Assembly: GCF_030253575.1 (NCBI RefSeq)
Contig: NC_080569.1
Span: 5,333,501-5,397,500 of the forward strand
Length of the DNA stretch: 64,000 nt
Direction of reading: 5' to 3'
Origin: Rhododendron vialii
Taxonomy: Eukaryota > Streptophyta > Magnoliopsida > Ericales > Ericaceae
Shown: one piece after another, positions 1-64,000 of the stretch
Layout: each line of letters starts with the position of its first letter
How positions within the stretch are numbered: position 1 is the stretch's first letter
Position numbers and translations under genes: made by a program
Notes under the pieces: generated by a model
Told to the model about the DNA's origin: nothing
What the model saw: the letters and a program-made list of their open reading frames with translations, nothing else
The model's database searches: none

Positions 1-2
1 TT

Positions 3-640
3 TAGGGATGGCAACAGGGCGGATCGGAGGCGGATATTGCAATATCCGAATCCAAACCCTCCACCCACCCTCCGAATCCGCCCCGAACTCCGAACGGATT
101 ACATTTTTGTCCTCCATCCCCGCTCCGAATGGGGAACGGATATCCGAATCCGAATTTGGAAAAAAAAAAAAAAGATTGGATTATTGGAACTCAATAAAAA
201 AAACTCACAGATTGAAAAAATAAAAACCAAATAAAGCTTACATGGGGAGGGAGTCTCGCTGCCGCGTTCCTAAGGGGAGATTGCCGCATCTCTCCGTTGC
301 CAGAGGGGTTTTTTAGAGAGAGAGAAGGGGGAGAAGTCATGTGCAAGGAGGGTTGTGTGAAGTGAAGTCGATTGAGTAGGAGACTGATTATTGACTAACC
401 CTAAAAATAAGATGTATTTATATAGTCGGATATTCAGAGGTGGATCGGATATCGGATTCGGGGTGGATCGGATATCGGATTCGGAGCGGATCGGATCGGA
501 GGCAGACTTACCTCCGAATCCGATCCGATCTCCGAATCTTTTTTGAAAAACAAAACGAATCTGCCCCAATATTCGAAAAATCTCCAAAAAATTCGATCCG
601 TTCGGGACGGATAACGGATCGGCCGAGATGGCCATCCCTA
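3..640. mobile_element. Non-autonomous hAT-like element
   Basis: The two ends are inverted copies of TAGGGATGGC, and the interior is built from repeated CCGAATCCG/CGGATCGGA words in both orientations, so the unit is fold-back-like. The right end is followed by ACTTCATT. That 8-mer sits at the matching place in two paralogous copies of the flanking repeat (near 4346 and 6135) that lack the element. The 8-bp site and TAGGG termini fit the hAT superfamily. The left flank is outside the window, so the matching duplication cannot be seen. No transposase is present. Confidence 0.65.
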
Positions 641-905
641 ACTTCATTGCGCCCCAGACGCATTCTTGAAATTTCAAAATGGACAAAAATTTGCGGTCTT
701 GCCACAAACACTCCCGAACTCCAATTTGCACGTAGTTTGAACAATTTGAAAGCTTGTCTACCCTACTTTCTAGCCAATTTATTTTGGCTCCAAAGTTATT
801 TATATATCAAACTATATGGCAATTTTACCCTCAATAGGTCGAAAAACAAGTTATTATGGGAAAATTATTCTTGAATCACACTAACTTTAAACCAGATCAA
901 AAGGA
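641..905. repeat. Interspersed repeat, copy A
   Basis: This stretch, starting ACTTCATTGCGCCCCAGACG, recurs almost unchanged at about 4346-4610 and 6135-6395. It contains no reading frame worth calling. Copies B and C lie inside the 3.7-7.2 kb tandem duplication. Copy A carries the hAT-like insertion on its left. Confidence 0.75.
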
Positions 906-1130
906 TCCATATCTACCAGTCGCATGAGTCATGACCACTAGATGCTTAGAAGAAAATACTTGAACTTTCTTTTCTTCCCACATCAAGAATCTAAATGGTA
1001 AGTTGGAACTATTGATTTTGTACCATCCTTTCCTCCCAAATACTGATTATCTCATAAAAGACTTGTTCCACTTCAATTTCGTCAACTAAAATCCGGTAAC
1101 AGAAATGGGAGACCCCTTGTCCTTCTTTGC

Positions 1131-1697
1131 CTAAGATCCACTGGCCGCTGCGTTGCTGTTTTTCTTGAATCGAATTAAGTAGTGCTTCCCATCTGAAGCC
1201 TGGTGGTGCTCAACTTTGGAAAAGATGATCTCATCCTTAGCTTCCAAACGATGTCTTCTAACAAACTCTCCCCAGTTGCCACCAATCAAACAACGTTTTG
1301 GATATCGTTTGAATGTCATCACCCAAGTCTTGTTTTGATGGTCAAGAACGTTAAGAATCGTCTCCTCCTCGTAACCCTTTTCGGGTGGCTTTGGACTTGG
1401 GAAATGCTGTTCTGAAACTTCGCCAGGAACATAGAGAGAACCGCACCGAACATCAGACCTAGTCAAGTGCTTGCGAAAGGAAGAGTTTCCTGGACTGTGA
1501 CCAGCAGCAGTTTCATTCCCCTCGTAGCTATTGCCTATGAAATCATCGTCTGAGCGAGTTATGGGGCTCTTTCTGCTATTAGTACCTCTGCCCTTATGGC
1601 CTTCTCTTTCAGAAGCCATATTGTTTGGAACACCAAGTGTTTGACAGGCTCTCTTCAACATAGTATTCATATACCCCCCTTGAGCATCAATCCTCAA
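1131..1697 (-). CDS. G1 3' exon: MYB-CC-like segment plus second B3 domain
   Basis: The exon starts after an acceptor (ATCTTCAG, then TTGAGG) and runs to a stop. Its first residues, LRIDAQGGYM followed by ...LKRACQTL, match the end of the LHEQLE coiled-coil of MYB-CC (PHR1-like) factors. Just 5' of the acceptor the same frame reads VCKYLQ, also as in that family. A Ser/Asn-rich linker leads into a B3 domain: FRKHLTRSDV, VSEQHFP, a D-Q-N-x-x-W core, GNWGEFVRRHRLEAKDEIIF and KHYLIRFKK. The tail is short (SNAAASGS). B3 domains bind DNA in the nucleus. An in-frame ORF continues 5' to about 1733 if the intron is not removed. The B3 call is firm; the chimera is by-eye inference. Confidence 0.75.
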   Translation of the reverse strand: MRIDAQGGYMNTMLKRACQTLGVPNNMASEREGHKGRGTNSRKSPITRSDDDFIGNSYEGNETAAGHSPGNSSFRKHLTRSDVRCGSLYVPGEVSEQHFPSPKPPEKGYEEETILNVLDHQNKTWVMTFKRYPKRCLIGGNWGEFVRRHRLEAKDEIIFSKVEHHQASDGKHYLIRFKKNSNAAASGS

Positions 1698-1830
1698 CTG
1701 AAGATATTTGCAAACAATATCAGATAACGCCAACGAAAACCAGCTACTACGGAAGATATTTCGATAGGGATTATTTATAGAAAGTTGAATTTACGGAACA
1801 ATTTGACAAGATGAGATCTCTTTTGCTCAC

Positions 1831-1873
1831 CTCTGGTTGGTTTTGCAGTCTTCTCTGCTTCTCCATTTGCATG
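1831..1873 (-). CDS. G1 internal mini-exon, MYB-CC LHEQLE fragment
   Basis: Between an acceptor-like GATTAG and a donor GAG/GTGAGC the frame reads MQMEKQRRLQNQPE. MYB-CC proteins have (L)QMEVQRRLHEQLE at this point, directly before the VQ..LQLRIEAQG exon. The order and separation by an intron match a MYB-CC gene, so this looks like captured genomic DNA, not a cDNA copy. Phase 2 in and phase 0 out keep frame with both neighbouring B3 exons. The usual Leu-His-Glu-Gln-Leu is degenerate (LQNQP). Confidence 0.5.
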
Positions 1874-1990
1874 CTAATCGCATCACGGAAATGAATGTTA
1901 AAGCAAGAACATCAGAACTCAAAGAAACACTTAAGAGAACAAAAAGACAGGACAAGAAAAAATTCTACAGAAGAATCTTACGTCTCATAC

Positions 1991-2344
1991 CTCCGTATTT
2001 TAAGTGAGTCAATGAGGTAGTGCTTGTTATGATCAGGACAGGAAGGTATGTAGAAGCTAATCAAGCCCAAATCTTCTGAGTTTTGAGCAGAAAAAAAGTC
2101 TTTCCATCCAGTTATAACCCACTCTGTACTAGAATCTTGAGGGATTAGGAGTTTCATATGCCAATCGGTGAAGCGACTGTCGGTCAGTAGTAGGTTGACC
2201 TCATTTTCGGTTCCCGAATTGGCCAAGAAATGCTTTTTGGCAGTTCCAGAGTAACGGTGAGCGTGTTGTTCTCGATATTGCTGGGACATAATTGCTCTTC
2301 AAAGAGAAAAGTTGCCCTCACAAATTCATCCCTTATGTCGCGAG
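1991..2344 (-). pseudogene. G1 first B3 domain, frameshifted
   Basis: From the acceptor near 2344 one frame gives a normal B3 start (TFLFEEQLCPSNI..NTLTV). The rest of the domain (GTAKKHFL..., DWHMKLLI, WVITGWKDFF, LGLISFYIP, NKHYLID) is in another frame. Aligned to G4 (LLTIPWRTAKKHFL) the switch is explained by one missing base near 2245. The exon ends at a good donor (CGGAG/GTATGAG, 1991). An ATG at 2289 could start a product lacking the first strands, so a truncated protein is possible, but a pseudogene is simpler. Confidence 0.7.
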
Positions 2345-3184
2345 CTGAAGGTATATCATCCCCCTTGTTATTATCCCTATAAGATGATATTTGTCCACAG
2401 AATGCGAGAAAATAAGCCTGTAATAATTCTATCTCATTGTAGCACAGGGATGGCTAAATTGCATCTTGATCAGGAACGCGAAAAGACCATAAGAGGGGCA
2501 GACAAATCAAAGCCTTGTGGTTTGTGTAAACTACATTCAACTAACCCACAAGTTCTTGTCTCTGTATAACTGAAGAATGAACTTCACAGACTTGGAGCAT
2601 CTCTGTTGCTCAGTTTTATTAGAAAAAATCTCTATTCTTGAAATGCCTGTTTGTTATACACGAAAAAAAGACAGAATATCCATCTGATTCAATGGTGTCC
2701 CTTCAAATAGAAATTTTTTTTTCTCGAAGTTCGGTTGGGATGATAGAATTCAAGCACGTTGTCTTATGTTAAAAACCATTTATTTGGAATACATCCGCTC
2801 ACAGTCATCCGGTCCAATGGCGCTGCTTATTGAACGGGATGTCATCGAGGGTCTTCGGTAAATGGGAATCCCCAATTAAAAGGCAATTTGACCAAAACTA
2901 GATATCAAAGAACAGCGCAAGAACAGAGCAGTGTGCGCCTTATGTGGATTGAAATCATATGATTCTCGGAAAACAAGGCCGATGATTGTGATACATTGTT
3001 TACTGAGAAAATGAAAGAAAGCTAGATGAATACACACACATATACGAAAGAAAGAAAGAAAGAACGAACTCAAGATATGCAATTCTTGAAAGAAGAATTC
3101 TAATGAAGTATCAGTTTTAAGGAGAAGAAAAGGGAAACTTTTTTCCCCTGGAGTTTGATTCTGATGAGGGAAAGAATTCAATGA
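2345..3184 (-). other. Probable G1 first intron
   Basis: No supported gene lies in this stretch. It separates the G1 first-exon candidate from the first B3 exon, the same order as in the other array genes. A short (GAAA)n run lies near 3045-3065. Confidence 0.4.
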
Positions 3185-3438
3185 GTCGTGGCCCCCGATG
3201 GTGGACCAACTTCTAATTCTTCTCTAAAGGGCTGGAACTCTGTATTGGGGGCAGCAACCTCTGATGGGTTCGAAGAGATTTGATTTTGTTCTTCTTTTCC
3301 CGGAGAAGAACGCCAAATGTTGAACGCGAGCAAAGCGACATTGTCTTCGTTCTCTTCTTCTTCTTCGAAATCTGAGTTCTTCATCAAGTTCCCTTCTTTC
3401 TCGATTGGACCAGTGTCGTTGTCTCTGCCTTTAAGCAT
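3185..3438 (-). CDS. G1 first-exon candidate (acidic N-terminus)
   Basis: An ATG at 3438 is preceded by ATCAAGAAA, as in the other array first exons, and by a (GA)n tract on the plus strand. The frame encodes an acidic segment (DFEEEEENEDN) ending EELEVG, similar to the EELELG end of other first exons. The canonical GGGGTAAG donor is replaced by GGTCCACC, so the true 3' edge is uncertain, another sign that G1 may be decayed. Confidence 0.45.
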
Positions 3439-3484
3439 TTTCTTGATTGTTTCTTGAGTATTGAGAAAAGTGAGTACTTCGCTG

Positions 3485-3487
<3 letters not shown>

Positions 3488-3548
<61 letters not shown>

Positions 3549-3580
3549 AGTTGGGAAGTGGCCGTTTTGTTATATATAGT
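3488..3580 (-). promoter_or_regulatory. G1 (GA/CT)n leader and TATA
   Basis: About 59 bp of pure GA lies 50 bp upstream of the G1 ATG, so the sense strand carries (CT)n in the 5' leader. TATATATA follows upstream near 3572-3579, then GACGGTTGG. The arrangement matches the promoters of G4, G6 and G8. Confidence 0.5.
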
Positions 3581-3737
3581 TGACGGTTGGACCTGTAGCT
3601 TTCTCAGCAGTTATGTTTGTTGAGTCAGTTTTTTTTTTTTTTTGAATCCACTTGATGCTAAACATGAATTGTAGTGGTCTGGATAACGGGTCAGCAAATG
3701 TCCATATGAGACCAAAGGGGTCGTCGTGATGGTGTTG

Positions 3738-5571
3738 CATGTCGAGGTTTGATAGTCGTAGCGTTGAAGTTGTGGTGCTGGTGGTAGTGGTTAAATGAAG
3801 ACAGAGGTGGTAGGGTTTAGGGGCGGTGCCAATGGTTGTAGCAGAGTGGAAGTGTGGTGGTAAAGGTGGTGAAGTGATGGTGTAGGTGGTGAAGTGGTAG
3901 TGGTGTAGGGGTTGTGTTACGATGACAGTGTTAGTAGTGGAAAGTGGTAGTGCTCCGATGATCTTTGTAGTGGTTTACTTACTACCCATTTTTCATAGAT
4001 AAAACTTTATTATGTTTATGGTTGGATTACACCATCTTTTAGTGCTTTGAAAGTCCTATTTATCGATATATAATAAGTCTTTACGTGATTTAAAATGAGT
4101 AAGATGCGAGCGTTTAACCTAAATTATTTATTTTTTGATATACTGAGGGTAAATTGGTCATACCTTTTGATATACAAATAATTTTAAATCCAAACTACTT
4201 GGGTAATAAAGTAAACTCAACAAGCTTTTTAACGGTTCAAACCTGGCAAAAATCGGAGTTCGGAAGTTTCCGGAACAAACCCACAAAATTTGACCAATTG
4301 TGGACTTCTAAAATGCGCCCCAGACGCAATTCCATGCGCCTCAGACGCACTTCATTGCGCCCCAGACGCATTCTTGAAATTTCAAAACTGACCAAAAATT
4401 TGCGGTCTTGCTACGGACACTCGCGAACTCCAATTTATACGTAGTTTGAACCGTTGTAAAGCTTGTCTACCTACTTTCTAACCAATTTATTTTGGCTCCA
4501 AAGTTATTTATAAATCAAATTATATGGCAATTTTACCCTCAATAGGTTGAAAAACAAATTATTATGGGAAAATTCTTGAATCACACTAACTTTATACCGG
4601 ATCAAAACCTACTTTATATCGATGAAGAGAGTATTCAAATTAATAAAATATGGTGGGACCGAACCATAAAAATTATAAATATTGGTTTATGAAAAGTTAG
4701 TCGAAAGTAGACCAATTCAAGGATCGTCGGAGCCACTAAGGCTAAAACATGTTTTTGCGCCCTTCATTTCTTAAGATTTCTAGAGAGTTCATAGGACGTT
4801 TGACACTTCATCAAAGCACACAAAAACTAATTAATCATCGGGACTCGTCAAAGTCGTACGCCTAGGACAAGGCTTATACATTTACGAAGCCAAATTTTGG
4901 TGTCCACATGCACCACCAACAATATAACTTGACTACTATGAATACCAAACCACCAGCACCACCATAACTGCTTAACTCCACCAGTACTATCGCCACTAGC
5001 TCGACTATAATCACCTCACCACTGCACCTTCACCACCACCCCCATCATTTCAAATACTATCACCACAACCACCTCGCCAGCATTCCACCACCATCCATCG
5101 TTATTTCACCACCACGCGCACCAGAAAATGGTTTGGGGTCACTGCTGAGGAGGTTTCTCCGATGTGAATGATCTGGATATCATGTATTAGCTCGTTACAT
5201 AGTAAATTACCGAAGTATCAATGTTTTGGTCTGTGAAAGCTGCTATGGGGACTTTGGCCTAGCATCATGGTAGGTAGAGCTGAGACACTAAACATGTATA
5301 ATAGATGTTTCGCAGAGTTTGGAATCAATAGATCAATGGGTTTCGTCAGGAAGGGCGTTTTTAACGTAGCTGTATTTCTGTTGCATGCTTTCTCGTTTGT
5401 TGGATTGTTGAAGTTGGCCTCGCATCTTTCTCAAAAAAACAGCAGCTTGACATTCCTAAGAGTTCCTGCATGTATTATGATCAGGCAATGAACTATTTTT
5501 CTGCAGCTCTTCAAACAATGGGGACTGTGCTGTTTTTGTATTTTATTGCTTAATACAGAATTCCACCTCAT
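3738..5571. repeat. Tandem duplication unit 1 (GTGGTG/CACCAC-rich)
   Basis: This unit and the next are diverged direct copies. Both start near TGATAGT.GT...GTTGAAGTTGTGG, pass through the repeat also seen at 641-905, and end at the CTTGACTACTA..CACCAGCACCACCATAA block with a CTGCAGCTCTTCAAACAATG tail. The GTGGTG-rich left part and CACCAC-rich right part are loosely complementary, so the unit could fold back on itself. The only ORFs are short low-complexity ones. It resembles a repeated non-coding element. Confidence 0.7.
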
Positions 5572-7202
5572 GTGGAGGTCTGATAGTTGTGGTGTTGAAG
5601 TTGTGGTGTTGGTGATAGTTGTTATATGAAGGCAGAGGTGGTACGGTTTAGTGGCGGTGCCAATGGTGGTAGCAAAGTGGAAGTGTGGTAGTAGAGGTGG
5701 TGAAGTGAAAGTGGTGGAGGGTTTGTGTTACGATGACCATGTTGGTAGTACTCCGATTATCTTTGTAGTGGTTTACTTAATATCATTTTTTATAAATAAA
5801 ACTTTATTATTTTTATGGTTGGATTACACCATCTTTTAGTGCTTTGAAAATCCTATTTATCGATACATAATAAGTCTTTATCAGATTTAAAATGAGGAAA
5901 ATGCGAGCGTTTTACCTAAATTATTTATTTTCTGATATATTGAGGGTAAATTGGTCATACTTTTTGATGTACAAATACTTTTAAATCCAAACTACTTGGG
6001 TAATAAAGTAGACTCAACAAGCTTTTTAACGGTTCAAACTTTGTAAAAATCGGAGTCCGGAACAAACCCGCAAAATTTGACCAATTATTGGCTTCTAATG
6101 CGCCCCAGACGCAATTCCATGCGCCTCAGGCTCACTTCATTGCGCCCCAGACGCATTCTTGAAATTTCAAAACCGACCAAATTTGCGGTCTTGCTACGGA
6201 CACTCCCGAACTCCAATTTGCATGTAGTTTGAACCGTTGGAAAGCCTGTCTACCCTACTTTCTAAACAATTTATTTTGGCTTCAAAGTTATTTAAAAATC
6301 AAACTATATGGCAATTTTACGCTCAATAGGTCGAAAAATAAATTATTATGGGAAAATTCTTGAATCACACTAACTTGAAACCGGATTAAAACCTACTTTA
6401 TATTGATAAAGAGAGTATTCAAATTAATAAAATATGGTGGGACCGAACCATAACAATAATAGCTATTGGTTTATGAAAAGTTGGTTGAAAGTAGACCAAT
6501 ACAAGAATTGTCGGAGCCACTAAGACTAAAACATGTTTTTGCGCCCTCCCACTCATTCTAAGTTCCTTTCGGTACTCGTATTCTTAATTCTAAGGTATTC
6601 GTTCATTTCTTAAGATTTCTAGAGAGTTCATAGGACGTTTGACACTTCATCAAAGTACACAAAAACTACTTAATCATCGGGATTTGCCCATGCCACAAAC
6701 AATATCACTTGACTACTAGTACTATGACTACCAAACCACCAGCACCACCATAACCGCTTAACCCCACTGGAAGTGTTGCCACTAGGTCGACTGTAATCAC
6801 CTCACCACTGCAACTTCACCACCCCCCCATCATTTCACATACTATCACCACAACCACCTCGCCAGCATTCCACCACCATCCATCGTTATTTCACTACCAC
6901 GCACACCAGAAAATGGTTTAGGGTCACTACTGGGGTTGTTTCTCCAATGTGAATGATCTGGATATCTTGTATGAGCTCTTTTCAGACTAAATATACCAAA
7001 GTATCAAGGTTTCGGTTTGTCAAAGTTGCTTTCTCGTTTGTTGGATTGTTGAGTTGGCCTCATATCTTTCTCGAAAAACAGCAGCTTGACCTTCCTAAGT
7101 GTTCCTGTTTTATGATCGGGCAATGAACTATTTTCTGCAGCTCTTCAAACAATGGGGACTGTGCTGTTTTTGTATTTTATCACTTAATATAGAATTCCAC
7201 CT
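5572..7202. repeat. Tandem duplication unit 2
   Basis: Second copy of the unit at 3738-5571, about 200 bp shorter because of deletions, notably in the right third. It has a small extra piece near 6545-6600. No coding region is supported. Confidence 0.7.
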
Positions 7203-7934
7203 CAAAGAGAGGGAAGTTTTCTTTTCATTAAAAAAAATGAAAAAGCTTCTCTTTGGTAGCGGGAATAGGGAAGAAAGGATCTTTTCGTAGATAGAGACTT
7301 AAACCTTTGCGGGGTGTCTTTTATTTCTGCAAAAGTTGAAACTACCAAATTCAATTAAAGGATCTGATTACAACAAGAACAGTCACCATGCATAACAAGA
7401 AGATGTGGTGAGAAGGAGGTTCACAAGAAAAACCTATCGTTAGTTTTGACATCAACGGGCTCACAGAATTTTTGACATCAAGGACTGAAATCGTATTGTT
7501 AGTTTGGCTCATGGATTTGCTGGAAGAGAAATGGCGCAAAGCGAAAACTGAGAATGAAGGAGAGATTAAATCCAGTCAGCGTGACTACTCACTGATATTA
7601 TCATCCAAACAGGTGCAAAATTGATGGTACTGAAACTCTCTAGGATGTCAACTCTAGGTGTTCATATAACATTTCGGTGTCGATTTCAAATTCACGGATG
7701 TGCTTCATGTATATACAGCGTTTGCAATCGCATGATCTATGAATGGGCAAAGCTAATGTTTGTAAATTGCCTTCTACAAGAAGTAAATACATCGAGCCCT
7801 TATTGCAGCCCATGCTACCGAATCAGCTATGTACTCTCTTTTTGGAGTTAGCTTTCGATTCATTTCAGGAATTTTTTGATGACTACCTTTTCCTGTTTTT
7901 CCTTGATCAATAATCACCATGGACTGCCACACTC
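7203..7934. other. Intergenic, nothing recognised
   Basis: Sequence downstream of the G2 stop. ORFs are short and unlike known proteins. It must contain the G2 3' UTR. Confidence 0.5.
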
Positions 7935-9837
7935 TCATGCCCTAAAACAACAATAATATCCACACCCACCAGATTTCTTCTTACCCCTTTTGCGACTGCT
8001 GTCACTGTCACTCCTTTGTCTTGAATTATCGTCTTGTTGTTTCTCTCCTCCTCGATTATGATCCTCTCCAATGCCTTCAATTCTTGAACCTCTTGTGCTA
8101 TCATAGGCTTCTGCAGTAGTAACCGATTGATAAGTCAGATTATAACTCCCACCGGCCTCTTCTATCTCCTTAGCATGTTGAATAAGAAAGTGTCGTGAGT
8201 CCAAAGGCAGGACGGGTTTGTAGAAGCTAATCAAATCCCCAGTTTCCACCTTGTACTCCTTCACAAATCCCTCCCAACCACTTTCGAGAAAGTAGGTTCC
8301 GAAAAAGCACCGGATTTTGCAGCACCACTCCATGTTTTTAGCATCAGTAAAATAAAGTCTCTCCAGCTCATGAGTTTCAGCAGGAATCCCAACTGCTGGG
8401 AAATGGTGTCTCACTTGTTCCTCAGAAAGACTTAGCCGCGGCCTGTCACATCCAACTTCAGATAGGGTCAATTGTTTCTGGAAAAGAAAATTTTCCTGCT
8501 TGAACTCCAAACTCTCCTCTGCAATTCTCCTAAATACAGGTTCAATCAGGAAACAATCATCTTCTGCCCGGGGGAAAGGTTTGTGGAAGCGAATCACATC
8601 TTTAGCTCTCAAGTTGTTCTGCTCGGCAAACGTCTGCCAGTCCTCCATCAGAAAGACACATTCTTCCCGATCATACTTGATTTTCGTGGACCACCACCAA
8701 TTGCAAGTATCGGTAGTTAGCTTAATTACCGTCTCTTCTTGTCCTTTACTATCTATTTTTGGAAGAAACCTTTGAAAATAGTCCAATGCTATTTCTACTG
8801 GAATTGAGAGCCTCCCCTGGTAATCAACTTCGCTAGGCGTCAACCGCATCTGAAAGAGTAATTTCCTCAACTTGAACTGGAAAACTTTGGTTGGTTTCGG
8901 TGTGGTTAGCAATAAAGTTCCACTGCTATCACCAAATCTCTTGAGATGTTCAATAAGGAAGTGTCGCGAGGTTAAAGGCTGGACTCGCTGGAAAGGCGGT
9001 CGGTAGAACCTTATCACATCCCCGGCTTCCACGTTGTGCTCCTTCACGTATTCCCCCCAGTCAATCATGTAGGTTCCTGACGCATGGTACGTGATTTTCA
9101 TGCACCACTCCCTGTTTTGAGCGTCAGTAAAGTACAGCCTCTCCACATGACGAGGAGTCTCCCCGGAATGAGTGGGGATCCTAACTACGCGAAAATGCCT
9201 TCTTACTATTTCTTCATCAAGGATCATCGATCCGAAATTGAGATTGTATTCGCTCACTAGCCACTGGAACTCAAACTTTTCTCTCATGAATGTAGCAGGA
9301 AAATTCTCGCCAACACCTTCGTCTTGATCCCTCAATCTGACATGTTTTTCAATCAGGTAATGGTTGTTTTGTGAGCCATTACCACCACCGGTAGCGCCAA
9401 AAGGTCTGTAGAAGCGAATCACATCCTTAGTTTTTAAATCATTGGACAAGGCAAAACTTAGCCACCACTCGCTGTCAATCAGGAACGCGCATTCCTCTCG
9501 AATGTACCTCATTGTCATGGGCCAAATGCGGCCTTGGGTGTCGGAAATAGTTATCTTCTTCTCCCAAGTATTTGGACCGTGTTTGGGTGGTGGTGGGGGA
9601 AAATCATTGTCCATGGTTATCTCCACGGGAATGAAGAGCCTGGCCTGTCCAATGTCGTCAGGTGTCAACCGCAGCTCGAAGAGGAAAATTTTCCTAGTGA
9701 AGGAAGGAACAGTGGTTGGTTTGGCAAGCAACAGATCGTGGGTTGTCGGCATATAAAATAAAGGGCTATCTGGTTTATCAGTAGAATCATCCTCTGTTCC
9801 TTTTAGCTTCTCCATGCCACCCCTCATAGTTGAGTCT
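7935..9837 (-). CDS. G2: four-B3-domain protein, main exon
   Basis: One open exon of 634 codons follows an acceptor (TTTGCAG/AGACTC) and keeps the array's phase-2 junction. Numbering from the internal Met, there are four B3 domains at about 48-160, 185-293, 323-428 and 447-551. Domains 1 and 3 share (M)RLTP..(D/E)V and RLFIPVEI/RLSIPVEIAL. Domains 2 and 4 share the ERLYFTDA.N.EWC.KI signature and VE(A/T)GD, so the protein looks like a duplicated two-domain module. The tail is Asp/Ser/Arg-rich, then polybasic (RKRGKKK), ending in a Cys cluster (SGGCGYYCCF). It is likely a nuclear DNA-binding protein; the multiple domains could contact extended or repeated sites. I could not find its first exon in 9.9-11 kb. 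Confidence 0.85.
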
Positions 9838-12224
9838 CTGCAAATTTAAATGGGGGAACAAAACCATTGAAAAGTTCAGTCTGATCATGGCAATTGGCAC
9901 AAAAGATACATCTTATCTGTCAATTAGTTATATGTAGTTATGCACACACACACGCAAATTCTGCAGGTGTCCGGGCAGCTTATGCACACCTTGACTGATC
10001 CAAGGAGACCAAGAAAAGCAAGCAAACTCTGCAGGTTATCTTTCAAGATTTACTCAAAGAATGTAGAAATATGGACAACATAAATTGGCCTCCTCCATGG
10101 TATGGCTAGAAATTATCCCCTCAATCAGTAATGGGCTTTGTTGAGTTCATTCATCAACAATGGATCATGTAATTTCAGAATATAGTAGAACAGAAACCCA
10201 CAACGTGTTGGACACACTTGGGACACGCGAGCGTGTGGAAGCCAACTTCGGTTCATCTTCCTTGCATGCAAGCAAACATGCTAGTATAGACTATAGAGAG
10301 ACATGCGTAATACTCTCTCCGTCCCACAAAGAATGCCCATTTTCACCACTTTCCATTGTCTAAATATTTTTATGTAAAATATGTTTTTCGATCTTAAGAA
10401 CTTTGTTTAATAAACTAAGTGAGATAACAAGATACGTATTGCATGCAAAAAAAATAAAATATATAAGAAAGGTTAGATAGTTGTATGAAACATGTGAACG
10501 GTGAAGAACTGACATTTTTCATGGGACGGAGAGAGTAATAAGATAGAAAAAGATGAGATTCAACAAGTTCACGAAATTTCCAAACCCAAGAATGAGTCAA
10601 AAATCGCCCTCTTCTTCTCCAGTGAATAACAACAATTCGCATCAAATCACCGCATCCGAACATGAATCAAACCAAATCCTCAGAGAAAAACTAACAAAAA
10701 GAACAGATCAGTCAATGAAGCATTATAGGGGGTAGAGAGTTGAAGCAATGACCTGCTGATGAACAGAGTAAACATATAGAGGTTGACCTTGAATTTTTTT
10801 TTTCTTTCTTCTGAAATCAGGTGGACCTCAAAGGGTTCAGAGTCAAAATCTTTATATAATCTTTTTGGAGTATTGATAGGACCATAAATGTTTTCCCTAC
10901 TATATAGTGCATAATAGGAAACTTATTTAAGGAAAGAATCAAATAAAATCCCACAAGTATAGTAACGTTATTAATTAAATCACATCCCATTTTTAGGAAA
11001 CAATATCCTAAACTCTAGTTTCCAAAGTTAGTTTCAATCAAGTTCATGGTTTTTCTCTTGCACTCAAGTTGATTGCTTTTGTTTGCTTTCTTCCTCTGCT
11101 CCGTCTTCTTCTCCGGGACTACATTTTTGTTTCGGAAAACCCCAAGAACCTTAATATCTCTTTTTGCTTTTCTTTTGATAACTGTGTGTCGGAGCCAGCT
11201 TATCCCACACCCTCAACTAATTAATCCTAAGATTCCAATCCCACTGTCCAAAAAAAGACCTTTCTCCTGGAATTCCGAAATATTGGATATCGTTGTATCC
11301 AACGGGCAAGATTTTGCTTCGGAAACCCTAAACTCCATTATTTCTTCTCGCAGTTAGCTAGATTCATACAACTTCCGTTTTTGGTAGTTAGGATCATAGA
11401 TCGGCGATTTTACTGCAAAAAGGGAAAAAATGATTCATATATAAGCATCAGGAGAATACACCGTGTCATTAGATTACCTTTCTGATTTGACAAAATTCTG
11501 CATCATTTTTACTTGATTTTTCACTACAATATTATTAGTAACTCCCATCTGCTATTCCCATCCCAATTCCAAGTTCCAAATGTAAGTATATGATTTCTTC
11601 TACGTTCTAATAGCTTTGCTTTGGAATAGATGGGAAAAAAAAGAAAAGAAAATGTCCACATGTGCAACATAAGATATGTCACTTATGCTTTAATCATTAA
11701 TCAATAAGACCAAAAGTTGGTTAATTGTAGCTTCAATGGAGAAAGGTACGAGTCCATTGCTTCTGGGCAGTTGTCTATAAAAGCCAAAAGTTGTTCTTGG
11801 CTTCTTGCTTAGTTGGCCTCTTGATAAGTCTCTGAATCAAGCATATTTGTAACTTGTACAAACAAAATGACAATAATAAATTGAAGCTGAGTATGACAAG
11901 GCAACCATAATCCATTGAGCAACAAAAAAAGAGTCATTGAGCTCTCGGATGATGACTATTGTGCATGTAGGGACTATGGTCTGAGCAAAAGCTCATACTA
12001 TAACGAGCGCCTGTTGATTAATCTGATGAGTATATTTCTATCCTCTGCAACATGATCGATTCAACCTTTGATCAAAAAGATTTATGTAGTAGTCCATCAA
12101 TCTAAAGTAATATGTACTAGGAAGTAAACCAACAATGCCACCTTGCCTAAGGGTAAAAAATGAGACCGCGACTGAGTCATGAATCATGATCAAAGCTTAG
12201 TAAAATATAACATCTCCAACTTGC
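9838..12224. other. Gene-free stretch upstream of G2
   Basis: Contains the Stowaway-type MITE annotated separately. A plus-strand ORF of 94 codons (11073-11357) opens with a hydrophobic stretch but matches nothing I know. The missing first exon and promoter of G2 should lie here, but no MS(D/E)NRG-type exon or (GA)n leader is visible. Confidence 0.4.
10313..10535. mobile_element. Stowaway-like MITE (Tc1/mariner)
   Basis: The termini read CTCTCTCCGTCCCA and its inverse TGGGACGGAGAGAG, flanked by TA on both sides (10311-10312 and 10536-10537). This is the familiar CTCCCTCCGTCCC terminal repeat with a TA target duplication. It is about 223 bp, AT-rich inside, with no coding capacity. Confidence 0.85.
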
Positions 12225-13173
12225 TCACATTGGCTTTGGCTTTGAAATGTCCACGCCAAAGATCATAACCTTTGAACCGCTTGTTTCAGTGATTGGCTTT
12301 GAATTGCTATTTCCAGCAACACTGATACCCTTGTCCTCGTCGTTGCTTCCTCCATTATTTCTATCATCATCGTCTTTTCTTGCTGTAGCTGATTGAGTCC
12401 TGTCAGCTCTGGAAGTGGCCTTTTCTGCTTTCTCAAATCGAATAAAGTACCGCTTACTATCAGGCAGCTGTTGGGGGTCAACTCTGGAAAACATAACTGC
12501 ATCATTGGCTTTCAAATTATGTTTTGTAAGAAACATTCCCCAGCTGCCGGTAATTATAAACTGATCAAATTTGGTTCTTCGGTATTTCATCGTCCAAGAC
12601 TGGTTTTGTGCATCAAAACAATCGATCAGCACACTGACTTCCAGAGGAGGGAAAACTTTTTCTGCAGCTTCTTTAGAAATAAGGAGCATACTACTAGCGT
12701 CACTAGGATCTAACTTTTTCAGAAAGGTATAGCTTCCCTTTGTCCAATCAATAAGGTAATTTGTGTCATGCAAATGGTTGACGGGCTTGTAGAAGCCAAT
12801 GAGATCCGGATCTCCATTTGGACCAAAGAACTGTCTCCATCCAGTTATTACCAACTGAGCGCCAGGCTGTGGAGGGATAGAGATTTTCAGAGTGTATTTG
12901 TTAAGATCTTTGTCAGAAAATTCTAGCTCGATTTCCTGACAAGTTCCTGTACTATGATCAAACAGGAAATGCTTTTTTGCAGTTCTCCAAGGAATGATGA
13001 GGGTGCCATTTATGTAATTTCTAGGAGACAATGCCACCTCAAATAGAAAATTACTGTCCTCAAATTCATCCATAATCTTCCCAGTTTTGATTGACTCAGA
13101 ATGATGAACCTCCTTGTAACTAGCACCTGCTGTGCTTTGTACCAGCTCATTGTTGTTACTCTCAAACAATTTT
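12225..13173 (-). CDS. G3: two-B3-domain exon with IFGVDI tail
   Basis: The exon follows an acceptor (TATTTGCAG/AAAATTG) and has the length for a phase-2 entry. Two B3 domains are visible. The first covers about residues 41-143 (FLFEVALSP, IPWRTAKKHF, VITGWRQFF, LIGFYKPV, YLIDW). The second covers about 148-246 (FLKKLDPSD, EAAEKVFPPL, D-AQNQSW, FIITGSWGMFL, DAVMFSRV, YFIRFEK). The tail is Asp/Asn-rich and ends VMIFGVDISKPKPM. IFGVDI resembles the (R/K)LFGV repression motif of RAV/NGATHA-type B3 proteins. No first exon or promoter lies in the 464 bp before G4's stop, so it may use G4's first exon. Confidence 0.85.
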
Positions 13174-13637
13174 CTGCAAATACCAAATGACCAACATTCA
13201 ACAATTTGTCATGGAAAATGCAAGATACACACCTTTTTTTTTTTTTTTTTGGTTGATCAGCAACAAAGATAAAATGATAACTCAAATAGATAAAGCAAGA
13301 GAAAGTCCCTAAATAGAGTACAAAAGAATTTTATCTCATAACGGGACCAAGCACTTCCCAAACTTAACAGTTGGAATCAGAAATGACTATACACCTTTGC
13401 CGAAATACAAGACGCAAGTTTATGTATACCAGGATCTTTCTATACCATATCATGATTCACATACCACCTGCTGATTAATCTGATGTCTATATATCTATCG
13501 TTAGCAAGATGTTAGATTTCAACCTTTGGACAAAACGATTTATGTAGTAGTCCATCAATCAAAAGTAGTAGTACTAGACAACCACTGTGTTATGAATTAT
13601 GATCAAGGCTTACTGAAACAAAACATTTTCAACTTGC
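13174..13637. other. G3-G4 spacer
   Basis: Between the G3 acceptor and the G4 stop. It shows an intron-like pyrimidine tract next to G3 and the start of the G4 3' UTR. No (GA)n leader, TATA or first-exon-like ORF is visible. Confidence 0.45.
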
Positions 13638-14580
13638 TTACATTGGCTTTGGCTTTGAAATGTCCTGGCCAAAGATCATAACATTTGAACCTCTTGTTTC
13701 AGAGACTGGCTTTGAATTTGACTGGTTATTTCCCGCAACACTGATACTCTTGTTCTCCTTGTTGCGATCACCTTCATCTTTTCTTGATGTAGCTGATTGA
13801 GTCGCATCTGTCCCGGAAGTGGCCTCTTTTGTTTTCTCAAATCGAATCAAGTACCGGTTATTATTAGGCTGCTGGGGGTAAACTCTGGAAAACACAACCA
13901 CGTCATCGGCTTCCAAATTGTGATCTACAATAAACTTTCTCCAGTTGCTGGTGATTTTAAACCTACCTTGACAGTTTTTGTAGCTCATCGACAAAGACCA
14001 GTTTTGGGCATCAGAACAATCCAGACTGATTTCCCAACCGTTTTCCAGAGGAGGGAAAAGTTTTTCTGCGACTTCTTTAGGAATACTGAGCACCGTATGA
14101 GTACGTTCCAACTTTTTCAGAAAGACACAGCTTCCCTTTGTGCAATCAATAAGGTAATGCTTGTCATGCAAAGGGTCTACAGGTTTGTAGAAGCCAACTA
14201 AATCTGGATCTCCTTTTGGACCAAAGATCTGTCTCCATCCAGTTATCACCAACTTAGCCCCAGGCTGCGGAGGGGTAGAGAGTTTCATAGTGTATTTGTT
14301 ATTGTGCTTGTCAGAAAATTCTACTTCGATTTCCTGACAAGTTCCTGTCGTATGATCCAACAAGAAATGTTTTTTTGCAGTTCTCCAAGGAATGGTGAGC
14401 AGACCATTTACGAAATTGCTAGGAGACAATGCCACCTCAAACATAAAGTTTTCATCGTCAAATCCAGCCATAATACTCCCAGTTTTGATCGACTCAGTGG
14501 GAGATGGATGATGACCCTCTTTGTAACTACCACCTGCTCTGCTTTGTACCAGCTCATTGTTGTCACTCTTGGACGATTTT
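13638..14580 (-). CDS. G4: two-B3-domain exon with IFGQDI tail
   Basis: Close paralogue of G3. The exon follows TTATTTGCAG/AAAATCG and joins in phase 2 to the first exon at 16286-16446, giving a 367-aa protein. B3-1 carries FMFEVALSPSN, IPWRTAKKHF, VITGWRQIFG, LVGFYKPV, HYLIDC. B3-2 carries FLKKLERTHT, EVAEKLFPPL, D-AQNWSL, FKITSNWRKFI, DVVVFSRV, YLIRFEK. The tail is Asn/Lys-rich and ends VMIFGQDISKPKPM, with the Val of the FGV core replaced by Gln. Probably a nuclear B3 factor. Confidence 0.9.
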
Positions 14581-15568
14581 CTGCAAATAACCAATGATAA
14601 ACATGCAACAATCTGTCATGGCAAATGGAAGATATAAACCTTATTTATTTATTGATCAGGAACAAAGATAAAATGATTACTGAAGATAAACAAGAGAGTC
14701 CCTAAAGAGAGAACAAAAGAAAAACAAAAGAAATTCTATCCCATAACTGGACCAAGCACGGATGGACTATTTACTGTTGGAATCAGGGAAGACGATACAC
14801 CTTAGCTGAAATGCGAAACTCAAGTTTCTGTATCGAGATATTTCTATCAGCATCACGATCTTTCTATACAGCTTCTGAGCATCACAAGCACCCGTTCTCG
14901 TGGTTGTGCTTTCATGTATACGAACTCGAAAAACTAACTCAGCCACTTGTTATTAACTCTTTATTATGCTTAGTCGGTCAAAAATGGTGCAACTGAAATT
15001 TACAAAGATGGCTTGCCCCTTATATGTTTGTATAGTTATAGAAAAGCTATTTACTGCACCAGAGACCAAGAAAAGGCATGTTTTTCGAACTGCTAGTCAG
15101 CTTTAGGTAGTAATTTTCGAGCAATCTTTATATAAGTCCTACAGAATTCAATCCGTAGTCTAAAGGATTTAGATTTCTATTTTCATTTGATTGTTGAACA
15201 ATAACGAGGGAAGATAAATTTTTTTTTTCATCTTCTTAAAGTTGGATCCCCGTTACCCTTTTGGAGCGGGGATGGAGGGCAAGAACAATTCCTCAATGTG
15301 GATAGGGTCGGGGATGGAGATGGGAGATCGGTTGAGTAATCAAGGACCGCCCAGTTGCCATCCCCATTTCATATGTTTGTATGCCATTTCCGTATGACAT
15401 TTCAGTTGGCTAAGTATCTTCGGTTGCGAATTTAAATTTCAGAAGCATGAGCTTACACACAAGAATCGATCAGTTGGATTACAAAAGAATCCTAACCATT
15501 ATAATGAAATTTGCAGTGGAAACGTAAAATGCATTTACAAGTATTGTGAAGGATAATAAGACTACATA

Positions 15569-15748
15569 CAATGTTCTAAAAATCTCTACACCCTAGTCGG
15601 GCGGTCGGCCACCTTAGAGCTTTGAGGCCTAGTAATCAATAAATAGTAATTAGTAATCGGCGATTAATCGGCACATAGCAATTAGTTGGACTATACAAAA
15701 ATTGGCGCCGACGATTAATCTCCGATTAGTTCCGATTTTTAGAACACT
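15569..15748. mobile_element. 180-bp MITE with exact 9-bp target duplication
   Basis: GACTACATA flanks the element on both sides (15560-15568 and 15749-15757). The ends are near-perfect inverted repeats around GTTCTAAAAATC/GATTTTTAGAAC, and the interior is rich in CGATTAATCGG words. A 9-bp duplication fits a Mutator-type MITE with short termini. Confidence 0.85.
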
Positions 15749-16045
15749 GACTACATAACGTGTTTGAGGCCTGGACTAGACAAAAACATCGCACGATAAG
15801 CTAGCTGTAACGTTATTCGGTGTTCAATCTATCAGATGCAGTAAAATATACATGGAAAACAGAAACAGATGGCAAAACTGATGATCAAGATAATAAAGAA
15901 ATTAAGAATCTTGAAACAATACTTACCCCCCGGAGAATAATCTTGAGCTGACAAAAGGGATCAACCAGAAATGGAATTAGTCGCATGAAGCAGAAGACTA
16001 TCTAGGGTTTCAGATTAGCAGAGAGGAGCACGATAGTGCAACTAT

Positions 16046-16047
<2 letters not shown>

Positions 16048-16082
<35 letters not shown>
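16048..16082. repeat. (CT)n microsatellite in G4 intron
   Basis: Pure TC dinucleotide run on the plus strand, opposite in orientation to all the promoter-leader tracts. It is followed by CTGTGTCTGTGTGG. Confidence 0.95.
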
Positions 16083-16086
<4 letters not shown>

Positions 16087-16285
16087 CTGTGTGGAAAGTG
16101 GGCTCCCTTCCCACCATTAAATTCACATCAAACGACGGCATTTGGTCTAATATTGGGGAGCTTGGGAAATCCTCTGTTTGGTTGCAGAGGGAAACGAAAT
16201 AATTTTTTTCCAACTATAACGCAAAAACAGAGTAGCAGTACGAAAAAGCAAAAACAGAGTAGAAGATTGAAAATGTGATTACTAC

Positions 16286-16446
16286 CCATGTTGTTTTTGC
16301 TTCTTCAATGGCGAACCAGTTTCTATTCCTTTCTCGCCATCTGGTTTCTTCATTGTTCCCTTTCCTTTGTCGCTTTGACTGGAGTCAGCGACTCTACTTT
16401 CTGCCATTTTCTTGATCTTTCCTGTATGCTTCTTGTAATCGGCCAT
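16286..16446 (-). CDS. G4 first exon
   Basis: The ATG at 16446 opens a Lys-rich 53-codon exon (MADYKKHTGKIKKMAES...), ending CATGG/GTAGT in phase 2, which fits the B3 exon of G4 and equally that of G3. The leader word AAGATCAAGAAAATGGC occurs twice, at the start and 13 codons later, so the second Met has the same initiation context and the two could be alternative starts. It has several basic clusters (KKH, KIKK, KKQKQ). Confidence 0.75.
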
Positions 16447-16485
16447 TTTCTTGATCTTTCTTGAATACTCTCAGAGACTGAGAGT

Positions 16486-16519
<34 letters not shown>

Positions 16520-16600
16520 GGGAAGTGGTTAGTTATTTTATATAGACAGTTGCAAGGTTATAGCTTCTGGGCAGTTTTCTGTTGGCTTCAGTGATGTAAC
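16447..16600 (-). promoter_or_regulatory. G4 leader (GA)n and TATA
   Basis: A 30-bp GA tract (16488-16517) lies about 42 bp upstream of the ATG, then TTTTATATAGACAG (TATA near 16538-16545). Same layout as the other array promoters. Confidence 0.6.
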
Positions 16601-17366
16601 TGTATATGTAATCGGATTACACACATGGTAAGGCAGTATAAATGCTGGGTTAGGTCTTCAGTTAGACCGAAGTGAGCAGTGTTTGATTAAGGCCCGGTAG
16701 AGGAGCTGTTACGAATTAAGTACTCATTCCCCGTTAATCAAATCTCTTGCATGATTTAATAGACGATTCTCTTGCTTAAGGAGACAACCTTAGTTTAATC
16801 ATACTGAGCTTTGCTCCGGCTTTAATGGGGCACCCCGCAAGTGAACGATGGGATTGGGTCCTCAAGTTCAGTCAACGTGCGTGAGCCGACACTCGAGTTA
16901 TAAAAAAGAAAAAGAAAAAAGGGGCTTTAGTCATACTGATGAAACTATGTTTCTCCAACATTATTTCCAATTGCTTGCTGAATAAGGGAAGAAAAAAATT
17001 GTAGAGAGGCTTTTGGCTGTATAAGTTGTTGTTCCTGGTCTCAAATAGATGAAACACAATATCCACAATAAAATGAAAGATCTAAGACTAAATTAGGAAC
17101 GATGTTGCGTTTCACTGTTTCACTGTTAACTGAAACGCAACATCTATGTACACCTTTGTTTACGTCAACGTGGCATAAAAGCCTTGTTGCTAACTAGATT
17201 CCACTCGTCGAGAAAAATAACGTAGCTACGTCTTTCCCCACTCACTCAGATTTGAACATCTTTTCCAACCCTCAAATTTTGTAATTTGAAATTAATTAGT
17301 ACTGATTTCCATCCGAAAATATGTGAATTTCATCTACCAATAACCTAGCTAGTCATCAAATGCTTC
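16601..17366. other. Intergenic between G4 promoter and G5 stop
   Basis: No gene recognised. A short inverted pair (AACGCAACAT / ATGTTGCGTTTCACTG near 17100-17145) is visible. Confidence 0.5.
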
Positions 17367-18366
17367 CTAGCCAGATGAGTTCCTGGCTTTCCTTTTCCAA
17401 ATCTGGCTACCGATAGGAGTCTTCCCGCTCCCCCCTCCATCACCAACGCCACTGCCACCACCTCCAATCCCTTCACCACCACTGCGCTTCTTGCTGCCGC
17501 CACCTTTTCCTGAAGGAGTCACATTAGTCTCCGCTGCCTCCTTTGCTCTCAGATAATCAACATAGTAATGCTTATCTCCTGCAGGAACAGGTTTAACTAC
17601 TTTGAAGAATCGGATCACGTCTTTTTGGTGCAACTCGTGCTTGGACACATACTGGCTCCAATTTTCGCCAGCAATCACGTATCCTACCAAAAATTCTGAG
17701 AATCTGATTTTCATCCACCTCCACCAACCTCGAGGGTCATAAACCTTAATCTCCTCCTCCTTGTAACTCCCATCAGGCTTCTTCACCAGAGGAGGGAAAT
17801 GCTTTTCCGCTTCTTCGATAGGAATCCTGAGATACTTTTGACTAACATCGGCATGCGTCAGTTCCTTTTGAAATAGAAACTTCAAGGCAAATCCATTGAA
17901 TTCCATATCGGTTTTACCCGGCTCCTTCTGATGAACTACTTCTGTTTGCTTTTGCTTTCCAATAACGATGCCCTCGGCCTTCTTCTCATTTCTCCTAGTG
18001 TTTCCCTCTGTCGATTTTCTGCACTGGATGAGGTAGTGGTATTTCTCTGATGGGTTCGGGTTGAGAGGTCTGTAGAATCTAACCACATCCATGGCTTCCA
18101 AATTGTATTTGGAAGCGAACTCCGGCCACCCCACTTCAATCCCATACTGTCTTTTCAAAGGATGATCTGAGACTCTCATAATCCAGCTTTCGTTTCGAGT
18201 GTCCGAAACTAGAACTTGATGTGAAAAGTTAAATTTTGTGTGAGGAGGGAAATGCTTTTCTGCCTTTTCCCAGGGGATTCGGATTTGTTGGCGTTCCACA
18301 TCGTTGGAGTCTAACCGCTGCTCAAAGAGAAAAGTTTCCCGAGTCCTAGTTGGAGATTGAATTTTT
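17367..18366 (-). CDS. G5: two-B3-domain exon with basic Gly-rich tail
   Basis: Spliced to 18993-19057 in phase 2 this gives a 354-aa protein. B3-1 at about 34-138: FLFEQRLDSNDV, IPWEKAEKHFPP, SDTRNESWIM, VGWPEFASKYNLEAMDVVRFYRP, YHYLIQ. B3-2 at about 184-295: FLFQKELTHADV, RIPIEEAEKHFPPL, ENWSQYVSKHELHQKDVIRFFK, KHYYVDYL. Both are the most canonical-looking B3 domains in the window, close in style to the LAV/RAV/NGA side of the superfamily. The tail is Gly/Ser-rich with basic patches (KKR, WKRKAR) suitable as a nuclear signal. No LFGV-type motif. Nuclear DNA-binding role inferred from family. Confidence 0.92.
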
Positions 18367-18992
<626 letters not shown>

Positions 18993-19057
18993 CTGTTTTG
19001 GTCAGTTGGAGTACTCTGTTGAGCATTGGGTGGTTTACGTTTTCCCTCTGGCAACAT
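18993..19057 (-). CDS. G5 first exon
   Basis: The ATG at 19057 follows GGATCAAGAAA. It has 21 codons (MLPEGKRKPP...) plus two bases, ending AACAG/GTAACT. Phase and splice sites agree with the B3 exon, and the codon formed at the junction is AGA. A short basic N-terminus, unlike the acidic ones of the Q/R/S genes. Confidence 0.75.
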
Positions 19058-19098
19058 TTTCTTGATCCTTTCTTGAATACGTTGAGTACTTCTGAGTG

Positions 19099-19101
<3 letters not shown>

Positions 19102-19138
<37 letters not shown>

Positions 19139-19246
19139 CTTTGTTCTGTGGAGGTGGGGTGCTTATATGTAGGTGATAGGTCTTCGTATGAGTATTGAGA
19201 AGGCAAGCGAAAAACGGTTATTGCAGTTATAAGTAGTAGCACTTAT
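19102..19246 (-). promoter_or_regulatory. G5 promoter block
   Basis: (GA)n at 19102-19138, then the conserved GGCTTTGTTCTGTGGAGGTG block, AACGGTTA at 19213-19220 and the inverted repeat ATAAGT-N6-ACTTAT at 19229-19246. A clean TATA box is not evident (CTTATATG). Confidence 0.65.
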
Positions 19247-20740
19247 CTACTTGAATAATCTGTTCTAATACATTAAGGGATAGCAAAAAATGATTTACAA
19301 TATTCTCCTAATCAAAACCCAAAATTTACATCCGATTTTACTATCCACCCTCACTCTCACTCCCCAAATATTTTCACTTCCATGTTCCTGTGGTAAAGGT
19401 AGTCAAATTGATGGGTAAATCCAAAAAATGATTTTTTTTTTTTTGGGTGGGTTTTCAACCACCACAAAAAGGAGCGATTTTTTCTTGGAATTATTAATTA
19501 CCCTAATCCCTCACTTCATTAATTTCAGATTACTGAACAAGAGGTGAAATTTCACTTTTCAACCTAGTTTACCTCTTTACCGTTATCAATCCCCATGAAG
19601 AAGATTCTTCTTTTCGATCTTCTTCTCCTGGAACTCATCAATTTGGTTTTCCTCTTCTTCTTCCCTCGCCTGTTTTTGCTTCTGGCATTTGAAAAGATCA
19701 TTATCTTCTTCGCGGTGCTGAATTCCACATAATACATTAATCATTTCTTCCTTTTGCATTTAGGTAGTAGATTTTTGTTAAGCTTAATATAAGTAATTAT
19801 TTTGTGAACTTTTATTATTTGTAGTCACTTGAGTATTTTGGAGTCAAAGAACATATTTTCTTAATATGTGAAAAAATAGGAGTGGAGCGGATAAACTCGG
19901 TATCCGACTAGAGCGGGGCGCGGGTACCCATGCATTATCTGAGCGGGGTCACGGGCAGGGCTAAATTTTCGAATCGGGTATGGCAAAATCCGCCCCGTCC
20001 TGTTGCCATTCCTAATTTCAAGTTTGGACTATTTGTGGGTGTTTTCTCTTCAAAAAATGATCGCAGTCCTTCACTTTTTAAATCTTGTCGATTGTATTAG
20101 TCCTTCCAAAAATCATGATGATCGGAATTAGATAGATTTAATCCATTGTGTACATATTGTTATATAAGAAAAATGCCTGACGACTGATTCCCAATCGACA
20201 TGATATGGTCAATGGTCCGATGAGATTTACTTTGTGAATGATTCCGATTAGTTTTTGTGTTTGGAAATAGCCCGAAAATTGCCACAACAGACAATTTAAC
20301 CCCAACAATGTTTAGATTTTCGAATTTTTTTAGCTTGTCTTTGGTAGGTATTAATTATCAAAACACATTTGGGTCGTCATTTTCCCCAACTTCATTGATG
20401 CAAGACTTAACAGCAGTTTCATGATCAACAAACCTAAAATCTAGCTACTGTTCCTTGTTTAGGACTTTGCATAATTCAAGGTAGCTCAGCATCCGTAACC
20501 ATTAGTTTTCAACGCAAAAATGACAAGCAATACACCATCGAGACATCTTGTAACAGGAATGGTAATCAAAGAGATTCACATTTCAATTGTGTCAGCAATT
20601 GGATGAATATTTCTGCAGACCTAATACTTGAATTTTCCTGTCTTCCTACTGACTTGAATATACAATGGAGCTACCCATTAACTACATTTCATGACTGATA
20701 TTTCCTTCGCCATGAATCACCACTGCTGCAACCTCCTTGT
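19247..20740. other. Intergenic upstream of G5
   Basis: Holds a copy of the basic VEF-T exon block (about 19590-19725, minus strand), lacking a clear in-frame ATG. The right end of the hAT-like element also seen whole at 35447-35901 lies at about 19875-20013 (GTTGCCATTCCTA followed by ATTTCAAG). The stretch 19740-20310 is paralogous to 35650-36200. The 3' flank of G6 follows. Confidence 0.5.
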
Positions 20741-21758
20741 TCAAGACTCCTCCGTCCTTGCATTGCTTTTCATTGCCATACAGCAACCTCCAAAACCAAA
20801 TTTCCACCACTTGCGGCCCCTACTATCAGTCCTTCCTCCAACATCACCTTGTCCATCACTGCCTCTGTCCATGGTATCATCTGTTGTTGCAGTCTCGGAT
20901 TGAGTCGGATTACCATCTCTGTTGCTGCCTCTATCTGTTCCGCGTCCTCCACCATCACCCTGTCCTTCACCGCCTCTGTCCATGGTATCATCTGTTGCTA
21001 CAATCTCGGATTGAGTCCGATTACCAACTCCTTTCTCATATTCAATAAGGAAGTGACGCGAGTGTAAAGGATGTACAGGTCTATAAAAGCGAATCATATC
21101 TCCTTTTTCCAAATTGTACTTGGTGACAAAATCAGCCAGCATAAGGTTGTAACTATCAATTTCGTATGCGATTTTTATGCCCCATAAGGCAGCATTTAGA
21201 TCATCAGAAAAATACAGCCTCTCAAAGTAATGGGTATCAGCAGGGACTCCAACTTTAGGCCAATGTTTGCGTACATCTTCGGTGGTAATGAAGAGCCTTT
21301 GGAACCGGATGTCCCTATCGGTCAATGGCAGCTGAAACATGAAATTTTCAAACTTGAATTCAGGGATAATCAGTGGAGATCTTCTTTTCACGAGTTCAAC
21401 CAGGTAATGGAAGTCATATGAAATCGGGACAGTTTTGTAGAAGCGGAGCACATCCAAAATTTCCAAACGGTTCCAGGCAACAAACCTCTTCCATTTGTTT
21501 TCCACGACGAAGGAACACTCTGAAGGATCATATGTCACAGTCATATGCCAAAGGGAGTTTTGATGGTCGGTAATCTCAATCTTCAACTTGTAAGTTTCCT
21601 GGCGATTGGCTAGAGGCGGGAAATATTCCAAAGCTGCTTCCACAGGAATTAGGAGCCTGTCTTGTTCAACATCACGAGGAAACAGAAGCACTTCAAAGAG
21701 AAAAATTCCCATCTTTCCCAGAACTTGGTTTACGGGACCAGGAAACATAGGCCACCAA
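20741..21758 (-). CDS. G6 (Q-type): two-B3-domain exon
   Basis: Spliced to 22255-22406 it gives 389 aa. B3-1 at about 70-176: FLFEVLLFPRDV, RLLIPVEAALEYFPP, DHQNSLWHM, DVLRFYK, FHYLVELV. B3-2 at about 190-292: FMFQLPLTDRDI, DVRKHWPKVG, FERLYFSDD, FVTKYNLEKGDMIRFYRP, SRHFLIEY. The tail has a 36-residue tandem repeat starting N(R/P)TQSE and containing DDTMDRG, then WWKFGFGGCC..KSNARTEES. The acceptor used by its paralogues is mutated here (TGCAG to TGCGG). The next CAG, 15 bases downstream (CTATCAG/TTGG, 21759), keeps the frame and removes five codons. Confidence 0.88.
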
Positions 21759-22254
21759 CTGATAGCAGATCCGCATAGGAAACATTAAAAGTGAGTGAGC
21801 TCATTGACCATGGCAATTGGGAAAAAACAATGCAGCTTAGCTTGAGTGGGTATCGAAATCATTGAACATTCACTAGACCAACTAATCATTATCGAGAAAC
21901 AAAAAAAAGGGTATTCGGAAAGAAGATTTATGATCTCAATCTTGAATTTTCTTTTCTCGGCATGACTAAGACAGTAAACGTTAAGTGGAGGGATATTATC
22001 AAGGAAAAGGAAATTAGTTGGGGAAGCAAAGAACAAAATCTGGCGTCATTACTTCATTATCCACTTTCCAGAATATCTGTTTGGAAGGCAAGAAAATGGC
22101 AAGAATTGAAGAGAAAAACATGCAGAGATTAACACCAAGAGTCTAATCATGTTCCTTCAATGCAAGTAGAAACACATCAGTATGTAACTACATATATGCA
22201 TATCAAACTAAACATGTTCTTTTTCTTGGTGAAGAACTAGTTTTCGGTTCTTAC

Positions 22255-22406
22255 CCCTGTTCTGATTCTTCTTCCGTTTCCTCCACATTCGAAATGTCAG
22301 GTCTTTGTGTACCAGTAACAATCCCTGTTGGAGATGAAGACGATGCATGTCCTTCTAAGGGCTCCTCCCCTTCTCTGCCTGTACCAATGCCTCTATTGTC
22401 AGACAT
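22255..22406 (-). CDS. G6 first exon
   Basis: The ATG at 22406 opens a 50-codon exon (MSDNRGIGTGREGEEPLEGH...), Ser-rich then acidic (VEETEEESEQ), ending CAGGG/GTAAGA in phase 2. The intron to the B3 exon is about 496 bp. This is the reference form of the array's first exon. Confidence 0.85.
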
Positions 22407-22443
22407 TTTTCCTTGATGCTTTCTTCAATATGCGAAGTAGTTC

Positions 22444-22444
22444 G

Positions 22445-22475
<31 letters not shown>

Positions 22476-22584
22476 CTTTGTTCTTTGGAGGTGGGGTGAC
22501 TATATATATATATATATATATACATATAAGAGTTTAGAAGGCAGGTCGTTGACGGTTATTGCAGTTATAAGCTCTAGCACTTAT
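22444..22584 (-). promoter_or_regulatory. G6 promoter block
   Basis: (GA)n 22444-22470, the GGGCTTTGTTCTTTGGAGGTG block, an expanded (TA)n TATA region at 22500-22522, GACGGTTA at about 22550, and the inverted-repeat element at 22567-22584 in the variant ATAAGC-N6-ACTTAT. Confidence 0.65.
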
Positions 22585-22845
22585 CTACTTGGTGGTTGAT
22601 GATGGAGTAATTATTTAGTGTTCTTGGAGAACTTGGTGGTCCACCCCTTTTCCACCGCACATATCTGTGGGGTCATACAACGATTTCTTGTATTATGACA
22701 CATGATCAAGTGAAAATTATTAGGTGATTTTGGGATTTATTAATTTCCCCTAATCCCTCACTCCACAAACAAATTAAACAATTCCCAGGAAAAAAATTGA
22801 TAAGCAAATTAACATGAGGTGAATTTGAATTTTCAGCCTTGTTAC

Positions 22846-22992
22846 CTCTTCACCATTGTGAATCCCCATGAAGATTCTTCTTTTTGATGTTCTCCTGGGA
22901 TTCATCAATTTGCTTTTCTTTCCTCTTTTGTTGCTCCTGGCGTTTAAAAAGAGCCTCTTCTTCGCCGCCGTGTTGAATTCCACAGCAGGCAT
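22846..22992 (-). CDS. Basic VEFNT exon (unknown small protein)
   Basis: The ATG at 22992 opens 49 codons (MPAVEFNTAAKKRLFLNARS...), very rich in Lys and Arg, ending GGTGAAGAG/GTAACA in phase 0. It has its own (CT)n leader upstream (GA at 23070-23108). Related blocks occur near 19.6, 35.2, 44.3 and 59.5 kb, always a few hundred bases upstream of a B3 promoter block. The Lys/Arg frame stays largely open in them while other frames break. I do not recognise the family and cannot find the next exon. It could be a small gene or an upstream exon of the B3 genes. Confidence 0.4.
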
Positions 22993-23064
22993 TGCGATTC
23001 CCTTAAACCCTAATTTCGCAATTGGGATTTCCAACTTTGCATGCTGTTGAATTCGCCAGGGGTG

Positions 23065-23108
<44 letters not shown>

Positions 23109-23111
<3 letters not shown>

Positions 23112-24705
23112 GTGTATGTGTGTTTGGCTGTGGATTTATAAAAACAAATGCATGGCGAGGTGACTTTTGCCGAATGTCCACCAACATAATGAGGTCAATG
23201 TTCTCGATCAGATTTACAATGTGAACGGTTTTGATCAATTTTTTTTTTTTGGTTTAGAAATGATCCTAAAATTGCAACAACCGGACAAGTTTACTTCAAT
23301 GGGATTGCCTTATTCATGGAGGAGCCGTGAACAAGACAATTACGGAAACGTATGATCTTGACTGTTTGTTTTGACTCTGAATGGTCCGGATTTTAATGAA
23401 AGTCTTTCCCGAAGAAGTTTCATCAAATTCCCGATTGTCCAATACACCTTAGACGTGCGCAATGGTGCTCCGCAACACCATTTTTCACGGAAACATCCTT
23501 AGAAAAGATTTTTTATACTCTAAGGGGGTGTTCCGGATTATGAAAAAACTATTTTTGAAAAAGAATGTAATTTGAAGTTTAAAAATCATGTGTTTACGAA
23601 AATAATTTTTCTACCAATATAGATCTTGTTTGAGATACGGTGCAAAAAAAATTAAAAAAATATTTTTTATTTTTATTATATTTGAGTTTGAAAATATAAA
23701 AAAAAAAAACTTTTACAATAGGAAGGTAAAATGGAACGGGGCCTAATTATGTCACACTTTTTAGAATGTAAAGAGCAATAACTTTTCTGTACTTCCAAAC
23801 CTTCCAAATGGAAATGATCAAAAAAAAAAAAAAAACCCTTCCAAATTGCTCCCCCCTTGTGTTTTTACAATCCTTTATTTCACTTATTTGCTCATTCAGT
23901 GAGGAATCCTTCTAATAATTTTCTTCATAGCTTACAATTTGAAATTTTGGTTCCAAATGATTATTCTACTTCCTATTTGCTTTATTTTCCATTTTTGTTT
24001 AAATTTTTAATAATATTTTTATTTCTTGCCCCTCCCATCTCAAAATCCTCGTTCCGCCCCCAAAAGGCATCCAATGAGTATTGAGCCAGTGATTGTAAAC
24101 CATCCGTTAACGGGCCCATTTAAGCGACCAACTGAACATATACGAAAACTTCATGAGTAGTATATTACCTTAGTGCTCTACTAATCCTGCATCAACTCAT
24201 CATTTAACACTCGACATGGTTTCCACCAAGTACTCTTTCTCCTTGTATTATTGCCGGAAAAGCAATACGAAAAAGCAGAAAATTATGTGTTTCCTGTAAC
24301 ACTCAAGAAAATTTTGAGCTCGAAGTTAGCCCTTTTTCAATCTTTAAGCTCCCTAGTGCTATTTCATTTGATAACTGCAACTTCATTGATGTTCAAGACT
24401 TCACATCAGTATCATGATCATTGATCAGCAAACCTAAAATCTAGCTACTGTTCCTTGTTTTGGACTTCATATTATTTAAGGTAGCTCAGTATCCGTAAGT
24501 TTTCACCGCAAAAATGACAAACAATACGCCAACGAGACAACTAGTAGAAGGAATGGTAAATCTAAGAGTTTCTCATTTCATTTGTGTCAGCAATTGGACG
24601 AATATTTCTGCAGACTTAATACTTGAATTTTCCTGTCTTCCTTGGAATATACAATGGTGCTACCATTCATTCCCTTGACCTTGAATCACCACTGCTGCAA
24701 CGTCC
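23109..24705. other. Intergenic, paralogous to 31.9-33.1 kb
   Basis: Aligns over most of its length with the stretch upstream of G8's 3' end, for example the TTTGCTCATTCAGT...CCTTCTAATAATTTTC block. No gene is supported. AT-rich, with several A/T homopolymers. Confidence 0.55.
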
Positions 24706-25624
24706 TTGTTCAAGAGTACTCTGTTGCTTTTCGTTGCGAAACAGCAACATTCAAAACCAACTTTCCGCCACTGTGACTCCTTCCTCCACCATCGCTCTGT
24801 CTGTTGTTGCCTCTATCTGTTCGTCCTCCTCCACCATCACCCTGTTCGTCACCGCCTCCATCCATGGTATCATCTGTTGCTACAGTCTCGGATTGAGTCC
24901 GATTACCACCTTGTTTCACAAATGCAACAGTGTAAAGGATGTACAGGTCTACAAAAGCTAATCATATCTCTTTTTCCCAAATTGTGCTTTGTGAAAAAAT
25001 CAGCCAGCATAAGGTGGTAAAAACCACGATAGTATCCGATTTTTATTTTAGATCAGTAAAATACAACCTCTCAACGTCATGTGTTCCAGCAGGGATTCCA
25101 ACAGCAGAGAAATGTTTGAATACATCCTCAGCGAAGATGATGAGCCTTTTGTACCGCATGTCCATATTGGTCAATGTCAGCTGAAACATGAAATTTTCAA
25201 ACTTGAATTCATGGATAGTATTTGGATATCTTCTTTTGACAGTTTCAACCAGGTAACGGTTGTCGTCTGAAAATGGGACTGGTTTGTAGCAGCAAATCTT
25301 ACCCAAAGTTTTCACATTGTTCCAGATAGCAAATATCTGCCACTTGTTTTCCAGGATCCGAAGGATCATACCTCAGAGTCATAGGCCAATCGAAGTTTTG
25401 AGGGTCGGAAATCTGTATCTTCTTCTTGTAAGTTTCCTGACAATCGGCTGGAGGAGGGAAACATTTCAAAGCTGCTTCCACAGAAATTAGAAGTTTGTTT
25501 AGCTAAGCATCACCAGGAGTTATAAGCACTTGAAACAGAAAAATTCCCATCTTTTCACCAACTTTGGTATGGGTGCCAGAAACCACAGGCCTTAGAAACC
25601 ACAGGCCTTCTACTGATAGCAGAT
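24706..25624 (-). pseudogene. G7 (Q-type): decayed two-B3 exon
   Basis: Nearest paralogue is G8. Relative to it the exon has a TAG at about 25506 (LNKLL region), and a small deletion breaks the frame after RYDPS (near 25360). About 20 bp are missing near 25048 (after YFTD), about 15 bp before the SRHFLI strand near 24930, and about 8 bp near the stop. Surviving pieces still read EAALKCFPPPADC, NFDWPMT, NFMFQLTLTN and VERLYFTD. A 17-bp direct duplication (AACCACAGGCCTT) sits just inside the acceptor. Confidence 0.88.
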
Positions 25625-26124
25625 CTGCATGAGGAAACAAAAGTGAGTAAGTGAATTGACAATGGAAATCGGCAAAACACTACAGCTTAGCTTAAGTGGG
25701 TACAGAAATCATCGAACATTCACTAGACCACCTCATCTTCATTGAGACAAAAAGAAACATAAAAGAAGGGGGATTGGGAAAGGTCTATGATCTTTCAATC
25801 TTTAATTTTCTTTTCTTGGCATGGTTAAGAGTTAAGACGGTGCTGGAATCAACGATAAGTGGAGGGATATTATCATGGAAAAGGAAATTGGTCAGGGAAT
25901 CAAAGAACAAAATCTAGCGTCTTTAATTCTTTATCTGTTTAGGAGGCAAGAAAATGGAAAGAACTGAAAAGAAAAACACGCACGGATTAATACCAAGAAA
26001 CTAAACATGTTCTTTTCTGGCAAGCACAAACATATCAGTATGTATTGCATAAATGCATAAGAAACTATACATGTTCTTCGATGTCATCAATTTTCTTGGT
26101 GAAGAACTAGTATCAGGTACTTAC

Positions 26125-26255
26125 CCCAATTCCAATTCTTCTTCAGGTATTTGTGTGCCAGTATCAACCACCGTTTGAGATGAAGATGATACATGTCCTT
26201 CTAAGGACTCGTTCCCTTCTCTGCCTGTACCTATGCTTCTTCTGTTGTCAGACAT
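26125..26255 (-). pseudogene. G7 first exon (intact frame, dead gene)
   Basis: 43 codons (MSDNRRSIGTGREGNESLEG...), ending TTGGG/GTAAG in phase 2. The exon and splice site are still intact although the B3 exon is not. Confidence 0.75.
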
Positions 26256-26281
26256 TTTTCTCGATGCCTTCTTGAATATGC

Positions 26282-26285
<4 letters not shown>

Positions 26286-26344
<59 letters not shown>

Positions 26345-26439
26345 CTTTGTTCTGACTTTTTATAGGTGATAGGTGTTCGTATGAGTATTAAGACGGCAGG
26401 CAAAAAACAGTTATTTCAGTTATAAGTAGTAGCACTTAT
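26286..26439 (-). promoter_or_regulatory. G7 promoter block
   Basis: (GA)n 26286-26343, GGCTTTGTTCTG, then ATAAGT-N6-ACTTAT at 26422-26439. The AACGGTTA core has become AACAGTTA and there is no clear TATA, in line with decay of the gene. Confidence 0.6.
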
Positions 26440-26967
26440 CTACTCCAGGGCTTGATCATTTTTCCCAAACAACCACAAACTCCAAAACAATATCAGACCT
26501 CTTACGTTTCCAAAAGTTTCCAAGGAAATCTACTCGTCAAAATGATGCCTACCTCTTGCTTCATCAACAAAATGAAAAAGAAACAAAAGATGTTCCGCCT
26601 TTTCCCTCTCTTTTCTGGCTGAAGAAAATGAAGTACATTAGAGCAAGTCCAATCATTGAAGCCAAAACTCTCTATATAACTGCCACAGAATTTACCAAAA
26701 TAATTTAGTCACAGCATGAAATGAGTTTATTAGGTGAAAAGCTCACTGGGCCTCCTTGGTTATGTCTGAGACTTACATATTCAAGGAAGAACACCAAGCA
26801 TATACAATCCACAACATCCTGCACTCATAAAGAGTGTTTCTAGAGTTGTAAACTCTTTTCTGTTGAAATTATACCCATGGCCATGGGCGGAGCCAGGAAA
26901 ACTTGAGGGAGCTGAACTATTGTGCCCAGAAACTCACACCCCCCACCCAATATAACCAACACCCCCC

Positions 26968-26998
<31 letters not shown>

Positions 26999-28560
26999 AC
27001 CCTTTTCTGCTACAACTTGTGAGTTACAAGAAAAGGAGCTTCATTGGCAAAAGAGAATCACAAGTGAATCACCTATGTATCACGTGGATTCACCAAAAGT
27101 CAACGAAGGAGGCACATTGAACTGGAGACAATCCAAAACCAATCGTCTGGGATTTGCAGCAGCCATCAACATGAATCATGTGCTCAAAACTCCAATAATA
27201 AAAAATTTCATAGGATAAGTTTTCAAAGTTAAATCTAGTCATTCAAGTTTTCATTTAATCTCGAGATATGCTTTCTTTCTTCTTTGGTACATAAGAGGGC
27301 CTAGGCCCTAAGAAACAAAAACACTTGATGCAGTAGCTCGATGAACTCCTACACCATCGCGGTCATTGCACAAAGCCTCCGTCACTGTTTTCTATTATAT
27401 CATCCAATGACACATAGTATCACTGTCCACCTGTGTTTACTAGCAACAGTGCCGTATATCATACCAAACGTAACATTGGACAATGGTTTAATTGCTTCAA
27501 CAAAGATCAACTATTCTTATAGCAGTAGTTACAAACTATAATGGCAAATATCACGATATTTCATCCCAAACAGTGAACTCCAGAAGTAGTTAGTAGTAGT
27601 AATTTTTCCTTGCATTGCATTGTTATTATTATAAGAAATACTTTTTTTTTCCTTCATAATGTAAGTGTCTAGGTCAACTTACGTGCACCTCCACTAATCC
27701 CGGGCGACCAATCCTACTGTCCAATGTCCACTAGCAGCCCTTATTTGAGTTGATAGCAAGGTTTTCAAATTGGGATACGTATAATCGAGTTTTTTCATTG
27801 TACGAGTTGTATTGCGTATCGTATGATTTCAACACCACCCGTTGATAGCACTTGGGGCGTTTTGAGCCTAAGTCCAGGCCTTGACCACCGGGCGAGTCCC
27901 TTGGGATCAAGAAATCCATTTGATATGATGGAAGATATCCTAGTCTTAAGTAAGCATCAATAGAAAGCCCCTAACAGCCCGTTTGGGAGAAGGGGGATAT
28001 AGGGGGACCCCGGATCCGGAGTGCCTATATCCGTTATTTGTTTACACTGCTCAAGCCAGATAAGTTTCTCCAGGGATTTCTAGTTAAATCTTATCCCTCT
28101 TCCGACATTACCAAATTACCTCTATTCTTCTTCCCACATTACTGTGAACAGATTTCTGGTCAGACCAAATTTCAACAACTAGAAATAAATTTTTTTCAAC
28201 AAATTACAACCAACATATTTCTGATCAAATTAGTGAAATCAACCAGAAGCAGCCAAGCAAACTATGAAACCCAATTTTCAGACTTATGAATGAAATTCCA
28301 AAACCATCTTCAAATCAGTGAAATGAGAAACCCAATTTACCTCATTCACGTACGGACCCACCGCAGCCGTCACCAGTGAACCACCACCTCGTTGAACCGC
28401 CAACAGGAGAAGAGAGGGATTTCGAAACCCAGTGTCGGCGAGATTTTCAAACCCCATGCATCTTCATCTACATCTGTGTTTAAGTTGCTTCACTACAGAT
28501 GCGTGGATAGAACCCCATACATATTATGTTTAAGCTTCAAAATTAAAAATGAAAAAAAGC
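26440..28560. other. Gene-poor interruption of the array, part 1
   Basis: No B3 sequence. Contains a 29-base C run (26970-26998) next to GGGCGGAGCCAGG, a motif often seen in plant repeats, and CAGCCCGTTTGGGAG near 27975. Both could be transposon edges, but no paired end was found. Confidence 0.45.
26970..26998. repeat. Poly(C)29 tract
   Basis: 29 consecutive C on the plus strand, so G29 on the minus strand, inside a longer C/A-rich stretch (26935-27002). It could form G-quadruplex or i-motif structure; the exact length is sequencing-sensitive. Confidence 0.9.
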
Positions 28561-28570
28561 AAACAAACGG

Positions 28571-28593
28571 GAGAGAGAGAGAGAGAGAGAGAG
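28571..28593. repeat. (GA)n tract next to a CT-rich leader-like region
   Basis: Pure GA of 23 bases. The minus strand downstream (28500-28340) looks like a plant 5' leader and reaches a donor-like AATGAG/GTAAAT near 28341, but no convincing start codon or protein is visible. Confidence 0.5.
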
Positions 28594-28737
28594 CTGTTGA
28601 GGAGAGAGAATGGAGAAGTCTGATTGGAGGAGCAAGGAGAGAGAAACAGACCTTGGAGCTCCGAGTTTTTCTTTGTTCGTCGAGGAGTACCATACCGAGT
28701 TTGAAGAAGAACTCGGTTGTTCGACCGGGTGTCGAGG

Positions 28738-28836
28738 AGACCTCGCATCCCGGGAGCTGAACAAAAACGACGACGTCACAGTATATACAGAGACCTCGCA
28801 TCTTCAACGCGGGAGCTTCATAAAAACGACGACGTC
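28738..28836. repeat. Imperfect tandem pair with ACGACGTC boxes
   Basis: GAGACCTCGCATC...GGGAGCT...AAAACGACGACGTC occurs twice, about 50 bp apart. Each copy carries a GACGTC palindrome, a bZIP-type core. It may be promoter sequence for a minus-strand unit, but none is visible. Confidence 0.5.
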
Positions 28837-31577
28837 CTCCATTCTATGACTCCTCAGCTTGAACATGAGAAGTCCATTCAAACGATGTAATTGGTAAATT
28901 GCAAACTCATGCCTGATTATTTTTACAATCGAAACTGTTCAGGTTGTATATTTTTTCAAAAAGATAAACCTCGGTAAAGAAAACAGAAATAAATTACTTA
29001 TTAGTACGTAATCGAAGATGATTTTAGTGAATTATTTTTAATAAAAATAGAAACGGCTGCACTTGATAATACGGCAAACTCCTTCAAACGGCGGCGTACC
29101 GAAACCATATCTTAGTTCTAAGAACTCTTAGGGTGCAAGGACGTTTTCTACTGATATACTTTGATATTTCCATGATCTGAGACATTCAGTTTGAAGATAA
29201 TGTTAAACCACAGATCGTGTAGAAAAGTAACGGTGATTGGATTTAGATTAGTACTTAATCTGAATGAATTTGGGCTTCTTAAAATGGGATTGGTTCCACT
29301 GAATCAAAACCATCAAATACGAACAGGAGCGACTCTGCTGTACGTGTTAGTACGTTGGAATTCCTTGAATTTAATCCGTGTCACCAATTAATTAATTAAA
29401 TACCCCATAAATTTTGGACCGGACTATTTGTAACCACAAATTTCCTAAACGTAGCCTGTTTTTCATATGCAACTGAAATGTTTACCATATTATAAACAAG
29501 TTACATTCAGGAAATTTGTGGTTGCAAATAGTCGGTCTCTAAATATTTCGGGCAGGAAATTTTTATCCTTATTGTTTTCTCATAATTCTTTTTATCTTTT
29601 TGTCGTGATCTCGAGGATTAAGCATTCGTTTTGACCAGGGGAATCAATAAAATATAAAAATGTGGACCAAAATTTTAAAAAGTTTTTATAACAACAAAAA
29701 AAACCCAGTTGCTCTATGTTTTTTTGGTCTTCAGTATTTTTTTTTAAACTTTTGGTCATAATTTTTATTTTCTAGACTCTTCTCATCTCGCCGAGATGAA
29801 TAATTAATCATAAAAATTAAAGCGAGTCCAACAAAAAATTAGAAGACGAACAAAAATATCAAAAAATCAAGGAGTGCCCCCTAAATTAATTTTGATAACA
29901 TTATGCGATGATTCGTGGCAGTCGGCGTAACCAACAAGTTAGAATTAGGAAAAAAAAGACTAGATGAAGACTTAAATATAAATTCAACTAATACAAAGTA
30001 TTATATATAGTTTAAGAGAACTTTCAATATGACAAACCAATAAAAGGGTCATTTGATTGCTACCGAGTATATATATTGACAATTGAATGAGATGGCGTTG
30101 AGTTTTGAATTTTCTCCGAGACTCGTGAGAGAAATAAACAAGAACAAAACAATCATAATTTTCATTGATCAATTATTTTCTTTAAAAATAACAATTTTAT
30201 TTGTTATAAATCCGAATATATATTGACCTTTTTAAAATGATGGCCCATTTCCCCCCTCATCTTCGTTCTCGTTATGACTTCTTTTCTTTTCTTTTTTGTG
30301 GGTGTGTGTGTGGTGAAAAGTGCTTGTTATGAGCTATTGAGTTTGAATGTTTTCGAATAAGTGTACTAAAGTGGGAAACATTCTTTTCCTGTAATTTAGA
30401 TATCCCAACAACTACTTTCGTCTTCTATTTTTAAATGGACTCGATTTAATTGGTGTTATGGATGAAGATCACACTAACATGTTCTCTCCGAAGAGATACT
30501 TATCAAAGTTATTAAACAAATGAAGACTTGGTAGTTGAAACTCGATCGAAAACTTTGGAATGTTTTTTTAGATGTTTTTTTTAGGTGTCCTCGAAACCGT
30601 CCCGAAAACCCATATACCTATCTTTTTTAGAGAGTTTGTTATTAGAGATAGCCTCCAATTAAGGCTACCATACTAGTTTGGTACCTGTGGCGAATCTAGC
30701 TTTTGCTCCTGTTTCATTTGGTCTGTAGGGATAATATGTATGCCACTATGCACTCTCGCGTGATGCAGAACTCTTTTCCTTAACGTTCTTTATGAATTTC
30801 CGATTGACGGGAAAAAAAAACTTATGCACGATATGTACAAGTCCAAACCAAAGGTTTCTCAACAACTTTGTACTCATCAAATCTTTTTCTCTCTCTTTTG
30901 GTTAAAGGTAGAGGTACTTGTACAACAGTAAACATTTGAAGTTCTAGGTTATTGGGCCCCATTAGCATCACATCAAGCAGATGCTTTCTTACACTCAAAT
31001 TTACGACGATGGATTTAGCTAGCTTTCTACATCAAATTCAGCTTTGACACCATGACAACATAAGCAACCAGATATCCATGCATGTTGACCAACAAAATAC
31101 AGCGAGAGAGAGAGAGAGAGAGAGAGAGCCTACATAATGGGAGTAACATCTAAGGCAATGACATTTCAAAATGGGACTGACAAGAAATAGGAATCTCCTT
31201 CACCATCGGACACAATAAGGCATTGATGTCGTGTTTGAATCTCACTCCCATTATTTTCGATCTATCTACCGAATTCTTGCATAGATCATGGGAGAGAATA
31301 ACAACTAACGCTCCCGTTCACAGCATGTGCGTTCATCGAAATATTTGAAGAGACCGAAATATTTGAAGAGACGTATCCAAAAGTTTCAAATTCTACTTCT
31401 AAATAAAAACGATTTGCAAGAAAGCAATACACATATACGAACATGCACTTCTACAGTTTCTTTCGGGAGTAATGCACACTATTAATTGTACACCACAGAT
31501 GTCGGAGATAAACAATACACGGAGGCTACTTAATATCTGGGCATCACGCAGCCTATCAAAAAAAAAAAAAATCTGGG
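28837..31577. other. Gene-poor interruption of the array, part 2
   Basis: AT-rich, with short ORFs only. It holds the hairpin at 29416-29539 and a (GA)n at 31104-31128. Confidence 0.5.
29416..29539. mobile_element. Fold-back/MITE-like hairpin
   Basis: About 39-base arms (29416-29454 and 29501-29539) built on GACTATTTG.AACCACAAATTTCCT are inverted and nearly identical around a 46-base loop. No clear target duplication. Confidence 0.65.
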
Positions 31578-31873
31578 CATCACGCAACTAAATTCTGAAG
31601 TGATTTTGGGCTTAAATTCTGAAGTGATTTTGGGTGTTTTGTTAACGCCTCTAACAATATCGAATGAAGCTCATTTTTTACAGAGACTTTAAACGACATA
31701 TTTTGAACAAAATGAGCGGCTCCGATTATTTTTGTGCGACCCGAGGCAGGAGAAAAAAGGGATTTGTGTACAGCTGCTCTGCACAGCATGTTGTGCACGT
31801 AGCTTTTCTGTTTCGCAATTGGGATTTCCAACTTCGCATGCTGTTGAATTAGCCAGAGTGTAATGTGTATATG

Positions 31874-31931
<58 letters not shown>

Positions 31932-33137
31932 ATGTGTTCCGGCGTGGATTTATAATTTTTTTTTATTTTTCCTGAGATCAAAAGAGATTAAAAAGGTGCA
32001 GTGTGTACTCATTTTTTTATTAAAACAAATAAATGGAGAGGTAATTTTTACCGAATCTCCATCGACATAACAAGGTCAATGTTCTCTATCAGAATTACAA
32101 TGTGAACGATTTCGATCAATTTTTTTTGAGTTTGGAAATGATCCAAAAATTGCAAAAACAGACAAGTTTACTCCAATTATGTCACTTTTTAGAAGGTAAA
32201 GAGGAATAACTTTTAGATGCTAGAGAAAAAGTTGGGGTAGTGATTTTTGGACTACTCCCACAATCCCTTATTCCACTTATTTGCTCATTCAGTAAGAAAT
32301 CCTTCTAATAATTTTCTTCATAGCTTACAATTTGAAATTTCGGTTCCAAATGATTATTCTACTTCCATTTTGCTTTATTTTCCATTTTTGTTTAAATTTT
32401 TAATAATTCTTTTTATCTCTTGCCCCTTCCAACTCAAAATCTTCGTCCCGCCCTAAAAGGCATCCAATGAGTATTGAGCCAGTGATTGTAAGGCCTTATT
32501 CATGAAATACCAATTCAACTGTCTGTTAACGGACCCATTTAAGTGACCAACTGAACATGTACGATAACTTCACGAGTAGTATTACCTAATCCTGCATCAT
32601 ACACATCATTTAACACTCAGACATTGTTTCTACCAAGTTCTCTTTCAGTCTCTCTCCTTGTATTATTACCGGAAAAGCAATACGAAAAAGCAGTAAAAGA
32701 TGTGTTTCCTGTAACACTCAAGAAAATTTTGAGCTCAAAGTTAGCCCTTTTTCAATCTTTAAGCTCCCAGCTAGTGCTATTTCATTTGATAACTGCAACT
32801 TCATTGATGTCAAGACTTTGCATCAGTATCGTGATCATTGATCAGCAAACCTAAAATCTAGCTACTGTTCCTTGTTTTGGACTTCGTATTGTTTAATGTA
32901 GCTCAGCATCTGTAAGTTTTCACCGCAAAAATGACAAACAATACACCATCGAGACAACTAGTAGAAGGAATGGTAAATCAAAGAGTTTCTCATTTCATTT
33001 GTGTCAGCAATTGGATGATATTTCTGCAGACCTAATACTTGACCTTTCCTGTCTTCCTACTGACTAGAATATACAAGGAAGCTACCATTCATTCCCTTGA
33101 CCATGAATCACCACTGCTGCAACTTCCTTGTTCAAGA
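31578..33137. other. Array remnant downstream of G8
   Basis: Begins with a degraded copy of the basic-exon upstream region (TTCGCAATTGGGATTTCCAA near 31815) and a (GA)n at 31878-31931. It then follows the 23.1-24.7 kb stretch. No open gene. Confidence 0.5.
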
Positions 33138-34092
33138 CTACTCTGTCCTTGCATTGCTTTTCGTTGGGAAACAGCAACATCCAAAGCCTAGTTTCCACCA
33201 CTTGCGGCCCCCACTGTGACTCCTTCCTCTACCATCGCCCTGTCTGTTGCTGCCTCTATCCGTTCCTGCTTCTCCACCATCACCCGGTCCGTCACTGCCT
33301 CCAACCATGGTATCATCTGATGCAGTCTCGGATTGAGTCCCATTACCTCCTCCTTTCACAAATGCAATAAGGAAGTGACGCGAGTGTAAAGGATGTACAG
33401 GTCTATAAAAGCTAATCATATCTCCTTTTTCCAAATTGTACTCAGTGAAAAAATCAGCCAGCATAAGGTGGTAAAAATCACGATAGTATCCGATTTTTAT
33501 GTCCCAAAAGTGAACATTTAGATCATCAGTAAAATACAGCCTCTCAATGTCACGTGTTCCATCAGGGATTCCAACTTCAGAGAAATGTTCGCGTACATCC
33601 TGAGGATAGATGATGAGCATTTGGTACTGGATGTCCATATCAGTCAATGGCAGCTCAAACATGAAATTTTCAATCTTGAATTCGTGGATGGTATTCGGAT
33701 ATCTTCTTTTGACAATTTCAACAAGGTAATGGTTGTCGTCTGAACGCGGGACTGGTTTGTAGAAGCGAATCTTATCCAAAGTTTCCACATTGTTCGAGAT
33801 AGCAAATATCTGCCACTTGTTTTCCAGGATGAAGAACAACTCCAAAGGATCATACCTCACAGTCATAGGCCAATCAAAGTTTTGAGGGTCGGAAATCTTT
33901 ATCTTCTTCTTGTAAGGTTCCTGACAATCGGCTAGAGGAGGGAAACATTTCAAAGCTGCTTCCTCAGGAATTAGAAGCTTGTTTAGCATAACATCACCAG
34001 GAGTCACAAGCACTTCAAACAGAAAACTTCCCATCTTTTCACCAACTTTGGTAAGGGCGCCAGAAACCACAGGCCTTTTACTGATAGCAGAT
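33138..34092 (-). CDS. G8 (Q-type): two-B3-domain exon
   Basis: Acceptor CAAGCAG/ATCTGC. Joined in phase 2 to 34608-34735 it gives 360 aa. B3-1: FLFEVLVTPGDV, LLIPEEAALKCFPP, NFDWPMT, KIRFYKP, NHYLVEIV. B3-2: FMFELPLTDMDI, DVREHFSEVG, IERLYFTDD, FFTEYNLEKGDMISFYRP, SRHFLIAF. The tail is Gly/Asp/Arg-rich and ends KWWKLGFGCCC..KSNARTE. The ORF extends 5' of the acceptor as an apparent hydrophobic start; that part is intron. Intact counterpart of pseudogene G7. Confidence 0.9.
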
Positions 34093-34607
34093 CTGCTTGG
34101 GAAAACAATAAAAGTGAATAAGCGCATTGACAACGGCAATCGGCAAAACACTACAGCTTAGCTTAAGTGGGTACAGAAATCATCGAACATTCACTAGACC
34201 AACTCCTCTTCATTGAGACAAACAGAAACATAAAAGAAGGGGGATTGGAAAAGAAGGTCTATGATCTTTCAATCTTTATTTTTCTTTTCTCGGCATGGTT
34301 AAGAAAGTGTTGGAATCAACGACAATTGGAGGGATGTTATCATGGAAAAGGAAATTGGTCGGGGAATCAAAGAACAAAATCTAGCATCTTTACTTCTTTA
34401 TCTTCTTTCTAGAATATCTGTTTGGGAGGCAAGAAAATGGCAAGAATTGAAAAGAAAAACACGCACGGATTAAGACCAAGAAACTAGACACGTTCTTTGC
34501 TGGCAAGCACAAACATATCAGTATGCGTTGCATATATGCATAAGAAACTAAACATGTTCTTAGATGTCATCAGTTTTCTTGGTGAAGAACTAGTAACGGG
34601 TACATAC

Positions 34608-34735
34608 CCCAATTCCGATTCTTCTTCAGGTATTTGTGTACCAGTATCAGCCATTTGAGATGAAGACGATGCATGTCCTTCTAAGGACTCGTTCCCTTCT
34701 CTGCCTGTACCAATTCTTCTTCTGTTGTGTGACAT
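34608..34735 (-). CDS. G8 first exon
   Basis: 42 codons (MSHNRRRIGTGREGNESLEG...), ending TTGGG/GTATGT in phase 2. The usual Asp/Glu at position 3 is His. Confidence 0.85.
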
Positions 34736-34762
34736 TTTTCTAGATGCCTTCTTGAATATGCT

Positions 34763-34766
<4 letters not shown>

Positions 34767-34803
<37 letters not shown>

Positions 34804-34912
34804 CTTTGTTCTGTGGAGGTGGGGTGACTATATATAGGTGATAGGTGTTCGTATGAGTATTAAGAAAGGCAGGCGAAAAGCGGTTATTGCAGTTATGAGT
34901 AGTAGCACTTAT
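34767..34912 (-). promoter_or_regulatory. G8 promoter block
   Basis: (GA)n 34767-34801, GGGCTTTGTTCTGTGGAGGTG, TATA box CTATATATAG at 34828-34837, GCGGTTATTGCAG, and an imperfect inverted repeat ATGAGT-N6-ACTTAT at 34895-34912. Confidence 0.7.
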
Positions 34913-35139
34913 CTACTTGGGGGCTTAATCATTTTCCCCAAACAAATGGGTAAATCCAAAAATTGATTCTTTTTTTTCTTTTTTGTGGATTTTGAACCAC
35001 CACAAAAAAAGGAGAGATTTTTTTCATGGAATTTATTAATTATCCTAATCCCTCACTTCATAATTAATACAGGCCATACTTCACATGTGACAAAATTTCA
35101 GATTACTGAACAAGAGCTGAAATTTCACTTTTCAAGCTA

Positions 35140-35340
35140 GTTACCTCTTCACCGTTATCAATCCCCATGAAGATTCTTCTTTTCGATCTTCTTCTCCTGG
35201 AATTCATCAATTTGGTTTTCCACTTCTTCTTCCCTCGTCTGTTTCTGCTTCTGGCATTTGAAAAGATCGTCATCTTCTTCGCCGTGTTGAATTCCACAGC
35301 AGACCGAAGGCTCTCCCTTGAGATTTTTAATTGCCTTAAA
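35140..35340 (-). other. Basic VEFNT exon block, copy near G8
   Basis: The Lys/Arg frame (EFNTAKKMTIFSNARS...) is open to the donor GGTGAAGAG/GTAACT, but no ATG is in frame at the expected start. The alternative Glu/Lys frame has a stop before the donor. Confidence 0.4.
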
Positions 35341-35446
35341 CCCTAAAACCCAAATTTGGCAATTGGGGTTCTCAACTTCGTATGCTGTTGCATCGAGTGG
35401 GGGGTTCTTTATTTTTGGTGGTAGGAGGAAGGGATTGCATTTCAAG

Positions 35447-35901
35447 TAGGCAAGTAGAGATGGCAATTCAACCGGTCGGGACGCGGGTATTTGTTATGCG
35501 TAATTTTTTTGGGTATTGCGTCGTTTGAGAGTTGAAGACATTCGGTCGGTTTCGTGAAGATATTATCTCATTCCGATACACGCTCATAAAAAATTATATG
35601 CAAAAAAATGTATTTTACGCATACAACTTGAATAACACATAATACATTAATCATTTCTTCCTTTTGCTTTTAGGTAATAGATTTTTGTTAAGCTTAATAG
35701 GAGTAGTTATTTTGTGAACTTTTATTATTTGTAGTAACTTATTTCGGAGTTAAGAACATATATATTATAATATGTGAAAAATAATAGGAGTGGAACGGAT
35801 AAACTCGGTATCCAACCGGGATGGGCTGGGCTGGGCGGGGTCAGGGGCAGAGCTAAATTTTCGGATGCAAAACCCACCTCCTCTTCTTGTTGCCATTCCT
35901 A
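35447..35901. mobile_element. hAT-like non-autonomous element with 8-bp target duplication
   Basis: ATTTCAAG occurs immediately outside both ends (35439-35446 and 35902-35909). The ends are TAGG...ATGGCAA and its inverse TTGCCATTCCTA. It is 455 bp without a transposase. A 5'-truncated copy with the same right flank sits near 19875-20013. Confidence 0.8.
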
Positions 35902-37407
35902 ATTTCAAGTTGGGACTATTTGTGGGTGTTTCTCGAATCTTTAAAAAAAGATCGTAGTCCTTCACTTTTTAAATCTAGTGGATCGTATTAGTTCTTCCAA
36001 AAACCATGATAATTAGAGTTTAGATAGATTTAGTCCAGTGTGTACATATTGTTATTATAAGAAAAATGTCTAACGACTGATTCCCAATGGACATGATACG
36101 GTTAATCGTCCGATGAGATTTACTTTGTGAACGATTCCGATTAGTTTTTAGCGTTCGGAAATAACCCGAAAATTGCCACAACAGACAATCTAATCCCAAC
36201 TATGAACACTTTATTAGATTTTCTGTTTTGTTTATAGACCCAGATAAAAAAGGCAAAAAAACAATAAATTTTGTCTGAAGGCCCAAAATGAGCCCTCCAT
36301 GGTTAAAGGCCCAGTAAAAAACCTTTCTTCTCCAATGGCCTCAAAAGCCCAATGAGGAAAACCACATCTTTCCATGTGCATATGAGGTGAAAACCAATAT
36401 AATAAAAGTGATATAATCCATCTTAATAGCAAGAAGTTAAAGGGCAATAACTTTTAGAATAAACAATACACCAAAAAAAAAGAGTTAGGGTAGTGATTTT
36501 CGGACTCCTCTTTTTACCATTCACACTTTTTCACGAACATATTTTGTCCCACAATTTCAAACCCTCATGATAGCTTTATAATCCTTTACTTATACTTATT
36601 TGGTCATTTAGTAAGAGATTTCTAGTGATTTTCATCATAGCTGACAATTTGAATATTGGGTTCAAAATGATTATTCTATATACTTCCTGTTTGCTTTATT
36701 TGTCTTTATTGGTTTAGTAATTTTGTAACAATTTATTTTTATCGATCTCTTGCTCCTTCTAACCCAAAATCCTCGTTCTGCCCTTAAAAGGCCTCCAATC
36801 AGTTATTGTAAGGCTTGTAACTATTGAATCTATTAATATTTTCGAGTGCCCCGACAAGCATATGCACACCTCAACTAAATCTTGGTTGAACAATTCAACC
36901 GTCCACTGTATATAGCAATCATGAGTAAAGTACTCCTACTAGACTAATCCTGCATCGTACACATCATTTAACACTCCACATTGTTCCCACCAAGTGCTCT
37001 TTCTCCTTATAACACTCCAGAAAATTTTGACCAGAAAAAGCAAAACGAAAGAGCAGTAAAAGATGTGTTGCGACTTGAAGACTTGACATAGTTTCATGAT
37101 CAACAAACCAAGAATCTAGCTACTGTTCCTAGTTTAGAAACCTTGTACAAGGAAAGCTAATCAAAGAGTATCACACTTCATTTGCATCAGTAATGGCATG
37201 ATATTTCTGCAGACCTAACACATGAACTTTCCTATCTTATTACTTCTTACTTGGAACATGCGAGGGAGCTTTCCAAAAATGCAATGGACGGCTCGGATGC
37301 GCCGAGTGGGCACCACGTGGTACCCACTCGGCACTGAAAATTTTCCCCTTACTAGACTGTTTTTTATCCCTTGAACATGAATCAAACAACTGCTGCCACT
37401 TCCTCGT
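35902..37407. other. Intergenic, 3' flank of G9
   Basis: The left part continues the paralogy with 20.0-20.3 kb. The part from about 36.8 kb resembles the 3' flanks of G7/G8. It contains the G-box hairpin at 37301-37333. No gene supported. Confidence 0.5.
37301..37333. repeat. Near-perfect hairpin centred on CACGTG
   Basis: GCCGAGTGGG(C/T)ACCACGTGG and its inverse form a 33-base palindrome with a G-box core. The same terminal words bound the MITE-like elements at 46463-46669 and 61634-61818, so this may be a short or solo form of that family. Confidence 0.75.
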
Positions 37408-38668
37408 TCAAGAATCCTCTGTCCTTGCATTACTTTTCATTCCCACACAGCAACCACCAAAACTAAATTTCCACCACTTGCGGCCCCCACTGCGACTCCC
37501 TCCTCCATCATCACCCTGTTCGTTGCCGCCTATAACGGCTCCTCCTCCACCATCACCCTCACTGCCACCGCCGCGGTCCGTGCAATCATTTACTGGTGCA
37601 GTCCCCGATTGAGTCGGATCACCACGTCCTTTCACAAATCCAATAAGAAAGTGACGTGAATGTAAAGGCTGGTCAGCTTTGTAAAACCTGATCATATCCC
37701 CTACTCCCAAATTGTGTTCATCAATGAATGCCTCCATCCTAAGCAGGAAAGGACCGCGAAAGAAGTCAATTTCCATGCACCATTGACCGTTTCGATCATC
37801 AGTAAAATAAAGCATCTCCATCTGATGTGTTTCAGCAGGGATTCCAACCACCCGGAAATGATTCCTTACTTCTTCCGGAGAAATGATGAGACTTCCCAAC
37901 CTGATGTCTACATTGGTCAAAGGACGCTGAAACAGGAAATTATCAGGCTTGACTTCAGGGATGATCAATCTTGCATGCCAAATGTCTTCGGCAACTTCAC
38001 AAAATCGATTCGAAAAATAACCCTCTTTGAATGTTTTTAATGGATAAAGATCGCCTCGTCTGCTCCCTGATGCTATCACTCGTTTTGTGGTCCTGTCCTT
38101 TATCATAAAACTAGTAGCAGAGAATTCAAAATTGAATGGATAGTCTGAAGTAAACTTACAGACAGATAATATATTATCCTTGACTTCTGGAACTAGCAGC
38201 ACATTTTTAAGTAAAATCATCCGATGCCCCAAATTTATTGTTGCATCTCCGATATGTGTAATGGGCAATAAATCACCAATTGCCACCATTAGTTTGTTAT
38301 TACCTTTATAGGGTCGTAGGTTGTGAAGTTTACTTGAGTCTCCAGTACTGTGATCTGAGGCTCCACTATCGATTAACCACTCAACAATAGGAACATCTGC
38401 TGAAGTAGAAGACACTAGAGCTTGGGGAATATCATAGGTCAGAAACATAAGCCAATCGGTGATTCGAGGTGGGTCTGAGATATGCTGCATACGTATCTTC
38501 TTCTTGTAAGTTTGACGATCGGCTAGAGAAGGGAAATATTGCAATGCTGCTTCCACAGGAATTAGGAGCCTGCCTCGAGTAACAACACCCTGGGTCACCA
38601 ACACTTCAAAGAGAAAAAATACCATCTTATCACCGACTTTGGTTGGTGAGCCAGAAAACAACAAAGAT
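37408..38668 (-). CDS. G9 (R-type): B3 protein with in-frame Ty1/copia protease fragment
   Basis: One open exon after acceptor CTTATGCAG/ATCTTTG; with 39582-39781 (phase 2) it gives 486 aa. The first half of B3-1 is normal (FLFEVLVTQGVV, RLLIPVEAALQYFPS, WLMFLTYD). At about 38430 the sequence switches to a copia-type segment of about 155 residues: retropepsin signature WLIDSGASDHSTG, then NVLLVPEVKDNILSV, GDLYPL and DIWHARL, the start of the GAG-pre-integrase region. At about 37966 it returns to B3 sequence and a complete B3-2 (FLFQRPLTNVDI, EEVRNHF, MEMLYFTDD, IRFYKAD, SRHFLIGF). The tail ends KWWKFSFGGCC..KSNARTEDS. The C-terminal half of B3-1 (about 50 residues in G14) is missing. Both joints are in frame and no stop occurs. 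Confidence 0.88.
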
Positions 38669-39581
38669 CTGCATAAGAGAAGAAGAAAAGCGAGTGAGCC
38701 CATTGACCATGGTAATTGGCAGGACAATACAGCTTAGCTTAAAACACATCCAGCTAAATTTAAGTGACGACAGAAACCATGAAATATTCACCAGACCTCG
38801 TGTCTACTGATCTTCATGGAGAAGAAATAAAGATTCGGAAAGAAGATCAATGATCTTTCAAGCTTTATTTATTCTCTCTTCTCGATGTGACTAACAGTTG
38901 GGTTCATGGAAATCTATTTAGCACAAGTTTTCCATGTACACGAAACAAAACAATCTGTTCTTCCCAAGAGAATGCAAGAACAATGTAGCTTCTCTAGGGG
39001 TTTCTTAATAACTTCAATCGCTGACTCCGAATTTAGCTTCTTTACTTCATTGTCTTCTTTCCTTTGCGTTCCATCCAAAAGAGGCAACATAATCTGTTCT
39101 TTCCAAGAAAACCCAATGGTAATGTAGCTGTGACAACGTTCTGTAGGGGTTTCTTAATGATTTCAATCACTGAATCCACCCGCGCGCACAGCACACACAA
39201 AAGCACCTGATTTTCCAGAGCAAATATATGTACTCTAGCCCCTGAACATTGAACAAACCAATGACCTAAAGACATTTATCATGTGAGAACAACACCCCAC
39301 CCCCAAAAGAGAGAAAAAAACCACCACTACCACCCGCTCGAAATCACCTGATTCTCCTGAGCCAATACACCCACTCAACCCTTGAACGTGCAACAAACCC
39401 AACAAATTATTACATGTCAGAGATGGTAGAACACATTACAAGAAAACATGCTATTTGCATGCAAGTAAACATATCATTATGTATGACATATATGCATATC
39501 AAAGTGTGCGTGGATGTATAAACCCTTAAATACAATGAGTTTTCTTGGAAAATAACAAGTGGCACAATGTCACGTACTTAC

Positions 39582-39781
39582 CCCGACTCTACTTCTACTC
39601 TGGGTTCCTCCGTAGTCGAAATTTCAGGCGCCTTTCCTTCTCTTGTAGTACCAATGCCGGACGATGCATGTTCTTCTAAGGGCTCCTTTCCTTCTCTGTG
39701 TGTACCAATGCCGGACGATGCATGTTCTTCTAAGGGCTCCTTTCCTTCTCTGTGCGTACCAATGCCTCTGTTTTCAGACAT
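39582..39781 (-). CDS. G9 first exon with internal repeats
   Basis: 66 codons starting MSENRGIGTH, ending GAGTCGG/GTAAG in phase 2. An 18-residue unit, GIGTHREGKEPLEEHASS, occurs twice in full and a third time in part (GIGTTREGK). Acidic overall. Confidence 0.85.
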
Positions 39782-39805
39782 TTTTCTTGATGCTTTCTTG
39801 AATAT

Positions 39806-39807
<2 letters not shown>

Positions 39808-39855
<48 letters not shown>

Positions 39856-39946
39856 CTTTGTTCTGTGGAGGTGGGGGTGAATATGTAGGTGTCAGTATGA
39901 GCCTTTATAAGGCAGGCTAATAACGGTTATAAGTTGTAGCACTTAT
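39808..39946 (-). promoter_or_regulatory. G9 promoter block
   Basis: (GA)n 39808-39853, GGGCTTTGTTCTGTGGAGGTGG, weak TATA (GAATATGTAG), TAACGGTTAT at 39921 fused directly to ATAAGT-N6-ACTTAT (39929-39946). The TTGCAG spacer present in the other copies is deleted. Confidence 0.65.
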
Positions 39947-40888
39947 CCACTTGGGATTATATGATACAGGATCCCGTACGTATCCATTCCTTACAGGAGA
40001 GAGAAAATTGAAAATTTTAGAATCACAAGAATATATTAGAATTCTAACATGAGTATTGGCAAATCTGAGTACAGATCGAAGATGAATTCTAACAAGAGTA
40101 TTGGCATATCTGAGTACAGATCGAAGATTTAAATTTATAGGTATAGGCCATTTCTTTTCAATGTCGAGGAATTTATGTAATTGTATTTGTTGAGGCCTGA
40201 TAAGTCACCTATTGCGCATAAGACAAAAACGTTCACCAATAGTAAAAGAGTTCGAAAGTTAAAAGCAAAGCACAGAGCGACTATTGAGAGCAAAAAACTT
40301 CACCGGAAAATCATGTCACCTAGGCTCCGAATTCAATAGTAACTCCTAATCGGAGACCTAATTAAACAAGGTAGAACGAAAAAAGGTTTATTAGAAGCTG
40401 GTGAAATATTGTTTTGATCTTTGCTGTTCAAATTATCGACTAATAACTTCGAAGAGCTCCGACAAGTTTAGTTGGTGCGTTCGCACCTTCCATTTATTTG
40501 TCATTGGAGTCCCAAAAAAAAAACATTGGAGTCCAAAAAAAACAACAAAGATATTTAAGCCAAATTTGCCCTCCAAAACTCAGAAAAAAGAAAGAAGAGG
40601 AAGGAAACCAAAACTCCAAACAGTAGTTGCCCATTATGATTGAGTTTTTACCAATTCAAAAAGGACAGAGAAATGCCTCGATGTTATCACAATCAATAAT
40701 CAGAGTGTCATCGGCAATCATCAGCAAACACTGTTCACTATCTTTTACAGAGCTAGCTACTACTAGAAACTACCATTTCGTCGTTCCATCTACCTCAGGA
40801 ATTTACAAGGAGAATCTGGAATCAAAATTTCGTCGAATGACTATCCTTACCTACTTGGTCAAAATCGCCACTGTTGCTACTTTCTTGT
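39947..40888. other. Intergenic between G9 and G10
   Basis: Aligns with 51.27-52.31 kb (between G11 and G12). It is the empty site for the retroposon inserted at 51646-51802. The right part is the S-type 3' flank shared by G10, G12 and G13. Confidence 0.6.
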
Positions 40889-41844
40889 TCATGACTCCTC
40901 TGTCCTTGCATTGCTTTTCAACGCCATACAGCAATCTCCAAAACCAAATTTCAACATCATGCGGCCCCCACTGCTACTCCCTCCTCTGCCATCACCCTGT
41001 CTGTTGCTGCCTCTGTCTGCTCCTCCTCCTCCACCATCACCCTCCCTGTCACTGCCTCGATCCGTGCAATCATTTACTGCAGCAGTCCTTAATTCAGTCG
41101 GAACACCACATCCTTTGACAAATCCAATAAGAAAGTGATCCGTGTTTAAAGAAGGCTGGTCAGCTTTGTGAAACCTAATTGTATCCCCTTCTACCAAATT
41201 GCGCTCAAGGATGAATTCCTCCATCATAAGCCGGAAAAGAGCACGAAAGCATGCAATTTTCATGCGCCATTCACCGTTCCGCTCATCAGTAAAGTAAAGA
41301 GTCTCCATGTGATGTGTTTTAGCTGGGAATTCCAACTGCGGGGAAATGACTCTTTACTTCTTTCGTGGGAATGAAGAGACTTTTGCACAAGCTGTCCGCA
41401 TCAGTCAATGGCAGCTCAACCAGGTAATTTTCAGGGTTCAATTTATGGATGATCCCTGGATACCTTCGTTTGGCAAGTTCAACCAGGTAACAGTTATTGT
41501 AACAAACCGGTAAAGGTATGTAGAAACGAATCACATCCATACCATCCAAACGATTCCGCAAAAGAAAACTCTACCAATTGCTATCCATAACGAAGAAACT
41601 CTCCAACCTAAGATATTTCACTGTCATAGGCCAATCTCTGTTTTGAGTGTCTGTGATCTCAATCTTCTCCTCGTAAGTTTCCTGACGATTGGCTAGAGAA
41701 GGGAAATATTTCAAAGCTGCTTCCACAGAAATTAGGAGCCTGCCTGGATAAACATTACGCGGAGTCACTAACACTTCAAAGAGAAAATTTCCAATATTTT
41801 CACCAACTTTGGTTGGTAAGCCAGAAATCATAGCAGTTCTAGAT
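40889..41844 (-). pseudogene. G10 (S-type): two-B3 exon with stop and frameshift
   Basis: Acceptor CTTATGCAG/ATCTAG is intact. B3-1 starts normally (FLFEVLVTPRNV, EAALKYFPS, NRDWPMT), but the conserved SNWQS codon CAG is TAG (about 41568). Further on one extra base at about 41330 (GGGAATTCC against GGGATTCG in G12) shifts B3-2. The remaining frames read METLYFTDERNGEWRM, TIRFHKAD, HFLIGFVKG and a tail ending FGDCCMALKSNARTEES. G13 has the same TAG. Confidence 0.88.
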
Positions 41845-42619
41845 CTGCATAAGAGAAGAACTTAGTGAATAAGCTAATTCACCATGGAAATTGGCAAAAC
41901 AATACAGCTTAGCTTAAAACACATCAAGGTCAAAATTAAGTGAGTATAGAAACCATGAAACATTCACTAGACCTACTGATCTCCATCAAGACAAAAGAAA
42001 GATTTGGAAAGAAGATCTATGATCCTTCAAGCTTTATTTGTTTTTTCTCAATATGCCCAAGTGTTGGAATAATTGATATGTGGAGGGATTTTAACAAGGG
42101 AAAGGAAAACAAAGAAATAGTTTTAGCTTCTTTACTTCATTGTCTTCTTTCCTTTTTCTTTCACTCCAAATGTAGCACATGGTGTCTATGTCCATGAAAC
42201 AAAACAATCTGTTCTTTCCATGAAAACCGAAGATTAATGTAGGCATGTAGCTGTGATTAAACTTCTCTAGGGATTTCTTAATGATTTCAATCATTGAATC
42301 CACGCACACAAAAGTACCTGATTTTCCAGAGCTAAAACATGCATTGTACCCCTTGAACGTGCAACAAACTCAATTAATGACGTCTTTCATTCCACTGTCA
42401 AAGAATCAAAGACGGTAGAATACAGGTAAAAACATAAGGTTGAGAACCCTAGAATCTGTATGGGAGGCAAGAAAACGGAAGAATTGAAAAGAAAAAACCC
42501 CATGGATAACACCAATAAACTACACATGCTCTTTGCACGCAAGTAAAAACATAACATAGGTATGGCATATATGCATATCAAAGTGTTTGTGGATGTATAA
42601 AACCTCAAATACCACGAGT

Positions 42620-42786
42620 TTTCTTGGGAAAGAACCAGAATTTGTTCCTCCACATTCGAAATGTCAAGCCTTCCTGTACGCTGAAGACGATGCATGTCCT
42701 TCCCCAACGTTTGAGATGGAGACGATGCATGTCCTTCTAAGGGCTCCTTCCCTTCTCTGCTTGTACCAATGCCTCTGTTGTCAGAC
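42620..42786 (-). pseudogene. G10 second first-exon copy (E1b), donor lost
   Basis: Reads SDNRGIGTSREGKEPLEGH... in frame to NVEEQ, but the ATG is replaced (CTTTGTCTGAC) and the GGGGTAAG donor is deleted. It sits in the intron, 0.85 kb downstream of the promoter-bearing copy. Confidence 0.7.
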
Positions 42787-43643
42787 AAAGGTCAAAATTA
42801 AGTGAGCACAGAAACAATGAAACATTCACTAGACAGAAAAATAAAGATTTGGAAAGAAGATCTATGATCCATCATGCTTTATTTGTTCATTTTTTCTCGA
42901 CATGACCAACTGTTGGGATCGTGGAAATGTGGAGGGATTTTACCAAGGGAAAGCAAAATGGTCAGGAAACCAAAGAAACAAATTTAGCTTCTTGACTTCA
43001 TTATCTTTTTCCTTTTTGTTTCACTCCAATCATAGCACATGTTGTATATATCCATGAAACAAAACAATCTGTTCTTTCCAAGAAAACCCCAAGATTAATG
43101 TAGCTATGATAAAGCTTCTCTAGGGCTTTCTCAATAATTTCAATCAGTGAATCCATGCACACAAAAGCACCTGATTTTCCTGAGCTAGTACATGCCCTAT
43201 AGCCCTTGAACATTGAGCAAACCAATGAACTGAGGAATTTTACCATTCCAATGTCAAAGATGCAAGAAAATAGAAGAAGTAAGAATTGAGAAAAAAGAAA
43301 AGGAAAAATACCCACCACCACCCGTACATGCATTCTAGCCCTTGAACGTGCAACAAACACAATCAATGAACTCTATCATTCCACTGTCATAGATGGTAGA
43401 ATACAGGTAAAAATAGAAGGTTGAGAACTTGAGAACCCTAGAATCTATATGGGAGGCAAGAAAACAGAAGAATTGAAAAGAAAAACCCACCGATAACGCC
43501 AATAAACTACCCATGCTCTTTGCAAGCAAGTAAAAACATAACATTGGTATGACATATATGCATATCAATTATCAAAGTGTCCGTGGACGTATAAAACCTC
43601 AAACACCATGAGTTTTCTTGGAAAAGAACCATCCGTTGCTTAC

Positions 43644-43809
43644 CCCAACTCTAATTCTTCTTCAGATTCCTCCACATTCGAAATGTCAAGCCTCCCTGTA
43701 CGATGAAGACGATGCATGTCCTTCCCACCGTTTGAGATGAAGACGATGCATGTCCTTCCAAAGATTCCTTCCCTTCTCTGCATGTACCAATGCCTCTGAT
43801 GTCAGACAT
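43644..43809 (-). pseudogene. G10 first exon (E1a), frameshifted
   Basis: The ATG at 43809 opens MSDIRGIGTCREGKESLEGH, but a one-base deletion relative to E1b copies (ACGGTGGGAAGG against ACGTTGGGGAAGG) sends the frame to a stop near the donor. Upstream, the (GA)n and TATA region found in G12 is deleted; AACGGTTA and the inverted repeat (43882-43899, ACTTGT) remain. Confidence 0.7.
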
Positions 43810-43899
43810 TTTTTCTTGATGCTTTCTTGAATAAGCTTTATGAGCCTTTAGAAGGCAGGCTAAAGAACGGTTATTGCAGTTATAAGTCGTAGCACTTGT

Positions 43900-45485
43900 C
43901 TACTTGAGGACATTATCATGTTTCCCTAAAAACCAACCAATCATTCTACCACCACACCTATTCACACACCCACACTCACAATAAGGGTGGGGTGGGATGT
44001 GGTGTTAGAATTTTCCAAAACCAAAAACCATTACTATTAAATTGGGATAATACTAGGATACAGGAAAATCAAGAAAAAAAAAAAAGATTTTTTTTCTATA
44101 AGCACCAAAAAAAACAAAAACCCAGTCTATGACGTAATCTGTTTAATCTCCCATAAATCCCTCAATTCAGAAACGAAGGCGGATTGTAAATAATCCAAAC
44201 CTTTTCAATTCTTCATCAGTTCGCTTTTTTTTTTTTTGTTGCTTTTCTCTTCTGGCACATAAAGCGCTTCTTCTTTACCGTCGTGTTGAATTCCACAGTA
44301 GGGAGAAGCCTCTCCGGCGCCACCAGCTGGCCTATTTCGGCGACGGTCGGCAGCCTACCCGGTGACATTTTGCTTCCAACGAAAACCCTAATATCGTCAA
44401 TTTCGAACGTTGGGCACTAGAGAGAGAGAGAGAATCGGAGCTCGAATAACTCGGGTTTGATAAGCCAAAGTATGGTCGCGTTTGCAAAGCGCGAGTTCTT
44501 GTCTACTCACACTTCACAATTTGAACGTGCGAACTGTATTTAACACAGTATGCAACATTGGTAATCAAATATGAACTTGTTTCAGGTTTATTTAAACGAT
44601 CTGAATTGTTCATGTTGTAAAACTAACCAAGAACCCTAAACATGGTGAAATTAATTGTATTAGGAAACGAAGAAGTATCTCATCGTGAAGTAAAATAAAG
44701 CTATTACGTTTATAATGATGGGTTAGGTTACATTGAGCCAAATCCAAAATAAACGATCACACACGGAGTCAGAAGACCCAGATGACCTTAACGATGATGT
44801 CCAATATGCCACCGTTTGATATTTTCAGAAACTTCGCAGGTTCAAGACGCGAAGTTAGATTCTCAGTCGCCAATCAAAATTTTGTGGAATCTATTTCGTT
44901 TTTTCCATGATCTGAATCATTCACATTGTATAAATCATTGGAATGTTTGTTCCAGTGAAAATTGGTGGTGATAAAATGCGAAGAAGTATCTCATCGGGAG
45001 GATTTAGAAGGGATCTAGGCTTATATTCTTGAGATTAGCCACACTGAATCAGACCTGGGATACTCCACGACCTTCACGATGACGACGTTTTTATTACTTG
45101 CTGGCTTGAGGATGGAATACTCAACGCTTGTGTTGTGATCGACAAGAAGTTTGGAGCTTTTGGACTTTCCACCCAAAAGCTCCCGAAATTAGTTAAGGTG
45201 CGTGTAATTTGGGCGTAATCAGATGCCTTGATTACGAAACATAGAAAAGCACCCACACTGCACCATGATTATGAATTTCTGTTTCTAATAGTAGTTTGTA
45301 TATCTACAAAATGGTGACAAATTAAATGGCTGCTTGATTACTATTTCCCTTTTTTCTTTTTCTTTTTTTGAGTTCTTCGTGACATCTGTTGTTGATGTGG
45401 GTTGTTGGGCATGGTGCATCTTTCAATCTTGATTTTGAAGTACTATGATTTTCTCCTTTTGGAAAATGATAATATCAAAATTGTT
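43900..45485. other. Intergenic in the duplicated S-gag-R segment
   Basis: Pairs with 59.3-60.6 kb. Contains a basic-exon copy with ATG at 44368 (minus strand, MSPGRLPTVAEIGQ...LLPTVEFNTTVKKKR), disturbed by a poly(A) expansion, then non-coding sequence. Confidence 0.5.
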
Positions 45486-45582
45486 GTTTTTGTTGGCACC
45501 AAAACTCTAGTGCACAAAAAGCTTATATCATGTGCAATTTTCAAGATTTTTGTGCATTGCAGTTTTGACACCAACAAAAACC
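45486..45582. mobile_element. Small MITE-like hairpin
   Basis: About 37-base arms (TTTTTGTTGG.(C/T)CAAAACT..A(G/T)TGCACAAAAA) in inverted orientation. Absent from the paralogous position near 60640, so it entered, or was lost, after the segment duplication. Confidence 0.6.
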
Positions 45583-45599
45583 TTTCTTTTTTTGGGGGT

Positions 45600-46272
45600 C
45601 TGGTTTGGCGGATGACTGAATTTTTGGCCTTTGGAACTGAAAAAAAAAAATTTTGGTCCTGTTTTTGGCATTATTTTTCTGTCCGGAAAAGGCTATATTT
45701 TGCTGAGCCCCAACTTGATTATCAGAATCGTAGAGACCCGTTCAAGTCTCATAGCTTGGAAGGAGTGGAATCAAAACATTGAAGGATGGCATTGGAGGTT
45801 TCAACAATATTGTGGTTGTGAAAGACTCGTATCGAGGCGGCCCAAGAACTTCTTTTTTTTTTTGAATATGTGCGGCCCAAGAACTTGAAGTAACCAAAAA
45901 CTCTTGGTTCTATCATTTGCTGGACAGCCTATTGCACATAAGTCATCACAACACAAGCTTTTGAACTTAGTCAGTGAAGAAAAATCTTGCGAGTTTGGCA
46001 TTGTGAGTTTCTTGTGAGTTTCGGGCGAAAAAATTCTCTAAAGTATCCAGTTCCTCTGCGGAGCTGCTTAAACCCACCACCGTGCCAAGAACTTCCTCTG
46101 AGATAGATCCGGCGATCCAGCCACGAACCAATCGATCAGACCTCCTCCATAACACAAAGTCAGGATTCGGCATCTTTTCCTTGCCACCATCCGTTGATTT
46201 CTCCGGGGCGGAGATGATTGGTGCAGGAACCGAGTATTCGCCATCCACAAAGGTGGAGAGGGATGCCATAGG
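45600..46272 (-). pseudogene. Ty1/copia gag remnant, copy 1
   Basis: Start MASLSTFVDGEYSVPAP, then LWRRSDRLVRGWIAGSISEE and CCDDLCAIGCPANDR, as in copia capsid polyproteins. The frame breaks in the middle and the 3' part is shortened compared with copy 2 at 60603-61451. No other retrotransposon domain follows. Confidence 0.75.
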
Positions 46273-46462
46273 TGCAAAAGAAAAATGAATCGAAGGCAAG
46301 TATTTTAGAGTAAAATTCTCTCACACGAATATGGAGAGATTGTATTGCTTTTATACAATGTTACAAAAGCACAAGTATATACAAAAGGAGATTGAAGGAC
46401 AACTATAGCTATCAGATAGCTATCGAAAGTCCTAGCCTTGATCCAATTCTTTATCATGTTTA

Positions 46463-46669
46463 GTGCCGAGAGGGTACCACGTGGTGCCTGTATCCGAGCC
46501 TCCCATTTTGATTTTGGACGGCTCAGATTTAGAAAGAGAAAGAGGAGAGAGAGTGTAGGGATGAGAGGAGAGAGAGTGTTTCAATCTGGGCTGTCCAATA
46601 CACTTTTAGACGGCCCGATATATTGCTCGGGCACCACGTCAGCCGGGTGACGTGGTACCCACCCGGCAC
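46463..46669. mobile_element. MITE with G-box-bearing inverted termini, copy 1
   Basis: Left end GTGCCGAGAGGGTACCACGTG, right end CGTGGTACCCACCCGGCAC, about 207 bp. Copy 2 is at 61634-61818. Inserted beside the gag remnant's upstream LTR-like sequence before the segment was duplicated. Confidence 0.65.
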
Positions 46670-48004
46670 CCAAAAATTTCTAAATTCTTTGGGGCTTGAT
46701 CATGTTTCACAAACAACCACAAACTGTTGTAAATCCTAAAAAGGGGTTAAAACAAAATAGTTTTCTTCCTAGGTTTTTAACCACCACTAAAAAATGGCGA
46801 ATTTGTGATGGAATTTATTAATTTTCCCTGAAATCCCTCACTTCGTAAATACAGGTTAAACATCACGTATGAAAAAAATTCAGATTACTGAACATGAGGT
46901 GAATTTTTCAATTTCAGCGCCAGAAGAATCCGTATGTACGCAGCGGTCGACATCCTACTCGATGGCATTGTGATACCAACAAAACCCTTTAAAATCAAAT
47001 CTCGCAATAGGCTGTAACAAGAGTGAGTTTAGAGTAACCAAACCAAATCAATCCTTATGTCCCAATCAATTAGGGTCGGCTAAGAGTGAGTTTAGAGTGC
47101 GGATCAAAAAGAAAAAAATTAGAGTAAATTAATTTTTAGTACTCCATTAATACTTCGTACTTTACTATAATCAAATCTCGCAATGGGCTATAACATGGTG
47201 GTGGAGGTTGGGTGGTGGACGGCTGTTAGTGATGATGATTTGTTGGTGACTTGAAAAAAAAAAAATTACTCTGTATTTGTTGGTGACCTGAAAAAAAAAA
47301 TACTTTGTACTTGCAATAAGAACCGCACGAGTAACGAAAAAGAGGACAAAGAAAATAAGATGGAGTATTAGTTAGTAACTTATTTAGCGTCTCTAGACTT
47401 TCCATAAGTCTGGTTGGTGCATTCACACCTTCCAGTCATAAGACATTGGACTCAAATTTGACATATTGACCCCTAAAACTCATTGCATTAGCTTTTATAA
47501 TTTCAGGGTTGTCTACTAAATTTCAGAACCAAAAAACCAAAAAGTTTAAAAACAAGAAGAAATAAACCAAAACTCACAACAGAAATCGTTGATTATTATT
47601 ATCATTGAATGGGCAAGGAAGCTAGCTAGCTAGTGTGTAATGTTCATTCTAATTCCTACGGGCTTCAGACAGTCTCATTCAATGACTATTATTAATTCCT
47701 TAACTACTTGATCAAAGTCACCACTGCTAAAAAATGGCGAATTTGTGATGGAATTTATTAATTTTCCCTAAAATCCCTCACTTTGAAAATACAGGCTAAA
47801 CAACGCGTATGAAAAAATTTCAGATTACTGAACATGAGGTGATTTCAAACCATTTAAAATCAAATCTCGAAATAGGCTGTAACAAGAGTGAGTTTAGTGT
47901 GTAATGTTCAATCTAATTCCTACTGGCTTCAGACAGTCTCATTCAATGACTATTCCTTAACTACTCGATCAAAGTCACCACTGCTGCTGCTGCTACTTTC
48001 TTTA
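46670..48004. other. Intergenic, 3' flank of G11
   Basis: Pairs with 61.8-62.86 kb. A block of about 150 bp (AAAAATGGCGAATTTGTG...GGCTGTAACAAGAGTGAG) occurs at 46.79 and again at 47.73 kb. No gene supported. Confidence 0.5.
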
Positions 48005-48938
48005 TCATGACTCCTCCGTCCTTGCATTGCTTTTCTTCAATGCCATACAGCAACCTCCAAGACCAAATTTCCACCACTTGCGGCCCCCGCTGCGACGCCC
48101 TCTTCTACCATGACCCTGTACGTTGCCGCCTCTATCTGCTCCTCCTCCACCATCACCCTCTATGTCGTCAACGCCTCGATCAGTCCCTGATTCAGTCGGA
48201 TCACCACGCCCTTTCACGAATCCAATGAGAAAGTGACGCGAATTCATAGAAGGCTGCAGGGCAGCTTTGTAAAACTTAATTGTATCTCCTTCTCCCAAAT
48301 TGAAATCATTGATGAAATCCTCGATCATAAGCTGGAAAATACCTCGACAGCACACAATCTTAACGCAATGTTGACGGTATCGATCATCAGTAAAATAAAG
48401 CCTCTCCATGTGATGTGTTTCAGCTGCAGGGATTCCAACTGCAGGGAAATGATTTCTGACTTCTTCCGCTGGAATGAAGAGACTTTTGCACTGGATGCCC
48501 TCATTGGTCAACGGCAGCTGAAAAAGCAACTTCTCAGGCATGATCACAGCATATTTTCTGATGACAATTTCAAACAGGAAACGGTTGTTATCACGAACCG
48601 GGGAAGGCTTGTAGAAACGAATCACATCCCCAACTACCAAATGGTAGTATGAAACAAACGTCTGCCAAACGCTATTCACAACGAAGCAACACTCAGACTC
48701 ATCATAGCTCAGAAACATAGGCCAATCGTTGATTGGAGCTGGGTCTGAGATAAGCTGCATATTTATGTTCTCCCTGTCAGTTTGAAGATCGGCTAGAGAA
48801 GGGAAATATTGCAATGCTGCTTCCACAGGAATTAGGAGCCTGCCTCGAGTAACATCGCCCCGAGTCACCAACACTTCAAAGAGAAAAATTACCATCTCGT
48901 CACCGACTTTGGTTGATGAGGCAGAAAACAAAAAAGGT
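48005..48938 (-). CDS. G11 (R-type): two-B3-domain exon
   Basis: Acceptor CTTATGCAG/ACCTTT. With first exon 50872-51077 (phase 2) it gives 379 aa. B3-1: FLFEVLVTRGDV, RLLIPVEAALQYFPS, DWPMFLSYDESECCF, VGDVIRFYKPSP, FLFEIV. B3-2: LLFQLPLTNEGI, EEVRNHFPAVG, MERLYFTDDRYRQHC, NLGEGDTIKFYKA, SRHFLIGF. The usual Trp after the FTD motif is His (RQHC), as in G14. The tail is Gly/Arg-rich and ends KWWKFGLGGCC..KKSNARTEES. Intact. Confidence 0.9.
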
Positions 48939-49916
48939 CTGCATAAGTGAAGAAGAAAAGCGAGTGAGCCCATTGACCATGGTAATTGGCAGAACAATAC
49001 AGCTTAGCTTAAAACACATCTGACTAAATTCAAGTGACGACAGAAGCCATGAATTATTCACCAAACCTCCTGTCTACTGATCTTCATGGAGAAGAAATAA
49101 AGATTCAGAAAGAAAGATCAATGATCTTTCAATCTTTATTTACTCTTCTCGATGTGACTAACAGTTGGGTTCATGGAAATCTATTTAGCACAAGTTGTCC
49201 ATGTACACGAAACAAAACAATATGTTCTTCCCAAGAGAACGCAAGAACAATGTAGCTTCTTTCTCTAGGGGTTTCTTAATAACTTCAATCGCTGACTCCT
49301 AATTTAGCTTCTTTACTTCATTGTCTTCTTTCCTTTGCGTTCCATCCAAAAGATGCAAAATAATCTGTTCTTCCAAGAAAACCCAATGGTAATGTAGCTG
49401 TGATAATGTTCTTTAGGGGTTTCTTAATGATTTCAATCACTGAATCCACCTGCGCACACAGCGCACACAAAAGCACCTGATTTTCTAGAGCTAATATATA
49501 TGTACTCTAGCCCCTGAACATTGAACAAACCAATGACCTAACGACATTTATCATGTCAGAACAACACCCCACCCCCAAAAGAGAGAGAGAGAGAGAAAAA
49601 AAACCACCACTACCACCCGCTCGAAATCACCTGATTCTCCTGAGCCAATACACCCACTCAAACCCTTGAACGTGCAACAAACCCAACTAATTATTCCACT
49701 GTCAGAGATGGTAGAACACATTACAAGAAACAGAAGGATTGAAAAAAGATACCCTACTGATGACACCATCAAACTACACATGCTATTTGCATGCAAGTAA
49801 AGCATATCATTATGTATGGCATATATACATCTATCAAAGTGTGCGTGGATGTATAAACCCTTAAATACGATGAGTTTTCTTGGAAAATAACAAGTGTCGC
49901 TACGTCAGGTACTTAC

Positions 49917-50125
49917 CCCAACTCTATTTCTACGCCGGGTTCCTCCGTAGTCGAAGTTTCAGGCTCCTTTCCATGTGTGGAAACTGGTGGTTGAGATGAG
50001 GACGATGCATGTTCTTTTAAGGGCTCCTTTCCTTCTCTGGGTGTACCAATGCCGGACGATGCATGTTCTTCTAAGGGCTCCTTTCCTTCTCTATGTGTAC
50101 CAATGCCTCTGTTTTCAGAAATCAT
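49917..50125 (-). CDS. G11 second first-exon copy (E1b)
   Basis: Frame MISENRGIGTHREGKEPLEEH... with a repeat GIGTPREGKEPLKEH, ending TTGGG/GTAAG in phase 2. It has no promoter or CAAGAAA leader. Its 5' side is fused to about 460 bp of Q-type intron (AATGTTCAATGATTTC..., compare 21.85 kb). An acceptor-like ACAG before AGGCATTGG would let it be used as an internal exon in frame with E1a. Otherwise it is skipped. Confidence 0.5.
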
Positions 50126-50871
50126 TGAACATTCACTAGACCAACAATCATAATCGAGAAACACAGACCAACAAAAAGGGTATCGAAATCATTGAACATT
50201 CACTAGACCAACAAATTATAATCGAGAAACACAGAAAGAAGAAAGAAGAAAGAAGGGGTATTCGGAAAGAAGATTTATAATCTCAATCTTGAATTCTCTT
50301 TTCTGGGCATGACTAAGACAGTAAACGATAAGTGGAGGGATATTATCAACGAGAAGGAAATTGGTTGGGGAAGCAAAGAACAAAATCTATCGTCTTTACT
50401 TCATTATCTTCTTTCTAGAATATCTGTTTGGGAGGCAAGAAAATGGCAAGAATTGAAGAGAAAAACACGCAGAGATCAACACCAAGAATCTAATCATGTT
50501 CTTTGCATGCAAGTAGAAACATATCAGTATGTACTGCATATATGCTTATCAAACTAAACATGTTCTTAATATCATCAGTTTTCTTGGTGAAGAACTAGAC
50601 AATACACCCACTCAAACCCTTGAACGTGCAACAAACCCAACTAATGATTCCACTGTCAGAGATGGTAGAACACATTACAAGAAAACAGAAGGATTGAAAA
50701 GAGCAACCCTACTGATGACACCATCAAACTACACATGCTATTTGCATGCAAGTAAAGCATATCATTATGTAGGCATATATGCATATACCAAAGTGTGCGT
50801 GGATGTATTAACCCTTAAATACAATGAGTTTTCTTGGAAAATAACAAAGTGTCACTATGTCAGGCACTTAC

Positions 50872-51077
50872 CCCAACTCTATTTCTATTCCGGGTTCCTC
50901 CGTAGTCGAAATTTCAGGCGCCTTTCCATGTGCGGAAACTGTTGGTTTAGATGAGGACGATGCATGTTCTTCTGAGGGCTCCTTCCCTTTTCTGGGTGTA
51001 CCAATGCCGGACGATGCATGTTCTTCTAAGGGCTCCTTTCCTTCTCTATGTGTACGAATGCCTCTGTTTTCAGACAT
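50872..51077 (-). CDS. G11 first exon (E1a)
   Basis: 68 codons, MSENRGIRTHREGKEPLEEH..., with a second GIGTPRKGKEPSEEHASSSS unit, ending TTGGG/GTAAGT in phase 2. It has the CAAGAAA leader and the promoter block upstream. Confidence 0.85.
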
Positions 51078-51102
51078 TTTTCTTGATGCTTTCTTGAATA
51101 TC

Positions 51103-51104
<2 letters not shown>

Positions 51105-51165
<61 letters not shown>

Positions 51166-51265
51166 CTTTGTTCTGTGGAGGTGGAGGTGAATATGTAGGT
51201 GTCAGTATGAGCCTTTATAAGGCAGGCTAATAACGGTTATTGCAGTTATAAGTTGTAGCACTTAT
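51105..51265 (-). promoter_or_regulatory. G11 promoter block
   Basis: (GA)n 51105-51163, GGGCTTTGTTCTGTGGAGGTGG, weak TATA (GAATATGTAG), AACGGTTATTGCAG, then ATAAGT-N6-ACTTAT at 51248-51265. Confidence 0.65.
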
Positions 51266-52310
51266 CCACTTGGGATTATAGACTACAGGATCCTGTACGT
51301 ATCCATTCCTTACAGGTGAGAGAAAATTGAATTTTAGAATCACATGAAAATATTAGAATTCTAAAATGAGTATTGGCAAATCTGAGTACAGAAGAATTAA
51401 ATTCTTAGGTATAGGCCATTTCTTTTCAATTTTGAGGAATTTATGGAATTGTATTTGTTGAGGCCTAATAAGTCACCTATAGTAAAAGAGTTCGAAAGTT
51501 AAAAGCAAAGCATAAAGCGACAATTGAGAGCGAAAAAATTCACCGGAAAATCATGTCACCTAGGCTCCGACTTCAATTGTAACTCCTTATCAAAGAGCTA
51601 ATTAAACAAGGTAGTAAGAATAAAGGATTAGAAGAATCTGGTGAATTTTTTTTTTTTGGTAAATGTCAATTTTATTCACCAAAACTCCATGAACAAGAAG
51701 GACTCTTTCCTTGCACAAAAGAGAAAACAAAGCTCCTACAAGGAGCAACACAGAAACAAAGAGAAACAACAAATAGCTAGCCCAACATCAGGAATCAAAC
51801 TGCTGGTGAAATATTGTTTTGATCGGCATACTGTTTTGATCTTTGCCGTTTAAATTATCAACTCATAACTTCGAATAGCTCCCATAAGTTTAGTTGGTGC
51901 ATTCGCATCTTCCATTGGAGTCCAAAACCCCCCAGACAAAAAAAAACAGTAGTAGACTAGTAGTCGATTATGATTTCTGGGTCCATCAGAAAAGAAAAAG
52001 TTCAGAAAAAATAAAGAAGAAGAAAGAAACCAAAACTCCAAACAGCAGTCGCCGATTATGATTGAGTTTTTACCCATTCAAACAGGACAGAGAAATGCTT
52101 CGATATTATTACAATCAACAATCAGAGTGTCATCGGCAATCATCTGCAAACACTGTTCACTATCTTCTACAGAGCTAGCTACTACTAGAAACTACCATTT
52201 CGTCCTTCCGTCTACCTCAGGAATTTACAAGGAGAATCTGTAATCAAAATTTCGTTGAATGATTATCCTTTCCTACTTGGTCAAAATCGCCACTGTTGCT
52301 ACTTTCTTGT
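51266..52310. other. Intergenic between G11 and G12
   Basis: Paralogous to 39.95-40.89 kb except for the retroposon at 51646-51802. No gene supported. Confidence 0.6.
51646..51802 (-). mobile_element. Short poly(A)-tailed retroposon
   Basis: CTGGTGAA flanks it on both sides (51638-51645 and 51803-51810). It begins with a T13 run (a poly(A) tail on the minus strand). The paralogous site near 40395 has a single CTGGTGAA and no insert. Probably a truncated LINE or SINE-like copy. Confidence 0.8.
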
Positions 52311-53262
52311 TCATGACTCCTCTGTCCTTGCATTGCTTTTCAACGCCATACAGCAATCTCCAAAACCAAATTTCCACCTCGTGAGGCCCCCACTGCTACT
52401 CCCTCCTCCGCCATCACCCTGTCTGTTGCCGCCTCTGTCTGCTCCTCCTCCATCATCACCCTCCCTGTCACCCCCTCGATCCTTGCTATCATCTACTGCT
52501 GCAGTCCTTGATTCAGTCAGATCAGCACGTCCTTTCACAAATCCAACAAGGAAGTGATGCAAGTTCAAAGAAAGCTGGTCAGCTTTGTAAAACCTAATTG
52601 TATCCCCTTCTACCAAATGGCACTCAGTGATGAATTCCTCCATCATAAGCCGGAAAAGACCCTGAAAGCATCCTTTTTTCATGCGCCATTCACCGTTCCG
52701 CTCATCAGTAACGTAAAGCCTCTCCATGTGATGTGTTTTAGCTGGGATTCGAACTGCGGGGAAATGACTCTTTACTACTTTCGTGGGAATGAAGAGACTT
52801 TTGCACAGGATGTCCACATCAGTCAACAGCAGCTCAAACAGGAAATTTTCAGGGTTCAATTCATGGATGATCCCTGGATACCTTTGTTTCGCAAGTTCAA
52901 CCAAGTAACAGTTATTGTAACAAACTGGTAAAGGTTTGTAGAAATGAATCACATCCATACCATCCAACGGGTTCCGCAAAAGAAAACTCTGCCAATTGCT
53001 ATCCATGACAAAGAAACACTCCGACCCAAGATATTTCAGTGTCATAGGCGAATCTCTGTTTTGAGTGTCTGTGATCTCCATCTTCTCCTCGTAAGTTTCC
53101 TGACGATTGGCTAGAGAGGGGAAATATTTCAAAGCTGCTTCCACAGGAATTAGGAGCCTGCCTAGATAAACAATACGCGGACTCACTAACACTTCAAAGA
53201 GAAAACTTCTCATATTTTCACCAACTTTGGTTGGTAAGCCAGAAATCATAGCAGTTCTAGAT
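52311..53262 (-). CDS. G12 (S-type): two-B3-domain exon, intact
   Basis: The only S-type B3 exon without a stop. Acceptor CTTATGCAG/ATCTAG. B3-1: FLFEVLVSPRIV, RLLIPVEAALKYFPS, NRDSPMT, DSNWQSFLL, MDVIHFYKP, CYLVEL. B3-2: FLFELLLTDVDI, VVKSHFPAVR, MERLYVTDERNGEWRM, HLVEGDTIRFYKAD, HHFLVGF. The tail is Gly/Asp/Arg-rich and ends RWKFGFGDCCMALKSNARTEES. Its promoter-bearing first exon is frameshifted, so translation may start at the exon's own ATG (53249, MISGLPTK), giving 312 aa with both B3 domains complete. Otherwise it needs an alternative first exon. Confidence 0.88.
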
Positions 53263-54062
53263 CTGCATAAGAGAAGAACATAGTGAATAAGCTCATTGAC
53301 CATGGAAATTGGCAAAACAATACAGCTTAGCCTAAAACACATCAAGGTCAAAATTAAGTGAGTATATGTACCATGAAACATTCACTAGACCTACTGATCT
53401 CCATCGAGAAAAAAGAAAGATTTGCAAAGAAGATCTATGATCCTTCAAGTTTTATTTGTTTTTTCTCAACAAGACCAAGTGTTGGAATAATTGATATGTG
53501 AAGGGATTTTACCAAGGAAAAGGAAAACAAAGAAATAATTTTAGCTTCTTTACTTCATTGTCTTCTTTCCTTTTTCTTTCACTCCAAACGTAGCACATGT
53601 TGTCTATGTCCATGAAACAAAACAATCTGTTCTTTCCAAGCAAACTGAAGATTAATGTAGTTGTGATAAAACTTATCTAGGGATTTCTCAATGATTTCAA
53701 TCAGTGAATCCACACACACAAAAGCACCTTATTTTCCAGAGCTAATACATGCACTGTAGCCCTTGAACGTGCAACAAACTCAATTAATGACGTCTATCAT
53801 TCCACTGGCAAAGAATCAAAGATGGTAGAATATAGGTAAAAACAAAAGCTTGAGAACCCTAGAATCTGTATGGGAGGAAAGAAAACAGAAGAATTGAAAA
53901 GAAAAAACCCCACGGATAACACCAATAAACCACACATGCTCTTTGCAAGCAAGTAAAAACATAACATAGGTATGGCATATATGCATATCGAAGTGTCTGT
54001 GGATGTATAAAACCTCAAATACCATGAGTTTTCTTGGGAAAGAACTAGAATCCGGTGCTTAC

Positions 54063-54215
54063 CCCAACTCTAATTCTTCTTCAGGTTCCTCCACATTCGA
54101 AATGTCAAGCGTTCCTATATGCTGAAGACGATGCATGTCCTTCCCCAACGTTTGAGATGAAGGCGATGCATGTCCTTCTAAGGGCTCCTTCCCTTCTCTG
54201 CTTGTACCAATGCCT
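54063..54215 (-). CDS. G12 second first-exon copy (E1b)
   Basis: Lacks the ATG (TTTGTCTGACAACAG) but has an intact donor (TTGGG/GTAAGC). From the acceptor-like ACAACAG/AGGC its length is 153 bp, phase 2 in and phase 2 out, encoding GIGTSREGKEPLEGH...VEEPEEELEL. It could be a cassette exon. E1b donors of G10 and G13 are destroyed. Confidence 0.45.
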
Positions 54216-55129
54216 CTGTTGTCAGACAAATGTCAAAATTAAGTGAGTACAGAAACCATGAAACATTCACAAGACACACAAAAAAAAAAAAAAAAAGATT
54301 TGGAAAGAAGATCTATGATCCTTCACGCTTTATTTGTTTGGTTTTTTCTCAACATGACCAACTGTTGGGATCATGGCTAGGTGGAGGGATTTTACCAAGG
54401 AAAAGCAAAATAGTCAAGAAACCAAAGAAACAAATTTAGTTTCTTGAGTTCATAGTCTTTTTCCTTTTTGTTTCACTCCAATCGTAGCACATGTTGTCTA
54501 TGTCCATGAAACAAAACAATCTGTTCTTTCCTAGGAACCCAAGATTAATGTTTGCTGTGATAAAGCTTCTCTAGGGCTTTCTCAATGATTTCACTCAGTG
54601 AATCCATGCACACAAAAGCACCTGATTTCCTGCGCTAGTACATGCACTCTAGCCCTTGAACATTGAACAAACCGACGAACTTTGAAATTTTACCATTCCA
54701 AGATAAAGATGCATGAAAATAGAAGAAATAAGAATTGAAAAAAAGAAAGAAGGAAAATATCCACCACCGCCCACACAATATCACCTGATTTTCCTGAGCT
54801 AGTAGTACATGCACTCTAGCCCTTGAACGTTCAACAAACTCAATCAATGAATTCTATCATTCCACTGTCATAGATGGTAGAATACAGGTAAAAATAGGAG
54901 GTTGAGAACTTGAGAACCCTAGAATCAATATGGGAGGCAAGAAAACAGAAGAATTGCAAAGAAAAAACCCCACTGATAACATCAATAAACTACCAATGCT
55001 CTTTGCAAGCAAGTAAAAATATAACATTGGTGTATGACATATCACATATGTGCATATCAAAGTGTCCGTGGATTGTATAAAACCTCAAATACCATGAGTT
55101 TTCTTGGAAAAGAACTATCCGGTGCTTAC

Positions 55130-55261
55130 CCCAACACCAATTCTTCTTCGGATTCCTCCACATTCGAAATGTCAAGCCTTCCTGTACAATGAAGACGATG
55201 CATGTCCTTCTAAGGACTCCTTCCCTTCTCTGCCTGTACCAATGCCTCTGATGTCAGACAT
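55130..55261 (-). pseudogene. G12 first exon (E1a), 34-bp deletion
   Basis: The ATG at 55261 opens MSDIRGIGTGREGKESLEGH, then a deletion between GCATCGTCTTCAT repeats shifts the frame to a stop after 29 codons. Donor GGGGTAAGC is intact. As transcribed it would act as an upstream ORF before the ATG in the B3 exon. G13 shares the deletion. Confidence 0.65.
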
Positions 55262-55298
55262 TTTTTCTTGATGCTTTCTTGACTATGCTAATTAAGTA

Positions 55299-55437
55299 GT
55301 GTGTGTGTGCGTGTGTGTGTGTGTGAGAGAGAGAGAGGCTTTGTTCTTTGGAGTCGGTTGGGTATATAGGTGTTAGAATGAGACTTTAGAATGCAGGCTA
55401 AATAACGGTTATTGCAGTTATAAGTCGTAGCACTTAT
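55299..55437 (-). promoter_or_regulatory. G12 promoter block
   Basis: Compound (GT)n(GA)n at 55299-55337 replaces the usual pure GA. Then GGCTTTGTTCTTTGGAG, TATA box GGTATATAGG (55361-55370), TAACGGTTATTGCAG and ATAAGT-N6-ACTTAT at 55420-55437. This is the only S-type promoter with all elements. Confidence 0.65.
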
Positions 55438-56278
55438 AAACTTGGAGGCTTTATCATCTTTCCCAAACAACCACAAACCGTTACAATTAAACTGGGATAA
55501 TACTAGGATACTGGATGATCCAATACATATCCTTGCAAATGGGTATATCCTAACTGGGACAATAAGATACAGGATCATACCATATGTATATCCTGTCATT
55601 GTGCTAAAGGCAGACAAATTGGAAAATCCAAAAATACAGTCTCTTTTTGTTTTTTTTGCTATAAGCACCACAAAAAACAAAAACCCAATGTATCACGAAA
55701 TCCATTTAATTTCCCAGAAATCCCTCAATTAAGAAATAAAATCGGAGATCCAAACCTTTTCATTTCTTCATCAGTTCGCTTTTTTCTTTTTCTGTTTTTC
55801 TCTTCTGGAGCTTAAAGCGAACCTTCCATTTATTTGACATTGGAGTCCAAAAAAAAAAAAGAAAAAGAAAAAAGGACATCGGAGTCCAAAACCCAAAAAA
55901 AAAAAAAACAGTGGAGAAAAATTTGCCCTCCAAAACTCATTGCATTAGCTTATAATTTCTGGGTCCATCCAAAAAGAAAAAGTTCAGAAAAAACAAAGAA
56001 GAAGAAAGAAACCTAGACTCCAAACAGTAGTCGTCCATTATGATTGAGTTTTTAACAATTCAAAAGGGACAGGGAAAAGCTTCGATGTTATCACAATCAA
56101 CAATCAGAGTGTCATCGGCAAACACTGTTCACTATCTTCTGCAGAGCTAGCTACTAGAAACTACCATTTAGTCCTTCCGTCTACCTCAGGAATTTACAAG
56201 GAGAATCTGGAATCAAAATTCCGTTGAATGACTATACTTACCTACTTGGTCGAAATCGGCACTGTTGCTACTTCTTGT
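55438..56278. other. Intergenic between G12 and G13
   Basis: Non-coding, A-rich, ending in the S-type 3' flank. No gene supported. Confidence 0.55.
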
Positions 56279-57226
56279 TCATGACTCCTCTGTCCTTGCA
56301 TTGCTTTTCAACGCCATACAGCAATCTCCAAAACCAAATTTCTACCTCGTGTGGCCCGCACAGCTACTCCCTCCACCATAACCCTGTCTGTTGCCGCCTC
56401 TGTCTGCTCCTCCTACACCATCACCCTCCCTGTCACCACCTCGATCCATGCTATCATCTACTGTTGCAGTCCTTGATTCAGTCGGATCACCATGTCCTTT
56501 CACAAATCCAATAAGGAAGTGATGCAAGTTTAAAGAAGGCTGGTCAGCTTTGTAAAACCTAATTGTATCCCCTTCTATCAAATGGCGCTCAGTGATGAAT
56601 TCCTCCATCATAAGCCGGAAAAGACCTCGAAAACATGCAATTTGCATGCGCCATTCACCATTCCGCTCATCAGTAAAGTAAAGCCTCTCCATGTGATGTG
56701 TTTTAGCTGGAATTCGAACTGCGGGGAAATGACTCTTTACTTCTTTCGTGGGAATGAAGAGACTTTTACACAGAATGTCCACATCAGTCAACGGCAGCTC
56801 AAACAGGAAATTTTCAGGGTTCAATTCATGGATGATTCCCGGAAACCTTCATTTGGCAAGTTCAACCAGGTCACAGTTATTGTAACAAACCGGTAAGGTT
56901 TGTAGAAACGAATCACATCCATACCATCCAAAGGGTTCCGCAAAAGAAAACTCTACCAATTGCTAACCGTAACGAAGAAACTCTCCCACCTAAGATATTT
57001 CACTGTCATAGGCCAATCTCTGTTTAGAGTGGCTGTGATCTCTATCTTCTCCTCGTAAGTTTCCTCACGATTGGCTAGAGGAGGGAAATATTTCAAAGCT
57101 GCTACCACAGGAATTAGGAGCCTGCCTAGATAAACATTACGCGGAGTCACGAACAGTTCAAAGAGAAAATTTCCAATATTTTCACCGACTTTGGTTGGTA
57201 AGCCAGAAATCATAGCAGTTCCAGAT
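56279..57226 (-). pseudogene. G13 (S-type): decayed two-B3 exon
   Basis: Carries the same SNW-TAG stop as G10 (about 56950), a one-base deletion near 56893 (GGTAAGG against GGTAAAGG in G12), and a second stop where the tail Trp codon TGG is TAG (about 56342). B3-2 is otherwise readable: FLFELPLTDVDI, EVKSHFPAVR, MERLYFTDERNGEWRM, DTIRFYKAD, HHFLIGFVKG. Confidence 0.88.
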
Positions 57227-58024
57227 CTGCATAAGAGAAGAACATAGTGAATAAGCCAATTCACCATGGAAATTGGCAAAACAAAACAGCTTAGCTTAAA
57301 ACACATCAAGGTCAAAATTAAGTGAGTATAGAAACCATGAAACATTCACTAGACCTACTGATCTCCATCAAGACAAAAGAAAGATTTCGAAAGAAGATCT
57401 ATGATCCTTCAAGCTTTATTTGTTTTTTCTCAATATGCCCAAGTGATGGAATAATTGATATGTGGAGGGATTTTACCAAGGGAAAGGAAAACAAAGAAAT
57501 AGTTTTAGCTTCTTTACTTCATTGTCTTATTTCCTTTTTCTTTCACTCCAAACGTAGCACATGTTGTCTATGTCCATGAAACAAAACAATCTGTTATTTC
57601 CATGAAAACCGAAGATTAATGTAGGCATGTAGCTGTGATTAAACTTCTCTAGGGATTTCTTAATGATTTCAATCATTGAATCCACGCACACAAAAGTACC
57701 TGATTTTCCAGAGCTAATACATGCACTGTAGCCCTTGAACGTGCAACAAACTCAATTAATGATGTCTTTCATTCCACGGTCGAAGAATCAAAGATGAATA
57801 CAGGTAAAAACAAAAGGTTGAGAACCCTAGAATCTGTATGGGAGGCAAGAAAACGGAAGAATTGAAAAGAAAAAACCCCATGGATAACACCAATAAACTA
57901 CACATGCTCTTTGCACCCAAGTAAAAACATAACATAGGTATGGCATATATGCATATCAAAGAGTCTGTGGATGTATGAAACCTCAAATACCACGAGTTTT
58001 CTTGGTAAAGAACTAGAATCCGAT

Positions 58025-58183
58025 GCTTATCCCATCTCTTGTTCCTCCAACATTCGAAATGTCAAGCCTTCCTTTACGCTGAAGACAATGCATGTCCTTC
58101 CCCAACGTTTGAGATGGAGACGATGCATGTCCTTCTAAGGGCTCCTTCCCTTCTCTGCTTGTACCAATGTCTCTGTTGTCAGA
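58025..58183 (-). pseudogene. G13 second first-exon copy (E1b), donor mutated
   Basis: SDNRDIGTSREGKEPLEGH frame without ATG. The donor position reads ATAAGC instead of GTAAGC and the exon 3' part is shortened. Confidence 0.6.
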
Positions 58184-59039
58184 CAAAGGTCAAAATTAAG
58201 TGAGTACAGAAACAATGAAACATTCACTAGACAGAAAAAGAAAGATTTGGAAAGAAGATCTATGATCCGTCATGCGTTATTTGTTCATTTTTTCTCGACA
58301 TGACCAACTGTTGGGATCGTGGAAATGTGGAGGGATTTTACCAAGGGAAAGCAAAATGATCAAGAAACCAAAGAAATAAATTTAGCTTCTTGACTTCATT
58401 ATCTTTTTCCTTTTTGTTTCACTCCAATCGTAGCACATGTTGTATATATCCATGAAACAAAACAATCTGTTCTTTCCAAGAAAACACCAAGATTAATGTA
58501 GCTGTGATAAAGCTTCTCTAGGGCTTTCTCAATGATTTCAATCAGTGAATCCACGCACACAAAACACCTGATTTTCCTGAGCTAGTACATGCCCTGTAGC
58601 CCTCGAACATTGAGCAAACCAATGAACTGAGGAATTTTACCATTCCAATGTCAAAGATGCAAGAAAATAGAAGAAATAAGAATTGAGAAAAAAGAAAAGG
58701 AAAAATACCCACCACCACCCGTACATGCATTCTAACCCGTGAACGTGCAACAAACTCAATCAATGAATTCTATCATTCCACTGTCATAGATGGTAGAATA
58801 CAGGTAGAAATAGAAGGTTGAGAACTTGAGAACCCTAGAATCTATATGGCCGCAAGAAAACAGAAGAATTGAAAAGAAAAACCCACTGATAACGCCAATA
58901 AACTACCAATGCACTTTCCAAGCAAGTAAAAACATAACATTGGTACGACATATATGCATATCAATTATCAAAGTGTCCGTGGATGTATAAAACCTCAAAT
59001 ACCATGAGTTTTCTTGGAAAAGAACTATCCGGTGCTTAC

Positions 59040-59171
59040 CCCAACTCTAATTCTTCTTCAGATTCCTCCACATTCAAAATGTCAAGCCTTCCTGTACGAT
59101 GAATACGATGCATGTCCTTCTAAAGACTCCTTCCCTTCTCTGCATGTAGCAATGCCTCTGATGTCAGACAT
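59040..59171 (-). pseudogene. G13 first exon (E1a) with truncated promoter
   Basis: MSDIRGIATCREGKESLEGH then a stop, from the same 34-bp deletion as G12. (GA)n at 59208-59245 and GGGTATATCC follow, but everything further upstream (AACGGTTA and the inverted repeat) is missing. Confidence 0.65.
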
Positions 59172-59203
59172 TTTTTCTTGATGCTTTCTTGAATAAGCTA
59201 ATT

Positions 59204-59245
<42 letters not shown>

Positions 59246-59247
<2 letters not shown>

Positions 59248-60602
59248 CTTTGTTCTTTGGAGTGGGTTGGGTATATCCTAACCGGGTTTTTTTTTTTTTT
59301 TTTTTTCTATAAGCACCAAAAAAAAGAAAAGCCCAGTCTATGACGAAATCTATTTAATCTCCCATAAATCCCTCAATTCAGGAACGAAGGCGGACTGTAA
59401 ATAATCCAAACCTTTTCAATTCTTCATCAGTTCGCTTCTTCTTCTTTTTGTTGCTTTTCTCTTCTGGCACATAAAGCCCTTCTTCTTTACCGTCGTGTTG
59501 AATTCCACAGTAGGGAGAAGCCTCTCCGGCGCCACAAGCTGGCCTATTTCGGCGACGGTCGGCAGTCTACCCGGTGACATTTTGCTTCCAACGAAAACCC
59601 TAATATCGTCAATTTCGAACGTTGGGCACTAGAGAGAGAGAGAGAATCGTAGCTCGAATAACTCGGGTTTTATATGCCAAAGTATGGTCGCGTTTGCAAA
59701 GCGCGAGTTCTTGGCTACTCACACTTCACAATTTGAACGTGCGAAGTGTGTTTAACACAGTCATGCAACATTGGTAATCAAATATGAACTTGTTTCAGGT
59801 TTATTTAAACGATCTGAATCGTTCATGTTGTAAAACTTACCAAGAACTCTAAACATGGTGAAATTAATTGTATTAGGAAACGAAGAAGTATCTCATCGCG
59901 AAGTAAAATAAAGCTATTACGTTTATAATGATGGGTTAGGTTACATTGAACCAAATCCAAAATCCAAAATAAACGATCACACACGGAGTCAGAAGACCAA
60001 TGACCTTAAGTCCTTAATGATGATGTCCAATACACCACTTCAAGATGCGAAATTAGATTCTCAGTAGTCAATCAAAAATTTGTGAAATCTATTTCGTTTT
60101 TTCCATGATCTAAATCATTCACATTGTGTAAATCATTGGAATGTTTGTTCTAGTGAAAATTGGTGGTGATAAAATGCAAACAAGTATCTCATCAGGAGGA
60201 ATTAGAAGGGATCTAGGCTTATATTCTTGAGATTGGCCACACTGAATCAGACCCGAGATACTCGACGACCTTCACGACGATGTTGTTTTTATTACTCGCT
60301 GGCTCGAGGATGGAACACTCGACGCGTGTTGTGATCGACAAGAAGTTTGGAGTTTTTGGACTTTCCACCCGAGGGCTCTCGGGATTAGTTAAAGTATATG
60401 TAATATAGGCGTAACCAGACGCCCAGGTTACGAAACAAAGAAAAGCACCCGCACTGCAACATGGTTATGAATTTTTGTTTCTAATAGTAGTTTGTATATC
60501 TATAAAATGGTGACAAATTAAATGGCTGCTTGATTCCTATTTCCCTTTTTTTTAGTTCTTCGTGACATTTGGTGATGTGGGTTGTTGGGCATGGTGAATG
60601 TT
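59246..60602. other. Intergenic in the second S-gag-R copy
   Basis: Pairs with 44.0-45.6 kb. Contains a basic-exon copy with ATG at 59580 (MSPGRLPTVAEIGQ...VEFNTTVKKKGF), which ends at a stop after SELMKN. Confidence 0.5.
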
Positions 60603-61451
60603 TCATTCTTGATTTTGGAGTAATATGATTTTTTTTAAAACTATTTTGGCATTATCATTACTCGTTCTTTTTTTTGGGTCTAGTTTGGCAGATGACTGAA
60701 TGTTTGCCGCAACTGTCACTGTCATAACTGGAATTATTTCCTCTTCCACCTTGTCGATGTTGTGAGTGGCCGTTGGCATTGCGGCCGTTTTGTCTGGACT
60801 TTGCAAAACCTTTGCCTTTGGAACTGAAAAAATCTTGGCCCTGAAAAAAAAATTGGTCTTGTTTTTGGCATTATTTTTCTGTCTGGAAAAGGCTATATTT
60901 TGCTGAGCCTCAACTTGAATATCAGAATCGTAGAGACCCGTTTGAGTCTCATAGCTTGGAAGGAGTGGAATCAGAACATTGAACGATGGCATTGGAGGTT
61001 TCAACATTGTGGTTGTGAAAGACTCGTATCGAGGTGGCCCAAGACCTTGAAGTAACCAAAAACTCTTGGTTCTATCATTTGCCGGACAGCCTATTGCACA
61101 TAAGTCATCACAACAAAAGCTTTTGAACTTGCTCAAATAGTCATTGAGTGAAGAGAAATCTTGCCTTTTTGGCATTTGGCATTGTTGAGTTTCTTGTGAG
61201 TTTCGGGCAAAAAAATTCTCTAAAGTAACCCGTACCTCTGCGGAGCTGCTTAAACCCACCACCGTGCCAAGAACTTCCTCTGAGATAGATCCGGCAATCC
61301 AGCCACGAATCAATCGATCAGACGTCCTCCATAACACAAAGTCAGGATTCGGCATCTCCTCCTTGCCACCATCCGTTGATTTCTCCGGTGCAGAGATGAT
61401 TGGTGCAGGAACCGAGTACTCGCCATCCACAAAGGTGGAGAGGGATGCCAT
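60603..61451 (-). pseudogene. Ty1/copia gag remnant, copy 2
   Basis: Starts MASLSTFVDGEYSVPAP at 61451. The capsid part is intact: LWRTSDRLIRGWIAGSISEE, SLNDYLSKFKSFCCDDL, FWLLQGLGPPRYESF, as in UBN2-type copia Gag. After about residue 200, at an A/T homopolymer near 60845, the true frame is lost. In the neighbouring frame a Gly/Arg/Gln/Asn-rich stretch and a partial zinc-knuckle (CGKHSVICQT) can be read. No protease, integrase or RT follows, and no TGGTATCAGAGC-type primer site lies upstream. Confidence 0.8.
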
Positions 61452-61620
61452 AGGTGCAAAAGAAAAATGAATCGAAGGCAAGTATTTTAGAGTAAAATTC
61501 TCTCTCACGAATATGGAGAGATTGTATTGCTTTTATACAATGGTACAAAAGCACAAATATATACAAAAGGAGATTAAAGGACAACTATAGCTATCAGATA
61601 GTCCTAGCCTTGATCCAATT
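61452..61620 (-). mobile_element. LTR-like leader upstream of gag remnant
   Basis: On the minus strand a TGTATATATTTGTGCTTTTG-type stretch followed by AAGCAATACAATC resembles the R/U5 end of copia LTRs. A matching copy lies at 46273-46440. No second LTR is recognisable. Confidence 0.4.
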
Positions 61621-61633
61621 CTTTATCATGTTT

Positions 61634-61818
61634 AGTGCCGAGCGGGTACCACGTGGTGCCTGTATCCGAGCCGTCTATTTCGATTTTGGACCGCTCAGAT
61701 TTAGAGAGAGCAAGAGGAGAGAGAGTGTTTCAATCTGGGCCATTCAATACACTTTTGGACGGCCCGAATGTGTTGCTCGGGTACCACATCGGCCGGGTGA
61801 TGTGTACCCACCCGGCAC
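61634..61818. mobile_element. MITE with G-box-bearing inverted termini, copy 2
   Basis: GTGCCGAGCGGGTACCACGTG at the left and TGTGTACCCACCCGGCAC at the right. Paralogue of the element at 46463-46669. Confidence 0.65.
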
Positions 61819-62857
61819 CCAAAAATTTCTCTATTCTTTGGGGCTTGTAAATGTTTCGCAAACAACCACAAACTGTTGTAAATCCTAAAAATGGGTTAAA
61901 AAAAATAGTTTTCTTCCTAGGTTTTGAACCACCACTAAAAAATGGCGAATTTGTGATGGAATTTATTAATTTTCCCTGAAATCCCTCACTTCGTAAATAC
62001 AGGTTAAACAGCACGTATGAAAAAATTTCAGATTACTGAACATGAGGTGATTCAATTTCAGCGCCAGAAGAATCCGTATGTATGCAGCGGTCGACATCCT
62101 GCTCGATGGCATTGTGATACCAACAAAACCCTTTAAAATCAAATCTCGCAATAGGCTGTAACAAGAGTGAGTTTAGAGTAACCGGACCAAACCAACCTTA
62201 TGTCCCAATCAATTGGGGTCGGCTTAGAGTGAGTTCAGAGTGCGGATCAAAAAGAAAAAAAAAAGTTAGAGAAATTAATTTTTAGTACTCCATTAATACT
62301 TCATACTTTACTAAAATCAAATCTCGCAATAGGCTGTAACATGGTGGTGGAGGGTTGGGTGGCGGACGGTGGTTGGTGACTTGAAAAAAAATTATACTTG
62401 CGGTGAGAACTGCACGGGTAACGAAAAAGAGGACAAAGAAAATGAGATGGAGGAAGTATTGGTTAGCAACTTATTTAGCGTCTCTATACTTTCCGTTTAA
62501 ATTATCAACTTATAAAAGCTCGATAAGTCTTGTTGGTGCATTCACGCCTTCCAGTCATAAGACATTGGACTCAAATTTGGCATTTTGAGACCCCTAAAAC
62601 TCATTGCATTAGCTTTTATAATTTCAGTGTTGTCTACTAAATTTCAGAAACAAAAAGTTTAAAAAGAAGAAGAAATAAACCAAAACCCACAACAGAAATC
62701 ATTGATCATTATCATTGAATGGGCAAGGAAGCTAGCTAGCTAGTGTGTAATGTTCATTCTAATTCCTACTGGCTTCAGACAGTCTCATTCAATGACTATT
62801 ATTAATTCCTTAACTACTTGATCGAAGTCACCACTGCTGCTCCTGATACTTTCTTGA
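61819..62857. other. Intergenic, 3' flank of G14
   Basis: Pairs with 46.67-48.0 kb. Lacks the second copy of the internal 150-bp block found at 47.73 kb. No gene supported. Confidence 0.5.
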
Positions 62858-63854
62858 TCATGATTCCTCCGTCCTTGCATTGCTTTTCTTCAATGCCATA
62901 CAGCAACCTCCAAGACCAAATTTCCACCACTTGCGGCCACCGCTGCGACGCCCTCCTTCAACATGACCCTGTCCGTTGCCGCTTCTATCTGCTCCATCAC
63001 CCTCTCTGTTGTAACCGCCTCGATCTGTGTTATCATTTACTGCTGCAGTCCCTGATTCAGTCGGATCACCACGTTCTGTCACGAATCCAATGAGAAAGTG
63101 ACGCGAGTTCATAGAAGGCTGCAGGTCAGCTTTGTAAAACCCAATTGTATCTCCTTCTCCCAAATTGCGCTCAGTGATGAATTCCTCCATCATAAGCTGG
63201 AAAATACCCTCAGTGATGAATTCCTCCATCATAAGCCGGAAAATACCTCGACAGCACACAATCTTAACGCAATGCTGACGGTTTCGATCATCAGTAAAAT
63301 AAAGCCTCTCCATGTGATGTGTTTCAGCTGCTGGGATTCCAACTGCAGGGAAATGATTGCTGACTTCTTCCGCTGGAATGAAGAGACTTTTGCGCTGGAT
63401 GCCCTCATTGGTCAACGGCAGCTGAAACAGCAAATTCTCAGGATTGAATTCATGGATGATCTCAGCATAGCTTCTTTTGACAATTTCAAACAGGAAACGG
63501 TCGTTATCACAAACCGGGGAAGGTTTGTAGAAACGAATCACATCCCCAACTTCCAAATGGTACAACGTAACAAACATCTGCCAAATGCCATCCACGACGA
63601 AGCAACACTCAGACTTATCATAGGTCAGAAACATAAGCCAATCGGTGATTCGAGCTGGGTCTGAGATATGCTGCATACGTATCTTCTCCTTGTAAGTTTG
63701 ACGACCGGCTAGAGAAGGGAAATATTGCAATGCTGCTTCCACAGGAATTAGGAGCCTGCCTCGAGTAACATCGCCCTGAGTCACCAACACTTCAAAGATA
63801 AAAAATACCATCTTATCACCGACTTTGGTTGGTGAGCCAGAAAACAATAAAGAT
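62858..63854 (-). CDS. G14 (R-type): two-B3-domain exon, first exon outside window
   Basis: Acceptor CTTATGCAG/ATCTTT. Length fits a phase-2 entry. B3-1: FIFEVLVTQGDV, RLLIPVEAALQYFPS, WLMFLTYDKSECCF, VGDVIRFYKPSP, FLFEIV. B3-2: LLFQLPLTNEGI, EEVSNHFPAVG, MERLYFTDDRNRQHC, then GIF(R/Q)LMMEEFITE twice, NLGEGDTIGFYKAD, SRHFLIGF. The 13-residue repeat comes from an exact 39-bp tandem duplication (63170-63208, 63209-63247). The tail ends KWWKFGLGGCC..KKSNARTEES. It is the best template for what G9 looked like before the copia segment. Confidence 0.9.
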
Positions 63855-64000
63855 CTGCATAAGAGAAGAAGAAAAGCGAGTGAGCCCATTGACCATGGTA
63901 ATCGGCAGAACAATGCAGCTTAGCTTAAAACACATCCAGGCTAAATTTAAGTGATGACAGAAACCATGAAATATTCACTAGACCTCCTGTCTACTGATCT

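Follow-up and report, generated by a model that had tools for sequence, protein, structure and literature searches.

The stretch of DNA analysed here as a whole (64 kb, hereafter the window) holds a B3 gene into which part of a copia retrotransposon has been built in frame. On the minus strand, positions 37408-38733 are open from stop to stop over 441 codons and encode, from 5' to 3', half a B3 domain, then some 155 residues of copia, and finally another B3 domain, which confirms the B3-copia-B3 frame described in the first-pass annotation. The gene has three parents, its 3' joint is older than its 5' joint, the residues of its copia piece have drifted, and the frame is open. We favor the reading, at a probability of roughly 0.55, that the gene is an accidental three-part chimera in which the copia piece would be a tolerated linker and not a working protease, the predicted product being a one-domain B3 protein. 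The features on which this reading is built are collected in Table 1.

Table 1. Coordinates in the window of the B3-copia gene, its parts and joints, and the features used for comparison
Feature	Position	Strand	Details
Predicted exon 1	39582..39781	-	ATG at 39781; 200 nt; GTAAGT donor; phase matches exon 2
Predicted intron 1	38669..39581	-	Donor GTAAGT, acceptor TATGCAG
Predicted exon 2	37408..38668	-	Open down to the TGA at 37408-37410
N-terminal half of first B3 domain	38431..38668	-	I63-type parent
5' joint	38428..38435	-	B3 ...CTATGAT to copia GATATTCC; similarity breakpoint with the I63 unit
Copia pol fragment	37967..38430	-	Protease region to WHARL start of GAG-pre-integrase; Pfam and copia loci
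Catalytic Asp codon of DSGAS	38368..38370	-	Insert residue 22
3' joint	37960..37972	-	Copia WHARL to B3 IIPE; recurs in the C5 copy, where 21 nt are missing
3' part	37411..37966	-	Second B3 domain (about 37633-37947) and Gly-rich tail; other B3 lineage
Paralogue I63 (comparison gene)	62861..63919	-	Uninterrupted two-B3 frame without copia
Copia gag remnant, 3' of I63	60606..61532	-	In open frame; Retrotran_gag_2, E 1.9e-5
Second, more broken gag remnant, 3' of E48	45646..46251	-	DNA search; copia-locus gag

The gene had initially been taken for a single exon. This is probably not the case, because the frame starts on what reads as a splice acceptor (its leading 22 residues correspond to a polypyrimidine tract and an acceptor ending in TATGCAG) and because a putative exon 1, followed by a GTAAGT donor, can be read upstream. 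Judged from the sequence, a two-exon model of 486 aa, with the frame as exon 2, reads best. Part of the predicted intron agrees with the introns of two paralogues, namely at 551 of 575 ungapped positions with I63 and at 553 of 579 with E48. The predicted exon 1 protein begins with MSENRG, and similar starts lie upstream of the neighboring paralogues. A short GIGT-REGKEPLEEHASS-like repeat is present in three tandem copies in the predicted exon 1 and in fewer copies in the paralogue starts. Just 5' of exon 1 lies a long GA/CT dinucleotide run (39808-39853), and similar runs are found elsewhere in the window.

The inserted piece had been described as copia protease sequence running up to WHARL, and this identification holds. 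Pfam places Pol_BBD (PF22936) on residues 109-186 of the translated stretch 37411-38703 (E 2.3e-13; profile positions 1-78 of 81). Among the copia loci of this genome, the seven compared first all align with the insert at 46.8-51.0% protein identity, four of them over its whole 156 residues. The copia loci used throughout were hand-chosen (7 plus 40, and all 47 aligned to the insert) from a genome list of at least 102 matches, for which 95 of 1817 first-look candidates had been scored. Retropepsins carry the catalytic motif D-T/S-G/A, and the insert reads DSGA at its residues 22-25. Its Asp (residue 22), rightly reported as kept, is D in every covering copia locus among those aligned. The viral contigs searched gave no relative, and a sequence search of the PDB returned two matches (E 0.68 and 0.81), both ribosomal and taken as chance.

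The gene is embedded in a tandem series of same-strand B3 genes, visible in the window as repeat families and putatively of REM type, to judge by their multi-B3 tandem layout. A Pfam scan of 10 further frames between 7.9 and 63.9 kb found B3 in eight, the other two being gag frames. Decayed members of the array, in which the B3 frame is broken or holds stops, lie on the minus strand at 24660-25720, 40860-41880, and 56255-57360. To trace parentage, nine array units were aligned over the exon carrying the insert. On the 5' side of the insert (38431-38671), 233 of 241 sites equal those of I63 (96.7%), with 90.0% identity to E48 and 72.9-79.5% to six others. On the 3' side (37409-37966), identity is 79.0-79.6% to five paralogues alike, I63 included, and 71.6-73.3% to three others, and the best match genome-wide reaches 81%. 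The parent thus switches exactly at the insert, which therefore sits between two B3 parents. The I63 unit and the gene beyond the window end have a segmental duplicate (80-95% in pieces) in the region from 38430 to about 43 kb, and the breakpoint of this duplication is the 5' joint of the insert.

By way of comparison with I63, the first-pass annotation had also named the B3 residues that the insert replaced. It is true that 154 bp of the I63-type domain are absent, leaving the first B3 domain incomplete; these residues, however, come from just one of the parents, since what follows the insert on its 3' side derives from another B3 lineage. A single insertion into an I63-like gene was rejected on the same account, and the idea of a single replacement event gives way to three parents and two joints of unequal age.

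Relatives of the insert were sought in the plant's own genome (532.6 Mb in 13 contigs). The DNA search ignores very common words, so that absence from it is no proof. Besides the insert itself, it returned two decayed relatives, C5 (77% identity) and C13 (79%), and a recently active donor was rejected on the grounds that only these two were found. In the C5 relic, at 7.525 Mb, the protease piece continues directly into B3 sequence. This relic matches window positions 36257-38281 in order and in four pieces, which comprise the spacer downstream, the second B3 part, and 315 bp of the insert. It is rich in indels, with 18 relative to the B3-copia gene over the shared stretch, including 21 nt missing at the joint (a count that takes in an alignment end without match and is thus high rather than low). 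A tree built from the 3' part makes sisters of the C5 copy and the B3-copia gene (support 0.965), on branches of 0.175 and 0.096, respectively. The C13 relic, at 5.475 Mb, consists of a gag piece followed by protease residues and then by a spacer that resembles the window spacers at 35.7-35.8 and 19.8-20.0 kb.

Gag sequence is found within the array as well. The match of Retrotran_gag_2 to the frame downstream of I63 scores 24.6 bits, just under the cut-off of 27, and the gag of the copia loci aligns there; this remnant is probably of the same element type as the insert. The second remnant, downstream of E48, includes a short frame (45970-46320) that by itself gives no Pfam match. Gag DNA of this kind occurs in the C13 relic and downstream of both I63 and E48, with one further weak match on C6. 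At the DNA level, relatives of the insert and of such gag sequence are almost confined to the array and its surroundings. Their simplest source would be one old local copia element that was fragmented along with the array.

The two joints differ in both sequence and age. At the 3' joint, TCATCC had been proposed as microhomology shared by copia and B3. The shared letters are real, as CATCC occurs in all five and TCATCC in two of the five copia loci covering the site (two of the seven stop before it) and also in B3; they are, however, one base out of register, so that the overlap at the break is about 1 nt, and a simple microhomology joint was rejected for that reason. The left joint overlaps better: copia loci read AATGATGTTCC or something near it, with an overlap of GAT in five of six and of ATGAT in two of six (one of the seven fails to reach the site). 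As to age, the 3' joint is old and no assembly slip, because the decayed C5 copy has the same copia/B3 joint. The 5' joint is young: in a three-way comparison with I63 and E48, the side of the B3-copia gene shows changes at 6 of 310 sites since its split from I63, which is far below the gene's total branch (comparison lengths are 0.072 for the insert and 0.096 for the 3' part).

These joints also bear on the concern, raised from the start, that the gene is an artefact of assembly within a near-identical tandem array. Paralogues that are 92-97% identical do pose that risk, and the genome DNA search found no second copy of the 5' joint. The diverged second copy of the 3' joint in the C5 relic answers the concern on one side; on the other, the 5' joint falls at the edge of nonhomologous DNA, which is not where repeat collapse would be expected. 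We consider an artefact barely credible.

A plausible course of events can be outlined. The chimera would have been born within a tandem B3 array littered with the remains of a single old copia element. In a first, old rearrangement, common to the C5 copy, the end of the copia protease region was joined to the 3' portion of one B3 gene. Much later, the protease piece acquired at its start an I63-type 5' part (promoter, exon 1, and half of the first B3 domain), presumably because some 3 kb were deleted from an I63-type unit or because an older 5' part was overwritten. Both joints happen to be in frame. This history is supported by the position of the gag of a like element downstream of I63 and E48 and by the C13 relic, in which gag is followed by protease. 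The protein, if made, would be a DNA-binding protein with one B3 domain, the first being broken and the second intact.

Is the protease conserved? Against the 47 copia loci, the B3-copia gene keeps 23 of the 27 sites that are conserved at 85% or more, next to 13 of 16 in C5 and 10 of 12 in C13. With a consensus cut-off of 70%, the counts are 35 of 48, 22 of 29, and 13 of 24, respectively. In both sets the relic counts are somewhat generous, as the relic rows leave out gapped codons and treat stops as missing. The insert retains D22, S23, G24, A25, and H28. On the line to the B3-copia gene, four consensus residues that a relic retains have changed: G51A, N52I, L88I, and Q93K (copia conservation of 96%, 83%, 100%, and 70%, respectively). 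The intact catalytic motif and the lead over C13 at the looser cut-off count against the linker reading, although C5 shows no such gap.

Codon models (GY94, own implementation) tell the same story of drift. Twelve copia loci were used in the insert tree, six in the first codon models, and four in the reduced ones. The copia background has an omega of 0.06-0.115, whereas for the insert on the B3-copia branch one pair of trees yields 1.03 and 2.15, and a second pair, reduced in outgroups, yields 1.56 and 12.9, the likelihood there being flat upward. Fixing the branch at the copia background costs 5 to 7 lnL units; fixing it at 0.2 costs about 3 to 4, at 0.3 about 1.5 to 2.5, and at 0.5 about 0.5 to 1.2. 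Purifying selection on the insert after the fusion is thus not seen, omega being about 1 and the background value rejected. The residues have drifted, with room left for weak constraint (omega 0.3-0.5). As the protease no longer looks maintained as an enzyme, the copia piece most probably persists as a passive remnant of protease sequence from a dead retrotransposon.

The suggestion that a plant transcription factor here contains a working embedded retropepsin is hard to reconcile with this record. It can draw on the retained D-S-G-A and His28 and on a region that is complete from end to end; yet omega is about 1, G51 (96%) and L88 (100%) are lost while a relic keeps both, and the share of sites kept at 85% conservation is similar to that of the relics, all of which makes it exceedingly unlikely. 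A looser version, in which an expressed B3 factor has an in-frame copia module that still acts, be it as a dimerising scaffold or as a weak protease altering binding or processing, is very unlikely in our view.

A separate matter is whether the frame, rather than the residues, has been kept. Neutral indel-to-substitution ratios nearby are 0.21-0.23 in the intron and 0.11 in the spacer, from which about 8-19 indels are expected on the B3-copia branch. Over 1020 nt we counted, by eye, one indel, of three bases and in frame. Across the Poisson settings tried, the probability of one or no indel is at most 0.0033 and that of no frameshift at most 0.029, and the probability of zero indels in the insert is 0.0006-0.036. 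The scarcity of indels favors a coding past, in a test that is weaker than it appears because the gene was picked for its open frame. It is on this small test that the status of a linker (frame retained, residues free) rests.

The same rearrangement history could also have produced a pseudogene that is not usefully transcribed or translated and is open by chance, helped by its young 5' joint. Several observations fit: the insert has an omega of about 1 and has lost near-invariant residues, array neighbors near 25, 41, and 56 kb have stops or frame breaks, and the case was selected because it is open. Moreover, simulated drift leaves 341 codons without a stop in 6.8% of cases at 0.096 substitutions per site and in 16% at 0.06, so that chance may suffice. 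On the other hand, indels are fewer than neutral drift would leave, and the splice signals, exon 1, and second B3 domain appear intact. We therefore regard a pseudogene as a tentative alternative, possible but rather unlikely.

The indel record may be turned in the opposite direction too, toward a long-standing expressed fusion with its frame under selection, the 5' part of which was recently overwritten by I63-type conversion or crossing over. The retention of frame, with so few indels, on a branch that far exceeds the 5' joint in age would suit such a history, and a conversion tract would be expected to stop where nonhomologous DNA begins. Speaking against it, the similarity to I63 continues for about 2 kb through exon 1 into the next gene, which is more like a segmental duplication; no remnant of an older 5' part lies beside the joint; and the residues of the insert drift. 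This alternative strikes us as doubtful.

For the accidental chimera with a tolerated linker, the state of the second B3 domain matters. Its Pfam match (E 6.2e-4) falls short of the Pfam cut-off, as in three other array frames. Its modelled fold matches the solved B3 domains of FUS3, TEM1, and VAL1 (against FUS3, the TM-score by target length is 0.78, E 5e-6), so that Pfam match and predicted fold together indicate a complete B3 domain. In the structure model of the whole protein, with a mean pLDDT of 40, the second B3 domain alone is usable and the insert is of low confidence. The omega of this domain is 0.59, and fixing it at 1 costs 0.8 lnL units; the array gives 0.82-0.85, and 0.59 is not distinguishable from 1 or from the array values. 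This codon model used nine of the eleven aligned sequences, the broken copies near 25 and 41 kb being excluded.

Domesticated retropepsins of animals are retroelement sequences outside an element that have retained the catalytic Asp. The insert shares both its location and its Asp with them and differs in showing no sign of conservation. In plants, fusions of multicopy host domains with domains of LTR retroelements have been described, such as ankyrin repeats with peptidase A2A (retropepsin) or with DUF4219 (PMC12062965). What they have in common with our case is the combination, in one protein, of a host domain from a large family with an LTR-linked or retropepsin domain. Here, however, the host domain is B3 (a term that occurs 0 times in the main text of PMC12062965), and there is a single gene with a decayed sister instead of a conserved architecture. 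REM-type B3 genes are described as fast diverging and recently duplicated in tandem, some with more than one B3 domain (PMC2688026). The array resembles them in all three respects, whereas the first B3 domain is here interrupted by copia. Among the papers listed by a search of the open-licence literature, none names a B3-copia fusion, which is no proof of its absence from print.

The gene offers a datable example of how a tandem transcription-factor array, together with retrotransposon debris, gives rise to chimeric reading frames, with three parents, two joints of unequal age, and a decayed sister that serves as a control. Relics in the same genome, as used here, also offer a means of checking whether an unusual domain architecture is under constraint. 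Should the protein be made, it would test whether a B3 factor can accommodate some 155 foreign residues where half of a DNA-binding domain would otherwise be.

Other members of the array have unusual frames of their own. The minus-strand frame at 7938-9845 (636 codons) holds four B3 stretches in one exon-like frame, and the second B3 domain of I63 contains a 39-nt in-frame tandem duplication (63170-63250, minus strand).
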